Positions 1 through 64,000 of a stretch of DNA of 64,000 nt are shown here, one piece after another. The stretch covers positions 1-64,000 of the forward strand of contig NZ_JAHZUY010000012.1 in the NCBI RefSeq assembly GCF_019458025.1, read 5' to 3'. Origin of the DNA: Caldovatus aquaticus (GTDB lineage: Bacteria; Pseudomonadota; Alphaproteobacteria; Acetobacterales; Acetobacteraceae). The notes beneath the pieces were generated by a model, which ran no database searches, was not told the origin of the DNA, and saw only the letters and a program-made list of their open reading frames with translations. How positions within the stretch are numbered: position 1 is the first letter of the stretch; every line of letters begins with the position of its first letter. Made by a program: the position numbers and the translations under genes.

Positions 1-1
1 C

Positions 2-634
2 GACACCCTGGCGCGACGCTTCGGCGCGGCGGCCGAGCGGGGCCTCGCCGCCCTCGCGGCGCGCGATCCCGAGGCGGCGGCGCGCCAGCGGCGCGAGGCC
101 GAGGCGCTCCCGCCCGGCCCGGCCGGCCGCCTGCTCGCGGCCCCAGAGGCCGCGCGACGGCTCCGCGAGGACCCGGTCCTGGGCGCCGAGGTCTGCGCCG
201 CGCAGCGCGCCGAGCTGGAGGACTGGGCGGCCGGCCTCGCCGGCCGCGCCAGCCTCGCCGGGCCCGGCGCGCCGGCCGTGGCGGTGGTGCCCGTGCCGGT
301 GGACCGCGCGCCGGCCGACGCCGTCGCGGCCGAGGACGGTTACGCCCCTCCGCTCCCGCCCGTGCTGCTATGGCCGCTGCTGCCGGTCCGCCGCCACGGC
401 CTCGTCGCCGCCCCGTTCCGCCCCGCCCCGCGCCTCCACGCCAGGACGAGCGCGCACCTCTTCGAGCGGCCAGCGCGGCCGGGGCGCGTGATCGAGCGGG
501 TCCGCAAGCCCCAGGCGCAGGCGTTCGATCCCCGCCCACGCCACCATCACGGCGTTGTCCGTGCACAGCCGCAGCGGTGGGGCGACCAGGCGCACCCGGT
601 TCCGCCCCTGGGCGCCTTCCAGCCGCGCCGCTAG
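2..634 (+). CDS. C-terminal part of an unidentified Ala/Arg-rich protein (partial, doubtful 3' end)
   Basis: The frame is open from the left window edge to a TAG, giving about 210 residues with no start inside that must be the true one. Between the edge and about base 367 the third codon positions are almost all G or C and the protein is rich in Ala, Glu and Arg (for example [15 protein letters not shown]), as expected for a genuine gene of this genome. I do not recognise a family. The last 267 bases run antisense through the 3' end of tsaD, which is too long for a normal convergent overlap. Either this reading frame is only fortuitously open there, or the tsaD tail is misread. The antisense in-register frame over bases 1-367 is also open, but it has an implausible His/Gly/Arg composition. 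Confidence 0.35.
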
Positions 635-1498
635 CGCCGCGCGCACGGTCGCGTTCGCCGCCACGCCGCCCGCCACCACCAGCGCCCGCGCCGCCGGCAG
701 CATCGCGAGCGCGTGCGCGGCGCGGTCGGCCAGCACCTCGGCGACCGCGGCCTGGAAGGAGGCGGCGAGGTCGGCCCGTCCCTGCTCGTCCGCCGCCGCG
801 CCCTTCGCGACCAGGTGCGCCACCGCGGTCTTGAGCCCGCTGAAGGAGAAGTCGCAGCCCGGCCGCCCGAGCAGCGGCCGCGGCAGGGGAAAGCGCCGGG
901 GGTCGCCGCGCGCCGCCAGGCGCTCGAGATGCGGCCCGCCGGGCCAGGGCAGGCCGAGCAGCTTGGCCGCCTTGTCGAAGGCCTCGCCCACCGCGTCGTC
1001 GAGGGTGGTGCCGAGCCGCCGGTAGCGCCCCACGCCCTCGACCGCGACGCACTGGCAATGGCCGCCGGAGACGAGCAGCAGCAGATAGGGGAAGTCCGGC
1101 GGTCCGCCCTCGATCAGGCCGGGCAGCCGGACGGTCAGGGCGTGCGCCTCGAGGTGGTTCACCGCGACGAAGGGCAGCCCCCGGGCGAGCGCGATCCCCT
1201 TGCCGAAGCTCGCGCCGACGATCAGCCCGCCGATCAGCCCGGGCCCCGCGGTCGCCGCCACCCCGGCGAGGTCGCCGGGCGCGAGGCCGGCGCGCTCCAG
1301 CACGGCGCGGGCGAGGCGCGGCAGGTGGCGCAGATGGGCGCGCGCGGCGATCTCCGGCACCACGCCGCCGAAGCGGGCGTGCTCCTGCTCCTGGCTCAGC
1401 ACCGCCTCGGCCAGCACCGTGCCGTCGCCGGCGAGCACCGCCGCCGCCGTCTCGTCGCAGCTCGATTCGAGGCCCAGCACCGCGCCCTGCGCCGCCAT
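368..1498 (-). CDS. tsaD: tRNA N6-threonylcarbamoyladenosine transferase TsaD
   Basis: TsaD transfers the threonylcarbamoyl group from threonylcarbamoyl-AMP to A37 of ANN-decoding tRNAs, working in the cytoplasm with TsaB and TsaE. The N-terminus has the ASKHA-fold signature [13 protein letters not shown]. Metal ligands are seen in the HLEAHA segment, and [10 protein letters not shown] and [12 protein letters not shown] are family motifs. I start at the ATG giving [16 protein letters not shown]; an upstream in-frame ATG would add 21 unconserved residues. The family normally ends near RPRWPLEEV, but this protein has about 28 extra Gly/Arg/Glu-rich residues after it, which lie opposite another open frame. 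It is divergent from hemC across a 44-base gap. Confidence 0.96.
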
Positions 1499-1542
1499 CG
1501 CCACCTTCCGTCCGTCCCGGCCCGGCTCTAATAGGCCCCGCC
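1499..1542. promoter_or_regulatory. Short divergent tsaD/hemC spacer
   Basis: Only 44 bases separate the two start codons, so the promoters must overlap or lie inside the genes. On the minus strand it reads CCTATTAGAG, which contains a possible -10 hexamer TATTAG for tsaD; GGAAGG just before the tsaD ATG can serve as its ribosome binding site. No clear -35 hexamer is visible. Confidence 0.3.
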
Positions 1543-2595
1543 ATGTCGGCCGGCCATCCATCCCCCCCGCACGGGCGGCGCCCCGGATCCCCGCCGCCCG
1601 CCGGTCCGGCGCCCCGCCCCGCCGTGCCGGTGCGCCCGCACGGCCGGCCGCTGCCGCTGCGCGTCGGCACGCGCGGCTCGCCGCTCGCGCTCTGGCAGAC
1701 GCGCGACTTCCTGCGGCGGATCAGCGGCTTCTGCCCGGTGCTGCGCGCGGCGCAGGCCTTCGAGGAGCACGCCATCACCACCTCCGGCGACCGCATCCAG
1801 GACCGCAGGCTCGCCGATCTCGGCGGCAAGGGCCTGTTCGCCAAGGAGATCCACGAGGCGCTGCTCGACCGCCGGGTGGACTTCGCGGTGCACAGCCTGA
1901 AGGACCTCGAGACCGAGCTGCCGCCCGGCATCGTGCTCGCCTGCACGCTCCGGCGCGAGGATGCGCGCGACGCGCTGATCCTCGGCCCCGGCTGCCGCGC
2001 CCCCGATCCGGCCGACCCGTGGGGCGCCATCCCCGCGGGCGCCGTCGTCGGCACCGCCTCGGTCCGCCGCCAGGCGCAGATCCTGCACGCGCGGCCCGAC
2101 CTCAAGGTGGCGACGATCCGCGGCAACGTGCAGACCCGTCTCGCCAAGGTGCGCGAGGGGGGCGCCTACGCCGCCACCCTGCTCGCGCTCGCCGGGCTGC
2201 GCCGGCTCGGGCTCGAGGGCGAGGCGGCGCTGGTGCTCGACGCCGAGGCGATGGTGCCGGCGGCGGGCCAGGGCATCGTCGGCGTCACGGTGCGCGCGGA
2301 CGACACCGAGCTGCGCGAGCTGCTCGCCGCCATCGAGGACCCGGAGGCGCGGGCGGTCTCGACCGCCGAGCGCGCGCTGCTCGCGGCGCTCGACGGCTCC
2401 TGCCGCACCCCGATCGGCGGCCACGCGCGGCTGCTGCCGGACGGGCGGCTGCACCTGACCGGGCTGGTGGCGCGGCCGGACGGAAGCTTCCTGCTCAAGC
2501 GGAGCCTGACCGGCACGGTGGCCGAGGCGGAGCGGCTCGGCCGCGCGCTCGGCGAGAGCCTGCGGCGCGACTCGCCCGCCGACATCTTCGCGTGA
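1543..2595 (+). CDS. hemC: Porphobilinogen deaminase (hydroxymethylbilane synthase)
   Basis: HemC condenses four porphobilinogens into hydroxymethylbilane for haem, cobalamin and (bacterio)chlorophyll synthesis. The conserved start is [14 protein letters not shown]. Further family motifs are [29 protein letters not shown] and RGNVQTRL. The dipyrromethane-cofactor cysteine is in [10 protein letters not shown]. The protein has 350 residues, slightly longer than the usual 310-320 because of a Pro-rich N-terminal stretch of about 40 residues; a GTG just upstream of [14 protein letters not shown] could be the real start. It is the first gene of hemC-hemD-coiled-coil-hemY, an order common in alphaproteobacteria. 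Confidence 0.95.
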
Positions 2596-2610
2596 GGGGG
2601 CGCGGCCGCC

Positions 2611-3483
2611 GTGAGCGCCTCCGCCCCTGCCGGCCGGACGCCGCCGGACGCCGTCCTGATCACCCGGCCGGAGCCCGGCGCCGCCGAGACCGCCGCGCGG
2701 GTGGCCGCGCTCGGCTGGCGGCCCGTGCTCGCGCCGGCGCTGGTGCTCGCGCCCCGGCCGGAGGCCGCCGCCGCGGCGCTGGCGCGCCCGGCCGCGGCGC
2801 TGCTGCTCGCCAGCCGGGCCGCCGCCCGCGCCTTCGCGCCCGGGGCGGCCGGCGTCGCGCCGCCGCCGGTGTTCGCCGTCGGCGCGGGCACCGCCGCGGA
2901 AGCGCGCGCCCGGGGCTTTCCCGAGGTCGCGGCGGCGGAGGGGACCGCGACCGCGCTCGCGGCGCTGGTCGCCGACCGGCTCGATCCCGCCACCGCCGGA
3001 CCGCTGCTGCTCGCGGTCGGCGAGGGCTATGGCCAGGACCTTGCGGCCGCGTTGCGGGCACGCGGCTTCCGTGTGCGGCGCCGGGTGGTGTATGCCGCGG
3101 CGCCGGCCCGCGAGTTGCCGGAGCCGGCGCGCGCCGCGTTGCAGGCGGGCGAGGTCGCCGCCGCCCTGTTCTTCTCGCCCCGCTCGGTCGCCGCGACCAT
3201 GGCGCTGCTGCGCCGCGCGGGCCTGGAGGCGACCCTCGCGCGGATCACGGCGCTGGCGATCAGCGCCCGGGTGGCGCGGGCGCTCGAGGACGCCGCCCCG
3301 CCCGGCGGCTGGCGGTGCCTCCGCATCGCCGCGCACCCGGGGGAGGAGGCCATGCTGGCGCTGCTCGGCCCGCGCCGCGCGGCGGCGGCCGGGACGGAGC
3401 CGGCGCCGGGACGAGCGGAGGACGGCGTGCCGTGGCTGGACGAGGCGCCGCAGCGCGGCGCGGGAAGCGCAGGAGTGGCATGA
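2611..3483 (+). CDS. hemD: Uroporphyrinogen-III synthase
   Basis: HemD closes and inverts ring D of hydroxymethylbilane to give uroporphyrinogen III. The sequence of this family is poorly conserved. Here the opening VLITRPEPGAAETAARVAALG and the later LFFSPRSVAATMALL segment match the two-domain HemD fold, and the length (290 residues with a disordered tail) and position right after hemC support the call. The start is GTG, 15 bases after the hemC stop. The last four bases (ATGA) overlap the start of the next gene, which suggests translational coupling. The tail after about residue 255 is Gly/Ala/Arg-rich and probably not structured. Confidence 0.88.
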   Translation: MSASAPAGRTPPDAVLITRPEPGAAETAARVAALGWRPVLAPALVLAPRPEAAAAALARPAAALLLASRAAARAFAPGAAGVAPPPVFAVGAGTAAEARARGFPEVAAAEGTATALAALVADRLDPATAGPLLLAVGEGYGQDLAAALRARGFRVRRRVVYAAAPARELPEPARAALQAGEVAAALFFSPRSVAATMALLRRAGLEATLARITALAISARVARALEDAAPPGGWRCLRIAAHPGEEAMLALLGPRRAAAAGTEPAPGRAEDGVPWLDEAPQRGAGSAGVA

Positions 3484-4895
3484 GCGAGCAGACCCCGAAG
3501 GACCCCGCCGCCGCGGCCGGCACCGGCGCCCCGCCTGCCGAGGCCGCGGCGCCTCCCCCGGCGCCGGAGGCGGCGCCCCCCGCCGCGGCCGTGCCGCCCG
3601 CCCCGCCGCCTCCGGCCGGCCTGGCGCGGCGCCTGGCCGGGATCGAGCCGGCGGCGCTCGCCTGGCTCGCCCTGGCCGCCGTCGTGCTGGTCATGGCCGT
3701 GGTCGCGCTGTGGCGCTCGCCCGTTCCGTCCGCCGAGACGGCGAGCCGGATCGCCGCGGTGGAGGGCGCGGCCGAGGGGCTGAACCGGCGCCTCGCCGTG
3801 CTGGAGGAGACGGGCGCCCGGCTGGAGCGCCTGGAGGCGACGCTGGGGCAGCGCCTCGGAAGCCTCGCCGAGGGCATGGACCGCACCCAGCGCGCGCTCG
3901 CCGCCCTGGAACAGCGCCTGGGCGCGGTGGAGCAGCAGCGCCAGCAGCCGGCGTCGCCGGCCGCGGCCGATCCCGCGGCGCTGGAGCAGCGGATCGTGGC
4001 GCTGGAGGCCGCGGTGGTCGCGCTCGACGCGCGCCCTGTCGCCGATCCGGCCGCGCTTGCGGCGCTGCGCCAGGCGCTGGAGCAGCTCGCGGTCCGCGCC
4101 GAGCGCGCCGCCGAGCGGCAGGAGGCGCTGCTCGCCCGGCTGCAGGCGGTCGAGGCGGAGGCGGCGCGGCGCCACGAGCTGCTCGCCCGCACCCTGGCCG
4201 ACCGCCTGGCCGCGCTCGAGCGCACCGTCACGGAGCGCGCCGCCGCGGCCGAGCGTGCCGCGGCCGAGGCCCGCCAGGCGGCCGAGCAGCGCGTCGTGGC
4301 GCTCGAGCAGCGCCTCGGCGCGCGCCTCGCGCAGGCGGAGCAGGCGACCGCCGCCCAGCTCGAGGCGCAGGCGCGGCGCCTGGCCGCGCTCGAGGGCCGC
4401 GCCGCGCGGCTCGCGGCGCTCGACGCGCTGCGGGCGCGGCTGGAGGCCGGGCAGCCGCTCGGCCCGGCCCTGCGCGCGCTCGGCGCCGCCGAGCCGCCGC
4501 CGGCGCTCGCCCGCTTCGCGGACGCGCCGCCGCCGACCGAGGCCGCCCTGCGCCTGGGCTTCGAGGAGCACGCCCGGGCCGCCCTCGCGGCGAGCGAGGC
4601 GAAGCCTCCCGGCGGCGAGGGCGGCGTGCTGGAGTCCGCGCTCGCCCGCCTCTCCGGGCTGGTGACGGTGCGGCGCGGCGAGACCGTGGTCTGGGGCGAC
4701 GCCGCCGCGGCCGAGATCGAGCGCGCGCGCCGCGCGCTGGACGCGGGCGACCTCGAGGCCGCGCTCGCCGCCCTCGGCCGGCTTCCCCCGGCCGCGCAGG
4801 AGGCGATGCGGCCCTGGACGCAGCAGGCGCGGGCGCTGCTGGAGGCGCGCGCGGCGCTGCACCAGCTCGCCGCCGCCCCGGCCTCGGCAGGCTGA
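3480..4895 (+). CDS. Mitofilin/HemX-like coiled-coil inner-membrane protein
   Basis: This 471-residue protein starts with a Pro/Ala-rich cytoplasmic tail (about residues 1-57), followed by one membrane helix (about 59-77, ALAWLALAAVVLVMAVVALW). About 230 residues of Ala/Glu/Arg/Leu heptads then form a long periplasmic coiled coil (for example LEQRIVALEAAVVALDAR). The C-terminal third (LGFEEHARAALAAS, LSGLVTVRRG, IERARRALDAGDLEAALAAL) matches the conserved end of alphaproteobacterial mitofilin-like proteins found between hemD and hemY. The biochemical role is unknown; a link to cristae-like membrane organisation or haem synthesis is inferred from family and context. It is coupled by ATGA to hemD and ends 6 bases before hemY. 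Confidence 0.85.
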   Translation: MSEQTPKDPAAAAGTGAPPAEAAAPPPAPEAAPPAAAVPPAPPPPAGLARRLAGIEPAALAWLALAAVVLVMAVVALWRSPVPSAETASRIAAVEGAAEGLNRRLAVLEETGARLERLEATLGQRLGSLAEGMDRTQRALAALEQRLGAVEQQRQQPASPAAADPAALEQRIVALEAAVVALDARPVADPAALAALRQALEQLAVRAERAAERQEALLARLQAVEAEAARRHELLARTLADRLAALERTVTERAAAAERAAAEARQAAEQRVVALEQRLGARLAQAEQATAAQLEAQARRLAALEGRAARLAALDALRARLEAGQPLGPALRALGAAEPPPALARFADAPPPTEAALRLGFEEHARAALAASEAKPPGGEGGVLESALARLSGLVTVRRGETVVWGDAAAAEIERARRALDAGDLEAALAALGRLPPAAQEAMRPWTQQARALLEARAALHQLAAAPASAG

Positions 4896-4901
4896 GCCGC
4901 G

Positions 4902-6230
4902 ATGCGCCGCGCCCTCGCCCTCCTCGTCCTGCTCGCCGCCGGCGTCGCGCTGGCCCTCTGGCTCGCCGACCTCGGCGGGATGGTGGAGATCCGGGTGCGC
5001 GACACCTGGATCGGGGTGAGCTTCCCCGTCGCCCTGCTGCTGCTCGCGCTCGGCTTCCTGCTGCTGCACGGGCTGCTGCGCGCCCTCGCCTGGCTGCGCG
5101 GCCTGCCGGCGCGGCGGCGCGCCCGCCGCGCGGAGCGCCGCCGCATCGAGGGCGAGGCGGCGGTGACGCGCGCCCTGGTCGCGCTCGCCGCCGGCACCCC
5201 GGCGCAGGCGCGCATCGAGGTGCGGCGCGCCCGCGTGCTGCTCGGCGACACGCCGCAGGTCCTGCTGCTGGGCGCCGAGGCGGAGCGCCTCGCCGGCCGC
5301 GAGGAGGCCGCGGCGGAGCTGTTCCGGGCGCTTGCCGCGCGCGAGGACAGCGCCCGCTTCCTCGGCCTGCGCGGCCTGCTGCGCCAGGCGATGGCGCGGC
5401 AGGACTGGGCGGCGGCGCGGCGCCTCGCGCGCGAGGCCGAGGCGGTGCAGCCGGGCGCCGCCTGGGTGCGCGAGGAGCGGGCGCGGCTCGCGCTGCTGAC
5501 GCACGACTGGCGCGAGGCGCTGGCCCTCGGCGCGCCCGACGTGCCGCGCGCGGCGCTGGCGCTGGCCGCCGCGGCGCAGGAGCCGGATCCGGACAAGGCG
5601 GCCGAGCTGGAGCGGCAGGCGGTCGCCGCCGATCCGGGCTTCGTCCCGGCGGCGCTGGCGTATGCGCGGCGGCTGCGCGCCGGGGGCAGCCCGCGGCGGG
5701 CGCGCGCCGTGCTGGAGCAGGCCTGGATGCTGACCCCGCATCCCGAGCTCGGCCGGGCCTATCTGGAGGAGGGCGAGGACGCGCTGGCGCGGGTGAAGCT
5801 CGCCGAGGAGCTGGTCCGGCGCAATCCGGACCACCCCGAGAGCCGGCTGCTGATGGCGCGCGCGGCGCTGGACGCGGGTCTCACCGGGCGCGCGCGGAGC
5901 GTGCTGGAGGCGCTGGTCGCCACGCCCGGCGCGGCCGATCGCCGCGCCTTCCTGCTGCTCGCCGAGCTCGAGGAGACGGAGCACGGCGACAGCCCCGAGG
6001 GCCGCGCGGCGCAGGCGCGCTGGCTGCGCGACGCGGCGAACGCGCGGCCGGAGCCGCGCTGGCGCTGCACGAGCTGCGGCGCGGAACACCCGGCCTGGGA
6101 GCCGGTCTGCGGGGTCTGCCAGACGGTGGGGCACATCGTCTGGGCGGCGCCCGGAACGGCGGTGACGCAGGCGGTCGCGGGCGGCGCCGCCCCGGCCACG
6201 CCGGGACCGCAGGCGCGGGCGGCGGAATAG
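4902..6230 (+). CDS. hemY: HemY-like TPR membrane protein with C-terminal zinc ribbon
   Basis: This is not the oxygen-dependent protoporphyrinogen oxidase called HemY in Bacillus but the proteobacterial HemY of unknown exact function encoded with hemCD. There are two N-terminal membrane helices (about residues 2-21 and 40-62), the family motif VEIRVRDTWIGVSF between them, then a helical TPR-like region. The end carries four cysteines in WRCTSCG and VCGVCQ (about residues 389, 392, 403 and 406), a rubredoxin-like metal site resembling that of LapB. Length is 442 residues. It is the last gene of the hem operon. Confidence 0.88.
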   Translation: MRRALALLVLLAAGVALALWLADLGGMVEIRVRDTWIGVSFPVALLLLALGFLLLHGLLRALAWLRGLPARRRARRAERRRIEGEAAVTRALVALAAGTPAQARIEVRRARVLLGDTPQVLLLGAEAERLAGREEAAAELFRALAAREDSARFLGLRGLLRQAMARQDWAAARRLAREAEAVQPGAAWVREERARLALLTHDWREALALGAPDVPRAALALAAAAQEPDPDKAAELERQAVAADPGFVPAALAYARRLRAGGSPRRARAVLEQAWMLTPHPELGRAYLEEGEDALARVKLAEELVRRNPDHPESRLLMARAALDAGLTGRARSVLEALVATPGAADRRAFLLLAELEETEHGDSPEGRAAQARWLRDAANARPEPRWRCTSCGAEHPAWEPVCGVCQTVGHIVWAAPGTAVTQAVAGGAAPATPGPQARAAE

Positions 6231-6251
6231 GCGGGCCGCGGGCAGCCCGCC

Positions 6252-6289
6252 CGCCGCGGCGCGCGAGGCCCGCCGCGGCGCGCGAGGCC
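6252..6289. repeat. Perfect 19-bp direct tandem repeat after hemY
   Basis: The unit CGCCGCGGCGCGCGAGGCC occurs twice back to back with no mismatch, shortly after the hemY stop. The unit is itself partly self-complementary (GCCGCGGC, GCGCGC). The rest of the gap up to base 6518 is GC-rich with no gene that I can support. Confidence 0.85.
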
Positions 6290-6518
6290 GGCAGGAGGAT
6301 GCGCACGCCGGCCGCGCCGGGGCATCCGGCGCGCCCCCGGCCGCGGCGCCTTCGCGCACGCCGCGCCGTGCGCAGGCCGTGGGCACGGGCCTGCATGGGC
6401 GGGCTGCGGGGCGCGCCGGCACGGCCTTGCGGCGAAGGGAGGTGGTCCCGCGGCGCGACGGATGATACCATTGCGTAACGGGGCTGGCGGGGACAGCGCG
6501 GCCCGTCGGGATCAGGTC

Positions 6519-7697
6519 ATGAGCGCGAAAATCACGCCGGCCCCTGCCGGGTTCCTCCTGTCCGATGCGCCGTTCCTGAACGGGAACAGGATTGCGGTCT
6601 ATTCTTATGCCGCAACCGCGATCTATGGTCTGCTTGTTTTCTATGCGTACTATCGCGGCTTCTGGTTCAGGGATGCCGCCGGGTTCCCGACGCCGACGGA
6701 TTTCGTAAGCTTTTGGTCTGCCGGATTCATCGCGTACGCCGGGCGGGCTCCAGAAGCATACATCTGGGAGCTACACAAACAGGCAGCAATTTTCGCAATC
6801 GGACGCCAATTCGAAGAAATTTTTCCTTGGCATTACCCGCCTACGTTCCTCCTGGTCGCCCTGCCGCTGGCGTGGTTGCCCTATCTGCAGGCCTGGTTCC
6901 TCTGGGTGGCGCTGAGCGGAGCGTTCTTCCTGGCCGCGCTGCGCCGGATCCTGCCGCGGCTCGCCGTTCCGGTCGGGCTCGCCGCGCCGACCTCGCTCGC
7001 CTGCGCCGTGGTGGGGCAGAACGGCTTCCTCACGGCCGGGCTGATGGCGGCCGCCCTGGCGCTTCTCGACCGCCGGCCGCGGCTCGCCGGCCTGTTCCTC
7101 GGCCTGCTCACCTACAAGCCGCATTTCGGGGTGCTGTTCCCCCTGTTCCTGGCGCTCGAGAAGCGATGGAGCACCATCCTCAGCGCCGCGGCGTCCGCCG
7201 TCGCCTTCGCGGGGATCTCCGCCCTCGTGTTCGGAACGGACACCTGGCGGGCGTTCTTCGAGTCGATCGCCGTCACGAACGCCATGCTGCATGCGGGCGC
7301 CGCCGGGTGGCACAAGCTGCAGTCGGTCTATGCCCTGTTCCGGCAGCTCACCCGGGACAACCTGGTGTCCTGGGCCGCGCACGGCCTGGTGGCGGCCGGC
7401 GTCGGCGCGCTGGCCCTCCGCGTCTGGACCCGCTCCGCATCGCCCGCCGTCAAATCGGCGGCGCTCGTCGCCGCCTCCTTCCTGGTCGCCCCTTATGCCT
7501 ACGTCTATGACGCGGTGGTCCTGACGGTCGCTGCGGCCTTCCTGGCACGGGATGGGCAGGAGCGGGGATTCGGCCCGTGGGAGAAGATCCTGCTGTGCCT
7601 CGCCTGCATCGTCCCCGCGTTCTTCTATGTCCTCAACACCACGGCGTCCCTGGTTGCGGGCTTCCTGCTCCTGTTCGTGGCCGTCCGGCGCGCGTAG
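6519..7697 (+). CDS. GT87 (DUF2029) polytopic membrane glycosyltransferase
   Basis: About 392 residues with roughly ten hydrophobic helices. The first periplasmic loop carries DFVSFWSAGFIAYAG and later FPWHYPPTFLL, the signature of DUF2029/GT87 enzymes, which use polyprenyl-phosphate sugars (mannose or arabinose in actinobacteria) on the periplasmic face. NGFLTAGLMAAALALLDRRP and LLTYKPHFGVLFPL are also typical. The acceptor cannot be predicted. I prefer the second ATG (MSAKITPAP); the first, 19 codons earlier, is 18 bases from the nearest GGGAGG, too far. Bases 6580-6850 are clearly AT-richer than the rest of the window and use rarer codons, suggesting acquisition by transfer. It stands alone, convergent to the next gene. 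Confidence 0.82.
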   Translation: MSAKITPAPAGFLLSDAPFLNGNRIAVYSYAATAIYGLLVFYAYYRGFWFRDAAGFPTPTDFVSFWSAGFIAYAGRAPEAYIWELHKQAAIFAIGRQFEEIFPWHYPPTFLLVALPLAWLPYLQAWFLWVALSGAFFLAALRRILPRLAVPVGLAAPTSLACAVVGQNGFLTAGLMAAALALLDRRPRLAGLFLGLLTYKPHFGVLFPLFLALEKRWSTILSAAASAVAFAGISALVFGTDTWRAFFESIAVTNAMLHAGAAGWHKLQSVYALFRQLTRDNLVSWAAHGLVAAGVGALALRVWTRSASPAVKSAALVAASFLVAPYAYVYDAVVLTVAAAFLARDGQERGFGPWEKILLCLACIVPAFFYVLNTTASLVAGFLLLFVAVRRA

Positions 7698-7829
7698 CGT
7701 TTCGCACCGCCCCGCAGCGATCCCTTCCCCCCATCGCATGCGCGGGAACCGGTACGGACCTGGCGCGCGCCGGCGTCGCGGCGGGCGGGCAGCCGAGCCC
7801 GGTTCTGCCGGCGCCGCCTCCCGCACCCT

Positions 7830-7931
7830 GGAGCCGTTTCCGCTCGGCGGTGCGCGCGGCGACGGCTCCGACTCGTCCTCTGCCGAGCCGATTCACGCTC
7901 CCGGCTGTCTCCGGCCGTCCGCGATCCGCCC
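7830..7931 (+). repeat. Dispersed ~100-bp palindromic intergenic repeat, copy A
   Basis: This is one of five related units in the window (others at 10299, 14949, 15051 and, inverted, 55294). It begins GGAGCCGTTTCCGCTCGGCG and ends GGCCGTCCGCGATCCGCC. GGAGCCG (7830-7836) pairs with CGGCTCC (7863-7869). The unit runs exactly up to the stop codon of the minus-strand YdcF-like gene and lies between two convergent genes. The remaining gap between 7698 and 7829 shows nothing else. Confidence 0.8.
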
Positions 7932-8686
7932 TATCCGATTCGCGCCAGCATGCCCCGGTGGTTGACCAGCCGCGCGAAGCCGCGCCCGACGACGTACCAG
8001 TGCACGAGGAACGCCTCGCGGGCGAGCCGCGCGAGCGTCGCCGGCGTGGCGCGGAAGCGCGCCTCCGCCGCGCAGGGCGCGACGGCGAGGCCGAGGCCGC
8101 GCGCCATCATCAGGGCGCGCGCGAGGTGGTGGCGGCTGGTGATCAGCAGGTCGGGCGGGGCGGGCGCGGCGCCCCAGACGGCGCGGAAGTGGCGCAGGTT
8201 CTCCAGCGTGTGGCGCGAGCGCGCCTCGGTCGCGAGACGCGCCGGCGCGAGCCCGGCGGCGAGCAGATGACGCCGCCCGGCCTCGGCTTCCGCCGGCAGC
8301 CCCGGCCGCGTCGCCCCGCCGAGCAGCACGACGGCCAGCGACGGATCCCGCGCCGCGAGGGCGGCGGCGCGGTCCAGCCGCGCGCGGAAGACGGCGCAGG
8401 GCGTGCCGTCGCGCCGCAGCCGCCGCCCGAGCACGAGGACGCGGCGCGGCGCGCCGGCGGCGGGCAGCGCCTGCACGGGCGCGGCGCGGGCGACGCGCAG
8501 CACGTGCCCGAACGCGACCGCCAGGCTGATCCCCGCCGTCGCCAGCGCGACCACGCAGGCGAGCAGCAGCGTCGCCAGCCCGTCGCCCCCGAGGAAGGGC
8601 TCGACCGCACCCCCGGCCGCCAGGGTCCCGTCCGGCGGCCAGGCGCGCGCCGCGCCTGCGGGAATGCTCCTTTCCCCTCCCTCCAT
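7931..8686 (-). CDS. YdcF-like (DUF218) membrane-anchored protein
   Basis: The protein has 251 residues with one membrane segment (about 37-63) followed by a DUF218 domain. Family marks are VLVLGRRLRRDG near the domain start, the RTRHTLEN-like segment SRHTLENLRHF, and LLITSRHHLARALMMAR, which corresponds to the conserved Ser/Thr-x-x-His-x-x-Arg patch. DUF218 proteins include SanA and ElyC, involved in envelope integrity, and YdcF, which binds S-adenosylmethionine; the reaction is unknown. No strong Shine-Dalgarno precedes the ATG. It lies 54 bases downstream of the DUF2244 gene on the same strand, so the two may be cotranscribed. Confidence 0.82.
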   Translation of the reverse strand: MEGGERSIPAGAARAWPPDGTLAAGGAVEPFLGGDGLATLLLACVVALATAGISLAVAFGHVLRVARAAPVQALPAAGAPRRVLVLGRRLRRDGTPCAVFRARLDRAAALAARDPSLAVVLLGGATRPGLPAEAEAGRRHLLAAGLAPARLATEARSRHTLENLRHFRAVWGAAPAPPDLLITSRHHLARALMMARGLGLAVAPCAAEARFRATPATLARLAREAFLVHWYVVGRGFARLVNHRGMLARIG

Positions 8687-8740
8687 CGCGCGACGGTCCT
8701 GCGACGGGCCACGCGGCGCCGCGGCCTCTCCTCCGCCCCC

Positions 8741-9259
8741 CTACTCGCGCAGTTGCGGATTGTCGAAAAGCGGCTCGCGGTAGCGGCGCAGCGCCGCCGA
8801 GAGCGCCGCCGCCAGGTCGCGCCGCTCGGCGTCGCCGAGGTCGCGGCCGATCTCCACGGCGCGGCGGCGCGGCGCGGTCAGGTGCAGCTCGCAGGCGGCG
8901 CCCGCGCGCTCGCGCAGCGCCACGCGGGACCAGTAGGGATCCAGCGACTCCTCCTCGCGCCGGCCGCGCCCGTCGCAGCGCGTCACGGTCAGGCGGCCGG
9001 CGGTGAGCTGCACGATCTCCAGCCGCCGCGCGCTGCGGCGCCGGTGCAGCGCGATCAGCCCGAGGACCAGGCCGAGCTCGCCCCCCAGGAAGCCCGTCAC
9101 CGGCCAGGCGCCGAGCGCGGCGAACAGCGCCGCCGCGCCCGCCGCCGGCAGGGCGAGCAGCAGCGCCAGCGCGCGCAGCCCGGCACGGCCAAGGCCGCGC
9201 GGGGGGGTGATGACGGCTTCGAACAGGAGGGGCTCGGACGGGACCGGAGGGACTGCCAT
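8741..9259 (-). CDS. DUF2244 domain integral membrane protein
   Basis: This 172-residue protein opens with LLFEAVITPPRGLGRAGLR, the typical beginning of DUF2244 proteins. Two closely spaced membrane helices follow (about residues 26-44 and 48-68), then a basic turn (HRRRSARRLEIVQL) and a beta-rich cytoplasmic domain including DPYWSRVALRE. Function is unknown; in alphaproteobacteria the family often sits near nth and cytochrome c oxidase genes, and here it is divergent from nth. The start is the ATG giving MAVPPVPSEP; the frame remains open upstream but is Arg/Ala-rich noise overlapping nth. Confidence 0.85.
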   Translation of the reverse strand: MAVPPVPSEPLLFEAVITPPRGLGRAGLRALALLLALPAAGAAALFAALGAWPVTGFLGGELGLVLGLIALHRRRSARRLEIVQLTAGRLTVTRCDGRGRREEESLDPYWSRVALRERAGAACELHLTAPRRRAVEIGRDLGDAERRDLAAALSAALRRYREPLFDNPQLRE

Positions 9260-9317
9260 TGCGGCCGGACATGGGTTAGGGCTTGCCGTACCGCCATCCT
9301 GCCACACCGCACGCCGC

Positions 9318-10262
9318 ATGTCCGCCCCCGCCCGCCGCGCCGGCCGCCGCGCCTCCCCTGCCCGCACGCCCGCCGGGGAGCCGCCCGCGCGGCCGGCGAG
9401 CCGTGCCGCACCGGCCGCCGCGCCGGGGCGGGCACGCGCCGGCGCGGCGGCCGCAGGAGCGGCGGCCGGCAGCGGAGGCAAGGGCCGGACCGCCACCGCC
9501 GCCCCCGCGGCGCCCCGGCACGGCACCGCGGACGCCCCGCGCCGCGCGCGGCCGCTGTCGGCCGCGCCGGCGGCGGCCTTCCTCCGCGCGCTCGCCGCCG
9601 CCAACCCGTCGCCGCGGACCGAGCTTCACTACACCGATCCCTTCACGCTGCTGGTCGCCGTGGTGCTCTCCGCCCAGGCCACCGACGCCGCGGTCAACCG
9701 CGTCACCCCGGCGCTGTTCGCCGCCGCGCCCACCCCGGCGGCGATGGCCGCGCTCGGCGCCGAGGGGATCGCCCCCTACATCCGCAGCATCGGTCTCTGG
9801 CAGGCGAAGGCGCGCAACCTGGCGGCGCTCGCCCGCCTGCTGGTCGAGCGCCACGGCGGCAAGGTGCCGCGCGAGCGCGCGGCGCTGGAGGCGCTGCCCG
9901 GGGTCGGGCGCAAGACCGCCAACGTCGTGCTCAACGTCGCCTTCGGCGAGCACACCCTCGCGGTGGACACGCACATCTTCCGCGTCGCCAACCGCACCGG
10001 CCTCGCCCCCGGGCGCACCCCGCGCGAGGTCGAGGAGCGGCTGGTGCGGCGCTGCCCGCCGGAGCTGCTGCGCGACGCCCACCACTGGCTGATCCTGCAC
10101 GGCCGCTATGTCTGCAAGGCGCGCCGCCCCGAGTGCTGGCGCTGCGTCGCGCGGGCGCACTGCAACTACCCCGACAAGGTCCTGGTCCCGCCGCCGGCGG
10201 GCGCGCAGCCCGCGCGCCGCCGGGGCGCCGCGCCGGCGCCGGAGGCCGGCGGCAGCGCCTGA
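9318..10262 (+). CDS. nth: Endonuclease III (DNA glycosylase/AP lyase)
   Basis: Nth removes oxidised pyrimidines and cleaves the resulting abasic site in base-excision repair. The helix-hairpin-helix motif ALPGVGRKTANVVLN contains the catalytic Lys, and VDTHIFRVANR the catalytic Asp. The [4Fe-4S] loop has the correct C-x6-C-x2-C-x5-C spacing (CKARRPEC, WRC, VARAHC). Lengths differ from the norm: the conserved domain starts about 75 residues in, after an Ala/Pro/Arg/Gly-rich extension, so the protein is about 315 residues instead of about 215. The extension may be real or the true start may lie downstream, but no better ATG exists before the domain. Confidence 0.95.
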   Translation: MSAPARRAGRRASPARTPAGEPPARPASRAAPAAAPGRARAGAAAAGAAAGSGGKGRTATAAPAAPRHGTADAPRRARPLSAAPAAAFLRALAAANPSPRTELHYTDPFTLLVAVVLSAQATDAAVNRVTPALFAAAPTPAAMAALGAEGIAPYIRSIGLWQAKARNLAALARLLVERHGGKVPRERAALEALPGVGRKTANVVLNVAFGEHTLAVDTHIFRVANRTGLAPGRTPREVEERLVRRCPPELLRDAHHWLILHGRYVCKARRPECWRCVARAHCNYPDKVLVPPPAGAQPARRRGAAPAPEAGGSA

Positions 10263-10298
10263 TCCGGCCTCGCCGCCCGGTCCGCAGGCGCCGGACGC

Positions 10299-10401
10299 CC
10301 GGAGCGGTTCCCGCTCGCCCGCGGTCGCGGCAGCGGCTCCGGCTCAGGGGCGGGTGCGGCGGGTCACGCTCCCGTTCCCCCTGTCCCCCGTCCGCGACCG
10401 G
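10299..10401 (+). repeat. Dispersed palindromic intergenic repeat, copy D (diverged)
   Basis: The unit shares the layout of the other copies: CCGGAGCGGTTCCCGCTCG at the start, TCACGCTCCCG in the middle and CCGTCCGCGACCGGCG at the end. CCGGAGC (10299-10305) pairs with GCTCCGG (10336-10342). It is the most diverged member. It lies between the convergent nth and SYLF genes. Confidence 0.6.
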
Positions 10402-10426
10402 CGTGCCCGCGCGCCGCCGGCGGATG

Positions 10427-11272
10427 TCAGCGCGGCGCCGCGGGCGGCGGCGGCAGCGCCTCGCGCTGCACCGCACCGGGCAGGGCCGGCCCGGCGGCGG
10501 CCGGCAGCCCGGCGCCGGGCGGCGCATAGGCCGGCGGCCCGGGCGGAGGCGTCGCCGGCAGGGCCGCGCCCCCGCTGCTGAAGCGCAGCAGCACCCCGCG
10601 CAGCGGGTCGGAACCCGGATTGTGCACGGCCATCTCGATCACGATCTGCCGCGGCGAGACCTCCCGCCCGTAATAGGCCCGGTTCCAGGCGCTGCGCTGG
10701 CTCAGGATCGAGCCCTCCAGCGTCAGCCCCGCATACAGCCCGCGCGCGCGCGCGAAGGCAACGATGTCCGCGCCGATCGCGGTGGTGAGCGCGCCCTCGA
10801 CCCCGACGCCGAGATGCGCGAACGCGACGGAGGCGTCGGCGCCGATCTTGAACTGGCTGTCGAGCAGCGCGTTCAGGCCGCGATCGGTCAGGATGATCAT
10901 CATGATCTGCAGGTCCTGCACGCCGATCTGCAGCCCGGCGCTGACCGAGGCGATGCCGTAGAAGGCCGGCGAGGACCAGGAGCCGGCGCCGTCGCGCGCG
11001 AGCAGCACGCAGTCCCCGCCCTCGCCGCCGAAGAGGAAGCCGGCGCGGAAGACGCGCGGGCAGACCATCACCGCGCGGGCCCGGCGCAGGAGCCGCGCCG
11101 CCTCGCTCGCGCCGTCCCCGAGCATCAGCTCCTGCACCGCGAGGGTGGCCCGGTCCACGACGGCCTGCTGCTCGGCCTGCGCGCGCGCGGCCCGGGGGAC
11201 GCCGAGCAGGAGCAGGAGAAGGGCCAGGATCGCGGCGGTTCCGGGACCGGCCAGGGTCAGCAGACGGCGCAT
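10427..11272 (-). CDS. Secreted SYLF-domain (Ysc84-type) protein
   Basis: The protein has 281 residues: a signal peptide (MRRLLTLAGPGTAAILALL ending at ARAQA), then a SYLF domain with ARAVMVCPRVFRAGFLFGGEGG, SWSSPAFYGIASVSAGLQIG, and DASVAFAHLGVGVEGA, and a Pro-rich C-terminal tail. SYLF domains bind phosphoinositides in eukaryotes; bacterial members are exported proteins of unknown function. A strong GGAGGGAAAGG Shine-Dalgarno places the start at MRRLL, not at the ATG 21 codons earlier. The gene converges on nth and is followed by a copy of the dispersed repeat. Confidence 0.86.
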   Translation of the reverse strand: MRRLLTLAGPGTAAILALLLLLLGVPRAARAQAEQQAVVDRATLAVQELMLGDGASEAARLLRRARAVMVCPRVFRAGFLFGGEGGDCVLLARDGAGSWSSPAFYGIASVSAGLQIGVQDLQIMMIILTDRGLNALLDSQFKIGADASVAFAHLGVGVEGALTTAIGADIVAFARARGLYAGLTLEGSILSQRSAWNRAYYGREVSPRQIVIEMAVHNPGSDPLRGVLLRFSSGGAALPATPPPGPPAYAPPGAGLPAAAGPALPGAVQREALPPPPAAPR

Positions 11273-11375
11273 GAACCTTTCCCTCCAAGCCCTTGATCCG
11301 CTGGCATCATACGGACCGGATCGCGGCGCAGGCAAGGCAAGCTTCGGGCAGGGGCGGGGCGGCCTTTTCGCGCCG

Positions 11376-12035
11376 TCACGCCGCCGGCCGGTCTGGCTCG
11401 GCCGCGGGCAGGGTCCAGGGCTCCTCGTTCACCGCCGCGACGCGCCAGTCGGTGCCGTGCCGCTCGAGCCGCGTCAGCGACAGGTTGCGGATCGAGAAGT
11501 GCAGCGCCTGGTGCGGCGTGAGCCCGATCGCATGCGCGAGCGCGGCGCGGATCGAGCCGCCATGCGCGATCACCACCACGTCCTGGCCCTCGAGCAGGTG
11601 CGCCATGCGCTCGAGCGCGGCGCCGACGCGCGCCAGCACGTCGCGGAAGCTCTCGCCGCCCGGCGGCCGCTCCTCGCCCGAATGCGGCCAGAAGGGGTGC
11701 GGCGGCTCGGTCAGGAGGGCCGGCAGCGCCTCGTGCGGGATGCCCTGCCAGGCGCCGAGATGCTGCTCGGCGAAGTCGGGCTCCTCCTCGAGCGGCTGCT
11801 CCGGATAGCCCGCGGCAAAGATCGCGGCGGCGGTGGCGCGGGTGCGCGAGAGGTGGGTGACGAACCAGCGCGCCGGGTGCGGCAGCCGCGCCGCGAGCCA
11901 GCGGTAGAGCGCCGCCTCCTGCCGCAGCGCGAGGTCGCACAGCGCGACGTCCATCGCCCCGTAGAGCACGGCGCGGGCGGAAGGCTCGACCAGGGCGTGG
12001 CGGACCAGGAAGAAGCGGGTGACGGGAGAGGACAC
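11376..12035 (-). CDS. Histidine phosphatase (phosphoglycerate-mutase-like) family protein
   Basis: This 219-residue cytosolic protein belongs to the branch-1 histidine phosphatases. The nucleophile is His13 in FFLVRHALVEP; the family usually has RHG, here RHA. The second catalytic His is in VVIAHGGSIRAAL, and THLSRTRATAAAI provides the phosphate-pocket Arg. Possible roles include cobalamin (CobC-like) or sugar phosphate dephosphorylation; the sequence alone does not decide. There is no ATG before the motif, so a GTG (MSSPVTRFF) is taken as start; it lacks a strong ribosome binding site. It is divergent from the EAL-like gene across about 208 bases in which I see no other feature. Confidence 0.85.
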   Translation of the reverse strand: MSSPVTRFFLVRHALVEPSARAVLYGAMDVALCDLALRQEAALYRWLAARLPHPARWFVTHLSRTRATAAAIFAAGYPEQPLEEEPDFAEQHLGAWQGIPHEALPALLTEPPHPFWPHSGEERPPGGESFRDVLARVGAALERMAHLLEGQDVVVIAHGGSIRAALAHAIGLTPHQALHFSIRNLSLTRLERHGTDWRVAAVNEEPWTLPAAEPDRPAA

Positions 12036-12243
12036 GGCGGAGATGTAGTCCGCCCGGCTGCCGGGGAAAACGGCGTGGCCGGGAGCGTGCCGCCGGCGCG
12101 GGCGGGAGTGCCCCGGCGCGGCCAGGCCGTCGCGCCCCCTGGCCCGCCGCCATGGCCGCGGCGCGCTGGGCAGTAAGGGTTCGTTCAGCACGCCTCCGCA
12201 CCCTGGGCCGAGCAGTCCGGTCCCTCGCCCGAGCCCAGCGCCG

Positions 12244-13671
12244 ATGCCGCTCCTCGCCGCCGCCGCGCCCACATCGTTCCGTGAGGCCGCCGGCATGGCG
12301 ACGGGCTTCGGGGCGGACACGCCGGAGGCGACGGGGCCGCGGGGGGCCGGGGCAAAGGGGCCGTGGAGAGAGGCGCAGGGGGCAGAGGCGCCGGGGGCAG
12401 AGGGGTCGAGGGCGGAACGGGTGCGAACCGGGGCGCGAGAGGCAACGGGGCCGCAGGCGGGCCACGCGCTGGCAACCCTGGTGCTGCGCCTCTCCGACGC
12501 GCCGCGAGGGGCGCTGCGGGCGGCGCACCGGACCGTGGCGCGCGCGCTGCTGGCGGCGGAGGCGGAGCGGTTCGGCGACGCCGCACCCCGGCTGGCCGAG
12601 ACCGGCGCCGAGGGCGACCCGGTTCTGCTCGGCCTGCCGGAGCGCGAGGCGCGGCGCATCGCCGCGATGCTGGAGGGCGTGTTCGGCCGCGCCCTGGCGC
12701 CGGGTCTGGCCGAGATCCTGCCGGCGGGCGCGGAGGCGCGCGCGCTGCGGCCCTCCGGGCCGGACGCGGCGGGCGCGCCTGGGCTGGACGGCCCGGCGGA
12801 GGCCGCCCTGGCGGAGCTCGACGCCCGCATCGCCGCCCTGCCCCTGGCGCAGTGCGCGCGCCGGGAGCCGCTCCTCCGGCTGCACCCGCGCGAGCGCCCC
12901 GGCCTGGCCGGCCTCCGCCTCGCCCTCGACGCCGCGGCGCTGGCCGCGGCGCTCGGCCCCGCGCTGGCCGGGGATGCCGACCTGCTGGGCCACGCTGCGG
13001 CCGTCCTGGCGCCGCGGCTGCTGCGCGCCCTCGCCGACCCGGCGGCGCGCGCGGAGGTGCTCGGTTCCGCGCCGGACGGTGCGGCCCCGCTGTTCGTCGC
13101 GCTGCCCGCGGAGGCGGCCCGGCAGGCGGCGGCGCTGCTCGGCGCGGCGGCGGCTGCGCCCGGCCTGCCCCGGATGGTGCTGATGGTGCCGCTCGCGGCG
13201 GTCGCCGCGCAGCCCGGCGGGCTGAGTTCGCTGCGGGCGGCGGCGGAGGGCGGCGCCGTGGCGGTCGCGCTCGAGGGGCTTGACGCCGAGGCGCTGGGCC
13301 TGCTCGCGCCGGAGGCGGCCGTCCTCGCCGAGGCCGAGCGGCTGGCCCTGCGCTGGTCGCCGCGCCTCGCCGAGGACCGCGCCGCGGGCGCGGCGCTGCG
13401 CCGGCTCGACCCGGCACGGCTGCTGCTGCTCGGCTGCGACGGGCCGGAGGCGCTGGAATGGGGCGCCGCCCACGGCATCGCCTGCTTTGGCGGGCCGTGG
13501 ATCGGCCTGGCGCTGGCCGCCCTGCGCCGGCTCGCCTGCCCGCACGCCGCGGGATGCGCCCTCGGCGCGTGCGCCGCCCGCGCCGCCGCGACCGAGGCGG
13601 CGGGGCGCGCCGGCTGCGCGAACCGCCCGCTGCTCGCGGCGCTGCTGCCGGACCGGGGTTTCCCCGCGTGA
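12244..13671 (+). CDS. Uncharacterised protein with decayed EAL-like C-terminus (first of pair)
   Basis: 475 residues, very Ala/Leu-rich, cytosolic, without signal or membrane segments. Residues 1-70 are a low-complexity Gly/Ala/Glu tail containing a 15-bp tandem repeat. The C-terminal part (RLLLLGCDGPEALEW, then GAAHGIACFGGPWIG) aligns by eye with the end of EAL phosphodiesterase domains, where the pattern is a Glu-Gly-Val-Glu loop, a helix, and a Gly-x-x-x-x-Gln-Gly-phenylalanine-type strand. None of the acidic metal ligands of an active EAL domain is visible, so no c-di-GMP hydrolysis is expected. The stop overlaps the GTG of a related protein (GTGA), so the two are probably made in equal amounts. 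A second ATG at codon 18 is an alternative start. Confidence 0.7.
   Translation: MPLLAAAAPTSFREAAGMATGFGADTPEATGPRGAGAKGPWREAQGAEAPGAEGSRAERVRTGAREATGPQAGHALATLVLRLSDAPRGALRAAHRTVARALLAAEAERFGDAAPRLAETGAEGDPVLLGLPEREARRIAAMLEGVFGRALAPGLAEILPAGAEARALRPSGPDAAGAPGLDGPAEAALAELDARIAALPLAQCARREPLLRLHPRERPGLAGLRLALDAAALAAALGPALAGDADLLGHAAAVLAPRLLRALADPAARAEVLGSAPDGAAPLFVALPAEAARQAAALLGAAAAAPGLPRMVLMVPLAAVAAQPGGLSSLRAAAEGGAVAVALEGLDAEALGLLAPEAAVLAEAERLALRWSPRLAEDRAAGAALRRLDPARLLLLGCDGPEALEWGAAHGIACFGGPWIGLALAALRRLACPHAAGCALGACAARAAATEAAGRAGCANRPLLAALLPDRGFPA
12373..12402 (+). repeat. 15-bp tandem repeat in a G-rich coding stretch
   Basis: GCGCAGGGGGCAGAG is followed immediately by GCGCCGGGGGCAGAG (one mismatch). 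It encodes an AQGAEAPGAEG segment in the low-complexity N-terminus of the EAL-like protein. The surrounding 12305-12470 region is strongly G-biased on the plus strand, with four G-runs of three or more in 12378-12412, a pattern able to form a G-quadruplex. Confidence 0.7.
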
Positions 13672-14948
13672 TCCTCGCCGCGCACAGACCGGCGGAGGAC
13701 GGCACCGCGCCGGCCGACGCCGGCACGCTGCCGATCCGCGCGGCCGCCGTGCTCGCCGCCGGGGCAGGCGGCGGGCGGAGCGCGGCGGTGGAGCTGGTCG
13801 CCCTGGTGCGCGATGCCGTGGCGGCCGGGGCGGAGCGCCAGGTGCTGCTGCTGCGGCTCCCCGCGCTGCTGCGCGGCGGCGGCCGGGGCGCCCGTCACGC
13901 GGGCCTGCTGCGCGAGGCGCTGGCGCCGCTCCGGCAGCATCCGCGCCTGCGCGTCTTCGACCTGCCGAACGGGGACGTCGCGGCGGTGGGCGGGCCCCGG
14001 GCGCCGCAGCTCGAGGCGGCCCACGGCGCCTTGCGGGCCATGCTGGAGGACGGGCCCGGGCCGGACGGAAGGCCGCCCGCGGCGGTCCGCCTCCATCGCC
14101 TGCCGGAAGAGGCGGCGGCGGTGCTGGCCGCGATCGAGGACGCGCTCGGCCTGACCGCCGCCGCATCGCCCCCCGGCCACGCCGCAGGGGCCGCCCAGGC
14201 GCCGCGGGCGCCGCTCGACGGGGCCGGGCTGGCCGCGGCGGAGCGCGCCCTGGCGATGGCGGACCTCACGCCGTTCCTGCGCCGCCAGGCGGTCTGCCGC
14301 CTGTCCGGCGAGGACGGCGCGGCGCCGGAACCGCTGTGGGAGGAGCGCCGGGTGCCGCTCGCCGAGATCGGCGCGGTGCTGCTGCCCCGCTCCGATCTCG
14401 CCGCCGCGCCGCACCTCGCGCGGCGGCTGCGCCGGGCGCTCGATCGCCGGCTGCTGGCCGAGCTGGCGCGGCCGGAGGAACTGCGCGACCTGCACCCGCT
14501 GCTGCTGCCGCTCGCGCTGGAGAGCGCGACCTCGGCGGAGTTCCTGCGGTTCGACGCCCTGCTGCCGTCCCGCCTGCGGGCCGGGGGCGGCCTCGCCGTG
14601 GCGCTCTCCGCCGAGGACGTGCTGCGCGACCCCGCCGGCTACGCCTTCGCGCGCGACGTCCTGCGCCTGCGCGGGCACAGGGTCGTGCTCGACCTCTCCT
14701 CCCCGGCGCTGGCGCCGCTGCTGCCGATGGCCCGGGTGCGGTTCGACCTGCTGCGGCTCGACGCCCAGGCGGTGCAGGCGGAGGCGGAGCCCGGGGCGAT
14801 GGCGAGGCTGCGCGCGGCGCTGCCCGCCGAGCCGGGCCGCGTGGTGCTGTCCGAGGTCGAGCGTCCCGCCGCGATCGCCTGGGGCTGGGAGATGGGCATC
14901 ACCCTGTTCCAGGGGCGGCTCGTGGAGCGCCGGCGCATCTTCGGCTAG
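13668..14948 (+). CDS. Degenerate EAL-domain-like protein (second of pair)
   Basis: 426 residues starting at a GTG that overlaps the previous stop. The C-terminal half follows the order of an EAL domain: ALESATSAEFLRFDALLP, a strand-helix GHRVVLDLSSPALAPLLPMA where active enzymes carry the DDFG loop, VRFDLLRLDAQAV in place of the KxD strand, VVLSEVERPAAIAWGWEM, and a final GITLFQGRLVE that matches the conserved GI-x-x-FQG end. The EAL motif, the paired aspartates and the catalytic Lys are replaced, so it is probably a non-catalytic binding or scaffold protein. The N-terminal half (VILAAHRPAEDG onward, with VELVALVRDAVAAGAERQ) resembles no domain I can name. It may be a paralogue of the upstream partner. 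Confidence 0.72.
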   Translation: MILAAHRPAEDGTAPADAGTLPIRAAAVLAAGAGGGRSAAVELVALVRDAVAAGAERQVLLLRLPALLRGGGRGARHAGLLREALAPLRQHPRLRVFDLPNGDVAAVGGPRAPQLEAAHGALRAMLEDGPGPDGRPPAAVRLHRLPEEAAAVLAAIEDALGLTAAASPPGHAAGAAQAPRAPLDGAGLAAAERALAMADLTPFLRRQAVCRLSGEDGAAPEPLWEERRVPLAEIGAVLLPRSDLAAAPHLARRLRRALDRRLLAELARPEELRDLHPLLLPLALESATSAEFLRFDALLPSRLRAGGGLAVALSAEDVLRDPAGYAFARDVLRLRGHRVVLDLSSPALAPLLPMARVRFDLLRLDAQAVQAEAEPGAMARLRAALPAEPGRVVLSEVERPAAIAWGWEMGITLFQGRLVERRRIFG

Positions 14949-15049
14949 GGCCGTTTCCGCCCGGCTGTGCGCGCGGCAACGACTGCGCCTCGTTCTCTGC
15001 CGCGCGGATTCACGCTCCCGGCTCTTCCCGGCCGTCCGCGATCCGCTCC
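14949..15049 (+). repeat. Dispersed palindromic intergenic repeat, copy B1
   Basis: The unit starts directly after the TAG of the EAL-like gene (GGCCGTTTCCGCCCGGCTG) and ends GGCCGTCCGCGATCCGCTC. It is very close to copies A and C, including CGCGCGGC and GGATTCACGCTCCCGGC. The outer inverted repeat is weaker here (GGCCG against CGACTGCGCC). Confidence 0.8.
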
Positions 15050-15050
15050 A

Positions 15051-15145
15051 CGGCCGTTCCCGCCCGGCTGCGGGCGGCAACGGCTGCGGCCGGGTGTCGG
15101 CCGAGCGGGTTCGCCCCCGGCGGTCTCCCCCCGCCCGCGATCCGC
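15051..15145 (+). repeat. Dispersed palindromic intergenic repeat, copy B2 (tandem with B1)
   Basis: A second, more diverged unit lies head to tail with B1: it starts CGGCCGTTCCCGCCCGGCTG and ends CCCGCGATCCGC. Together the two units fill almost the whole gap between the convergent EAL-like and hyuB genes, ending about 30 bases from the hyuB stop. Confidence 0.7.
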
Positions 15146-15174
15146 GCGCGGGCCGGCCCGCGGCGCCCGCGCCC

Positions 15175-16812
15175 TCAGCCCGTCACGTAGCCGAGCGCGC
15201 GGTCGCGCGCGGCCGCTTCGGGATCGCGTTCCGCCGGGTCGCCGAAGCCGCCGCCGCCCGAGGTCTCGAGCCGCACCACGTCGCCGCGCCGGAGCAGCAC
15301 GCCGTCGCTCTTGGGCGGGATCGGCGTCGCCTCGCCGTCGCGGATCAGGAGCAGCCGGCCGCGGCGGCCCGGGCGCCCGCCGGCAAGCCCGTAGGGCGGG
15401 AAGCGGAAGCGGTCCATGTTGGCGGTGAAGAGGCAGCTCGGGCTCTCCACCCGCCACTCCCGCACCAGGCCGAGGCCGCCGCGGAAGCGCCCGGCGCCGC
15501 CCGAGTCCGGCACGAGGCCGTAGCGGGGGATGGAGAGCGGCATCTGGCTCTCGATCATCTCCACCGGGATGTTGGCGTTGTTGTGCATGCCGAAGGAGAA
15601 GGCGCTGACGCCGTCCTTCGCCGGGTGCGCGCCGGTGCCGCCGATCTCGATCTCGACCAGCACCTCGCGGTGGCCGTCCTCGGCGATGGTCTGGAAGGTG
15701 GCGACGTAGCTGCCGCCGTAGTAGGCGGCGGGGATGCGCTCCGGCAGCGCCTGGTGCAGCGCGCCGAACAGCACGTTGGCGAGGCGGTGGGTGGTGGCGA
15801 CGCGGTGCGCGACGGCGGCGGGCGGGCGGCAGCTCGTGACGCTGCCCTCCCGGTGGCGGATGCGGATCGGGCGGTAGCAGCCGGCATTGGCCGGCATCGC
15901 GCCGTCGGTCGCGGCGATGACGGCGTAGTAGACGGCGCAGTCGGACATCGCCGGCGTGCAGTTGACCGGGCCGCGCTGCTGGTCGGCGCAGCCGGTCAGG
16001 TCCACCTCGATCTCGTCGCCGGCGACGGTGAGGCGGGCGTGCAGCCGCACCGGCTCGCCCGAGACGCCGTCGTCGTCGAGGAAGTCCTCGAACTCGTAGG
16101 TGCCGTCGGGCATGGCGCGGATCGCGGCGCGCATCGCCGCCTCGCTCATGTCGAGGATGCGCGCGGAGGCCTCGAGCAGCGCCGCGGCGCCGTAGCGCGC
16201 GGCGAGGCGGCGGATCGCGGCCGCGCCGACCTCGAGGCTGGCGAGCTGGCTCTGCAGGTCGCCGAGCATCAGCGCCGGCTTGCGCACGTTCTGGCCGATC
16301 ATCGCCCAGACCGCCTCGTTGCGCCGGCCGTCCTCGATCAGCTTGAGCGGCGGGATGCGCAGCCCCTCCTGGAACACCTCGGTCGCGGTCGCGGCGTAGC
16401 TGCCCGGCGCCATGCCGCCCATGTCGATGTGGTGGCACAGCGCGCCGACATAGGCGACCCGCACGCCCTCGTGGAACACGGGCCGGAACACCAGCACGTC
16501 GTTGAGGTGCTGCGCGCCGCAATAGGGGTCGTTGGTGATCACCACGTCCTCCGCCCCCCACCGCGCCGGGTCCACGAAGCGGTCGAGCAGGGCGCGCAGC
16601 GCCGCGCCCATCGAGTTCAGGTGCTGCGGGATGCGCGCCGACTGGGCGACGTTGTTGCCCTCGGCGTCGAAGACGGCGGTGGAGTAGTCGAGCAGCTCGC
16701 GCACGATGGTCGAGCGGCTGGTGCGCCAGATGGTGACGTCCATCTCCGCGGCGGCCGCGGTCAGGGCGTTGCGGATCACCTCGATCTCGATCGGGCCGAG
16801 GGTCGGGCGCAT
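15175..16812 (-). CDS. hyuB: Hydantoinase/oxoprolinase subunit B
   Basis: This 545-residue protein is the HyuB partner of the adjacent HyuA. HyuA/B enzymes open five-membered cyclic amides (N-methylhydantoin, 5-oxoproline) or carboxylate ketones such as acetone or acetophenone at the expense of ATP. Family marks are PIEIEVIRNALTAAAAEM near the start, IPQHLNSMGAAL, DVVITNDPYCGAQHLND, HHIDMGGMAPGSY, and the C-terminal SGGGGFGDPAERD. A clear AGGAGG lies before the ATG. It begins 9 bases after hyuA. The substrate is not predictable, but the TRAP transporter and RraA-like gene next door suggest an imported organic acid or cyclic amide. Confidence 0.93.
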   Translation of the reverse strand: MRPTLGPIEIEVIRNALTAAAAEMDVTIWRTSRSTIVRELLDYSTAVFDAEGNNVAQSARIPQHLNSMGAALRALLDRFVDPARWGAEDVVITNDPYCGAQHLNDVLVFRPVFHEGVRVAYVGALCHHIDMGGMAPGSYAATATEVFQEGLRIPPLKLIEDGRRNEAVWAMIGQNVRKPALMLGDLQSQLASLEVGAAAIRRLAARYGAAALLEASARILDMSEAAMRAAIRAMPDGTYEFEDFLDDDGVSGEPVRLHARLTVAGDEIEVDLTGCADQQRGPVNCTPAMSDCAVYYAVIAATDGAMPANAGCYRPIRIRHREGSVTSCRPPAAVAHRVATTHRLANVLFGALHQALPERIPAAYYGGSYVATFQTIAEDGHREVLVEIEIGGTGAHPAKDGVSAFSFGMHNNANIPVEMIESQMPLSIPRYGLVPDSGGAGRFRGGLGLVREWRVESPSCLFTANMDRFRFPPYGLAGGRPGRRGRLLLIRDGEATPIPPKSDGVLLRRGDVVRLETSGGGGFGDPAERDPEAAARDRALGYVTG

Positions 16813-16821
16813 GCGGTCCTC

Positions 16822-18900
16822 CTACGCCGCCCGCCGCGGGCGCGTCGCCACCAGCGCGCCGGCCGGGCCGAGGCGGGCGGTCCAGCCGCGGCCGATCCAG
16901 TGCGTGGCGAAGGGTTCCTCGACCAGGGCCGGTCCCTCGATGCGGTCGGCGGGCGTCAGCGCCGCGCGGTCGAAGACCGGCGCCTCGCACCAGGCGCCGT
17001 CGGCGAAGACGCGGCGGCTGCCCTTGCGCGCGGGCCGCGCGGCGGGACGCGGCTCGCCGACCTCGGGCCTGGGGAGGCGGCCGGTGGCGATCGCGCGCAG
17101 CGTCACGATCTCCACCGGCTCGTCCGGGTTGGCGTAGCTGAAGCGCCGGCGGTGCGCGGCGTGGAAGGCGGCGGTCAGGCGCGCGAGCGCCGCGGCGTCC
17201 GGCGCGGCCACCGCGCCCCAGGGGATCAGCAGCTCGAAGGCCTGGCCGACATAGCGCATGTCGGCCGCGATCTCGATCGCGCGCGCCTCGGGCGGGATGC
17301 CGTCGCGCGCGAGGCGGGCCTCGGCCTCGGCGCGCAGCGCGGCGACGGTCTCGGCGATCGCCGGCAGGGCGGCGGGCGCGGCGCGCAGCAGGCGCGAGCG
17401 CGCGACGTCCTGCACCAGGTCCGAGAACAGGATGCCGTAGGCGGAGAGCGTGCCGGGCTCGCGCGGGAAGATCACCTCGGCGATGCCGACCTCGGCCGCC
17501 ACCTCGGTCGCGTGCAGGCCGCCGGCGCCGCCGAAGGAGAGCAGCGCGAAGTCGCGCGGGTCGAGCCCCTTCTCGAACAGGGAGAGGCGGATGGCGGCGC
17601 CGAGATTGGCGTTGGTGACGGTGAGGATGCCCTCCGCCGCGCCCTCGGGCGAGAGGCCGAGCCGCGCGCCCACCCGGCGCGCGATCGCCGCGCGCGCCGC
17701 CGCCGGGTCGAGGCGCATCATCCCGCCGAGGAAGTAGCCGGGATCGAGCCGGCCGAGGACGAGGCTGGCATCGGTCACGGTCGGCTCGGTCCCGCCGCGG
17801 CCATAGGCCACGGGCCCGGGCTGCGCCCCGGCGCTCCGCGGCCCGACCGTCAGGCGCCCCCCGGCGTCCACCGCGGCGATCGAGCCGCCGCCCGCGCCGA
17901 TGGTGCGCATCTCCACCATCGGCAGGCGCACGGGCAGGCGGTCGATCTCGCCCTGGGTCACGACCGAAACGCGGCCGTCCTGCACCACCGAGACGTCGAA
18001 GGAGGTGCCGCCCATGTCCACCGCGACCAGGTTCGGCCGGCCGAGGAGCTGCGCCAGCCGCCCCGCCGCCAGCGCCCCGCCCGAGGGGCCGGAGAGCAGG
18101 AGCCGCGCCGGCTGCTCCGCGGCGGTGCGCAGGCTGCACACGCCGCCGTTGGACTGCACGAGGAGGACGCGCGGCCGGAAGCCGCCCTCGCCCAGCCGCC
18201 GCTCGAGCCGCTCGAGATAGGCCCGCACCACTGGCATCAGCAGCGCGTTGAGCACGGTGGTGGAGGTGCGCTCGTATTCGCGGATCTCCGGGCTGACCTC
18301 GGAGGAGAGGGAGAGCGGCAGGTCCGGGCGCGCCGCCCGGAGCAGCGCGGCGAGGCGCCGCTCGTGCGCCGGATTGGCGTAGGCGTGCAGCAGCGAGATG
18401 GCGACGCACTCCGCGCCGAGCGCCGCGATCCGCGCGAGCAGCGCGGGCAGGGCGGCCTCCTCCAGCGGGCGCTCGACGGTGCCGTCGGCGCGCAGCCGCT
18501 CGGCCACGCCGAGGCGGCGGTCGCGCGGGATCAGCACCGGGAAGGGGTCGGGCGCGAGGGCGTAGATGTCGCGGCGGACGTGCCGGTTGATCTCCAGCAC
18601 GTCCTCGAAGCCGGCGGTGGTGAGCAGCACGCCGCGCGCGAGGCGGCGCTCCAGCACCGCGTTGGTGGCGATGGTGGTGCCGTGCAGCAGCAGGCCGACC
18701 TCGGCGAGGGCGAAGCCGAAGTGCGCGGCCGCCTCGCGCACGCCGGTCACGAGGCCGAGCGAGGGGTCGTCCGGCGTGGTCGGGGTCTTCCAGGCGTGCA
18801 CCAGGCCGGTGCGGGCGTCGAAGATCTGGAGGTCGGTGAAGGTGCCGCCGATGTCCACGGCGATCCGCACCGGGCGGAGGGGCTCGTCGCTCTGGGTCAC
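16822..18900 (-). CDS. hyuA: Hydantoinase/oxoprolinase subunit A (ATP-binding)
   Basis: About 692 residues of the ASKHA ATPase fold. The phosphate-binding loop is AVDIGGTFTDLQIF; other marks are LHGTTIATNAVLER, the NGG loop QSNGGVCSL, LSGPSGGALAAG and VAVDMGGTSFDVS. It supplies the ATP-dependent phosphorylation step for ring opening with HyuB. I use the GTG start (MTQSDEPLRP-like); a TTG one codon earlier is equally well spaced from an AGGA. It lies about 100 bases downstream of the RraA-like gene on the same strand and is probably in its transcript. Confidence 0.93.
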   Translation of the reverse strand: MTQSDEPLRPVRIAVDIGGTFTDLQIFDARTGLVHAWKTPTTPDDPSLGLVTGVREAAAHFGFALAEVGLLLHGTTIATNAVLERRLARGVLLTTAGFEDVLEINRHVRRDIYALAPDPFPVLIPRDRRLGVAERLRADGTVERPLEEAALPALLARIAALGAECVAISLLHAYANPAHERRLAALLRAARPDLPLSLSSEVSPEIREYERTSTTVLNALLMPVVRAYLERLERRLGEGGFRPRVLLVQSNGGVCSLRTAAEQPARLLLSGPSGGALAAGRLAQLLGRPNLVAVDMGGTSFDVSVVQDGRVSVVTQGEIDRLPVRLPMVEMRTIGAGGGSIAAVDAGGRLTVGPRSAGAQPGPVAYGRGGTEPTVTDASLVLGRLDPGYFLGGMMRLDPAAARAAIARRVGARLGLSPEGAAEGILTVTNANLGAAIRLSLFEKGLDPRDFALLSFGGAGGLHATEVAAEVGIAEVIFPREPGTLSAYGILFSDLVQDVARSRLLRAAPAALPAIAETVAALRAEAEARLARDGIPPEARAIEIAADMRYVGQAFELLIPWGAVAAPDAAALARLTAAFHAAHRRRFSYANPDEPVEIVTLRAIATGRLPRPEVGEPRPAARPARKGSRRVFADGAWCEAPVFDRAALTPADRIEGPALVEEPFATHWIGRGWTARLGPAGALVATRPRRAA

Positions 18901-19000
18901 CAAGGCGTTCCTGGGGTCCTGCGGACGGGGCGCGCAGTGTGCGGCGCCCCGGCGCGCCTGACCAGGGGCGGCGGCGCCGGGGGAGCGCCGTGCGGGGCGG

Positions 19001-19669
19001 TCAGCCGCCGGCGCGGCCGCGCTCGATCAGCGCCGCGGAGCCGACGATCTCGGCGTAGCGCTCGCCGGCGTCGAGGCGGGCGAGGGTGCGCTTCTCCTCC
19101 TCCTGCATGGCGATGGCCCGCCGCGCCGCCCACTCGATGTCGGCGGGGTCGAGCACGAGGACGCCGTTCTCGTCCGCGAACACCGCATCGCCGGGTCGCA
19201 CCGCCACGCCGCCGCAGGAGACCGGCACGCAGAAGCCGCCGCCCAGGCCGAGGATCTTGGTCGTGACCGGGGAGAGCCCGCGCGCCCAGACCGGGACGCC
19301 GCAGGCGCGCAGCTCGGCGATGTCGGTCACGAAGCCGTCCACCACGATGCCGGCGAGGCCGGCCTTGCGTGCGGCATAGGCCACCGCCCCGCCGACGCAG
19401 GCGTGGCGGAGGTCGCCGCAGCGGTCGATCACCAGCACGTCGCCCGGCCGCGCCTGGCCGACGGCGTGGTGCACCATGACGGCATCGGCCCCCGGGGCGC
19501 GCACCGTCACGGCGGTTCCGGCGATGCGGACGCCGGGGAGCAGGGCGCGGATCGCGGGGTCGAGGAAGCCGGTGTGCAGGAAATGGCCGATCGTCGCCGG
19601 CTCCGCCTGGCGCAGCAGGTCGAGCAGGCGGTCCCCGATCGGCGGCGGCAGCGGGGCGAGCGTGTACAT
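19001..19669 (-). CDS. RraA-like protein (HMG/oxaloacetate aldolase or dimethylmenaquinone-methyltransferase-type fold)
   Basis: 222 residues of the RraA/HMG-aldolase family. VRAPGADAVMVHHAVGQA, the glycine-rich VGGAVAYAARKAG and IVVDGFVTDIAELR with the metal-binding Asp are characteristic. Family members are either RNase E regulators or, more often in catabolic clusters like this one, divalent-metal class II aldolases that cleave 4-hydroxy-4-methyl-2-oxoglutarate or decarboxylate oxaloacetate. A good AGGGAGG precedes the ATG. It is first in the minus-strand RraA-hyuA-hyuB group and divergent from the TRAP operon, which suggests shared control from the 228-base gap. Confidence 0.88.
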   Translation of the reverse strand: MYTLAPLPPPIGDRLLDLLRQAEPATIGHFLHTGFLDPAIRALLPGVRIAGTAVTVRAPGADAVMVHHAVGQARPGDVLVIDRCGDLRHACVGGAVAYAARKAGLAGIVVDGFVTDIAELRACGVPVWARGLSPVTTKILGLGGGFCVPVSCGGVAVRPGDAVFADENGVLVLDPADIEWAARRAIAMQEEEKRTLARLDAGERYAEIVGSAALIERGRAGG

Positions 19670-19897
19670 CGGGCCTCCCTCGGCCGTGGCCGGTTGCGGA
19701 CGGGCCCGGCGTCCGGCGCCGGCGGCGCGGAGGCGGGCCGCCCGATCTCGCCGCGGTCCGGGACGCCCGGTCAAGGCGGAAGGGCGGCGGCGCGCCGCTT
19801 GCCTCGCGCGCGCCGCCAGTGCCAAGCTTCCCCGGTCCGGAACGGCGCCCGCCCCGGAACTCCCGGGCGCGGAGCGTCCCGAGGGAGGGAGGTTCAC

Positions 19898-20956
19898 GTG
19901 ACCATGCGCACCCTGCTCGGCGCCGCCCTCGCGGTGCTGCTGCCGGCGCTGTTCGGCGGCGCCTCGGCGCAGGACCTGCCCAGGCTGCAGTTCAAGGCGA
20001 TCGGCCTCAACAGCCCGACCGTCGCCTCGTCCGTGGACGAGATCCCGTTCTGGCGCGAGACGATCCCCCGCGCCTCGAACGGCGCCATCAGCGTGGACAT
20101 CACGCCGCTCGACCAGATGGGCATCGACGACAAGACGATGCTCCGCCTGCTCCGCCTCGGCGTGATGGACTTCGCGGGCATGGACATCTCGAAGATGGCG
20201 GGCGACGACCCGCGCTTCGAGGGCTGCGACCTCGCCGGCCTCACGCTCGACATCGAGCGCGCGCGCGCCGCCTGCAACGCCTGGCGGGCGGTGATGGACC
20301 GGCAGATGCAGCGCAACTGGAACGCGCGGCTGCTCGCGATCGGCGGCAACCCGCCGCAGGTGTTCTGGTGCCGCACCGTCGTCCGCGGCCTCGAGGACCT
20401 GCGCGGCAAGAAGATCCGCGTCTTCAACAACACCATGCGCGACTTCCTGCAGGGCATCGGCGCGACCGCGGTCAGCATGGCCTTCGCCGAGGTGGTTCCG
20501 GCGCTCAACAACGGCGTCGTGGACTGCGCCGTGACCGGCAGCCTGTCGGGCAACACCGCGGGCTGGCCGGAGGTGACGCGCTCCCTCTATCCGATGTCGC
20601 TCGGCTGGAGCATCAACGTGCTGGCGGTGAACCTCAACACCTGGAACCGGCTCGAGCCGCGGGTGCAGGCCTTCTTCCTCGAGCAGGCCAGGGCCTACGA
20701 GGAGCGCATGTGGAACACGCTGCGCGAGGCGACGGCGCAGGCGGACAACTGCAACACCGGCCGCCAGCCCTGCACCATGGGGCGGCTCGCCAGCATGACC
20801 ATCGTGCCGGTCAAGCCGGAGGAGCAGGAGCTGCACCGGCGCCTGGTCGAGGGGACGGTGCTGGCGAACTGGGCCCGCCGCTGCGGCGCCGAGTGCGCGC
20901 GGGAGTGGAACGAGACCGTCGGCCGGACCCTTGGCCTCGCCGCTCCCGTGCGCTGA
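19898..20956 (+). CDS. dctP: TRAP transporter substrate-binding protein (DctP-type)
   Basis: 352 residues with a Sec signal peptide (RTLLGAALAVLLPALFGGASAQ). The mature part shows the DctP pattern GLNSPTVASSVDEIPFWRE, LRLLRLGVMDFAG, LRGKKIRVFNNTM, and FAEVVPALNNGVVDCAVTG. It should capture a carboxylate-type solute in the periplasm and hand it to the Q/M membrane subunits encoded next. GAGGGAGGGA is 7 bases before a GTG two codons upstream of the ATG, so I take the GTG as start. Several Cys residues (for example CNTGRQPC) suggest disulfides. The first gene of dctPQM. Confidence 0.93.
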   Translation: MTMRTLLGAALAVLLPALFGGASAQDLPRLQFKAIGLNSPTVASSVDEIPFWRETIPRASNGAISVDITPLDQMGIDDKTMLRLLRLGVMDFAGMDISKMAGDDPRFEGCDLAGLTLDIERARAACNAWRAVMDRQMQRNWNARLLAIGGNPPQVFWCRTVVRGLEDLRGKKIRVFNNTMRDFLQGIGATAVSMAFAEVVPALNNGVVDCAVTGSLSGNTAGWPEVTRSLYPMSLGWSINVLAVNLNTWNRLEPRVQAFFLEQARAYEERMWNTLREATAQADNCNTGRQPCTMGRLASMTIVPVKPEEQELHRRLVEGTVLANWARRCGAECAREWNETVGRTLGLAAPVR

Positions 20957-21037
20957 GCGCCCGCGCCGCCCGCCGCGGGGCGCAACCGCCGGCGCGCCGC
21001 CGCCCGCCGGCGCCGCGCGCGCGCGAGGAGGCGCCTG

Positions 21038-21622
21038 ATGCTCGCGGCCGCGCACCGCGTGGCCCGGGCGGGCCTCTGGCTCGGCGGGCTGCTGATCCTG
21101 CTCGCCGCCCTCCTGATCGGCGTGGACGTGGCGCTGCGCAAGCTGTTCGTCGCCTCGATCGGCGGCGCGGACGAGCTCGCGGGCTACGCGCTCGCGATCG
21201 GCACGGCCTGGTCGCTCGCCGCCGCCCTGCTCGATCGGGCGCACATCCGGATCGACAGCTTCTACCTGCTGCTCCCGGGCCCGGTGCGCGCGGCGCTGGA
21301 CCTGATCGGCCTCGCGCTGTTCGTCGGCTTCTTCGCCCTGGTCGGCTGGCACGGCATCGGCGTGCTGCGGCAGTCCTGGGCCTCGGGCTCGCGCAGCCAG
21401 TCGGCGCTGGAGACGCCGCTCGTGCTGCCGCAGGCGCTCTGGCTCGCGGGCCTCCTCGTGTTCGTGGCGATCGGGGCGGTGCTGTTCCTCGCCGCGCTCG
21501 GCCGCCTGCTCGCGGGCGACCGCGCCGCGGCCAGCCGCCTCGTCGGCACGCGCTCGGCCCAGGAGGAGGTCGAGGAGGAGATGCGCGCCGCCGCGGCGCG
21601 CCGGGAGGCGGTCGGCCCGTGA
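21038..21622 (+). CDS. dctQ: TRAP transporter small permease (DctQ-type)
   Basis: 194 residues with four membrane helices (about 10-30, 48-66, 84-106 and 128-150). GADELAGYALAIGTAWSLA and RAHIRIDSFYLLLPG are the family signature around helix 2. It forms the membrane complex with DctM. A good AGGAGG precedes the ATG. The end overlaps the start of dctM (GTGA). The cytoplasmic tail is acidic-basic (QEEVEEEM) and longer than usual. Confidence 0.92.
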   Translation: MLAAAHRVARAGLWLGGLLILLAALLIGVDVALRKLFVASIGGADELAGYALAIGTAWSLAAALLDRAHIRIDSFYLLLPGPVRAALDLIGLALFVGFFALVGWHGIGVLRQSWASGSRSQSALETPLVLPQALWLAGLLVFVAIGAVLFLAALGRLLAGDRAAASRLVGTRSAQEEVEEEMRAAAARREAVGP

Positions 21623-22908
21623 TCGCGACGGCGCTGCTCATCCTGCTCGGGCTGCTCGCGGCCGCGGTGCCGGTGGCGGCGGCGCTCGGCGCGCTCGGCC
21701 TCGCGCTCGACCAGATCTACGCCCGCTTCCCGCTCTCCCTCGCCATGGGGGAGCTCGCCTGGTCCACCTCCAACTCCTTCCTTCTGGTCGCCATCCCCTT
21801 CTTCGTGCTGCTCGGCGAGATCCTGCTGCGCTCCGGCATGGCGGAGCGGATGTACGCCGCGCTGGTGCAGTGGATGCCGTGGCTGCCGGGCGGGCTGATG
21901 CACTCGAACATCGTCGCCTGCGGGCTGTTCGCGGCGACCTCCGGCTCCTCCGTCGCCACCGCGGCGACGATCGGCACCGTCGCGCTCGGCGAGGTCGAGC
22001 GGCGCGGCTACAACGAGCGGCTGTTCCTCGGCACCATCGCCGCGGGCGGCACGCTCGGCATCCTGATCCCGCCCTCGATCAACATGATCGTCTATGGCGT
22101 GCTGACCGAGACCTCGATCCCGCAGCTCTACCTCGCCGGCATCCTGCCCGGCGCGGTGCTGACCGCGCTGTTCAGCCTGACGGTGCTGGCGGCGTGCCTG
22201 CTGCGCCCCGGCCTCGACGGGGCGCGGGTGGCGACGAGCTGGGAGGGGCGCTGGCGCTCGCTGCCCGACCTGCTGCCGCCGCTCCTCATCTTCGTCGCGG
22301 TGATCGGCTCGATCTACGCCGGCCTCGCCACGGCGACGGAATCGGCGGCGCTCGGCGTGCTCGCCGCGCTCGCCCTCGCTGCCTGGAAGCGGCGGCTGAC
22401 GGGGGCGATGCTGCGCGCGGCGTTCGAGGGCACGATGCGCACCACGGCGATGATCATGGCCATCCTGATCGCCGCCTACTTCCTAAACTTCGTCATCACC
22501 TCGATCGGCCTCACCGCGCAGGTGAACCGCGCCATCACCGGCCTCGGCCTCTCGCCGATGGAGCTGCTCCTGGTGGTGATCGGCTTCTACCTGGTCCTCG
22601 GCATGTTCATGGAGACGCTCTCCATGATGGTGGCGACGGTGCCGATCATCGCCCCGCTCATGTTCCACGCCGGATTCGACCCGGTGTGGTTCGGCGTGCT
22701 CGTCATCCTGCTGATGGAGACGGCGATGATCACGCCGCCCGTCGGGATCAACCTCTACGTCGTGCAGGGGCTGCGCCGGCGCGGCCGCATCGACGACGTG
22801 ATCCTCGGCGTCGCGCCCTTCGTGCTGACGCTGCTCGTCATGATCGCGATCCTGGTCCTGTGGCCGGAGCTCGCGCTCTGGCTGCCGCGCCGCGTCGCCG
22901 GAGGCTGA
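21619..22908 (+). CDS. dctM: TRAP transporter large permease (DctM-type)
   Basis: 429 residues, about twelve membrane segments, driving sodium- or proton-coupled uptake of the solute bound by DctP. Conserved stretches are LLVAIPFFVLLGEILLRSG, GLFAATSGSSVATAATIG, GGTLGILIPPSINMIVYG, ATATESAALGVL, and ITPPVGINLYVVQG. It starts at a GTG overlapping the dctQ stop. With the divergent RraA-hyuAB genes it probably feeds one catabolic route. Confidence 0.95.
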   Translation: MIATALLILLGLLAAAVPVAAALGALGLALDQIYARFPLSLAMGELAWSTSNSFLLVAIPFFVLLGEILLRSGMAERMYAALVQWMPWLPGGLMHSNIVACGLFAATSGSSVATAATIGTVALGEVERRGYNERLFLGTIAAGGTLGILIPPSINMIVYGVLTETSIPQLYLAGILPGAVLTALFSLTVLAACLLRPGLDGARVATSWEGRWRSLPDLLPPLLIFVAVIGSIYAGLATATESAALGVLAALALAAWKRRLTGAMLRAAFEGTMRTTAMIMAILIAAYFLNFVITSIGLTAQVNRAITGLGLSPMELLLVVIGFYLVLGMFMETLSMMVATVPIIAPLMFHAGFDPVWFGVLVILLMETAMITPPVGINLYVVQGLRRRGRIDDVILGVAPFVLTLLVMIAILVLWPELALWLPRRVAGG

Positions 22909-23218
22909 CGCCCCCCGGCCGCCACGCCTGCCGCGCCCGCGCGGACCGCCCCCGGCGCGGGACGCCGTGCGGGAGGCGCAGGCGCTGGTCACCGCACACC
23001 ACGCCGGCGGGCGCTTCCGCGCGCATCCCGCCCCCCTTTGAGCGCCACCCGCCGCACGATCCTTCGCCGCCGCGCGCGGCGGGGCGCGGCGGGCCGCCTC
23101 CGGCCGCGGCGAGGGGCTATGCCGCGCGCGCCCGGCGGCGTAGCCTCGCCGCACGGCACGCGCCCGAGCGGAGTGCCGTCCCGGGCCACAAGGGGAAGCG
23201 GGGGAGCCGGAAACGACC
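22909..23218. other. Intergenic region upstream of the molybdenum hydroxylase operon
   Basis: 310 bases between dctM and the FAD subunit gene. I see no gene, no repeat copy and no convincing promoter hexamers; the region is GC-rich throughout. The last 20 bases hold GGGGGAG, a usable ribosome binding site for the downstream ATG. Confidence 0.5.
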
Positions 23219-24088
23219 ATGGCCGATATCCAATACCTGGCGCCGCGGACGCTGGACGAGGCGGTGGGCGCCTACGCCGCGGCCGCGGGCGCCGCCCGCA
23301 TCCTGGCGGGCGGCACCGACCTGCTGGTGCAGATGCGGTCCGGCGCCGTGCGGCCCGGGGTGATCATCGACATTAAGAAGATCGCCGAGCTGACCCGCAT
23401 CGAGGAGACCCCCGACGGCGGCTTCCGCATCGGCGCCGCGGTCACCGGCGCCGCGCTGGCGGAGCACCCGCGCTTCGGCAAGGTCTGGCCCGGCGTGCTG
23501 GAGGCGGTGAACCTGATCGGCTCGAAGCAGGTGCAGGGCCGCGCCTCGCCGGGCGGCAACCTGTGCAACGCCTCGCCCGCCGCCGACAGCGTGCCGGCGC
23601 TGGTCGCGGCCGGCGCGACCGTGACGGTGCAGGGCCCGAACGGGCGGCGCGAGATGCCGGTGGAGGCGGTTCCCGCCGGCCCGGGCCGCACCAGCCTCGC
23701 GCCCGGCGAGATCGTCGTCCGCTTCACCCTGCCGCCGCGGCCCGCGGGATCGGGCGACGCCTATCTGCGCATGATCCCGCGCACGGAGATGGACATCGCC
23801 GTGGTCGGCTGCGGCGTCAACCTGACGCTCCGCGACGGCGCCGTCACCGCGGCGCGCGTGAGCCTCGGCGCCGTCGCCCCGACCGTGCTGCTGGTCGAGG
23901 ACGCGGCGAAGGCCTTGATCGGCTCGCGGCTCGAGGAGGCGGCGCTGGAGGCCGCCGCCGCCGCCTGCCGCGCCGCCTGCCGGCCGATCAACGACAAGCG
24001 CGGGACGATCGCATACCGCACCAGGGTCGCGGGGGTGCTGCTGAAGCGCGCCGCCGCGATCGCCGCCGAGCGCGCCGGGAGGGCCTGA
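23219..24088 (+). CDS. Molybdenum hydroxylase FAD-binding (M) subunit
   Basis: 289 residues of the CoxM/XdhB-type FAD family. The two FAD-contact motifs are ILAGGTDLLVQM near residue 26 and the GGNLCNASPAAD loop (usually TIGGN, here SPGGN) near residue 108. AYLRMIPRTEMDIAVVG is also typical. It passes electrons from the iron-sulfur subunit to the acceptor. It lacks the extra [4Fe-4S] insert of 4-hydroxybenzoyl-CoA reductase beta subunits, so that enzyme is unlikely. First gene of an M-S-L operon. Confidence 0.93.
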   Translation: MADIQYLAPRTLDEAVGAYAAAAGAARILAGGTDLLVQMRSGAVRPGVIIDIKKIAELTRIEETPDGGFRIGAAVTGAALAEHPRFGKVWPGVLEAVNLIGSKQVQGRASPGGNLCNASPAADSVPALVAAGATVTVQGPNGRREMPVEAVPAGPGRTSLAPGEIVVRFTLPPRPAGSGDAYLRMIPRTEMDIAVVGCGVNLTLRDGAVTAARVSLGAVAPTVLLVEDAAKALIGSRLEEAALEAAAAACRAACRPINDKRGTIAYRTRVAGVLLKRAAAIAAERAGRA

Positions 24089-24092
24089 GGCC

Positions 24093-24578
24093 ATGGCCAA
24101 GCTGCACGTGTCCACCACCATCAACGGCGAGCCGGTGGAGTTCCTCTGCTCGCCGCAGCAGAGCATGCTCGAGGTGCTGCGCAACACGCTCGGCCTGACC
24201 GGCACGAAGGAAGGGTGCGGAACGGGCGACTGCGGCGCCTGCAGCATCACGCTGGACGGGCGGCTGGTCTGCTCCTGCCTGATGCTCGCCGCGGAGGCCG
24301 AGGGGCGCGAGATCGGCACCATCGAGGGCATGGCCCAGGGCGACCGGCTGCATCCGCTGCAGCGGAAGTTCCTCGAGCTCGCGGCGCTGCAGTGCGGCAT
24401 CTGCACGCCGGGGGTCCTGGTCGCGGCCAAGGCGCTGCTCGACCGCAACCCCGACCCGACCGAGACCGAGGTGCGCTACTGGCTCGCCGGCAACCTCTGC
24501 CGGTGCACGGGCTACGACAAGATCGTCCGCGCGGTGCTCGAGACGGCGGCGGAGATGAGGGAGGAGGCAGCGCGATGA
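24093..24578 (+). CDS. Molybdenum hydroxylase [2Fe-2S] (S) subunit
   Basis: 161 residues with the plant-ferredoxin-type cluster (GCGTGDCGACSITLDGRLVC) and the helical second cluster domain (QCGICTPG and LCRCTGYDKIV). It relays electrons from the molybdenum cofactor in the L subunit to FAD in M. Four bases separate it from the M gene, and its stop overlaps the L start (ATGA). Confidence 0.95.
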   Translation: MAKLHVSTTINGEPVEFLCSPQQSMLEVLRNTLGLTGTKEGCGTGDCGACSITLDGRLVCSCLMLAAEAEGREIGTIEGMAQGDRLHPLQRKFLELAALQCGICTPGVLVAAKALLDRNPDPTETEVRYWLAGNLCRCTGYDKIVRAVLETAAEMREEAAR

Positions 24579-26818
24579 ACGTCGTCAGCAACAAATGGAT
24601 CGGCCAGCGCACCATCCGCCCCGACGGCGCCGACAAGGTCACCGGGCGCGCCGCCTACGCCGCCGACGCCACCATGCCCGGGATGATCTGGGGCAAGATC
24701 CTGCGCAGCCCGCACCCGCACGCCCGCATCCGCTCGATAGACACCTCGAAGGCCGAGGCGCTGCCGGGCGTGAAGGCGGTGGTGACGGCGAAGGACATCG
24801 TGGACTTCCCGGTGGACACGCCGGTGCCGCTCGGCATCCAGGACATGCGCTGGATGTGCCGCAACGTCATGGCGCGCGAGAAGGCGCTGTTCCACGGCCA
24901 TCCCGTCGCCGCCGTCGCCGCCACCACGGAGGAGATCGCGGCCGAGGCCTGCCGGCTGATCGAGGTGGACTACGAGGTCCTGCCCTGGGTGATCGAGATC
25001 GAGGACGCGATCCGGCCCGACGCGCCGATCCTGCACGACTTCCTCCGCTTCGAGGGCAGGCCCTCGAACATCGCCGGCAAGCTCGAGCACAGGCTCGGCG
25101 ACGTCGAGGCCGGCTTCGCCGAGGCCGACGTCGTGATCGAGCGCAGCTTCGCGACGCGGCCGGTGCACCAGGGCTACATCGAGCCGCACGCCTGCCTGGT
25201 CAGCGTCGCCCCGGACGGCAAGACGACGATCTGGAGCTCGAGCCAGGGCCAGTTCATGGTGCGCGCCATGACCTCGCTGCTGACGGGCATCCCGCAGAGC
25301 GACATCCGCGCCATCCCGGCCGAGATCGGCGGCGGCTTCGGCGGCAAGACCATCATCTACCTCGAGCCCGTGGCGGTGATGCTGTCGAAGAAGTCGGGCC
25401 GGCCGGTGAAGATGGTGATGACGCGCGAGGAGGTGATGCGCGCCACCGGCCCGACCTCCGCCTCGCGGAGCACGGTGAAGATCGGCGCGAGGAGGGACGG
25501 CCGCATCGTCGCCGCCCAGGGCACCTTCTACCTGCAGGCCGGCGCGCTGCCCGGCTCGCCGATCCGCGGCGCCGCCGGCTGCGCCTTCGCGCCCTACGAC
25601 ATCCCGAACGTGCACTCGGTCGGCTACGACGTCGTCTCCAACCGATCGAAGGTCGCCGCCTACCGCGCGCCCGGCGCGCCGATCGGCGCCTACGCGGTGG
25701 AGTGCGTGCTCGACGAGCTCGCCGAGGCGCTGGGGATGGACCCGCTGGAGCTGCGGCTGAAGAACGCGGCGCGGCAGGGGACCAAGGCGGCGCACGGGCC
25801 GGTCTATCCGCGCATCGGCTTCGCCGAGACGATCGAGGCGGCGCTCGCGCACCCGCACTACAAGGCGCCGCTCGGCAAGCGCCAGGGCCGGGGCGTCGCC
25901 TGCGGCTTCTGGTTCAACGCCGGCGGCGAATCGAGCGCGCAGGTGAACGTCACCGAGGACGGCAACGTGGTGGTGACCACGGGCCATCCGGACATCGGCG
26001 GCTCGCGCGCCTCGATCGCCAACATCACGGCGGAGCTGCTCGGCATAGACTATCGCCGCGTCTCGGTGCTGATCGGCGACACGGCGACGATCGGCTACAG
26101 CAACCTCACGGGCGGCAGCCGCGTGCTGTTCGCCTCGGCGACGGTGGTGACGCAGTCGGTCGAGAAGGTGATCACCCAGCTCCGCGAGCGGGCGGCGAAG
26201 ATCTGGGGCATAGACCCCGACGCGGTGAAGTGGGAGGACGGCCAGGCGCTTCCCGCCGGCGACAACGCGGGCAGGTTCCCGCCGCTCACGCTCAAGCAGC
26301 TCGCCGCGAAGGCGAGCGAGACGGGCGGGCCGATCGGCGCCGGCGTGCAGCTCAACACCACCGGCGCGGAGGGCGGCTTCGCCACGCACATCTGCGACGT
26401 CGAGGTGGACCCGGAGCTCGGGATCGTGCGGGTCGTGCGCTACACGGCCTTCCAGGACGCCGGGCGGGCGATCCATCCGGGCTACGTCGAGGGCCAGATG
26501 CAGGGCGGCGTCGCCCAGGGCATCGGCTGGGCGCTCAGCGAGGAATACGTCTACGACCGGCAGGGCCGCGTGGACAACGCGAGCTTCCTCGACTACCGGA
26601 TGCCGGTCTGCTCCGACCTGCCGATGATCGACACGGTGATCATCGAGGTGCCGAACCCGAAGCACCCGCAGGGCGTGCGCGGCGTCGGCGAGGTGCCGAT
26701 CGTGCCGCCGCTCGCCGCGATCTCCAACGCGGTCTACAACGCGCTGGGCCGGCGCTTCTACAGCCTGCCGATGTCGCCGCCGAAGGTGCTCGCGACGCTG
26801 GAGGGGGCCGCGGCGTGA
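24575..26818 (+). CDS. Molybdenum hydroxylase molybdopterin-binding (L) subunit
   Basis: 747 residues of the xanthine dehydrogenase/aldehyde oxidase family. The N-terminal hammerhead domain starts RPDGADKVTGRAAYAADA. Cofactor-contact motifs are AEIGGGFGGK and VAAYRAPGAP, and the catalytic Glu lies in GVGEVPIVPPLAAI near the end. The active loop is AYRAPGAP-type, not the AYxCSFR of CO dehydrogenase, so CO oxidation is excluded despite cox-like gene order. The substrate is an unidentified aldehyde, N-heterocycle or aromatic compound. It ends the operon, converging on a PaaI-like thioesterase. Confidence 0.94.
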   Translation: MNVVSNKWIGQRTIRPDGADKVTGRAAYAADATMPGMIWGKILRSPHPHARIRSIDTSKAEALPGVKAVVTAKDIVDFPVDTPVPLGIQDMRWMCRNVMAREKALFHGHPVAAVAATTEEIAAEACRLIEVDYEVLPWVIEIEDAIRPDAPILHDFLRFEGRPSNIAGKLEHRLGDVEAGFAEADVVIERSFATRPVHQGYIEPHACLVSVAPDGKTTIWSSSQGQFMVRAMTSLLTGIPQSDIRAIPAEIGGGFGGKTIIYLEPVAVMLSKKSGRPVKMVMTREEVMRATGPTSASRSTVKIGARRDGRIVAAQGTFYLQAGALPGSPIRGAAGCAFAPYDIPNVHSVGYDVVSNRSKVAAYRAPGAPIGAYAVECVLDELAEALGMDPLELRLKNAARQGTKAAHGPVYPRIGFAETIEAALAHPHYKAPLGKRQGRGVACGFWFNAGGESSAQVNVTEDGNVVVTTGHPDIGGSRASIANITAELLGIDYRRVSVLIGDTATIGYSNLTGGSRVLFASATVVTQSVEKVITQLRERAAKIWGIDPDAVKWEDGQALPAGDNAGRFPPLTLKQLAAKASETGGPIGAGVQLNTTGAEGGFATHICDVEVDPELGIVRVVRYTAFQDAGRAIHPGYVEGQMQGGVAQGIGWALSEEYVYDRQGRVDNASFLDYRMPVCSDLPMIDTVIIEVPNPKHPQGVRGVGEVPIVPPLAAISNAVYNALGRRFYSLPMSPPKVLATLEGAAA

Positions 26819-26910
26819 GGCGCGGCTGAGGCAGGCCCGCCGCGCGCACGGCGCCGGGGCCGCGAGGAGCGCGCTCCCGTCCGCCCGCGTCTCCGTGGTG
26901 GAGGCGCGCC

Positions 26911-27384
26911 CTACGGCGCGCCGGCGCCCGGCGGCGCCGGCCGCTTCAGCAGCTTCCAGGTGGAGGTCGCGAACGCGACCAGCGCGCCCGTCGCGTCGCG
27001 CGCCTCCGCCCGCAGGAACCAGGTGCCGCCGCGGCGCAGCGCCTCCCCGCGGCAGACCACGCGCCCGCCGCGCACCGGCGCCAGGTACTGGATCTTCATC
27101 TCGAGCGTGGTGCCCGGCCCGGCGTGGCGGTTGATCAGGTGGCCCATGGCGATGTCGAGCGCCGTGGCCAGGATGCCGCCGTGCAGCGTGCCCTGCGGGT
27201 TGAACATGAAGTCCGCGACGTCGAAGGCGACCTCGCAGGCCTCGCCGGGATAGCTGACCTCCAGCCCCAGGAGGCGGGCGAGGAAGAAGTCGCCGAAGAC
27301 CTCCCGCGTGCCGGCGGCGGCGCGCTCGAAGGCGGCGCGCGCCTGCGCCTGGTCGACGCGGCGGGGGGTGGTGGATTCGCTCAT
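26911..27384 (-). CDS. PaaI-like hotdog-fold thioesterase
   Basis: 157 residues. The hotdog signature is FMFNPQGTLHGGILATALDIAMGHLI, with the catalytic Asp in the helix, followed by TTLEMKIQYLAPVRGG. Such enzymes hydrolyse aryl- or acyl-CoA thioesters in the cytosol. The ATG is chosen because upstream in-frame sequence is unlike the family. A Pro/Ala-rich C-terminus is of no known significance. It converges on the molybdenum hydroxylase operon but there is no direct evidence of a shared pathway. Confidence 0.9.
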   Translation of the reverse strand: MSESTTPRRVDQAQARAAFERAAAGTREVFGDFFLARLLGLEVSYPGEACEVAFDVADFMFNPQGTLHGGILATALDIAMGHLINRHAGPGTTLEMKIQYLAPVRGGRVVCRGEALRRGGTWFLRAEARDATGALVAFATSTWKLLKRPAPPGAGAP

Positions 27385-27488
27385 CGCGCTCCGGAAGGGA
27401 TGCAACGGGTTCCGCACCATGTCCGCGAGGGCCCGCTCCGGCCGCCGTGCCGCGGCGCGCCTGCCGGCCGGCCGGCGGGCGGCGCGCC

Positions 27489-28133
27489 TCAGCCCGTCAG
27501 GGCGATCGCCAGGGCGATGCCGCCCGCGAGGACGGCGGCGGCGCCGGCGATGCGGCGGGCCGCCGGCATCCCCGCTGCGCCGGTCTCGCCCAGCGGGCCG
27601 CGCGCCGCGGCCATCACCGCGAGCCCCAGCGCGCCCTGCACGGCGGCGAGGCCGGCCAGGTAGGCGCCGATCGGCCCGGCCTCCGCGCCCACGACGGCCT
27701 CGCCATAGGCGTGGCCGTGGAACAGGCCCGCCAGGGCGAAGGCGGCGATCAGCGCCCCGCCGCCGACCGCCCCGCGCGTCAGCAGCAGCATCGCGCCCGC
27801 GCCGAGGGCGGAGAGCGCGACGGTCGCCTCCACCGGGCCGAGGCCGATGCCCCGGAGGTGCAGCAGGGTGCCGGCCGTGCCGGCCAGCACGAAGGCCAGT
27901 AGCGCCGCCGTTCCCGTCCTGCGCGCCGGCGCCCCGGCCGCGAGGACGCCGGCGGCGACGAGGAACGCCAGGTGGTCGAGCCCGATGACCGGGTGGCCGA
28001 TGCCGGAGGCGAGCCCCTGCCACAGGGACTGCGGCGTCGCGCCGCCCATCGCGTGATGGGCGTGCGCCAGCCCCGGCGCGGTGCCGATCGCGCAGACGGC
28101 GGCGACGAGAGGGCGGGTGAGGCGGATCGTCAT
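27489..28133 (-). CDS. HupE/UreJ family membrane protein (probable nickel/cobalt permease)
   Basis: 214 residues with a signal-like first helix ending at AHAHHAMGG, then six or so helices. The family motif GIGHPVIGLDHLAFLVAAG holds the His/Asp metal residues, and LFHGHAYGEAV is the second conserved His patch. HupE and UreJ mediate Ni2+ entry for hydrogenase or urease. No such metalloenzyme gene is in this window, so the user of the metal is unknown. A second ATG 12 codons upstream is possible. Confidence 0.85.
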   Translation of the reverse strand: MTIRLTRPLVAAVCAIGTAPGLAHAHHAMGGATPQSLWQGLASGIGHPVIGLDHLAFLVAAGVLAAGAPARRTGTAALLAFVLAGTAGTLLHLRGIGLGPVEATVALSALGAGAMLLLTRGAVGGGALIAAFALAGLFHGHAYGEAVVGAEAGPIGAYLAGLAAVQGALGLAVMAAARGPLGETGAAGMPAARRIAGAAAVLAGGIALAIALTG

Positions 28134-28282
28134 CGGTCGGTCCCCGGTGGGCTGGCGGTCGGCCGGCATGCTCGCCGCCGCGCGGGCGGACGGCAAGCCG
28201 TCGCCGGCATCCGGGCGTGCCCGGCCGCGCTCGGCCGCAGGCGCGCGGTCCCCGCGGCGCGCCGGCGCGCGCGGCGGCGGCC

Positions 28283-29485
28283 CTAGCCGCGCAGGTAGCG
28301 CTCCGCCGCGTCCGCCAGCACCTGGCAGCCGAGCACCAGGTCCTCCTCCTTCGTGTCCTCGGCCCAGTGGTGGCTGATGCCGCCGATCGAGGGCACGAAC
28401 AGCATCGCCGCCGGCATGCGCCGCGCGATGTACTGCGCGTCGTGCCCGGCGCCGCTCGGCATGTACTGCCAGAGCCCGGGCGCGTGCCGCTCGGCGGCGG
28501 CGGCGAGCGCCGCCTGCATCGCCGCGTCGCAGAGCGCCGGCGTGGCGCGGCTGACCTGCTCGAGCGTCGCCGGGCAGCGCTCGCGCCGGTTGCTCTCGCG
28601 CACCAGGGCGCGCAGCGTCTCCTCCATGCGCTCCAGCACCGCCATCGAGACGTCGCGGAACTGGAACAGCACCTCGGCCCGGCCCGGGATGATGCTCGGC
28701 GCGCCCGGCTCGAGGACGATGCGCCCCGTGGTCCAGGTGCTGCGCTCGCCGCAGACGCGCGGGAATTCGCGGTCGATCGCGGCGAGCAGGCGGACCGCGG
28801 AGAGGCCGGCGTCGCGGCGTTCCGCCATGGTGGTGCCGCCGGCGTGGTCCTGCTGGCCCTCGAACACGATCCGCCACTGCCAGATGGCGACGATCCCCGT
28901 CACCACGCCGAGGCGCAGCCCCGCCTTCTCGAGCTGCGTCCCCTGCTCGATGTGCATCTCGAGGAAGCCCTTGTGCCGGCCCGGCTCGAGCCGCAGGCGC
29001 GGCCTGCCGGCAAGGCCCGCCGCGGCGAGCGCCTCGCGCAGCGGCGTGCCGTCGTTGCGGCTTCGGCTGCGGTCTATCTCCTCCTCCGAGAGGTCGCCGA
29101 TGATCGAGCGGCTGCCGAGGAAGCCGCCCTCGAAGTGGCCCTCCTCGTCGGCGAAGGCGCAGACGTCCACCGGCAGCCCGGCGCGCGCCAGCGCCACCCC
29201 CGCCACGACGCCGAGCGCGCCGTCGAGCCAGCCCGCATGGTTCTGCGATTCGATGTGGCTGCCGACGAGCAGGTGCGGGCCCGGCCCCTTGTGGCGGCCA
29301 TAGACGTTGCCGATGCCGTCCAGGCTCGGCTCGAGCCCGCATTCGGCCAGGCGCTCCATCAGCCAGCGGCGCGCCTCCATGTCCTGCGGAGAGTAGGTCG
29401 GGCGGTGCACGCCCGTCCGGTAGGCGCCGATCCGGCGGAGATCGTGCAGGTCCTTGAGGAAGCGCTCGGCGTCAATGCGCGGCAT
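28283..29485 (-). CDS. M20-family Zn-dependent amidohydrolase (N-carbamoyl-amino-acid or allantoate amidohydrolase-like)
   Basis: 400 residues. Metal ligands are visible in LVGSHIESQNHAGWLDG, CAFADEEGHFEGGF, EMHIEQGTQLE and ISHHWAEDT, the order of hydantoinase/carbamoylase (HyuC) and allantoate amidohydrolase enzymes. The substrate-binding PSGAGHDAQ stretch is also present. These enzymes remove carbamoyl groups from N-carbamoyl amino acids or ureidoglycolate-type compounds. Since hyuA/hyuB is also in the window, the two could act on hydantoins in sequence, but they are 9 kb apart and not in one operon. A GAGGAGGGA precedes the ATG. The next upstream gene on the strand (SDR) ends 16 bases before it. 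Confidence 0.9.
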   Translation of the reverse strand: MPRIDAERFLKDLHDLRRIGAYRTGVHRPTYSPQDMEARRWLMERLAECGLEPSLDGIGNVYGRHKGPGPHLLVGSHIESQNHAGWLDGALGVVAGVALARAGLPVDVCAFADEEGHFEGGFLGSRSIIGDLSEEEIDRSRSRNDGTPLREALAAAGLAGRPRLRLEPGRHKGFLEMHIEQGTQLEKAGLRLGVVTGIVAIWQWRIVFEGQQDHAGGTTMAERRDAGLSAVRLLAAIDREFPRVCGERSTWTTGRIVLEPGAPSIIPGRAEVLFQFRDVSMAVLERMEETLRALVRESNRRERCPATLEQVSRATPALCDAAMQAALAAAAERHAPGLWQYMPSGAGHDAQYIARRMPAAMLFVPSIGGISHHWAEDTKEEDLVLGCQVLADAAERYLRG

Positions 29486-29501
29486 CGGTCCCTCCTCGCC
29501 C

Positions 29502-30272
29502 TCAGCGGCTCTCGAGCGTCAGGCCGCCGTCCACCACCACCGTCTGGCCGGTGACCATGCCGGCGCCGGCGAGCAGGAAGACCATCACCTCCGCCAGGTC
29601 CTCCGGCCGGCAGCGGCGCTTGAGCAGCGCCTTCTCGGCGCTCGCCCGGCGCCGCTCCTCGGTCCACTCGACCATCCATGAGGAGTCGACCGCGCCCGGC
29701 GCCACCGCGTTCACCCGCACCTCCGGCGCCAGGCCGCGCGCGAGGTTCTTGGTCAGGCTGATCACGCCCGCCTTGGTCGCGCCGTAGGCCATCGAGGAGC
29801 CGGGGCTGTCGAGGCCGGCGATGGAGGCGACGTTGACCACCGCGCCTCGCGCCGCGCGCAGCGCCGCCGCCGCCGCCTTGGTGCAGCGGAACACGCCGAG
29901 CAGGTTGACCTGCAGCACGGTGGTCCACAGCTCCTCGGTCAGCCGGTCGAATTCGTCGGGGCGGATCAGGGTGCGCGTCCCCGGCGTGCCGGCGTTGTTC
30001 ACCAGGTAGTCGAGCCGGCCGAGATCGGCGATCGCCCGCTCCACCATCCGCGGGCAGTCCGCCGCGTCGCCCACGTCGCCGGGCGCCGCGATCACGTCGC
30101 GCCCGAGGCCGCGCAGGCGCGCCACCTGCTCCGGCCCGCGCGGATCGCCGGGCAGGTGGTTGATCGCCACCCGGCAGCCGCTCGCCGCCAGCAGCTCCGC
30201 CGTGGCGAGGCCGATGCCGGAGGCGCCGCCGGTGACGAGCGCCGTCTTGCCCCTGAGGTCGTAGGTGATCAT
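29502..30272 (-). CDS. Short-chain dehydrogenase/reductase
   Basis: 256 residues. NAD(P)-binding motif ALVTGGASGIGLAT, the structural LVNNAG, catalytic Ser in VNVASIAG, and the YGATK site (Tyr and Lys) are all intact. It ends with the usual GQTVVVDGG. As FabG-like SDRs act on many alcohols and ketones, the substrate is open. It overlaps the 3-hydroxyacyl-CoA dehydrogenase gene by four bases (ATGA), so the two probably act in the same beta-oxidation-like route. Confidence 0.93.
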   Translation of the reverse strand: MITYDLRGKTALVTGGASGIGLATAELLAASGCRVAINHLPGDPRGPEQVARLRGLGRDVIAAPGDVGDAADCPRMVERAIADLGRLDYLVNNAGTPGTRTLIRPDEFDRLTEELWTTVLQVNLLGVFRCTKAAAAALRAARGAVVNVASIAGLDSPGSSMAYGATKAGVISLTKNLARGLAPEVRVNAVAPGAVDSSWMVEWTEERRRASAEKALLKRRCRPEDLAEVMVFLLAGAGMVTGQTVVVDGGLTLESR

Positions 30273-31234
30273 TCGCCGCTCCGCTCCATTCCCGCCATGG
30301 TGCCGATCCGCCGCAGCGCCTGCTTCAACGCGATCAGCCGCCGGTCGCGCTCCTCGAACAGCGTGGCGGGGTCCTTGCCGCCCCAGTCGTAGAAGCCGGC
30401 GCCGGACATCACGCCGGTCCGGCCCTCGGCGACCAGCCGGTCGAGCGTCTCGCAGCGGCCGCGCACCGGCGGCGGCTCGTACATCCGGTTGCGCAGCGCG
30501 TGCTGCATCATCGGCAGGCCGGTGAAGTCCGCCTTGGCGAAGACGCCGAGGATCGGCAGGCGCAGCGCGATGCCGTGGACGATCGCGGCGTCGATCTCCT
30601 GGGCAGTCGCGATGCCCTCGTCGAGCAGCCTCTGCACCTCGAGGCCGATCGCCGACTGGATGCGGTTGGCTATGTAGCCGGGGACGAAGCGGCGCATCAC
30701 GATCGGCTGCTTGCCCATCGCCGCGCACATCGCGCGCACCGTCTCGACCGCCGCCGGGTCGGTCCGCGGGCCGCCGACGATGTCCACCAGGTCGCAGAGA
30801 TAGGGCGGCGTGTACCAGTGCGCGATCAGCGTCCGGGGCTGCCGCCGTTCCGGCACCAGCGGGAAGATGTCGAGGTAGGAGGTGTTGGAGGCGATGATCG
30901 CCTCCTCCGGCGCCAGCCGGTCGAGCTCGGCGAACAGGGCGCGCTTGGCCTCCGGGTCCTCGACGATCGCCTCGACGATCAGCTCCGCCCCCTCCACGCA
31001 TTCGGCGAGCGAGCCGTGGCGCGTGACGGCCTGCGCGAGACGCGCGGAGGTCCACTCCGCCGGCGCCTCGCCGCCCGCGACCAAGGAGGCGAGCGCCTTC
31101 TCCATCAGGCCCTGTGCCCGGGCGAGGGTCTCGGGGTTGCTGTCGGTCAGGCGGACGCGATGGCCGCCGAGCGCGAAGACCAGCGCGAGCGCGTGGCCCA
31201 TCGTGCCGGCGCCGAGGACGGCGATGCGACTCAT
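30269..31234 (-). CDS. 3-hydroxyacyl-CoA dehydrogenase family protein
   Basis: 321 residues with the Rossmann start IAVLGAGTMGHALALVFALGG, then VEAIVEDPEAKRALFAELD, ASNTSYLDIFPLV, and HWYTPPYLCDLVDIVGG in place of the usual HFFNP. The second half has RFVPGYIANRIQSAIGLEVQ and GVMSGAGFYDW. It should oxidise 3-hydroxyacids or 3-hydroxyacyl-CoA with NAD+; the altered HxxxP loop (HWYTP) suggests a non-standard acyl group or a lambda-crystallin/gulonate-dehydrogenase-like substrate. It is 106 bases downstream of the MaoC gene. Confidence 0.9.
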   Translation of the reverse strand: MSRIAVLGAGTMGHALALVFALGGHRVRLTDSNPETLARAQGLMEKALASLVAGGEAPAEWTSARLAQAVTRHGSLAECVEGAELIVEAIVEDPEAKRALFAELDRLAPEEAIIASNTSYLDIFPLVPERRQPRTLIAHWYTPPYLCDLVDIVGGPRTDPAAVETVRAMCAAMGKQPIVMRRFVPGYIANRIQSAIGLEVQRLLDEGIATAQEIDAAIVHGIALRLPILGVFAKADFTGLPMMQHALRNRMYEPPPVRGRCETLDRLVAEGRTGVMSGAGFYDWGGKDPATLFEERDRRLIALKQALRRIGTMAGMERSGE

Positions 31235-31340
31235 CCCGGATGGATCCTCCGTCGTGGCGGGCGGCCGGGGCCGAGCGGACGCCGCGGCCGGAAGCGCCCC
31301 AAGCTGCCCCGCGCCGGCTGCGCCGGCAAGCGGGGGCCGC

Positions 31341-31826
31341 TCAGGGCGCCGGCCGGCGGCGCAGCAGGTAGCGCTGCCGCCCCTCCAGCACCAGCTCGCC
31401 GCGCTGGTTGTGCACCGTGCTCCGCATCCCGACCACGCCGGTGGTGCGCTGCGGCGTCAGCTCGTCCACCACCAGCGCCGGGTAGAGCGTGTCGCCGACG
31501 AAGACCGGGCGCAGGAAGCGGCTCGACTGCTCGAGGAACCCCTTGAGCGACTCCTCGACGAGGTGGGGGAACAGGCCGGCGCCGGCCGCGGTCTGGATCA
31601 GCACCTGGAAGCCGTGGGCGAGCATGTGCGGCAGGCCGCGCGCCCGGCAGTACGCGGCGTCGTAGTGGAGCGGGTGGTTGTCGCCGCTCGCCGCCTGGAA
31701 GGCGAGGAAGACGGCCTCGGTCATGGTGCGGCTCGGCAGGGCGAAGCGCTCGCCGAGGGTGAAGTCCTCGAACCAGCGCTGCTGCGGCACCAAGCGGTGG
31801 GCGCGCGGGTCGAACGCCGCGGTCAC
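31341..31826 (-). CDS. MaoC-like (R)-hydratase domain protein
   Basis: 161 residues of hotdog fold. [37 protein letters not shown] is the hydratase-2 segment: the Asp and His of [10 protein letters not shown] are the catalytic pair. [11 protein letters not shown] and [17 protein letters not shown] are also typical. It should hydrate a trans-enoyl-CoA or mesaconyl-CoA-type intermediate. The start is GTG. It heads the minus-strand group MaoC, HAD, SDR, M20. Confidence 0.88.
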
Positions 31827-32026
31827 GGCGCGGCCCCGCCGCCCGCGGCGGGGCCGCGGCGAGCGCCGGGGCGGGGGGCGCGGGGCGTCTGCATGGGGCG
31901 CGCAGGATAGGCCGCCGCCGCGCCGCGGTCATCCGCGCGGCCGCGGCGCCCGCCGCCCGCCCGCACCGCGCCCCGGGGCCCGGTCCGGTTGCCTTCGCCG
32001 TCGCTTCCGGCTACCGCCCGCCCGCC

Positions 32027-33115
32027 GTGCCCGACTTATCCACAGCCCCCCCTGCCGCCGCGCCGCTGCGGACGGCGGATTTCGACTTCGCCCTGCCCGA
32101 GCGCCTGATCGCCCAGGCGCCGGCGCGGCCGCGCGACTCCGCGCGCCTCCTGGTGGTGCCGCCGGCGGGACCGTTCGCCGACCGCATCGTCCGCGATTTG
32201 CCGGCGCTGCTCGCGCCCGGCGACCTCCTGGTGGTGAACGACACGCGCGTGATCCCGGCCCGCTTGCGCGCCCGGCGCGGCGCGGCGCGGTTCGAGCTGC
32301 TGCTGAACCGCGCGGAGGGCGGCGGGATCTGGCAGGCGCTGGTGCGCAACGCCCGCCGGCTGCGCCCGGGCGAGCGGGTGGAGATCGAGGGCGCGCCCGG
32401 CTGCGCCGCGCGCGTCCTCGGCCGCGACGGGGAAGGCGCGGTGCGCCTCGACTTCGGCGCCGATCCGGCAGCGCTCGCCGCGGCGCTGGAGCGGGCCGGG
32501 GAGGTGCCGCTGCCGCCCTACATCCGCCGCCCCGACGGGCCGCGCCCCGAGGACGCCGCCGACTACCAGACCGTGTTCGCCCGCGTTCCCGGCGCCGTCG
32601 CCGCCCCGACCGCGAGCCTGCACTTCACCGAACCGCTGCTCGCCGCGCTCGCGGCGCGCGGCGTCCGGCGCACCACCGTCACGCTGCATGTCGGCGCCGG
32701 CACCTTCCTCCCGGTGCGCGCCGAGGACCCGCGGGCGCACCGCCTGCACGCCGAATGGGGCGAGGTCGGCGAGGAGGCGGCGGCGGCGATCGCCGCCGCG
32801 CGGCGCGAGGGGGGGCGGATCGTCGCGGTCGGCACCACCGCGCTCCGGCTGCTCGAGACCGCGGCGGCGGCGAGCGGCGAGGTGCGGCCGTTCCGCGGCC
32901 TGACCGACCTCTACATCCTGCCCGGCCACCGCTTCCGCACCGCCGACCTCCTGCTGACCAACTTCCACCTGCCGCGCTCGACGCTGTTCATGCTGGTCTC
33001 GGCCTTCGCCGGCACGGCGCGGATGCAGGCCGCCTACGCGCACGCGATCGCCCGCGAATACCGCTTCTACAGCTATGGCGACGCGACGCTCCTCCACCGG
33101 GACGACACCCCATGA
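32027..33115 (+). CDS. queA: S-adenosylmethionine:tRNA ribosyltransferase-isomerase QueA
   Basis: QueA transfers and isomerises the ribosyl of SAM onto preQ1-tRNA, giving epoxyqueuosine. Motifs are [19 protein letters not shown] near the N-terminus, [26 protein letters not shown] and [18 protein letters not shown]. 362 residues, normal length, from a GTG start. It is first in queA-tgt-queF-queG-queC-yhhQ and overlaps tgt by four bases. About 200 bases upstream are free of genes; I see no preQ1 riboswitch there. Confidence 0.96.
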
Positions 33116-34248
33116 CCCTGCGCTGGGCCCTGGTCGCGAGCGACGGCGCGGCGCGCGCCGGCGTGCTGCACACGGCGCATGGCGCGGTGGAGACGCCGGT
33201 CTTCATGCCGGTCGGCACCGCCGGCACGGTGAAGGCGATGACGGCCGAGGCGGTGCGCTCCACCGGGGCGCGGCTGGTGCTCGGCAACACCTACCACCTG
33301 ATGCTGCGCCCGGGGGCGGAGCGCGTGGCGCGGCTCGGCGGGCTGCACCGCTTCATGGACTGGCGCGGGCCGATCCTGACCGACTCGGGCGGCTACCAGG
33401 TGATGAGCCTGTCCGAGCTGCGCGAGATGGACGAGGGCGGCGTCACCTTCCGCAGCCACCTGGACGGCACGCGCCACCGCCTGACGCCGGAGCGCAGCGT
33501 CGAGATCCAGCGCCTGCTCGGCGCCGACATCGCCATGTGCCTCGACGAGTGCACGCCCTTCCCGGCGACGGAGGCCGCGGCGGCGGCGTCCATGCGCCTC
33601 TCCATGCGCTGGGCGGCGCGCTGCCGCGCCGCCTTCGTGCCGCGGCCGGGCCACGGCCTGTTCGGCATCGTCCAGGGCGGCGTCTATCCCGAGCTGCGCG
33701 CGGAGAGCGTCGCCGCGCTGACCGCGATCGGCTTCGAGGGCTACGCCATCGGCGGCCTCGCCGTGGGCGAGGGGCAGGCGGCGATGTTCGCGGTGCTCGA
33801 CGGCACGGTGCCGCTGCTGCCGGCGGACCGGCCGCGCTACCTGATGGGCGTCGGCACCCCGGCCGATCTGGTCGGCGCCGTCCGGCGCGGGGTGGACATG
33901 TTCGACTGCGTCCTCCCGACCCGCTCCGGCCGGACCGGCCGGGCCTATACCCGCCGGGGGGTGCTGAACCTGCGCAATGCCCGCCACGCCGAGGACCCGG
34001 GCCCGCTCGATCCCGCCTGCGGCTGCCCGGCGTGCAAAAATCACTCGCGCGCCTATCTGCATCACCTGTTCAAGGCGCGCGAGATGCTCGGGCCGATGCT
34101 GCTCACCTGGCACAACCTCCAGTACTACCAGGACCTGATGCGGGGCCTGCGCGCGGCCATCCTCGCCGGCCGCTTCGAGGAGGCGGCGGCGGAGGCGGCC
34201 GCGGGCTGGACGGCGGAGCCCGCGGAAGCGGCGGAGGCGGCGGCATGA
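33112..34248 (+). CDS. tgt: tRNA-guanine transglycosylase
   Basis: Tgt exchanges guanine-34 for preQ1 in GUN-anticodon tRNAs. Motifs include [23 protein letters not shown], the catalytic Asp in [20 protein letters not shown] and [16 protein letters not shown] (usually TRNGRNG). The structural zinc site is CGCPAC plus a His in LLTWHN. 378 residues. The tail after about residue 350 is Ala/Glu-rich. It overlaps queA and queF by four bases each. Confidence 0.97.
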
Positions 34249-34712
34249 GCGGCGCCCCCGACCACGCCGAGCTGACGCAGCTCGGCCGGCCCGCCCGCAT
34301 CCCGGACAGCCCGGCGGCGGCGGTGCTGGAGCGGATCGCCAACCCGCACCCGGACCTCCTCTACTGCGTCCGCTTCACCGCGCCGGAATTCACCACGCTC
34401 TGCCCCGTCACCGGCCAGCCGGACTTCGCGCACCTGGTCATCGACTACGTGCCCCACAGCTGGATCGTCGAGAGCAAGTCGCTCAAGCTCTACCTCGCCT
34501 CCTTCCGCAACCACGGCGTCTTCCACGAGGCCTGCACGCTGGAGATCGCCAAGCGGCTGATCGCCACCCTCGCGCCGCACTGGCTGCGGATCGGCGGCTA
34601 CTGGTACCCCCGCGGCGGCATGCCGATCGACGTGTTCTACCAGTCGGGCGAGCCGCCGGCCGGGGTGTGGATCCCGCCGCAGGGGGTGCAGCCCTACCGT
34701 GGCCGCGGCTGA
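34245..34712 (+). CDS. queF: NADPH-dependent 7-cyano-7-deazaguanine reductase
   Basis: QueF reduces preQ0 nitrile to the preQ1 amine with two NADPH. This 155-residue unimodular form has the covalent Cys in [16 protein letters not shown] and the family helix [26 protein letters not shown] and YWYPRGG complete the T-fold. The start overlaps tgt (ATGA), and the end overlaps queG by 14 bases. Confidence 0.97.
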
Positions 34713-35760
34713 GGCACCGGGCGATCCGCGCGCGGCGATCCGCGCCGAGGCGCTCCGGCTCGGCTTCGACGCGGTGGGCTTCGCGCGCGCGGAGCTGGGC
34801 CCGGAGGTGCGCGAGCGTCTGCGCGCCTTCCTGGACGCCGGAATGCACGGCGAGATGGGCTGGATGGCGGAGCGCGCGGAGCAGCGCGCGCATCCGAAGG
34901 CGCTGTGGCCGGAGGCGGCGAGCGTGATCGCGCTCGGCGTCTCCTACGCGCCGGCCGGGGACCCGCTGGCGACGCTCGCCCGGCGCGACCGCGGCACGAT
35001 CAGCGTCTACGCCCGCAACCGCGACTACCACGACGTGCTCAAGAGGCGCCTCAAGGCGCTCGCGCGCTTCATCGTCGGGCGCTGGCCGGGCGCGGACCTC
35101 AAGGTGTTCGTGGACACCGCGCCGGTGATGGAGAAGCCGCTCGCGCAGCGCGCCGGGATCGGCTGGCAGGGCAAGCACACCAACCTGGTCTCGCGCGCGC
35201 ACGGCTCCTGGCTCTTCCTCGGCGAGATCTACACCACGCTGCCGCTCGCGCCCGACCCGCCGGAGCAGGACCACTGCGGCTCCTGCCGCCGCTGCCTCGA
35301 GGCCTGCCCGACCGCCGCCTTTCCCGCGCCCTACCGCCTCGATGCGCGGCGCTGCATCAGCTACCTCACGATCGAGCACCGCGGCCCGATCCCGCACGCG
35401 CTGCGGCCCGCCATCGGCAACCGCATCTACGGCTGCGACGACTGCCTCGCCGTCTGCCCCTGGAACAAGTTCGCCCGCGCCCATGCCGAGCCCGCCTTCC
35501 TGCCGCGCGCCGCGCTGTCCGCCCCCCGCCTCGCCGAACTCGCCGCGCTCGACGATGCCGCCTTCCGCGCGCTGTTCGCGGGCAGCCCGATCAAGCGGAT
35601 CGGCCGCGGCCGCTTCGTGCGCAACGTGCTGATCGCGATCGGCAACGCCGCCGACCCGGGCCTGCGCCCCGTCGCGCAGGCGCTGGCCGAGGACCCCGAT
35701 CCGGTGGTCGCCGAAGCCGCGCGCTGGGCGGCGCAGCGCCTGGAGGCCGTGACCGGATGA
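34699..35760 (+). CDS. queG: Epoxyqueuosine reductase QueG
   Basis: QueG reduces epoxyqueuosine to queuosine in tRNA, using a cobalamin cofactor and two [4Fe-4S] clusters. The cluster motifs are [16 protein letters not shown] and [13 protein letters not shown]. The catalytic Asp is in [20 protein letters not shown], and [11 protein letters not shown] follows. The C-terminal HEAT-like repeat ([18 protein letters not shown]) binds tRNA. 353 residues from a GTG start inside queF. It needs B12, so cobalamin must be made or imported. Confidence 0.96.
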
Positions 35761-36479
35761 GCGACGACGGCGCCCTCGTGCTGTTCAGCGGCGGCCAGGA
35801 CAGCGCCACCTGCCTCGCCTGGGCGCTCGCGCGCTTCGCGCGCGTCGAGACGGTCGGCTTCGACTACGGCCAGCGCCATCGCGTCGAGCTGGACTGCCGC
35901 GCCGCCTTCCGCGCCGGGCTCGCCGAACGCTTCCCGGACTGGGCGGCGCGGCTCGGCGAGGACCACCTGCTGCGGCTCGACGCGCTCGGCGCCGTCTCCG
36001 AGACGGCGCTGACGCGCGAGGCGGCGATCGCGCCCGGCGAGGACGGCCTGCCCAACACCTTCGTCCCCGGCCGCAACCTGATCTTCCTCGCCTTCGCCGC
36101 CGCCCTCGCCTGTCGCCGCGGCCTCAGCCACCTGGTCGGCGGCATGTGCGAGACCGACTCCTCGGGCTATCCCGACTGCCGCGACGACGCGATCAAGGCG
36201 ATGCAGGTCGCGCTCAACCTCGGCATGGCGCGCCGCTTCGTGCTGCACACCCCGCTGATGTGGCGCGACAAGGCGGCGACCTGGCGGCTCGCCGAGGCGC
36301 TCGGCGGCGCCGCCCTCGTCGCGCTGATTGCCGAGCACACCCACAGTTGCTATGTCGGCGACCGGGCGCACCGCCACCCCTGGGGGTATGGCTGCGGCGC
36401 CTGCCCGGCCTGCGAGCTGCGCCGCCGCGGCTTCGAGGCCTATCGCGCCGCCCTCCCGCACCAGACCGCACCGCCATGA
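35757..36479 (+). CDS. queC: 7-cyano-7-deazaguanine (preQ0) synthase
   Basis: QueC converts 7-carboxy-7-deazaguanine to preQ0 with ATP and ammonia. The PP-loop is [15 protein letters not shown], followed by [23 protein letters not shown] is a conserved substrate loop and the zinc Cys cluster is CYVGD plus GCGACPAC. 240 residues. It overlaps queG (ATGA) and the transporter gene (ATGA). Its presence implies that queD and queE lie elsewhere in the genome. Confidence 0.97.
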
Positions 36480-37042
36480 CCGACCGTGATCCCCGCGCCG
36501 AGGGCCTGCTGTTCCTGCTCGGCTTCGGCCTCTGCATCCCCGCCGCGAACTGGCTGATCCAGAACGTCGGCACGGCCTGCGTGCCGCAGGGCGGCCCGTG
36601 CCTGATCCCGGTCGCCCCGGGCGGCGTGATGGCGCCCTCCGGCGTGCTCCTGGTCGGCCTCGCGCTGGTGCTGCGCGACCTGGTGCAGCGCCGGCTCGGC
36701 CTGCGCTGGGCCGCCGGTGCGATCCTCGCCGGCACCGCGCTCTCCGCTCTGCTCGCCCCGCCCGCCCTCGTCCTCGCCTCCGCCGCCGCGTTCCTCCTCA
36801 GCGAATTCGCGGACCTCGCGGTCTATACGCCGTTGCAGCGGCGCGGCCTGATCGCCGCCGTGGCGGCGAGCAGCGTCGTCGGGCTGGTGGTGGACAGCGT
36901 GGTGTTCCTCTGGCTCGCCTTCGGCAGTCTCGACTTCCTGGCCGGCCAGGTGGTCGGCAAGGCGTGGATGGTGCTCGCCGCCCTGCCCTTCCTGCACTGG
37001 CTGCGCCGGCGCGACGCGCGGCTCGGCATCGCGCCGGCCTGA
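36476..37042 (+). CDS. yhhQ: VUT/YhhQ-family queuosine precursor transporter
   Basis: 188 residues with about six membrane helices. ECF-like YhhQ family marks include [53 protein letters not shown] and [14 protein letters not shown]. coli YhhQ imports preQ0 and preQ1; here the position as last gene of the que operon supports that role. It overlaps queC by four bases. After it there is a 30-base gap to the convergent TctC gene. Confidence 0.9.
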
Positions 37043-37072
37043 GGGTCGCGGCCGGCGCGGGCCGCCGCGCGC

Positions 37073-38053
37073 TCAGTCGGCGGCGATGCGGTGCTCGCGC
37101 ACCACGCGCGACCAGGTGGCGATCTGCTGGTCGAGGAACCGGCGCAGGGTCTCGGGGTCGGACAGCACCAGCCGCGCCTGCTGCGTCTCGGTCATCTGCC
37201 GGCGCGCGCGCTCCTCCGACAGCGCCTCGCGCAGCGCGGCGTTCATGCGGGCGACGACCGGCGCGGGCGTGCCGTGCGGCGCGAACACGCCCCACCAGGC
37301 CTCGGCCTGCAGGCCGGGGAATCCGCTCTCCTCCGCCGTCGGCACCGCGCCGAGCGCGGGCAGGCGCTCGGGACCGAACTGCGCCAGGGGGCGCAGCGTG
37401 CCCGCGGCGATCTGCGGCATCAGCAGCGCGGCGCTGCCGATCATCATCTCGACATGTCCGGCCACCGCGTCGTTCACCGCGAGGCCGCCGCTGCGGTAGG
37501 GCAGGTGGGGCATGCGGATGCCGGCCCGCTCCTGCAGCAGGACCATCGTCAGGTGGCCGATCGTGCCGTTGCCGGTCGAGCCGAAGCTCACCCGCTCCGG
37601 CCGCGCCTTCGCCGCGGCGACGACGTCGGCGAGGCTGCGGTAGGGCTTGTCCGGCTTGCAGGCGATCACGTAGGGCGCGCCGCCGATCAGCATCACCGGG
37701 TCGAGATCGCGCGTCAGGTCGAAGGGCAGGCTCGGCAGCAGCGCCGGCATCACCGCGTGGCTGTCGAAGGTGACGAGCCAGGTCTGCCCGTCCGGCGGCG
37801 CCTTCGCCACCACCGCCGTGCCGATCGAGCCGGCCGCGCCCGAGCGGTTCTCGACCACGATCGGCACGCCGAGGCGCTGCTGCAGGCCGGGCGAGACCAG
37901 CCGCGCCACCGCGTCCGTCGAGCCGCCGGGGGCGAAGGGCACGACGAGGCGCACCGGGCCGTTCGGCCAGGATGCCGCGGGCTGCGCCCGGGCCGCGCCG
38001 GCGAGGCCCGCGACCAGCGCCCCCGCCGCGGCCCGTCTCGAAACAGCGATCAT
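37073..38053 (-). CDS. Tripartite tricarboxylate transporter-type (TctC/Bug) substrate-binding protein 1
   Basis: 326 residues with a Tat-like or Sec signal peptide (SRRAAAGALVAGLAGAARAQ). Family marks are WPNGPVRLVVPFAPGGSTDAVARL, VVENRSGAAGSIGTAVVAKAPPDG, and FGSTGNGTIGHL. Such proteins bind dicarboxylates, aromatic acids or nicotinate-like compounds in the periplasm. No tctA or tctB membrane gene is nearby, as is usual for the expanded Bug family. A GGGGAGG precedes the ATG. It is last in a five-gene minus-strand operon. Confidence 0.93.
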   Translation of the reverse strand: MIAVSRRAAAGALVAGLAGAARAQPAASWPNGPVRLVVPFAPGGSTDAVARLVSPGLQQRLGVPIVVENRSGAAGSIGTAVVAKAPPDGQTWLVTFDSHAVMPALLPSLPFDLTRDLDPVMLIGGAPYVIACKPDKPYRSLADVVAAAKARPERVSFGSTGNGTIGHLTMVLLQERAGIRMPHLPYRSGGLAVNDAVAGHVEMMIGSAALLMPQIAAGTLRPLAQFGPERLPALGAVPTAEESGFPGLQAEAWWGVFAPHGTPAPVVARMNAALREALSEERARRQMTETQQARLVLSDPETLRRFLDQQIATWSRVVREHRIAAD

Positions 38054-38100
38054 CGGAACCTCCCCACACTCCGCCGCGCCGACCGGGACGAAACCGCCGC

Positions 38101-39066
38101 TCAGCGGTCCTCCAGATCGAGCGTGCTCGGATGGAACAGCGCCTCGGGCTCGATCGCCCGCGCCGCCAGCCCGTCGTGCACGGCGAAGCGGATCATCGCC
38201 GCGATCTCCGCGCGGTTGCGCGCGAAGCCGTAGGGCCAGGGGTCGCCGCCCATGAACGCGGTCTGCGCCGCCGCCTCGGCGGCGATCCAGGGCAGCGAGA
38301 CGCGCAGCACGTTCACCATGGCGAGCTCGGCGAGCGAGAGCGCCTTGGCGCGAGCGAAGGCGCGGAACAGCTCGACCGGCAGCCAGGGATGGCGCTCGGC
38401 GACGTCGCGCCGCACCGCGAGGCAGTGCATGATGGGGAAGAAGCCGCTCGCCTTGAACCAGGCTTGCTCCGCGGCGCGATAGTCCGGGAACAGCCGGTCC
38501 ACCGGGGCGCTGCGCTCGAGGAAGCAGGCCGGCGGCCGCGGCGCGATCAGCGCGTCCAGCCGGCCCGCCGCCAGCGCCGCCTCCAGCGGCTCGCCGAGCG
38601 GGCGCACGTCGAGGCCGTCCGGCAGCGCGATCGCCACGCGCTCGCCCGCCGTGCGCCAGGCGATGCCGCGCGTGTCCACGCCGTAGTGCTCGCGCAGGAT
38701 GCCGCGCACCCAGAGCGCCGCGGTCTGCTGGTATTCCGGCAGGCCGACGGTGCGGCCGGCGAGGTCGCCCGGCGCGCGGATGCCGCGGTCGGAGCGGACG
38801 TAGATCGCCGAGTGGCGGAAGGCGCGCGAGAGGAAGACCGGCACGCCGACATAGGGCGCATCCCCGCGCGCGGTGGTGACGATGTGGCTGCCCATGGAGA
38901 GCTCCGTCACCTCGAAGGCGCGGTCGCGCAGCGCGCGGCGGAAGATGTCCTCCGGCTCCCCCGGCAGGCCGATGAAGCGCACGCCCGGCACGGCGACGCG
39001 CCCGTCGAGGACCGGCCGCGTGCGGTCGGTCGCGACGCAGGCGAGCGAGAGCGTGATCTCGCTCAT
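38101..39066 (-). CDS. 4,5-dihydroxyphthalate decarboxylase-like protein
   Basis: 321 residues without a signal peptide or membrane segments. ITLSLACVATDRTRPVLDGRV, FEVTELSMGSHIVTTARGDAPYVGVPVF, LSRAFRHSAIYVRSDRGI, VGLPEYQQTAALWVRGIL and DALIAPRPPACF match the 4,5-dihydroxyphthalate decarboxylase (Pht5) family, which has a periplasmic-binding-protein fold. In this operon it may decarboxylate an aromatic acid or bind a ligand; activity is uncertain. Its start overlaps the upstream molybdenum hydroxylase gene by four bases (ATGA), so the two are probably translated together. Confidence 0.85.
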   Translation of the reverse strand: MSEITLSLACVATDRTRPVLDGRVAVPGVRFIGLPGEPEDIFRRALRDRAFEVTELSMGSHIVTTARGDAPYVGVPVFLSRAFRHSAIYVRSDRGIRAPGDLAGRTVGLPEYQQTAALWVRGILREHYGVDTRGIAWRTAGERVAIALPDGLDVRPLGEPLEAALAAGRLDALIAPRPPACFLERSAPVDRLFPDYRAAEQAWFKASGFFPIMHCLAVRRDVAERHPWLPVELFRAFARAKALSLAELAMVNVLRVSLPWIAAEAAAQTAFMGGDPWPYGFARNRAEIAAMIRFAVHDGLAARAIEPEALFHPSTLDLEDR

Positions 39067-41213
39067 GCGGCGTCCATCGCGGCCGCGATGGTCTCGCGCG
39101 TGAACGGCATCGCCCGCACCTGCACGCCGAGCGCGTCGCGGATCGCGCCGGCCAGCGCGGCGACGGTGGGGGCGAGGGCGCACTCGCCCGCGCCGAGCGG
39201 CGGCTGGTCCGGGCGAGGGAGCAGCCGCACCGCCACCGCCGGGACCTCGGAGAAGCGCAGGATCGGGTAGGTCTCCCACGAATCGCTGGTGACGCGGCGG
39301 CGATCGAAGCGCACCGCCTCCTTCAGCGCCATCGAGACGCCGTGGATCGCGCCGCCCTCGAGCTGGTTGGCGACGCCGTCGGGGTTGATCGCCTCCCCGA
39401 CATCGGCCGCGATCCAGAGGCGCCGCGCGCGCACCTCCGCCTCCGCCGCGATCTCGGCGATCACCGCGCACCAGGCGCCGCTGTTCTTGTAGCGCGCGAA
39501 GCCGACGCCCATGCCGACGCCCTCGCGGCGCGCGCGGCCCTCCCAGCCGGCCATCTCCGCGACCGCGCGCAGCACCTCCGCCGCGCGCGGATCGTCGAGG
39601 TGGCGCAGGCGATAGGCGATCGGGTCCGCGCCGGCGCGCGCGGCGAGCTCGTCCATCGTGGACTCGATCGCCCAGACGTTCACCGGCGCGCCGAGGCCGC
39701 GCAGCGCCGAGCTGCGCAGCGGCATCACGGTGAGGCGGCGGAGGTCCACGCGCAGCCGCGGCACGCGGTAGAGCGGCACCGCGTTGCGCTGCGCCCCGCC
39801 GCCGCCCGCCATCGGCGGGTTGATCGAGGGCGGGACGGGAACGCCGCCCTCGACATACTCGCCCGAGAGCAGGGTCGGCTCCGCGCCGCGCCCCGGGCGG
39901 GAGGAATGGCCGTTGCCGATGATCTCCGCCCGCCAGGAGACGAGGTTCCCGGCGGCGTCGGCCGCCGCCTCCACCTCCACCAGCATGGCCGGGGAGAAGG
40001 GCGCCCAGCCGAGCTCCTCCGTCCGGCTCCACAGCACGCGCACCGGCCGGCCCGGCGCCGCCCGCGCCGCCAGCGCCGCATCGAGCGCGACGTCGTCGGC
40101 CCCGTTGTGGCCGTAGCAGCCGGCGCCCTCGACATGGCGCACGACGATCCGCTCGGGCGCGATCCGCAGCACCTTGGCGAGGTCGGCGCGCAGATTGTAG
40201 ATGCCCTGGCTGTGGGTCCAGACCTCCAGCGCCCCGTCGCTCCAGCGCGCCACGGCGCAGCAGGTGCCGATCGAGGCGTGCGCGACGGGCGGGCGGAAGA
40301 AGGTCGCGCGCACCACGCTCGCCGCCGGCGCCGCCGCGCCGTCGCGCTCGGCGACGAGGGAGCGCTCGTGCGGCGCCGCGCGCAGCCAGTCGGCGAGCGC
40401 GCCCTCCTCCGGCAGCGTGTCCGCCTCCTGCCAGCGCGCCCGCGCGGCGAGGCGCGCCGCGGCCGCCTCCGCGTCGTGCTCGGCGGCGGCGAGAACCGCG
40501 AGGAAGGACCCGTCGCGCACGACGCGCGCCTCGCCCGGCAGCGGCCCTTCGCGCACCTCGAGGAGCCGCGCGCCGCGCGCCGGGGGGCGCACCACGCGGG
40601 CGTGCAGCATCCCCGGCAGGCGCAGGTCGTGCACGAAGCGCGCGGCGCCGAACACCTTGTCCGGCAGGTCGAGCCGCGGGGCGGAGGTGCCGGCGACGCG
40701 CCGCGCCGCGGGCGGCTTCGGCCTCGCCTCCGGCAAGGCCTCGCATTCCAGCAGCGCGTCGTCGGCCTGCGCCCAGTAGGACCCCACCGGCCCGGCCGGG
40801 CCGAGGAAGGTGCCGTCCTCCACCCGCAGCGCCGCGAGCGGCACGCCGGTGCGCTGCGCCGCGACCGAGAGGTGGATCGCACGCGCGTTGGCGCAGGCGT
40901 GGCGCAGCGCCGCGCCGCAGTCCTGCACCGACAGGCTGCCGGAGGTGACGCCCTCGTTCGGGCTGTCCGGCGTCGCCGCCGGCTGCACGCGGATGCGCGC
41001 CAGCGCGACGTCGAGCTCGTCGGCCGCGATCTGGGCGAGCGCGGTCAGGATGCCCTGGCCGAGCTCCACCTTGCCGGGCCGGATGGTGACGAAGCCTTCG
41101 CGGTGGAAGGTCAGCCACTGCGCGAGCCGGCGATTGGTGTGCAGGCTGCCGGGCAGGCGCGGCCGCCCGTCCTCCGGCGTCACCAGCCCGTGGAACTGCG
41201 CGCCGCCGCTCAT
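39063..41213 (-). CDS. IorB/NicB-like molybdopterin-binding subunit of a two-component molybdenum hydroxylase
   Basis: 716 residues. The N-terminal segment WLTFHREGFVTIRPGKVELGQGILTALAQIAADEL is the signature of isoquinoline 1-oxidoreductase/nicotinate dehydrogenase large subunits. LPDKVFGAARFVHDLRLPGM begins the second half; SALRGLGAPVNVWAIES replaces the usual AYRAP loop, and the catalytic Glu is in GAGECALAPTVAALAGAI. No Tat signal or C-terminal cytochrome is present. It should hydroxylate an N-heteroaromatic compound next to the ring nitrogen. It overlaps the [2Fe-2S] subunit gene (upstream) and the decarboxylase-like gene (downstream) by four bases each. Confidence 0.92.
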   Translation of the reverse strand: MSGGAQFHGLVTPEDGRPRLPGSLHTNRRLAQWLTFHREGFVTIRPGKVELGQGILTALAQIAADELDVALARIRVQPAATPDSPNEGVTSGSLSVQDCGAALRHACANARAIHLSVAAQRTGVPLAALRVEDGTFLGPAGPVGSYWAQADDALLECEALPEARPKPPAARRVAGTSAPRLDLPDKVFGAARFVHDLRLPGMLHARVVRPPARGARLLEVREGPLPGEARVVRDGSFLAVLAAAEHDAEAAAARLAARARWQEADTLPEEGALADWLRAAPHERSLVAERDGAAAPAASVVRATFFRPPVAHASIGTCCAVARWSDGALEVWTHSQGIYNLRADLAKVLRIAPERIVVRHVEGAGCYGHNGADDVALDAALAARAAPGRPVRVLWSRTEELGWAPFSPAMLVEVEAAADAAGNLVSWRAEIIGNGHSSRPGRGAEPTLLSGEYVEGGVPVPPSINPPMAGGGGAQRNAVPLYRVPRLRVDLRRLTVMPLRSSALRGLGAPVNVWAIESTMDELAARAGADPIAYRLRHLDDPRAAEVLRAVAEMAGWEGRARREGVGMGVGFARYKNSGAWCAVIAEIAAEAEVRARRLWIAADVGEAINPDGVANQLEGGAIHGVSMALKEAVRFDRRRVTSDSWETYPILRFSEVPAVAVRLLPRPDQPPLGAGECALAPTVAALAGAIRDALGVQVRAMPFTRETIAAAMDAA

Positions 41214-41686
41214 GCCCGGGCCTCCTCTCCGCGCAGCGCGCCGGCGGCGCGGCGCACCGCGCGGACGATGCGGTTGTGGCTGCCGCAGCGGCAGAGATGC
41301 GGCTCGAGCGCGGCGCGGATCGTCGCCTCGTCCGGGTCGGGATCGCGCGCGAGCAGCGCCGCCGCGCTGACCAGGATGCCGGAGAGGCAGAAGCCGCACT
41401 GCCCGGCCTGCTCGGCGAGGAAGGCGGCCTGCAGCGGATGCGGCCGCTCCGGCGTGCCGAGTCCCTCGACCGTGCGCACCGCCTTCCCCTCGACCGCGCC
41501 GAGCGCCAGGGTGCAGGCGTGGCGCGGCACGTCGTCCACCAGCACCATGCAGGCGCCGCACTGCTCGGCGCCGCAGCCGTAGCGCGGGCCGCTGAGGCCG
41601 AGCGGGCCGCGCAGCGCGTGCAGCAGCGGCACCTCGCCCGGCAGCTCGACCGAGGCCGCCGCGCCGTTCAGGGTGAAGCGCACCAT
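41210..41686 (-). CDS. IorA-like [2Fe-2S] subunit of a two-component molybdenum hydroxylase
   Basis: 158 residues with two clusters: YGCGAEQCGACMVLVDDVPRHAC and QCGFCLSGILVS plus LCRCGSHNRIVRAV. Partner of the IorB-like protein. No FAD subunit gene is in this operon, so electrons must leave by a cytochrome or another acceptor, as in IorAB and NicAB. It follows the second TctC gene after 8 bases. Confidence 0.95.
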   Translation of the reverse strand: MVRFTLNGAAASVELPGEVPLLHALRGPLGLSGPRYGCGAEQCGACMVLVDDVPRHACTLALGAVEGKAVRTVEGLGTPERPHPLQAAFLAEQAGQCGFCLSGILVSAAALLARDPDPDEATIRAALEPHLCRCGSHNRIVRAVRRAAGALRGEEARA

Positions 41687-41694
41687 GGCGCGGC

Positions 41695-42675
41695 TCAGCT
41701 CGCCTGGATGCGCGCCATCCGGATCCATTCGCGCTGGCGCTCGATGTCGCGGCGCAGGAAGGCGTCGAACTCGGCGATGGTCATCGGCATCGGCTGCGCC
41801 CCGAGCCGGGCCTGGGCCTCGCGCGTCGCCGGCAGGGCAAGGATGCGGTTCACCTCCGCGTTCAGCCGCTCGATCACCGGCCGCGGCGTGCCCGCCGGCG
41901 CCATCAGCCCGAGCCAGAGCGCGGATTCGTAGCCCGGCAGCGTCTCCGCCACCGTCGGCAGCTCGGGCAGGAGCGGGCTGCGCTGCGGGCCGGTGGTGGC
42001 GAGGCCGCGCACGCGGCCGCTGCGGATGTGCTCGGCCATGGTCGGGATGGCGTCGAACATGATCGGCACCTGGCCGCCGATCACCGCGGTGCGCGCCTGG
42101 TCGCTGCCGCGGAACGGCACGTGCGTCACCTCGATGCCGGCCATGGCGCGGAACACCTCGCCGGCGATGTGGTAGGGCGTGCCGGGGCCGGAGGAGGCGT
42201 AGTCGAGCCTGCCGGGGTTGGCCTTCGCGTACGCGATCAGCTCGGCGACCGTGCGCGCGGGCAGCGACGGGTGCACCACCAGCACGTTGTAGGCGATGTT
42301 CACCGCCGCGACCGGCGCGAGGTCGCGCATCAGCGCGTAGGGGCGGTTCGGCAGCAGCGTCTCGTTCGCCGTGTGCGTGTTCGACATCATCAGCAGCGTG
42401 TGCCCGTCGGGCGGCGACTTCGCCACCGCCTCGGTGCCGATCACGGCGCCGGCACCGGGCCGGTTCTCCACCACCACCGGCTGGCCGAGCGCCTGGCCGA
42501 GCGGCTCGGCGAGGAAGCGGGCCGCGACGTCGGCCGAGCCGCCGAGGCCGAAGGGCACGATGATCCTGACCGGCCGCGTCGGCCAGGAGGCCGCCGCCTG
42601 CGCGCGCAGCAGGCGCGGCGCCGCGAGTCCCCCGAATGCGATCCCCACCAGCCAAGCCCTGCGATCCAGCGGCAC
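41695..42675 (-). CDS. Tripartite tricarboxylate transporter-type (TctC/Bug) substrate-binding protein 2
   Basis: 326 residues, the same length as the downstream TctC, starting at a GTG preceded by GGGAGGA (four bases away). The signal peptide is RRAWLVGIAFGGLAAPRLLRAQA. Mature motifs are WPTRPVRIIVPFGLGGSADVAARF, VVENRPGAGAVIGTEAVAKSPPDG and YASSGPGTPYHIAGEVF. It is first in the operon with the IorAB-like enzyme, so its ligand is probably that enzyme's substrate. The frame is open for 58 more codons upstream but is not conserved there. Confidence 0.93.
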   Translation of the reverse strand: MPLDRRAWLVGIAFGGLAAPRLLRAQAAASWPTRPVRIIVPFGLGGSADVAARFLAEPLGQALGQPVVVENRPGAGAVIGTEAVAKSPPDGHTLLMMSNTHTANETLLPNRPYALMRDLAPVAAVNIAYNVLVVHPSLPARTVAELIAYAKANPGRLDYASSGPGTPYHIAGEVFRAMAGIEVTHVPFRGSDQARTAVIGGQVPIMFDAIPTMAEHIRSGRVRGLATTGPQRSPLLPELPTVAETLPGYESALWLGLMAPAGTPRPVIERLNAEVNRILALPATREAQARLGAQPMPMTIAEFDAFLRRDIERQREWIRMARIQAS

Positions 42676-42900
42676 CGGCTCCTCCCAAGTCCACGTCCTG
42701 ACCCCTTCAGGATCGGGCGGCGCGCCGCGCTCGGCAAGGCCCCCGCCGCGCCCCCCGGCTCCGGCAAGGGGGACGCTGCCGGCGGCGGCGCGGCCCGGCG
42801 CGCGGGCGGGCCGGCAGGGTTCCTCGGCTTGTCGCGCCCGCGCGCGCATGCCAGCCTGCCGGGACGGGATGGCCCGGCGGCAGCGAGAGGATCACCCGCC

Positions 42901-44040
42901 ATGAAGATCGTCGAGGTCAAGGCCTATCCGACCTCCTTTCCCCTGCCGCCGGAGGGCGGGGTCGCGCTCGGCATCGGCCGCGCCGTCAAGCGCGACGCGG
43001 TGCTGGTCAAGGTGGTCACCGACGACGGCCTGGTCGGCTGGGGCGAGAGCCACCACGGCCGCGCCCACACCGCGGTCGCGCGGCTGATCGAGACCACGCT
43101 GCGCCAGCTCGTGCTCGGCATGGACGCGCACGACACCGTCGGGATCTGGGCGCGGATCTACAAGTACCAGCTCGGCAGCCACGGCATGGGCGCCGCCTGC
43201 GCGATGGCGATGAGCGGCATCGACATGGCGCTGTGGGACATCAAGGGGAAGGCGACCGGCCTGCCGCTCTACCGGCTGCTCGGCGGCGCGGCGCGGGCCG
43301 TGCCCGCCTACGCGGGCGGCGTCGCGCTCGGCTACCAGCCGCCGGCGCAGCTGATAGACGAGGCGGCGCCGCTGGTCGCCGCGGGCTACAGGGCGGTGAA
43401 GCTGCGCGTGGGCGACACGGTGCGCGACGACATCGCGCGCATGGAGGCGGTGCGCAACGCCTTCGGCCACGACCTCGTCATCCTCACCGACGCCAACACC
43501 GGCTACCGCCCGGAACAGGTCCGGCAGGTGATGCCGGCGATGGACGAGCTCGGCGTCGGCTGGCTGGAGGAGCCCTTCCCCGCCCACGACCACCGCGCCT
43601 ACGCCGAGGCGCGGCGCTACGGCCGCACGCCGTTCGCCGCCGGCGAGAACCACTACACGCGCTTCGAGTTCACCCGCGTCCTCGAGGACGGGGTGATCAC
43701 CCTCTGGCAGCCGGACCTCTCGAAGTGCGGCGGCATCACCGAGGCGCTGCGCATCGCGGCGATGGCCTCCGCCTTCAAGATCCCGGTCCACCCCCACTCC
43801 TCGATGACCGGCGTCAACCAGGCGGCCTCCGTCCACCTGCTGGCCGCCATCGAGAACGCCGGCTACTTCGAGGCCGACGTCTCGAAGGGCAACCTGTTCC
43901 GCGACGCGCTCGGCAGCGAGCCCTGGCGCATCGGCGCCGACGGCTGCGTGCGCCCGCTCGAGAAGCCGGGCATCGGGGTCGAAGTGGACGAGGCCTTCCT
44001 CGCCGCGCACCCGCCGATCGAGGGCCCGGGCTACGTCTGA
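42901..44040 (+). CDS. Enolase-superfamily (mandelate racemase/muconate lactonizing) enzyme
   Basis: 379 residues. The capping domain starts MKIVEVKAYPTSFPL. In the barrel, KLRVGD (the KxK-like base position, here Lys-x-Arg), the metal ligands Asp in LTDANTGY, Glu in WLEEPF and Glu in AAGENHYTR, and the His in PVHPHSSMTG are visible. Such enzymes abstract an alpha-proton of a carboxylate (sugar-acid dehydratase, racemase or cycloisomerase). It is divergent from the IorAB/TctC operon across a 225-base gap, which suggests shared regulation, and its 3' end overlaps the next convergent gene by 10 bases. Confidence 0.92.
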   Translation: MKIVEVKAYPTSFPLPPEGGVALGIGRAVKRDAVLVKVVTDDGLVGWGESHHGRAHTAVARLIETTLRQLVLGMDAHDTVGIWARIYKYQLGSHGMGAACAMAMSGIDMALWDIKGKATGLPLYRLLGGAARAVPAYAGGVALGYQPPAQLIDEAAPLVAAGYRAVKLRVGDTVRDDIARMEAVRNAFGHDLVILTDANTGYRPEQVRQVMPAMDELGVGWLEEPFPAHDHRAYAEARRYGRTPFAAGENHYTRFEFTRVLEDGVITLWQPDLSKCGGITEALRIAAMASAFKIPVHPHSSMTGVNQAASVHLLAAIENAGYFEADVSKGNLFRDALGSEPWRIGADGCVRPLEKPGIGVEVDEAFLAAHPPIEGPGYV

Positions 44041-44747
44041 GCGCGATCCGCGCCGGCGCGCCCGCCGGCGATCTCGCGCACCAGCTTGGCGCGCAGGGCG
44101 CGGGCGAAGTCGCGGCGGTCCCCGATCGCCATGACGAAGGCGCCGGGGCCGCCGATCACCTCGCGCTCGTAGTGCACGCGCAGCGGCAGGCCGAGGCGCG
44201 TCACCGGCGCGAGCTCGATCGCCAGCGCGTTGACGGTGATGCCCGCCGCCACCGCCGCGTCGCGCGCCTCCGGCGCCGGCCGCAGCGAGCGCAGGTCGGG
44301 CCCGTCGCCGGAGACGTCGATCACCCGCTCCTCGGCGCGGAACGGCGCGGCGGCGATCAGCGCCGCCGCATGCGCGATCGCGTCGCCGATCGCGTTGTAG
44401 CTCTGCGCCGAGCGCGGCGCCGCCAGCAGCTCGCGCGCCAGCGCCCCGGCGGAGGCGGCATCGGCGACGCGCCGCCAGCCGAGCACCGTCGCCGGCGCGC
44501 CGGGCGAGCCCCACTCGACGACCGCCACCGCGATCGCGCCGCGCGGCCTGGAGGCGACGGCGGCAAGCGTCGCGGGATGCGTCAGCGCCTCGGCGCAGCC
44601 CTCGCGCTGCAGGCGGAACTCGTCGGCGTCCATGCTGCCCGAGGCATCGAGCGCCAGCACCAGCAGGAGATCCACCGCGGCGGCTTCGGCCGCCGCGCCG
44701 AGCGCGGCCGCGCCCGGCAGCAGCAGCGCCGCGCGCCGCCGCAGCAT
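44031..44747 (-). CDS. Secreted DUF1194 (VWA-like) protein
   Basis: 238 residues. The signal peptide is RRRAALLLPGAAALGAAAEAAA; the mature part begins VDLLLVLALDASGSMDADEF, which contains the MIDAS-type DxSxS metal motif of von Willebrand A domains. RSAQSYNAIGDAIAHAAALI and RVIDVSGDGPDL follow, typical of DUF1194. The function is unknown. It starts 3 bases after the gamma-glutamyltransferase stop region, so both are probably in one transcript. Confidence 0.88.
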   Translation of the reverse strand: MLRRRAALLLPGAAALGAAAEAAAVDLLLVLALDASGSMDADEFRLQREGCAEALTHPATLAAVASRPRGAIAVAVVEWGSPGAPATVLGWRRVADAASAGALARELLAAPRSAQSYNAIGDAIAHAAALIAAAPFRAEERVIDVSGDGPDLRSLRPAPEARDAAVAAGITVNALAIELAPVTRLGLPLRVHYEREVIGGPGAFVMAIGDRRDFARALRAKLVREIAGGRAGADRAQT

Positions 44748-44749
44748 CG

Positions 44750-46447
44750 TCAGGAGGCGATCGCGTAGGCCGGCCGCCGCGGATCGGCCCCGGCGTGGAT
44801 CATGCCCGCTTGCGGATCGGTCAGGATCACCTCCACGCCGCCGGCGAGCCAGGTCCACTCCGGCCAGTCCTGCAGCGCGTGGCCGCGCGCGGCAAGCGCC
44901 TCGCGCGTCTCGCGGGCGATGCGCGCCTCGGCGGCGAGGCGGGCGGGGAAGTACTCGAACGGCGCGAAGGAGGAGGGGAAGGAGTAGCTCGCCACGCGCG
45001 GCGCCTCGACCGCCTCCTGCACCTCCATGCCGAAGTGCAGGATGTTGAGCATCACCTGCAGCATGGCCTGGATCTGCACGTCGCCGCCCGGCGTGCCGAA
45101 CGGCATCAGCCCGCCGTCGCGCGTGACGACCATCGCCGGGTTGGGCGTCAGGCGCGGGCGCTTGCCGGGGGCGACGCCGCTCGGGTGCCGCGGATCGGGC
45201 CGGCTCTGCGAGCCGCGGTTGGAGGGGATGATGCCGAGGCCTGGCACGACGGGCGAACTCCACGACCCGTCGGAGGGCGTGGCGCTGAAGGCGTTGCCCC
45301 AGCGGTCCACGACGCAGACGTAGCTGGTGTCGGCCTCCGCCGCGGGCGCCGCGGCGCGGGTCGCGGACGCCGGCGCGGTCCCGGCGCCGAGCAGCGGGCC
45401 CGGCATGCCGGGATGGGCGCGGCGCGGATCGATCGCCCGCGCGCGCGCCGCGACGTGCGCCTCCGAGAGCAGCGCGTCGAGCGGGACGTCCACGAAGGCC
45501 GGATCGCCGAAGTGGTACTCGCGGTCCGCCATCGCCGCCTTGATGGCCTCGGCCAGCAGGTGCAGGTAGTCGGCCGAGTTGTGCGCGAGCCCGTCGAGGC
45601 CCGCCCGCTCCATCACCAGCAGCGCCTCGAGCAGCGCCGGGCCCTGGCACCACGGCCCGCAGGTCAGCACCTCGTGGCCGCGCCAGCGCCGCCGCACCGC
45701 GGGCTCGATGCGCGAGCGGAACCCGGCCAGGTCCTCCATCGAGAGATAGCCGCCCTCGCGCCGCTGGAAGGCGACGATCTCGCGCGCGATGTCGCCCCGG
45801 TAGAACGCCGCCCGCGCCGCCGCGAGCCCGGCGAGGCGCCCCTTGCCGGCCGCCTTGCGCTCCTCGTCCGCCATGTACTGCAGCGTGCGGGCGAGGTCGG
45901 CCTGCACGAACCTCTCGCCGACGCGCGGGCGCCGCCCGCCGGGCAGGAAGATCGCCGCGTTGGAGGGCCAGCGCGCGTATTCCGCCTCGTGCTTCTCGAT
46001 GTTCTCGGCGAGCAGGGGGAACACTGCGAAGCCGTCGCGGGCGAAGCGGATCGCGTGCTGCGCCACCTCGCCGAAGCCCATGGTGCCGTGGCGCTCGAGC
46101 GCGGTGATCCAGGCGTCGGGCGCGGCCGGCACCACGGTGCGCAGCACCCCCGGCGGGATCCGGCCGCCGTGCTCGCGCAGGAACAGGTCGGCGGGGAGCG
46201 ACCTCGGCCAGTGGCCGAGGCCGGCGATGGTCTCCACCGCGCCGTCGGCGGTGCGGATCAGGATCGGCGCCACGCCGGCGACGTTCACCAGGTCCGGCAG
46301 CAGGACGCCGAGCGCGATGCCGGCGGCGCAGCCCGCGTCGATCGCGTTGCCGCCGGCCTCCAGCACCGAGAAGCCGGCGGCCGCGGCGAGATAGTGGCCG
46401 GCCGCGACCGCGTGGCGCGTGCCGCTGATGGTCGGGCGTGTCTGCAT
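44750..46447 (-). CDS. Gamma-glutamyltransferase family protein
   Basis: 565 residues. Large-subunit motifs are YLAAAAGFSVLEAGGNAIDAG and VAPILIRTADG; the processing site and nucleophilic Thr are in AEADTSYVCVVDRWGNAFS (commonly TTHFSVVD), and PSSFAPFEYFP and FGTPGGDVQ define the small subunit. It should cleave itself into two chains in the periplasm if exported, but no signal peptide is visible, so a cytosolic acylase-like role is possible. No glutathione-related neighbour is present. Confidence 0.9.
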   Translation of the reverse strand: MQTRPTISGTRHAVAAGHYLAAAAGFSVLEAGGNAIDAGCAAGIALGVLLPDLVNVAGVAPILIRTADGAVETIAGLGHWPRSLPADLFLREHGGRIPPGVLRTVVPAAPDAWITALERHGTMGFGEVAQHAIRFARDGFAVFPLLAENIEKHEAEYARWPSNAAIFLPGGRRPRVGERFVQADLARTLQYMADEERKAAGKGRLAGLAAARAAFYRGDIAREIVAFQRREGGYLSMEDLAGFRSRIEPAVRRRWRGHEVLTCGPWCQGPALLEALLVMERAGLDGLAHNSADYLHLLAEAIKAAMADREYHFGDPAFVDVPLDALLSEAHVAARARAIDPRRAHPGMPGPLLGAGTAPASATRAAAPAAEADTSYVCVVDRWGNAFSATPSDGSWSSPVVPGLGIIPSNRGSQSRPDPRHPSGVAPGKRPRLTPNPAMVVTRDGGLMPFGTPGGDVQIQAMLQVMLNILHFGMEVQEAVEAPRVASYSFPSSFAPFEYFPARLAAEARIARETREALAARGHALQDWPEWTWLAGGVEVILTDPQAGMIHAGADPRRPAYAIAS

Positions 46448-46624
46448 GGCGCGACGCTCCTCCCGGCGCGGGCCCGGCCGGCCCGCCGCCGCTCCGGCGC
46501 AGGCTCCGCGCGGGCGGGGTGCGGTGTCAACCGCCTCCCCGCCCCCTTCACGGCGCCCGTTCCGGGGGCGAGGATGCGCGCGCCCCGCCGCGCGCGTGCG
46601 GGCCCCGAGACGGAGCAGCCGCCC

Positions 46625-47434
46625 ATGTCCGACACCACCGACGCCACCGCCGCCCCGCCCGTCCTCCTCGCCACCGATGCCCGCGGGATCGCCACCGTCA
46701 CGCTCAACCGCCCGCACAAGGGCAATGCCTACGACGAGGACATGCTCGCCGCCCTGATCGGCGGGCTGGATCGGCTGGAGAAGGACCCCGCCGTGCGCGC
46801 GGTGGTGATCCGCGGCGCGGGCAGGCACTTCCAGGCCGGCGCCGATCTCGACTGGCTGGCACGGGCCGCCGCCTACCCGCCGGAGCGCGCCTTCGCGGCC
46901 TCGATGGCCACCACCCGGGCGATGCAGCGGCTCAACGAGTTCCCGCGCCCGACCTTCGCCCTGGTCCACGGCGCCTGCTTCGGCGGCGGCTGCGGCATCG
47001 TCTGCTGCGTGGACGTCGCGCTGGCCACGACGGAGGCGGTCTTCGGCCTCACCGAGGTGCGCGTCGGCGTCGCCCCGACGCCGATCAGCACGCACATGGT
47101 CAACGCCATGGGCCTGCGCCATACCCGCCGCTACGCCCTCACCGGCGAGCGGTTCGACGCCGCCGAGGCGCTGCGCATCGGCCTCGTCCACGAGGTCCAC
47201 CCCGCCGAGCGGATCGAGGCGCGGCTTGCCGAGATCCTCGACCAGACCCTGCTGTCCGCGCCCGGCGCGGTCGCGGTGACGAAGCACTCCTTCCTCGCCG
47301 CCAACGGCCTCACCCTCGATCCGCGCGAGATGGCGATGCTCGCGCACGAGAGCTGGATGCAGCGCGCCTCGGCGGAGGGCCGGGAGGGGCTCGCCGCCTT
47401 CCGCGAGAAGCGGCGGCCGAGCTGGTACCGCTGA
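46625..47434 (+). CDS. Enoyl-CoA hydratase/isomerase family protein
   Basis: 269 residues of crotonase fold: ATVTLNRPHKGNAYDEDML, the oxyanion-hole loops FQAGADLDWLA and HGACFGGGCGIVCCVDVALA, and FGLTEVRVGVAPTPIS with the second-domain catalytic region (Glu in LTEVRVG). It is divergent from the gamma-glutamyltransferase gene and is followed after 176 bases by an alpha/beta hydrolase. Could serve degradation of terpenoid or branched acyl-CoAs. Confidence 0.92.
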   Translation: MSDTTDATAAPPVLLATDARGIATVTLNRPHKGNAYDEDMLAALIGGLDRLEKDPAVRAVVIRGAGRHFQAGADLDWLARAAAYPPERAFAASMATTRAMQRLNEFPRPTFALVHGACFGGGCGIVCCVDVALATTEAVFGLTEVRVGVAPTPISTHMVNAMGLRHTRRYALTGERFDAAEALRIGLVHEVHPAERIEARLAEILDQTLLSAPGAVAVTKHSFLAANGLTLDPREMAMLAHESWMQRASAEGREGLAAFREKRRPSWYR

Positions 47435-47610
47435 CCCTCCTCCCGCCGGCCGCGGGGCGCGATCGGCGCTCGCGACCCGGAGCGGCGCCGCGAGGTCGCG
47501 ACGCCTTTCGCCTCTTCGCGGAGATCCGGCCGCAGCACCGGGAAGGGGCGGCATCCGGAGCGCGATGCCGGGTAGGGCGGCCCGCACCGTCCGTGCTATG
47601 ACCCGCCCCC

Positions 47611-48435
47611 ATGGACCCCGAAGCCGAATACAACAACCGCGCGCGCGTCCCGGAGCACCCCGCGATCCTCGAGGGCTGGGCGCGCGACGCCGCCGCCTAC
47701 CGGGCCGCGCACCCCGACGCCGAGCTCGGCCTCGCCTACGGGCCGGGCGAGCGCGAGCGGCTCGACCTGTTCTGGCCCGCGGGCGGGGCCGGCCGCGACG
47801 CGCCGCTGGCGCTGTTCCTCCACGGCGGCTACTGGCAGGCGCTCGACCGGAGCTGGGTCAGCCACTGCGCGCGGGGCCTCAACGCGCGCGGCATCGCGGT
47901 GGCGGTGCCGTCCTACGACCTCTGCCCCGCGGTGACGGTCGCGCGCATCGTGGAGCAGATGCGCGCGGCGGCCGCCTTCCTGCACCGCCGGCACGGCCGG
48001 CGCCTGCTGGCGGTGGGCCATTCCGCGGGCGGCCACCTCGCCGCCATGCTGATGGCGACCGACTGGCGCGCGTTCGATCGCGCCCTGCCGGCGGGGCTGG
48101 TGCCGGCCGGCCTGCCGGTCTCCGGCGTGTTCGAGCTGGAGCCGCTGCTCCCGACCACGATCGCGCGTCCGCTCGGGCTCGACGCCGCGACGGCGCGCGC
48201 CCTGTCGCCGCGCTGGCTGCCGCGCCCGCCCGGCACCGCCGCGCTGCACGCCGTGGTCGGCGCGGCGGAGAGCGCCGAGTTCCTCCGCCAGACGCGCGAC
48301 TTCGCCGCCGCCTGGGGCGGCACCTGGGAGGCGCTGCCGGGCGCCGACCACTTCACCGTCCTGGCGCCGCTCGTCGAGCCGGCGAGCCCGCTGGTCGCGC
48401 GCGCCGCGGCGATGGCGCAACGGCTTGCCCGCTGA
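47611..48435 (+). CDS. Alpha/beta hydrolase (kynurenine formamidase/BD-FAE-like)
   Basis: 274 residues. ALFLHGGYWQALDRSW is the HGGYW oxyanion motif of this esterase group, GHSAGGHLAAML holds the nucleophilic Ser, and GADHFTVLAPL the catalytic His. EYNNRARVPEHP and LDLFWPAG are typical of the N-terminus. It may hydrolyse N-formylkynurenine or another ester or amide. It is 62 bases upstream of the Liv-type ABC operon, which carries its own ribosome binding site. Confidence 0.88.
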   Translation: MDPEAEYNNRARVPEHPAILEGWARDAAAYRAAHPDAELGLAYGPGERERLDLFWPAGGAGRDAPLALFLHGGYWQALDRSWVSHCARGLNARGIAVAVPSYDLCPAVTVARIVEQMRAAAAFLHRRHGRRLLAVGHSAGGHLAAMLMATDWRAFDRALPAGLVPAGLPVSGVFELEPLLPTTIARPLGLDAATARALSPRWLPRPPGTAALHAVVGAAESAEFLRQTRDFAAAWGGTWEALPGADHFTVLAPLVEPASPLVARAAAMAQRLAR

Positions 48436-48497
48436 TTCGTCGACCCTAGAATGAGCCGCAGAATGACCCGCCCGGACCGCGGAAGGAGGGAGGCATC

Positions 48498-49691
48498 ATG
48501 ACGACGCCACGCCTCGGCAGGCGCCGGCTGCTCGCGACGGCCGCGGCCTGCGGCCTCGCCGCCCCGCACGTGGCGCGCGCGCAGGCGCAGGCGGTGAGGA
48601 TCGGCTTCGTCACGGTGCTGACCGGCCCGCAGGCGGCGCTCGGCACCCAGCTCCGCGACGGCTTCCAGCTCGGCCTGCGCCACCTCGAGGGCAGGCTCGG
48701 CGGCCGGCCGGCCGAGGTGCTGGTGATCGACGACGAGCTGAAGCCCGACGTCGCCGTCACCAAGGTCCGCGCCGCGCTGGAGCGCGACAAGGTGGACTTC
48801 GTCGTCGGCGTGGTGTTCTCCAACATCCTCCAGGCGGTGTTCCGGCCGGTGACGGAGGCGAGCACCTTCCTGATCTCCACCAACGCCGGCCCCTCGCCCT
48901 TCGCCGGGCGCGGCTGCAGCCCCTACTTCTTCGCCGTCTCCTACAACAACGACCAGGTCCACGCGACGATGGGCCAGGTGGCGCAGGACGAGGGCTACCG
49001 GCGCGTCTTCATCCTGGTGCCCAACTACCAGGCCGGGCGCGACGCCGTCGCCGGCTTCAAGAGCCGCTTCAGGGGCGAGATCGCGGACGAGGCCTACGTC
49101 CCCCTCACCCAGCTCGACTTCTCGGCGGAGCTGGCGCGGATCGCGGCCGCGCGGCCGGACGCGCTGTTCACCTTCATGCCCGGCGGGCTCGGCGTGAACC
49201 TGGTGCGCCAGTACCGCCAGGCGGGCCTCGCCCACATCCCCTTCCTCTCCACCTTCACGGTGGACGAGGCGACGCTGCCGGCGCAGGGCGAGGCCGCGCT
49301 CGGCTTCCTGCACGCCGCGGTCTGGGCGCCCAACCTCGACAACGAGCAGAACCGCCGCTTCGTGCGCGACTTCGAGGCGCAGTACGGCTACATTCCCGCG
49401 ACCTACGCCGCGCAGTCCTACGACGGCGCCATGCTGCTCGATTCCGCGATCCGCAAGACGGGCGGCGACCTCGCCGACAAGGCGGCGGTGCGCCGCGCGC
49501 TGGAGGCGGCGGAGTTCCGCTCCGTGCGCGGCAACTTCCGCTTCGGCCCGAACCACTTCCCGGTGCAGGACTTCTGGCTCTGCCGCGTCGCGCGCCGCGC
49601 GGACGGCAGGTTCCAGACCGAGGCGGTGCGCAAGGTGCTGGAGAGCAGCGCCGACCCATACGCCGGCGAGTGCCGCATGCGCACGGGCTGA
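48498..49691 (+). CDS. Liv-type ABC transporter substrate-binding protein
   Basis: 397 residues with a twin-arginine signal (RRRLLATAAACGLAAPHVARAQ). The mature domain starts VRIGFVTVLTGPQAALG, followed by VLVIDDELKPDVAVTKVRAAL, FFAVSYNNDQVHATMGQVAQ and AQSYDGAMLLDSAIRKTGG. Such proteins bind branched-chain amino acids, amides or aromatic acids; the neighbouring acyl-CoA genes point to an aromatic or branched acid. AGGAGGGAGG precedes the ATG. It is first in a five-gene ABC operon. Confidence 0.94.
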   Translation: MTTPRLGRRRLLATAAACGLAAPHVARAQAQAVRIGFVTVLTGPQAALGTQLRDGFQLGLRHLEGRLGGRPAEVLVIDDELKPDVAVTKVRAALERDKVDFVVGVVFSNILQAVFRPVTEASTFLISTNAGPSPFAGRGCSPYFFAVSYNNDQVHATMGQVAQDEGYRRVFILVPNYQAGRDAVAGFKSRFRGEIADEAYVPLTQLDFSAELARIAAARPDALFTFMPGGLGVNLVRQYRQAGLAHIPFLSTFTVDEATLPAQGEAALGFLHAAVWAPNLDNEQNRRFVRDFEAQYGYIPATYAAQSYDGAMLLDSAIRKTGGDLADKAAVRRALEAAEFRSVRGNFRFGPNHFPVQDFWLCRVARRADGRFQTEAVRKVLESSADPYAGECRMRTG

Positions 49692-50614
49692 TGTCGGCCG
49701 AGCTGCTGCTGGTGCAGGCCCTGAACGGCCTGCAGTTCGGCGTCCTTCTGTTTTTGGTGGCCGCCGGGCTGACGCTGGTGTTCGGGGTGATGGACTTCAT
49801 CAACCTCGCCCACGGCGTGCAGTACATGCTCGGCGCCTATTTCGGCGCGACGCTGGCGGCGGCGACCGGGAGCTTCTGGCTCGGCCTGCTGCTCGCGCTG
49901 CCGGCGGCGCTGGCGGCGGGCCTCGCGCTCGAACTCCTCGTCTTCCGCCATCTCTACGGCCGCGACCACCTGGCGCAGGTGCTGGCGACCTTCGGCGTGA
50001 TCCTGTTCCTCAACGAGGGGGTGAAGCTGGCGTGGGGGGCGGCGCCGCTGCAGATGCCGGTCCCGCCGCTGCTCGAGGGCGGCGTTGCGCTCATGCCGGG
50101 GCTGCAGTACCCGGTCTATCGCCTCGCCATCCTCGCCGCGGGCCTCGCCACCGCGCTGCTGCTCTGGGTCCTGGTGGACCGCACGCGCGCCGGCATGCTG
50201 GTGCGCGCGGGCGCGACGCACCCGGACATCGTCGCGGCGCTCGGCGTGGACATCCGCCGGCTGTTCCTGCTCGTCTTCGCCTTCGGGGCGATGCTCGCGG
50301 GCTTCGCGGGGGCGATGGCGGCGCCGGTCCTGTCGGTCGAGCCGGGCATGGGCGATGCGCCGCTGATCCTCGCCTTCGTCGTCATCGTCATCGGCGGCAT
50401 CGGCTCGATCCGCGGCGCCTTCGTCGCCTCGCTGCTGGTCGGGCTGATGGACACGCTCGGCCGCGCCGCGCTGCCGGACCTGCTGCGCCTGTTCCTCGCC
50501 CCCTCGCCGGCGCGCCAGGCGGGGGCCGCGATCGCCTCGATGCTGGTCTACATCCTGATGGCCGCGGTGCTCGCCGTCCGCCCCGCCGGCCTGTTCCCCG
50601 CGCGCGCCGGCTGA
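49691..50614 (+). CDS. livH: Liv-type ABC permease (LivH)
   Basis: 307 residues with about eight membrane helices. VQALNGLQFGVLLFLVAAGLTLVFGVMDFINLAHG is the LivH start, VLATFGVILFLNEGVKL and VVIVIGGIGSIRGAFVASL the conserved middle and end (the GSIRGA loop contacts the ATPases). The ATG overlaps the stop of the binding-protein gene (TGATG). Confidence 0.95.
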   Translation: MSAELLLVQALNGLQFGVLLFLVAAGLTLVFGVMDFINLAHGVQYMLGAYFGATLAAATGSFWLGLLLALPAALAAGLALELLVFRHLYGRDHLAQVLATFGVILFLNEGVKLAWGAAPLQMPVPPLLEGGVALMPGLQYPVYRLAILAAGLATALLLWVLVDRTRAGMLVRAGATHPDIVAALGVDIRRLFLLVFAFGAMLAGFAGAMAAPVLSVEPGMGDAPLILAFVVIVIGGIGSIRGAFVASLLVGLMDTLGRAALPDLLRLFLAPSPARQAGAAIASMLVYILMAAVLAVRPAGLFPARAG

Positions 50615-50624
50615 GCCCCGGCGC

Positions 50625-51548
50625 ATGCGCGAGCGGGCGGTGCCGCTGCTGCTGTTCGCCGCCCTCGCCGCCGCCCCCTTCCTCGGCTTCGGCGAGGGCT
50701 ACGCGCTCACCCTGCTCGCCCGCGCGATGATCCTCGGCATGGCCGCGGTCGGCCTCGCGCTGCTGGTCGGCGGCGCGGGCCTCGTCAGCCTCGGCCATGC
50801 CGCGACGCTCGGCGTCGGCGCCTACGCGGTGGTGGCGCTGGACGCCAACGGCATCGTCGAGGGCGCGCTCGTCCTTCCGGTCGCGATCGGGGCGGCGGCG
50901 CTGTTCGCGCTCGCCACCGGCGCGGTCAGCCTGCGCACCTCCGGCGTGCACTTCATCATGATCACCCTCGCCTTCGGGCAGATGGCGTTCTTCACCGCCT
51001 CCTCGCTCGCCGCCTACGGCGGGGACGACGGCTACACGCTGTACGCGCGCACCGAGCTCGGCGGCACCCGCCTGCTCGAGGACCGCCTGGTCTTCCACTA
51101 CGCCTGCCTCGGCCTGCTCGCGCTGGTGTTCCTGTTCTGCCGCGCCGCCCTCGCCGCGCGCTTCGGCCGCGTGCTGCGCGCGGCGCGCGAGAACCCGCTC
51201 CGGGTGCGCGCCGTCGGCTTCGACCCCTACCCCTACCGGCTGCTCGCCTGCGTCATCGCCGGTGCGATCGGCGGCCTCTCCGGCGTGCTGCTCGCCAACG
51301 CGACGGAGTTCGTGGCGCCCAGCTACCTCTCCTGGCAGCGGTCGGGCGAGCTGCTGTTCATGGTGATCCTCGGCGGCCTCGGCAGCCTGCACGGCGCGAT
51401 CCTCGGCGCCCTCGCCTACGTGCTGCTCGAGGAGTGGCTGTCGCACCTGACCGAGCACTGGCGGATGGTCTTCGGCCCGCTGCTGGTGCTCTCGGTGCTG
51501 TTCTTCCGCGGCGGCCTCGCCGGCCTGCTGGCGCCGCGGCGGCGATGA
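50625..51548 (+). CDS. livM: Liv-type ABC permease (LivM)
   Basis: 307 residues. ILGMAAVGLALLVGGAGLVSLGHAATLGVGAYAVV is the LivM start; SGVHFIMITLAFGQM, RAARENPLRVRAVGFDPYPY and LGGLGSLHGAILGALAYVLLEEWL contain the coupling loop. It pairs with LivH. Ten bases after livH; the last four bases overlap livG (ATGA). Confidence 0.95.
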   Translation: MRERAVPLLLFAALAAAPFLGFGEGYALTLLARAMILGMAAVGLALLVGGAGLVSLGHAATLGVGAYAVVALDANGIVEGALVLPVAIGAAALFALATGAVSLRTSGVHFIMITLAFGQMAFFTASSLAAYGGDDGYTLYARTELGGTRLLEDRLVFHYACLGLLALVFLFCRAALAARFGRVLRAARENPLRVRAVGFDPYPYRLLACVIAGAIGGLSGVLLANATEFVAPSYLSWQRSGELLFMVILGGLGSLHGAILGALAYVLLEEWLSHLTEHWRMVFGPLLVLSVLFFRGGLAGLLAPRRR

Positions 51549-52297
51549 CCGCGCCGCTGCTCCGCATCGAGGGGCTGAGCAAGCGCTTCGGCGGCCTCGC
51601 CGTGACCGACGCCGTCTCGCTCGAGGTCCGCGCGGGCGAGATCCACGCCCTGATCGGCCCGAACGGCGCGGGCAAGACCACGCTCATCAACCAGGTCAGC
51701 GGCGCGCTGGCGCCCGATGCGGGCCGCATCCTGTTCGCCGGCCGCGACATCACGCGCCTCTCCATGCCGCGCCGCGTGCGCGCGGGCCTCGCGCGCACCT
51801 TCCAGGTCACCTGCATCCTTCCCGGCTTCTCGGTGCTGGAGAACGTCGCCCTCGCGGCGCAGGCGCGCGACGGCTCCTCGTTCCGCTTCCTCCGCCCTTC
51901 GGCGGGCGAGGACCGGCTCAACCGCGCCGCCCTGGAGGCGCTCGCGGCCGTCGGCCTCGCCCACCGCGCCGCGGCGCCGGCGGGGGCGCTGGCGCACGGC
52001 GAGAAGCGCCAGCTCGAGCTCGCCATCGCCCTCGCCACCCGCCCCCGCCTGCTGCTGCTCGACGAGCCGCTGGCCGGAGCGGGACCGGAGGAGACGGAGC
52101 GGCTGATCGCCCTGCTCGGCCGGCTGCGCGCCGACTACGGCGTCCTCCTGGTCGAGCACGACATGCGCGCGGTGTTCGCCCTCGCCGACCGCATCTCGGT
52201 GCTGGTCTACGGCCGCGTGATCGCCACCGGCGCCCCGCCGGAGATCCGCGCCAATCCCGAGGTGCGCGCCGCCTATCTCGGCGAGGACGAGGCGTGA
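51545..52297 (+). CDS. livG: Liv-type ABC ATPase (LivG)
   Basis: 250 residues. Walker A is LIGPNGAGKTTLINQ, the Q loop region RTFQVTCILPGFSVLENV, Walker B LLLLDEPLAGAGPEE, and the switch His in VLLVEHDM. LAHGEKRQLELAIALA replaces the canonical LSGGQ-type signature (LAHGEKRQL is normal for LivG). It hydrolyses ATP with LivF. Confidence 0.95.
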   Translation: MTAPLLRIEGLSKRFGGLAVTDAVSLEVRAGEIHALIGPNGAGKTTLINQVSGALAPDAGRILFAGRDITRLSMPRRVRAGLARTFQVTCILPGFSVLENVALAAQARDGSSFRFLRPSAGEDRLNRAALEALAAVGLAHRAAAPAGALAHGEKRQLELAIALATRPRLLLLDEPLAGAGPEETERLIALLGRLRADYGVLLVEHDMRAVFALADRISVLVYGRVIATGAPPEIRANPEVRAAYLGEDEA

Positions 52298-52983
52298 TGC
52301 TGCGCGTCGCGCATCTCGCCGCCGGCTACGGCGAGAGCCAGGTGCTGTTCGACGTCACCTTCGGCGTCGCCGCGGGCGAGGTGGTGACCCTGCTCGGCCG
52401 CAACGGCATGGGCAAGACGACGACGGTGCGCGCGGTGATGGGCCTGCTCAGGCCCTGGTCGGGCGAGCTCCGCTTCGGCGGCGTCTCCCTCGCCGGCCTG
52501 CCGCCCTACCGCATCGCCCGCCTCGGCCTCGGCCTGGTGCCGGAGGGGCGGCAGGTCTTCCCGACCCTCACCGTCGAGGAGAACCTGGTCGCCACCGCCC
52601 GCCCCGGCCCGTGGACCCTGGCGCGCGTCCTCGCCCTCTTCCCCCGCCTGGCGGAGCGCCGGCGCAACCTCGGCGCGCGGCTCTCGGGCGGCGAGCAGCA
52701 GATGCTCGCCATCGGCCGCGCGCTGATGACCAACCCCCGTCTCCTCATCCTGGACGAGGCGACGGAGGGGCTGGCGCCGCTGGTGCGGACCGAGATCTGG
52801 TCGGTGATCGCGGCGCTGAAGGCGGAGGGCCTCTCGATCCTGCTGATCGACAAGAACCTCGCCGCGGTGCTGCGGCTCGCCGACCGGCACGTGATCCTCG
52901 AGAAGGGCCGCACCGTCTGGACCGGCAGCAGCGCCGCGCTCGCCGCCGCGCCGGAGGTTCGCGACACCTACCTGCACCTGTGA
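52297..52983 (+). CDS. livF: Liv-type ABC ATPase (LivF)
   Basis: 228 residues. Walker A LLGRNGMGKTTTVRAVMG, signature LSGGEQQMLAIGRAL, Walker B LLILDEATEGLAP. The start is the ATG in GTGATG, overlapping the livG stop; the GTG one codon earlier is the alternative. It is the last gene of the ABC operon. Confidence 0.95.
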   Translation: MLRVAHLAAGYGESQVLFDVTFGVAAGEVVTLLGRNGMGKTTTVRAVMGLLRPWSGELRFGGVSLAGLPPYRIARLGLGLVPEGRQVFPTLTVEENLVATARPGPWTLARVLALFPRLAERRRNLGARLSGGEQQMLAIGRALMTNPRLLILDEATEGLAPLVRTEIWSVIAALKAEGLSILLIDKNLAAVLRLADRHVILEKGRTVWTGSSAALAAAPEVRDTYLHL

Positions 52984-53023
52984 GGCCCGCGCCGCGCGAT
53001 CGCCGGCCCGCCCCGCCTGCCGC

Positions 53024-53824
53024 TCACCCTTCCGGCGTCTTCCGCCGCTCGAGGAAGGCCGTCAGCATCCGGCGCGGCTCCTCGCCGCTCCAGGCCTCGG
53101 CGAAGGTGGAGATGCCGGCGCGGATCGCCTCGGCCATCGGCAGCTCCTCCCAGGCGCGGATCAGGCGCTTCTGCAGCCGCACCGCGCGGGGCCCGGCGCG
53201 GCCGAGCCGCTCCAGCCACTCCGTCACCGCCGCGTCCAGCGCCGGCCCCGGCGCCGCGACGCGCTCGACGAGCCCCCAGGCGAGCGCCTCCTCCGCGCCG
53301 ATCGTCTCGCCGAGCAGCAGCAGCCGCCGCGCCCGTCCCCATCCGATCAGCGTGGGCAGCAGCGCCGCCTCCACCACCGAAGGCAGGCCGAGCAGCACCT
53401 CCGGCATGCCGAAGCGCGCGGTCGCGGCGGCGATGCGCAGGTCGCAGGCGGCCGCGAGTTCGAGCCCGGCGCCGAGCGCCGCGCCGTTGATCCGCGCGAT
53501 CGCCGGCACCGGCAGGTCGCGCACCGCCCTGCAGGCGCGGTGCACGGCCTCGATGAAGCGGCGGGCCTCGGCGGGGCCGGCGAGGTCCGCCATCTCGCGG
53601 ATGTCGGCGCCGCCGACGAAGGCCCGCTCGCCGGCGCCCGTCACCACCGCCGCGCGCAGGTCCGCGTGCGCGGCGAGGCCCTCGACCGCGGCGGCGAAGC
53701 GGTGCAGCAGCGGCGAGCCCAGCGCGTTGCGCTTCGCCTCGTTCGCGATCGTCACCCAGGCGACGGGTCCGACGTGCGGCATCGGGTCGAGCCGCACCGT
53801 CACGTCTCCGGCCGAAGCGGCCAT
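53024..53824 (-). CDS. Enoyl-CoA hydratase family protein
   Basis: 266 residues of crotonase fold: VAWVTIANEAKRNALGSPLL, ERAFVGGADIREMADL, NGAALGAGLELAAACDLRIA and ARFGMPEVLLGLPSVVEAALL. The Glu in MPEVLLGLP is one catalytic residue; the second (at the next usual position) is replaced by Ser-Val-Val, so it may be an isomerase or thioesterase-type crotonase. It converges on livF and is probably in one group with the small membrane protein gene. Confidence 0.9.
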   Translation of the reverse strand: MAASAGDVTVRLDPMPHVGPVAWVTIANEAKRNALGSPLLHRFAAAVEGLAAHADLRAAVVTGAGERAFVGGADIREMADLAGPAEARRFIEAVHRACRAVRDLPVPAIARINGAALGAGLELAAACDLRIAAATARFGMPEVLLGLPSVVEAALLPTLIGWGRARRLLLLGETIGAEEALAWGLVERVAAPGPALDAAVTEWLERLGRAGPRAVRLQKRLIRAWEELPMAEAIRAGISTFAEAWSGEEPRRMLTAFLERRKTPEG

Positions 53825-53859
53825 CAGCGCCGATCTCCCTCCCTCCGGCCCGCGCCGGT

Positions 53860-54129
53860 TCAGACCACCGGCGCCTCGCCGATCGGCAGGTGCGGGCTGT
53901 CGCCGCCCGGGGCGTGGGCGGTCCCTCCCGGCGCGCCCTCGATCCGGTCCTCGTCGCGCCAGCGGTTGCGGCGGCGCATCATCCGGCACGCCGCCCAGGC
54001 GCCGCATGCCCCCGCCGCGCCGAGCGCCGCGCCGAGCACCAGGCCCGCGGCGAAGGCCCCCCCGGCCGCCGCCAGCCCGGCCATGCCCATCCCCACGGTC
54101 CGCATCCCAGGCAGCGATGGCAGCACCAT
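53860..54129 (-). CDS. Small membrane protein of unknown function
   Basis: 89 residues. Two adjacent Gly/Ala-rich membrane stretches (about residues 9-30 and 32-48) are followed by an Arg-rich turn (CRMMRRRNRWRDEDR) and a disordered tail. I recognise no family. A strong GGAGGAGG lies 6 bases before the ATG, which makes it probably real. It is divergent from the metallo-beta-lactamase-fold gene. Confidence 0.6.
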   Translation of the reverse strand: MVLPSLPGMRTVGMGMAGLAAAGGAFAAGLVLGAALGAAGACGAWAACRMMRRRNRWRDEDRIEGAPGGTAHAPGGDSPHLPIGEAPVV

Positions 54130-54300
54130 CGTCGGCCTCCTCCTTGCTCGCGACCGGAACCTGTGGGCTCCGGCCGATGGCGCCGCAACCGCTCACGCGT
54201 GCTTGAAATCACACGATGGTTGAGGCTCCGGGGCCGCCGGGGTGGTAGCGTCCGGCCGCCCGCGCGGCCGGGGCGCGGGCTTTGCGGAGGAAACGGTCCC

Positions 54301-55293
54301 ATGTCCCTGTCGCGTCGCGCCCTGTTCGGTGCCGCCGCCGCTGCTGTCCTGCCGCTGTGGCCCGCCTCGGAAGCCCGGGCGGCGGCCCCGTTCCGCAACG
54401 AGCTGCCGCCCGCCTGGCACCGCTTCCGGGTCGGCGAGTTCGAGGCCACCATCGTCTCCGACGGCGCGCTGCCGCTCGGCCGGCCGGCGCCGGCCTTCCC
54501 CGCCTCGCCGCCGGAGGAGATCGAGGCGCTGATGCGGGCGCACTTCCTGCCGGTCAACGAGGCGACGCTCGAGCAGAACGCGCTGATCCTCAACACCGGC
54601 CGCCAGCTCATCCTGTTCGACACCGGCATGGGCGAGAGCATGGGGCCGCAGAGCAAGATGTTCGGCCCGACCACCGGCCGGCTCTTGCGGAACATGCGCG
54701 CCGCCGGCATCGAGCCGGAGCAGATCGACCTCGTCTGCGCCACGCACGCGCACTGCGACCACGTCTGGGGCCTGGTGGACGAGCGCGGGCAGCGCGTCTT
54801 CCCGAACGCGCAGGTCGCCATCAGCGAGGCGGACCTGAAGTTCTGGACCGACGACGGCAACAAGCGCGGCCCCGAATGGGTCTCCGTGTTCATCGAGGGG
54901 GCGAAGAAGAACCTCGCCGCCTACCGCGACCGCCTGGTGATGGTGCGCGACGGGCAGGAGGTGGTGCCCGGCGTCACCGCCATCGCCACGCCCGGCCACA
55001 CGGTGGGCCACTACGTCTATGCCATCACCTCCGGCGGGACGACGCTGGTGAACACCGGCGACCTCGCCCACCACCAGGTGCTGCTGCTGCGCCGCCCGCT
55101 CTGGGAGTTCGCCTACGACACCGACCCCAAGCAGTCCGCCCAGACCCGCCTGCGCATGCTCGACCGGCTGGCGACCGACCGGCATGCGGTGCTGTCCTAC
55201 CACTTCCCCTGGCCCGGCCTCGGCCATGTGTCGAAGGAGAGCGAGGGCTTCGCCTGGCATCCGGCGCCGATGAACGTCACCGCCCTCGGCTAG
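54301..55293 (+). CDS. Tat-exported metallo-beta-lactamase-fold hydrolase
   Basis: 330 residues with a signal of Tat type ([17 protein letters not shown], ending near ARAAA). The metal site is [10 protein letters not shown]; further ligands are His in TPGHTVGHY, Asp in GDLAHH, and His in LSYHFPWPG near the end. The family resembles periplasmic lactonases/quorum-quenching-type hydrolases; the substrate is not known. GCGGAGGAAA precedes the ATG. The stop is immediately followed by an inverted copy of the dispersed repeat. Confidence 0.9.
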
Positions 55294-55398
55294 GGCGGAT
55301 CGCGGACGGCCGGGAACGGCCGGAAGCGGGAATCCGCGCGACCGACGACGGGCCGGAGCCGCGGCCGCGCGCACCGCCGGGCGGAAACGGCTCCGGCC
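55294..55398 (-). repeat. Dispersed palindromic intergenic repeat, copy C (inverted)
   Basis: Read on the minus strand it begins GGCCGGAGCCGTTTCCGCCC and ends GGCCGTCCGCGATCCGCC, almost the same as copy A. It has the best inverted repeat of the family, an 11-base perfect pair GGCCGGAGCCG (55351-55361) with CGGCTCCGGCC (55388-55398). It starts directly after the stop of the hydrolase gene and precedes icd. Confidence 0.82.
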
Positions 55399-55603
55399 GC
55401 GCCCGTCCCCGGCGTCGCCCGACCGGCGGCCGCGCTCCGCCGGCGCGCGGCTGCCACGTCCGCCGGGCGGGAGCGGCGCGGCCGGCCGCTCTTGCCGCCC
55501 TCGCGGCGCGGTGCGAAAACCCGCGCGCCCCGCCCGCCCCCGGGCGGGTTTCCGTTGGGATCGCCGGCGCCGCCCGCGCCGGCGCGAGGTGGCGAGGATC
55601 GGC
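55399..55603. promoter_or_regulatory. Upstream region of icd
   Basis: About 205 bases between the repeat and icd. GAGG lies about 10 bases before the icd ATG. It holds an AT-richer GTGCGAAAACC and a GGGTTTCCGTTGGGATC stretch that may contain the promoter, but I find no well-spaced -35 and -10 hexamers. Confidence 0.3.
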
Positions 55604-56818
55604 ATGGCCAAGATCAAGGTGAAGAATCCCGTCGTCGAGCTCGACGGGGATGAGATGACCCGCATCATCTGGGCCCTCATCAAGGAGAAGCTGATCCTCC
55701 CCTACCTCGACATCGACCTGAAGTACTACGACCTCAGCATCCAGAACCGCGACGCCACCGACGACCAGGTGACGGTGGACGCCGCCTACGCCATCAAGAA
55801 GTACGGCGTCGGCGTGAAGTGCGCGACCATCACGCCGGACGAGGCGCGCGTGAAGGAGTTCGGCCTGAAGAAGATGTGGCGCTCGCCCAACGGGACGATC
55901 CGCAACATCCTCGACGGCACCATCTTCCGCGAGCCGATCATCTGCCGCAACGTCCCGCGCCTGGTGCCGCACTGGACCAAGCCGATCGTCGTCGGCCGCC
56001 ACGCCTACGGCGACATCTACCGCGCCGCGGAGACCAAGATCCCCGGCCCGGGCAAGGTCACCCTGACCTACCAGCCCGCCGACGGCAGCGCGCCGCTCAC
56101 GCTCGAGGTACACGACTTCAAGGGCGCGGGCGTGGCGCTCGGCATGCACAACACGAAGGATTCGATCGAGGGCTTCGCGCGCGCCTGCTTCAACTACGGC
56201 CTCAGCCGGAACTTCCCGGTCTACCTCTCGACCAAGAACACGATCCTCAAGGCCTACGACGGCATGTTCAAGGACGTGTTCCAGGACATCTTCGAGCGGG
56301 AGTTCAAGGCCGAGTTCGACAAGCGCGGCCTCACCTACGAGCACCGCCTGATCGACGACATGGTCGCCGCCGCCCTGAAGTGGGAGGGCGGCTACGTCTG
56401 GGCCTGCAAGAACTACGACGGCGACGTGCAGTCCGACGTCGTGGCGCAGGGCTTCGGCAGCCTCGGCCTGATGACCAGCGTCCTGCTCTCCCCCGACGGC
56501 AAGACCGTGGAGTCGGAGGCGGCGCACGGCACCGTCACCCGCCACTACCGCGAATACCAGAAGGGGCGCGAGACCAGCACCAACCCGATCGCCTCGATCT
56601 TCGCCTGGACCCGCGGCCTCGCCTATCGCGGCCGCTTCGACGACACGCCGGAGGTGGTCCGCTTCGCCGAGACGCTGGAGCGGGTCTGCATCGAGACCGT
56701 CGAGAGCGGCTACATGACCAAGGATCTCGCGATCCTGGTCGGCAAGGACCAGCCCTGGCTGAACACCCAGGCCTTCCTCGACAAGATCGCCGAGAACCTG
56801 AAGAAGGCCATGGGCTGA
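55604..56818 (+). CDS. icd: NADP-dependent isocitrate dehydrogenase
   Basis: 404 residues of the dimeric, eukaryote-like subfamily [42 protein letters not shown] (substrate-binding Ser and Arg), [25 protein letters not shown] and [14 protein letters not shown] with NPIASIFAW are all typical. It catalyses the oxidative decarboxylation of isocitrate in the TCA cycle with NADP+. It stands between two unrelated genes. Confidence 0.97.
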
Positions 56819-56967
56819 TCCGGCGCCGCCGTCCTGCGGCGGGCGCCCCGCGCGCCCGCCGCGCCCTGCGGGGCACCCGGCCCTTGCGCCGCCGGCGGCG
56901 GGCATCGCACTCTCTCCGTCCTGCCGCGCCAAGGCGCGGCGGCGATCGGAGCCGCCCCCTCGAGCCG

Positions 56968-57657
56968 ATGGCCTCGCTCACCCTCGCCGACTGGCTGGCC
57001 CTCGCGGTCTTCCTGCTGTGCTGGGTCGCCTACGCGCTGGTGACGGACCGCGTGCCGGCGATCCGCGCCCGCAGCGTGATCGCCGCGATGGACGAGCACC
57101 GGCGGCGCTGGATGATCGCCATGCTCGGGCGCGAGAACCGCATCGCCGACATCGCCACCATCGGCAACCTGATGCAGAGCACGAGCTTCCTCGCCACCAC
57201 CTGCATCTTCGTCCTCGGCGGCCTGGTGGCGATGCTCGGCGCGCCGGATCTCGGCCGCCGCGTCCTCGCCGCCCTGCCCTACGCCGCGGTGCCGGAGGAA
57301 GCGGCGTGGGAGGCCAAGGTCGCGCTGCTGGTGGTGATCTTCGTCAACGCCTTCTTCGCCCTCACCTGGGCGCTCCGGCAGTTCAACTACGCCTCGATCC
57401 TCGTCTCCGGCATCCCCGCGGGCCCGCCCGACCCGGCGCGCGTCGCGCAGGCCGAGGCCGCGGCGCGGGTCCTCAACCGCGCCGCGCGGCACTTCTCCAC
57501 CGGCCTGCGCAGCTACTACTTCGGCCTCGCCGCGCTCGCCTGGCTGCTGCACCCGCTGGCGCTCGTCGCCGCGAGCCTCGCGGTGCTGCGCGAGCTGCAC
57601 CGGCGCGAGTTCCGCAGCGAGGTGCGCGAGGCGCTCACCCGCCGCGGTCCCGCCTGA
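56968..57657 (+). CDS. DUF599 family membrane protein
   Basis: 229 residues, four membrane helices (about 8-26, 75-97, 118-136, 182-204). DWLALAVFLLCWVAYALV, MIAMLGRENRIADIATIGNLMQST, TFALTWALRQFNY-like LTWALRQFNYASIL and STGLRSYYFGLAALAWLLHP are the DUF599 signature. The function is unknown. It converges on the small secreted-protein gene. Confidence 0.88.
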   Translation: MASLTLADWLALAVFLLCWVAYALVTDRVPAIRARSVIAAMDEHRRRWMIAMLGRENRIADIATIGNLMQSTSFLATTCIFVLGGLVAMLGAPDLGRRVLAALPYAAVPEEAAWEAKVALLVVIFVNAFFALTWALRQFNYASILVSGIPAGPPDPARVAQAEAAARVLNRAARHFSTGLRSYYFGLAALAWLLHPLALVAASLAVLRELHRREFRSEVREALTRRGPA

Positions 57658-57666
57658 GCCGCCGCG

Positions 57667-58116
57667 TCAGTCCCGCGGCAGCACCAGTACGCGCAGCCAG
57701 TAGGCGGCGGTCGCTTTCATCTCCTCCTCGGCGGCGAAGAACTGCTCGCGCGCGGTTTCGTTGCGCCGCGGCTCGACGTCCAGATCCGCCCCGGCGGTGA
57801 AGGTCGGCCTGCCGTCCTCACGCACGCCGACGATCTCCACGATCACCCGCTGCCATTCCGCGCCGCGATTGGCCGCGGTCAGGGTGAACTCCTGCACCGT
57901 CGCCGGACCGGCCGCCTCGGCATCCGCCAGCGGGCCGAGCGCGAGGTTGTTCACCCGCACCCCGCCCACGGTCGCCTCGTAGCGATCGAGATCGGCGGGA
58001 GCGAGGCGGGTCCAGGGCAGCTCGGACGGCACCGGCTGCGCGCGCGCCGCGGCCGGCAGCAGCAGCGCAGGGGCGCAGGCGAGGGAGGAGACGAGCATCA
58101 GGAAACGACGGCGCAC
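57667..58116 (-). CDS. Small secreted protein of unknown function
   Basis: About 149 residues: a signal peptide (RRRFLMLVSSLACAPALLLPAAARAQP) and a beta-rich mature domain (VNNLALGPLADAEAAG, VQEFTLTAANRGAEWQRVIVEIVG) that could be a DUF1573- or transglutaminase-neighbour-like domain, though I cannot name it. GAGGAGG is immediately before the ATG (no spacing) and 9 bases before a GTG three codons later, so I take the GTG as start. Confidence 0.65.
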   Translation of the reverse strand: MRRRFLMLVSSLACAPALLLPAAARAQPVPSELPWTRLAPADLDRYEATVGGVRVNNLALGPLADAEAAGPATVQEFTLTAANRGAEWQRVIVEIVGVREDGRPTFTAGADLDVEPRRNETAREQFFAAEEEMKATAAYWLRVLVLPRD

Positions 58117-58186
58117 GGATGGCATCCTCCTCTGCCACGCCGGGACTCTCCGGCCCCGCGCCGCGCAAGCGGCGCCGGGTGCGGCG

Positions 58187-60835
58187 CTATCCCCGGAGCG
58201 CCCGGCGCACGGCGGCCAGCGCCTCGCGCGCCTTCGCCGCCTGCGGGCCGCCGGCCTGCGCCAGGTCCGGCCGGCCGCCGCCGCCCTTGCCGCCGACCGC
58301 CGCGCTCGCGGCCCGGGCCAGCGCCACCGCGTCGGCCCTGCCCCGCGCCGCCTCGCCGACGCCGACGACGATGCTCGCCTTGCCCTCGGCGGTGCTGACC
58401 AGCGCCACGATGTCCGCCGAGCCGCCCTTCAGGATCGCCTCGGCGAGGCCCTTGAGGTCGCGCGCCGGCACCTCGCCCACCTCGCGCAGCGCGACGCGCA
58501 GGCCGTCCACCTGCTCGACCTCCGCCGCCGCGCCGCCGGCGGCGAGCTTCTTGCGCAGCTCCGCCACCTCGCGCTCCAGCCGCCGCCGCTCCTCGAGCAG
58601 CGCGGCGACGCGCTCGGGCAGCTCGGCCGGGCGCACCTTGAGCGCGGCCGCGGCGGCGGCGAGGTGGCGCTCCTCCTCCTCGACGGCGCGCACCGCCGCC
58701 TCGCCGGCCACCGCCTCGATGCGGCGCACGCCGGCGCTGACCGCGCCCTCGGAGACCACCTTGAACAGCCCGATGTCGCCGGTGCGGCGCACATGCGTCC
58801 CGCCGCAGAGCTCGAGCGAGTAGACGCCCCCGCGCTCCGTCGCCTCCGGGTCGTGGCCCATGCCGACGACCCGCACCTCCTCGCCGTACTTCTCGCCGAA
58901 CAGGGCGATCGCGCCGGCCTGCACCGCGGCCTCGGGCGTCATCAGGCGGGTGGTCACCTCGGCGTTCTCGCGCACCCGCGCGTTCACCTCGCGCTCGACC
59001 CAGGCGAGCTCCTCGGGCTCGATCGGCTTCGGGTGGGAGATGTCGAAGCGCAGCCGGTCCGGCGCCACCAGCGAGCCCTTCTGCGCCACATGCGTCCCGA
59101 GCCGGCGCCGCAGCGCCTCGTGCAGCAGGTGCGTCGCGCTGTGGTGGGCGCGGATCGCGGTGCGGCGCTCGTGGTCCACCTCCGCCTGCACGGCGAGGCC
59201 GACCTTCGCCTCGCCGTGCGCCACCGTGCCGTAGTGGACGATGAGGTCGCCGAGCTTCTTCTGCGTGTCGCGCACGACGATCCGGCACGCCTCGCCGGCG
59301 CTGATCAGGCCGGTGTCGCCGACCTGGCCGCCGCTCTCGCCGTAGAAGGGCGTCTGGTTCAGCACCACCGCGACCTCGGTCCCGACCGCGGCGCTCTCCA
59401 CCGGCCGGCCGCCCGCGACCAGGGCGCGGATCTCGGCCTCCGCCGTCTCGGTGGTGTAGCCGAGGAACTCGGTGGCGCCGGCCTTCTCCTTGATGTCGAA
59501 CCAGACGCCCTCGGTCGCCGCCTCGCCGGAGCCGGCCCAGGCGGCGCGCGCGCGCCGGCGCTGCTCGGCCATCGCCGCCTCGAAGCCGGCCACGTCCACG
59601 GCGCGGCCCTCGGCGCGCAGCGCGTCCTGGGTGAGGTCGAGCGGGAAGCCGTAGGTGTCGTAGAGCCGGAACGCCACCTCGCCGGGCAGGGGCTGGCCGG
59701 CGCCGAGCTTCGCCGTCTCCTCCGCCAGCAGGTGGAGGCCGCGGACGAGCAGGGTGCGGAAGCGCCCCTCCTCCAGCTTCAGCGTCTCGGTGATCAGCGG
59801 CTCGGCCCGCACCAGCTCGGGATAGGCGCCGCCCATCTGGCGCACCAGCACCGGGACGAGGCGGTGCATCAGCGGGTCCTCGACCCCCATCATGTGCGCA
59901 TGGCGCATGGCGCGGCGCATGATCCGGCGCAGCACGTAGCCGCGCCCCTCGTTGGAGGGCAGCACGCCGTCGGCGATCAGGAAGGCGGCGGCGCGCAGGT
60001 GGTCGGCGATCACGCGGTGGCTCACCTTGAACCGCCCGTCCGGCTCGTGCCCGGTCGCCTCGGCGCTGGCGAGGATGATCGCGCGCAGCGTGTCGGTGTC
60101 GTAGTTGTCGTGCTTGCCCTGGAGGATGGCGGCGAAGCGCTCGAGCCCCATGCCGGTGTCGATGGAGGGCTTGGGCAGCGGCACGCGCACGCCCGGCGGC
60201 CCCTCCTCGAACTGCATGAAGACCAGGTTCCAGATCTCGATGAACCGGTCGCCGTCGGCGTCCGGCGAGCCGGGCGGCCCGCCCGGGATCTCCGGCCCGT
60301 GGTCGTAGAAGATCTCGGAGCACGGGCCGCACGGGCCGGTGTCGCCCATGCGCCAGAAGTTGTCGCTGGTGGCGATGCGGATGATGCGGCTGTCGGGGAA
60401 GCCGGCGATCTTCTTCCAGTAGAGCGCGGCCTCCTCGTCCTCCGCGTACACGGTGACCAGCAGGCGGTCCTTCGGCAGCGCGAAGTCCCTGGTCAGCAGC
60501 TCCCAGGCGTAGGCGATCGCCTGCTCCTTGAAGTAGTCGCCGAAGCTGAAATTGCCCAGCATCTCGAAGAAGGTGTGGTGCCGGGCGGTGTAGCCGACGT
60601 TGTCGAGGTCGTTGTGCTTGCCGCCCGCCCGCACGCATTTCTGCGCCGAGGCGGCGCGGACATAGGGCCGCTTCTCCTGGCCGGTGAACACGTTCTTGAA
60701 CTGCACCATGCCGCTGTTGGTGAACAACAGCGTCGGGTCGTTGCGCGGCACCAGCGGCGAGGATGCGACCACCGTGTGCCCGTTGCGCGCGAAGTAGTCG
60801 AGGAAGGTTGCGCGGATCTCGTTGCTGCTGCTCAT
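58187..60835 (-). CDS. alaS: Alanyl-tRNA synthetase
   Basis: 882 residues, normal length. [19 protein letters not shown] starts the class II catalytic domain, [16 protein letters not shown] is motif 1-like, [18 protein letters not shown] holds motif 3, [19 protein letters not shown] is the editing-domain HxxxH site with [14 protein letters not shown] as its Cys/His partner, and [15 protein letters not shown] begins the C-Ala domain. It charges tRNA-Ala and edits Ser and Gly mischarges. I start at [11 protein letters not shown]; 24 upstream codons are unconserved. In many alphaproteobacteria it lies next to recA, as here. Confidence 0.97.
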
Positions 60836-61131
60836 GGCCCCGAAGCCAGCCTGGGCCGGGGCCGGACGCCCCGCACCTCGTTTCCTCTCCGCCCCGCATC
60901 GGCACACAGGCCCGGACCGGCGAGGAGCGCCAGCCTCCCTCTAGCGCGCGCCGGACGCAGCGTCGAGGGAGCGGGCGCGCCGGCCGCCCGGGCCGCGCCG
61001 GGCGCCCCGGCGCGGGCGCGATTCTCCCGGCCCGGCAACTCGCCCCGGCGCGCGCCGTTGGCATGCGGCCGCCGCCCGCGGCCCCGGCACCGCCCGCTGC
61101 CGGCGCGGCATTCCCGCTCGGAGGACAGACC

Positions 61132-61674
61132 ATGGCCGAGACGATGCAGGACCTGCTGGAGATCGAACTGCTGGACGCGCTCAGCGCCGAGCGCCAGGCG
61201 CTGGACGGCATGGAGGCCATGCTCGACGCCGCCGCCTCGCAGGGCCTCCGGCGGGCGATCCAGGAGCACATGGCCGAGACCCGGCGCCAGATCGAGCGGC
61301 TCGAGCAGGCGGCGCAGATGCTCGGCATCGAGCCCGACGACGCCGACTCCTGCGAGGGCATCCAGGGCCTCCTCGAAGAGGCGCAGGAGATGATCGACCT
61401 GATGGAGCCGGGCCCCCTGCGCGACGTCGCCCTGGTCGCCGCGGCGCAGAAGGTGGAGCACTACGAGATCGCCGCCTACGGCACGCTCTGCGCGCTGCTC
61501 GGCGCCGCCGGCCAGCCGCAGGCCGCCGCCCTGCTCGCCGAGACGCTGGAGGAGGAGAAGGCCGCCGATGCGCGCCTCTCCCAGCTCGCCGAGCGGGAGA
61601 TCAACCCCGAGGCGCTGCGCCGGGACCAGGCGGCGAACGACCCGGACCGGCGCGGCGCCGGCAGCGCCGCCTGA
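61132..61674 (+). CDS. YciF/DUF892 ferritin-like protein
   Basis: 180 residues forming a four-helix bundle. [54 protein letters not shown] and [18 protein letters not shown] contain the Glu and His residues of the ferritin-like di-iron site. YciE/YciF proteins are stress-induced. Good GGAGGACAG upstream. It is inserted between alaS and recA, and converges on recA across a palindromic region. Confidence 0.9.
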
Positions 61675-61731
61675 GCGCCCCGGCGCCGCCCCCGGGCGCC
61701 CCCCTTCTCGTCCTCCGCGGCGCCAGGGGAG

Positions 61732-61776
61732 GCGCCGGGGGCCGCCCGCGCGCCTTCCGCGCCCGGCCCCCGGCGC
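61732..61776. terminator. Perfect 13-bp inverted repeat between convergent genes
   Basis: GCGCCGGGGGCCG (61732-61744) is perfectly complementary to CGGCCCCCGGCGC (61764-61776), with a 19-base loop that can itself pair in part. It lies between the stop codons of the ferritin-like gene and recA, so it can terminate in both directions. There is no T-tract, so it may need Rho or act as a 3' end stabiliser. Confidence 0.6.
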
Positions 61777-61792
61777 GGCCGCCCCGCCGCTC

Positions 61793-62833
<1,041 letters not shown>

Positions 62834-63040
62834 GCGGTGCTGTCCCCGATCTGTCCCTGACGATCCCGATGCCGCCGGCCCGCCCGCGGCCCGGCCTCTC
62901 CCCGCGCCGCCGGTTCCGCACCTCCCGGCTGCGGGCAGCGGCCACGCGGAGCGCCGGTTCCCGCCGCCTCGCTTGCACCCGGGCCGGGAGGGAGCGCAAG
63001 CGAATCCGCGGCACTCACGACCGATTAACGAAGCGTGCGA

Positions 63041-63084
63041 AATATGTTCCGGCCAGCCCCGAAAGACAAGAACATTTGGCAAAC
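63041..63084 (-). promoter_or_regulatory. Probable recA promoter with SOS (LexA) box
   Basis: Read toward recA: GTTTGCCAAATGTTC (63070-63084) fits the alphaproteobacterial LexA site GTTC-N7-GTTC with one mismatch. Directly after it comes TTGTCT (63064-63069), 17 bases, then CATATT (63041-63046), a reasonable sigma-70 promoter. The AT-rich content contrasts with the surroundings. A LexA dimer here would block RNA polymerase. Confidence 0.6.
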
Positions 63085-63096
63085 ATCGGCACCGAG

Positions 63097-64000
63097 TCAC
63101 TCCTTCCCGGCCAGCGCCGCCCGCACCGCGGCGACCAGCTCCTGCGGCCGGTAGGGCTTGGCCAGGAAGCGCAGCCCCTCGGCCGGCAGGTCCTCGCCAA
63201 GCGCCGCCGCCGCATAGCCCGAAACCAGCACCACCGGCAGGCGCGGAAAGCGCGCCCGCAACCGCCGGGCGAGCTCGAGCCCGTCCATCCCCGGCATCGA
63301 GACGTCCGAGACGAGCGCCGCCGGCGGCCGCGGATCGGCCCCCTCCGCGTCCAGCGCGGCCAGCGCCGCCTCCGCCCCCTCGACCGGACGCACCGCGAAG
63401 CCCGCCGCGCGCAGGGCGAGCGCGGCGAGGCGCCGCACCGGCGCCTCGTCCTCCACCAGCAGCACCGGCCCGGCCGGCGCCGCGGCCGCCGGCGCGCCCG
63501 GTCCCGCCGCGGCCGGGCCGGCGCCGCCGCGCGCCGCCTCCGCTTCCGCCTCGTGCCGCGGCAGCCAGAGCCGGAACACCGTGCCCTCGCCCGGCCGGCT
63601 GCGCACCGTCACGTGGCCGCCGGACTGGCGCAGCACGCCCTGCACGGAGGCGAGCCCGAGCCCGGTGCCGCCCTGCCCGCGCCGCGTCGTGAAGAACGGC
63701 TCGAAGATGCGCGGCAGCACCTCCGGCGGGATGCCGTGGCCGGTGTCGGCCACCTCCAGCAGCACCCAGCGGCCGGGCGGGATCGGCTCGGCCGCGCCCG
63801 GCTCCCGCTGCGGCCGCAGCAGCGTGGCGTGCGCGGTCGAAAGGCGCAGCGTGCCGCCCTCCGGCATGGCGTCGCGGGCGTTGGCGGCGAGGTTCAGCAG
63901 CGCCTGGTCGAGCTGCACCGGGTCCACCCGCACCCACCGTCCCGGCTCCTCGAGCGCCAGCTCCACCCGCACCCGGTCGCCGACGAGACGCCGCACGAGG
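63097..64000 (-). CDS. cckA: CckA-like hybrid histidine kinase, C-terminal part (partial at right edge)
   Basis: About 301 residues are inside the window; the N-terminal sensor, PAS and dimerisation domains lie beyond it. The HATPase domain shows [19 protein letters not shown] (N box), [23 protein letters not shown] (G1/F box) and [19 protein letters not shown] (G2). A linker follows, then a receiver: [14 protein letters not shown], phospho-acceptor Asp in [19 protein letters not shown] and FLAKPYRP. This order and the place next to recA match CckA, the kinase that phosphorylates CtrA through ChpT in alphaproteobacteria. The call depends on domain order because the N-terminus is missing. Confidence 0.85.

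Follow-up and report, generated by a model that had tools for sequence, protein, structure and literature searches.

Degenerate GGDEF-EAL paralogues encoded by an overlapping gene pair in Caldovatus aquaticus

The stretch of DNA analysed here, hereafter the window, comprises positions 1 to 64,000 of the forward strand of contig NZ_JAHZUY010000012.1 of Caldovatus aquaticus (GCF_019458025.1). Two neighbouring genes, A and B, share a GTGA overlap of stop and start codons (Table 1), and both open reading frames and the overlap lie where the preliminary description had placed them. The start of gene A is uncertain and may be 12244, the equally good ATG at 12295, or a later codon; a structural model built from 12295 had pLDDT below 50 over its first ~36 residues (AlphaFold2). 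An exact 4-bp overlap, with the start of B in frame, was found in 33 of 42 A-B pairs (window counted), indicating that it is beyond chance. The seven pairs outside the window's own family (f1) do not have it. Long open reading frames in the other frames and on the opposite strand were considered as genes and rejected, as the frames conserved across genomes are those of A and B.

Table 1. Features of the A-B locus (positions in the window)
Feature	Position	Strand	Description
Gene A	12244..13671	+	Degenerate paralogue of GGDEF-EAL type ending in a four-cysteine tail; 475 aa when read from the ATG at 12244
Probable degenerate GGDEF-like domain of A (N-terminal)	12406..12744 (approximate)	+	AlphaFold2 secondary structure; 5xge aligns with 39-435 (VIA); weak collinear GGDEF profile match
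Degenerate EAL domain of A	12787..13518 (approximate)	+	Z 16.0 to PA3825-EAL (VIA); hhalign to EAL
C-x5-C-x4-C-x14-C tail motif of A	13537..13617	+	Cys codons start at 13537, 13555, 13570 and 13615
A/B stop/start overlap, GTGA	13668..13671	+	4-bp overlap in 33/42 pairs (window counted)
Gene B	13668..14948	+	Degenerate GGDEF-EAL protein; 426 aa; GTG start
Probable degenerate GGDEF-like domain of B (N-terminal)	13755..14162 (approximate)	+	Full-length alignment to LapD, PA0861, PA0575 and MorA tandems
Degenerate EAL domain of B	14205..14939 (approximate)	+	Sub-cut-off Pfam EAL; Z 16-17 (VIA); hhalign

The folds of both proteins were predicted with AlphaFold2 on alignments of relatives, giving a mean pLDDT of 80.9 for A and 85.3 for B. 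The C-terminal domain of A aligned with PA3825-EAL over 229 residues (Z 16.0, 3.5 Å, VIA), and the corresponding domain of B aligned with the EAL domains of FimX, LapD, RbdA and YkuI with Z of 16-17 (VIA), so that the EAL-like nature proposed earlier was borne out by the predicted structure of each protein. EAL homology was also clear by hhalign (B, prob 93, E 3e-7; A, prob 88, E 3e-6). The Pfam EAL family (PF00563) scored 27.0 bits in B (E 3.6e-6), which is under the curated cut-off of 31.3, and 41.5 bits in a relative encoded by a single gene (L066); gene A had no match to any Pfam family. NCBIfam and PADLOC gave no annotation for either protein. When sequence profiles were compared with PDB chains, that of A weakly matched BlrP1 and that of B had no match.

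The N-terminal halves had been described as matching nothing known. In the predicted models, however, the strands and helices of both halves follow one another as in GGDEF domains, a resemblance that the first reading of the locus had missed. Whole B aligned with the GGDEF-EAL module of LapD (6pwk) over 327 residues, 1-420 on 227-635, with Z 18.1 (VIA). The top Foldseek matches of B were GGDEF-EAL tandems and not lone EAL domains, and B aligned over its full length with the tandems of LapD, PA0861, PA0575 and MorA (317-334 residues) at 16-18 Å rmsd, indicating that the domain orientation differs. In these comparisons the N-terminal domain of B was aligned as part of the whole protein. The match to the GGDEF profile was weak but collinear over 120 columns, with a score of 19.9 versus at most 13.8 for shuffled columns. 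No GG[DE]EF motif is present in B, where LPNGDVAAV stands at the equivalent place, and Pfam GGDEF gave no match. The full-length tandem alignments of B and the profile score argue moderately for a GGDEF-like fold, and since tandems such as that of LapD can be aligned with B from end to end, the N-terminal halves of A and B are probably degenerate GGDEF domains.

Active-site residues were tallied over 114 members of the family, with metal sites assigned after PA3825-EAL, in which the M1 metal is held by Glu39, Asn98, Asp130 and Asp160 and the M2 metal by Asp161 and Asp183 (PMC5301497). The M2 aspartate pair was complete in none of the 114 members, and the Arg of E-x-L-x-R, which follows the EAL motif, was likewise present in none. 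The four M1 ligands and the catalytic Lys were kept together in 22 of 23 proteins encoded by single genes and in 7/7 A and 7/7 B proteins of families other than f1. Within f1 but outside the window clade, the set was kept by 22/29 A and 0/30 B proteins, and in the window clade by 0/8 A and 0/10 B proteins. In the window itself, A carries R, A, M and E at the M1 positions, G at the M2 aspartate beside this E, and A at the catalytic Lys. B carries E, P, A and D at the M1 positions, L at the M2 aspartate beside this D, and R in place of the Lys. Neither protein has the full set of an active EAL phosphodiesterase (E, N, E/D, DD, D and the catalytic Lys).

These tallies refine what was first said of the motifs. 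EAL-type terminal motifs had been noted in both proteins, and GIACFGG of A and GITLFQG of B indeed align with the canonical EAL end 'GCD..QGY', but A does not stop there and runs ~58 residues past its motif. The reported absence of the acidic ligands holds well for A. In B, however, three residues are retained: E in the EAL motif (PLWEER), D at the first position of DDFG (VVLDL), and Q in QG. The proposal that the pair is non-hydrolysing gained strong support, since the M2 aspartate pair is lost in every member and hydrolysis is thus not expected. Taken with the lost EAL-motif Arg, this would make hydrolysis of c-di-GMP by A or B very unlikely and its canonical binding by the family doubtful, least likely in the window.

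The residue pattern also bears on whether the pair could be a c-di-GMP receptor of the FimX/LapD type, in which one or both EAL domains bind the nucleotide uncleaved and relay the signal. The structures nearest to B include those of FimX and LapD, GGDEF genes occur in all 28 genomes with the family, and the E of the EAL motif is replaced by K or R in 23 of 42 paired B proteins, which resembles the KVL of LapD (PMC3032553). However, the Arg after the EAL motif, R450 in LapD (PMC3032553), is lost in all 114 members. Outside f1 the family is the reverse of LapD, with the metal ligands kept and the Arg lost, and in the window clade erosion of the pocket has gone further still. We therefore regard such a receptor as unlikely. 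Because the whole pocket is eroded in the window clade, a purely protein-protein role would there be at least as likely as a ligand other than c-di-GMP.

A further feature of A, overlooked in the preliminary description, is a tail with four cysteines located C-terminal to its QG-like end. The exact C-x5-C-x4-C-x14-C spacing was found in 37 of 44 A proteins, and four cysteines in 41 of 44, a figure for which the seven proteins without the exact pattern were counted by eye. The motif occurred in none of the 70 B and single proteins. The cysteines form conserved columns in the alignments, and the Arg residues adjoining them are nearly invariant. A search with the tail alone gave nothing credible among PDB or Pfam families, and a match to histone H3 (E 0.41) was taken as chance. 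The tail probably binds Zn or an Fe-S cluster.

B was found in 28 of 60 relatives, including 21 of the 36 genomes of f1, mostly with A directly upstream; the named relatives in f1 belong to the Acetobacteraceae/Rhodospirillales. Across the class Alphaproteobacteria, 52 of 152 genomes (about a third) encode a full-length family member, and the usual state outside f1 is one gene. Pairs also occur in seven families beyond f1 (G037, G056, G078, G082, G085, G104 and G108). Over the 42 A-B pairs examined, a Cys4-bearing A immediately upstream of B recurs in other genomes. With EAL folds predicted and the pair conserved together elsewhere, neither of the two refuting conditions named in the preliminary description applied. 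Family members also occur on Azospirillum plasmid/chromid records, as 'hypothetical protein' where annotated. In a Limobrevibacterium gyesilva record (L092, 5848-7152), an in-frame stop splits B into two ORFs, which may be a sequencing error or real. The literature searched, mostly outside subscription papers, held no description of the A-B pair.

A and B are ancient paralogues, and the GGDEF-EAL family to which they belong is widespread among alphaproteobacteria and predicted to be catalytically dead. In a free tree search, the A proteins fell into two clades. When the tail was removed, a single origin of A gave a p-AU of 0.77, and the tree held to it was 20.1 lnL units better than that of the free search. 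Because the data without the tail are compatible with a single origin, duplication and gain of the Cys4 tail were probably one ancient event.

In f1, HldE and a metallophosphatase are usually encoded divergently upstream of the pair, and B is followed by genes for a DrrA-like ABC ATPase, an ABC-2 permease, a histidine phosphatase and Ysc84. Single members in other families adjoin RegB/RegA, HldE, MmcB, or the DrrA-like ATPase with the ABC-2 permease. The latter two genes (L057, 5129-6684) are conserved downstream of the pair or the single gene across families. A MotA/ExbB-like and MotB/OmpA-like pair adjoins members in L161 (4719-7930), L181 (4581-7643) and L176 (3320-6168), which come from plasmid/chromid records of Azospirillum lipoferum and A. 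oryzae and from G131. Some members adjoin a polysaccharide export gene or a prepilin-peptidase-like gene. In the window, the histidine phosphatase and Ysc84 genes lie on the minus strand at 10430-12060, divergent upstream of the pair, whereas in congeners they lie downstream of the pair and the ABC-2 transporter; this arrangement is a local rearrangement with loss. The ABC permease had no match in the genome of the window (G000), the best match to RegA there was too distant for an orthologue, and HldE lies on another contig. The absence of the permease and of a RegA orthologue indicates that those neighbours are not needed for the role of the pair in this genome.

The RegB/RegA redox two-component system adjoins single genes at L066, L104-L107, L113, L116, L119, L123, L124, L165 and L179. 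Its presence beside singles in many families would fit a sensor of redox state or metal, with the Cys4 tail of A (Fe-S or Zn) receiving the input and the EAL and GGDEF bodies only transmitting it, and it is by this tail that A differs from B and the singles. RegB/RegA, however, stands beside single-gene members and not beside A-B pairs, the genome of the window has no clear RegA orthologue, and the four cysteines may be purely structural zinc ligands. We put little weight on this reading.

Co-occurrence with motility and signalling genes was compared among the 60 genomes. FliG was found in 27 of 28 genomes with the family versus 17 of 32 without it (p 1e-4), within f1 in 20/21 versus 9/15 (p 0.013), and with p < 0.05 in each genome-size half, and GGDEF genes in 28/28 versus 22/32, phylogeny and genome size being controlled only in part as confounders in these statistics. 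The genome of the window has three GGDEF genes and two canonical EAL genes.

We also weighed whether the two genes are relics that in the window clade have lost ligand site and neighbours and are drifting towards pseudogenes. Both pockets are gone in this clade and the ABC permease is gone from the genome of the window. A evolves fast, with 60-66% identity within the genus, is interrupted by a stop in one genome (G030), and has lost its tail in two genomes of the clade. On the other hand, open frames with the 4-bp overlap are kept in most pairs, the Cys4 motif is intact in the window, and dN/dS between congeners stays under 1 for A and for B alike (0.39-0.58 by NG86 along the entire genes, and smaller in those YN00 comparisons that converged), an estimate that is rough because of saturation and very high G+C. 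Decay into relics is thus quite improbable.

The reading that we prefer, put forward tentatively and a little short of being probable, is that of dead GGDEF-EAL paralogues forming a coupled heterodimer, with A as the ligand- or metal-bearing subunit, B as the relay, and an output in motility or the envelope. Through translational coupling, A and B would be made together. As they are coupled ancient paralogues, a heterodimer is plausible, and the two most likely work as one. A would supply the M1 site and Lys in most species, together with the four-Cys tail, and B, the pocket-less partner, would pass the signal on by touching a target protein. In the window clade, where both pockets are lost, the pair would have only the Cys4 site and contacts with other proteins to act by. 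The output would probably be motility or the cell envelope. In favour of this reading we count the co-occurrence with FliG and GGDEF genes and the members found beside MotA/MotB, a polysaccharide export gene, HldE, an ABC-2 transporter or RegB/RegA. Against it, flagellar and envelope neighbours differ among subclades, the confounders of the co-occurrence are controlled only in part, the ABC permease and a RegA orthologue are missing from the genome of the window, and the tail or frame of A is lost in a few clade members. A narrower form, in which a pseudo-GGDEF/EAL heterodimer serves as a switch from a Cys4 metal or Fe-S input to motility or the envelope without binding or turning over c-di-GMP, appears rather improbable.

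The analysis brings to light a poorly annotated family present in about a third of the sampled Alphaproteobacteria. Within it, one can trace how a signalling enzyme decayed in steps, first at the M2 site, then in the M1 pocket of one partner and then of both, and the gene pair and the Cys4 site persist through the decay. With this series, the role of inactive c-di-GMP-enzyme folds without their ligand becomes directly testable.

Among known systems, LapD of Pseudomonas and Vibrio shares with the pair the two-domain order and the lack of catalysis, is the best full-length structural match of B, and shows the same change of the EAL-motif E as many paired B proteins. LapD has lost its metal Glu (KVL) but keeps R450, the residue on which its c-di-GMP site is centred (PMC3032553), whereas the Arg is lost in every member of the A/B family. 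LapD is also a single HAMP-GGDEF-EAL receptor, in contrast to A and B, which are coupled paralogues with a Cys4 tail on A. FimX, an inactive phosphodiesterase without the DDFGTG metal motif (PMC5301497), resembles the EAL fold of B (Z about 16.5), but it binds c-di-GMP, while the A/B family has lost the Arg and the loop-6 motif. The canonical EAL phosphodiesterases PA3825, MorA, MucR and PdeA share the EAL fold, and most A/B relatives keep their four M1 ligands, but all family members have lost the M2 aspartate pair. In E. coli, the degenerate EAL or GGDEF-EAL proteins BluF, RflP and CsrD were tested as interaction partners (PMC5635695), and BluF directly antagonises a repressor (PMC3509220). 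These three were compared with A and B at the level of fold; they are likewise inactive EAL-type proteins, but unlike A and B are not coupled paralogue pairs. We know of no Cys4 tail in any of them. A and B thus fall within the known degenerate GGDEF-EAL regulators, among which they are marked by the coupling of paralogues, the stepwise loss of metal sites and the Cys4 tail.
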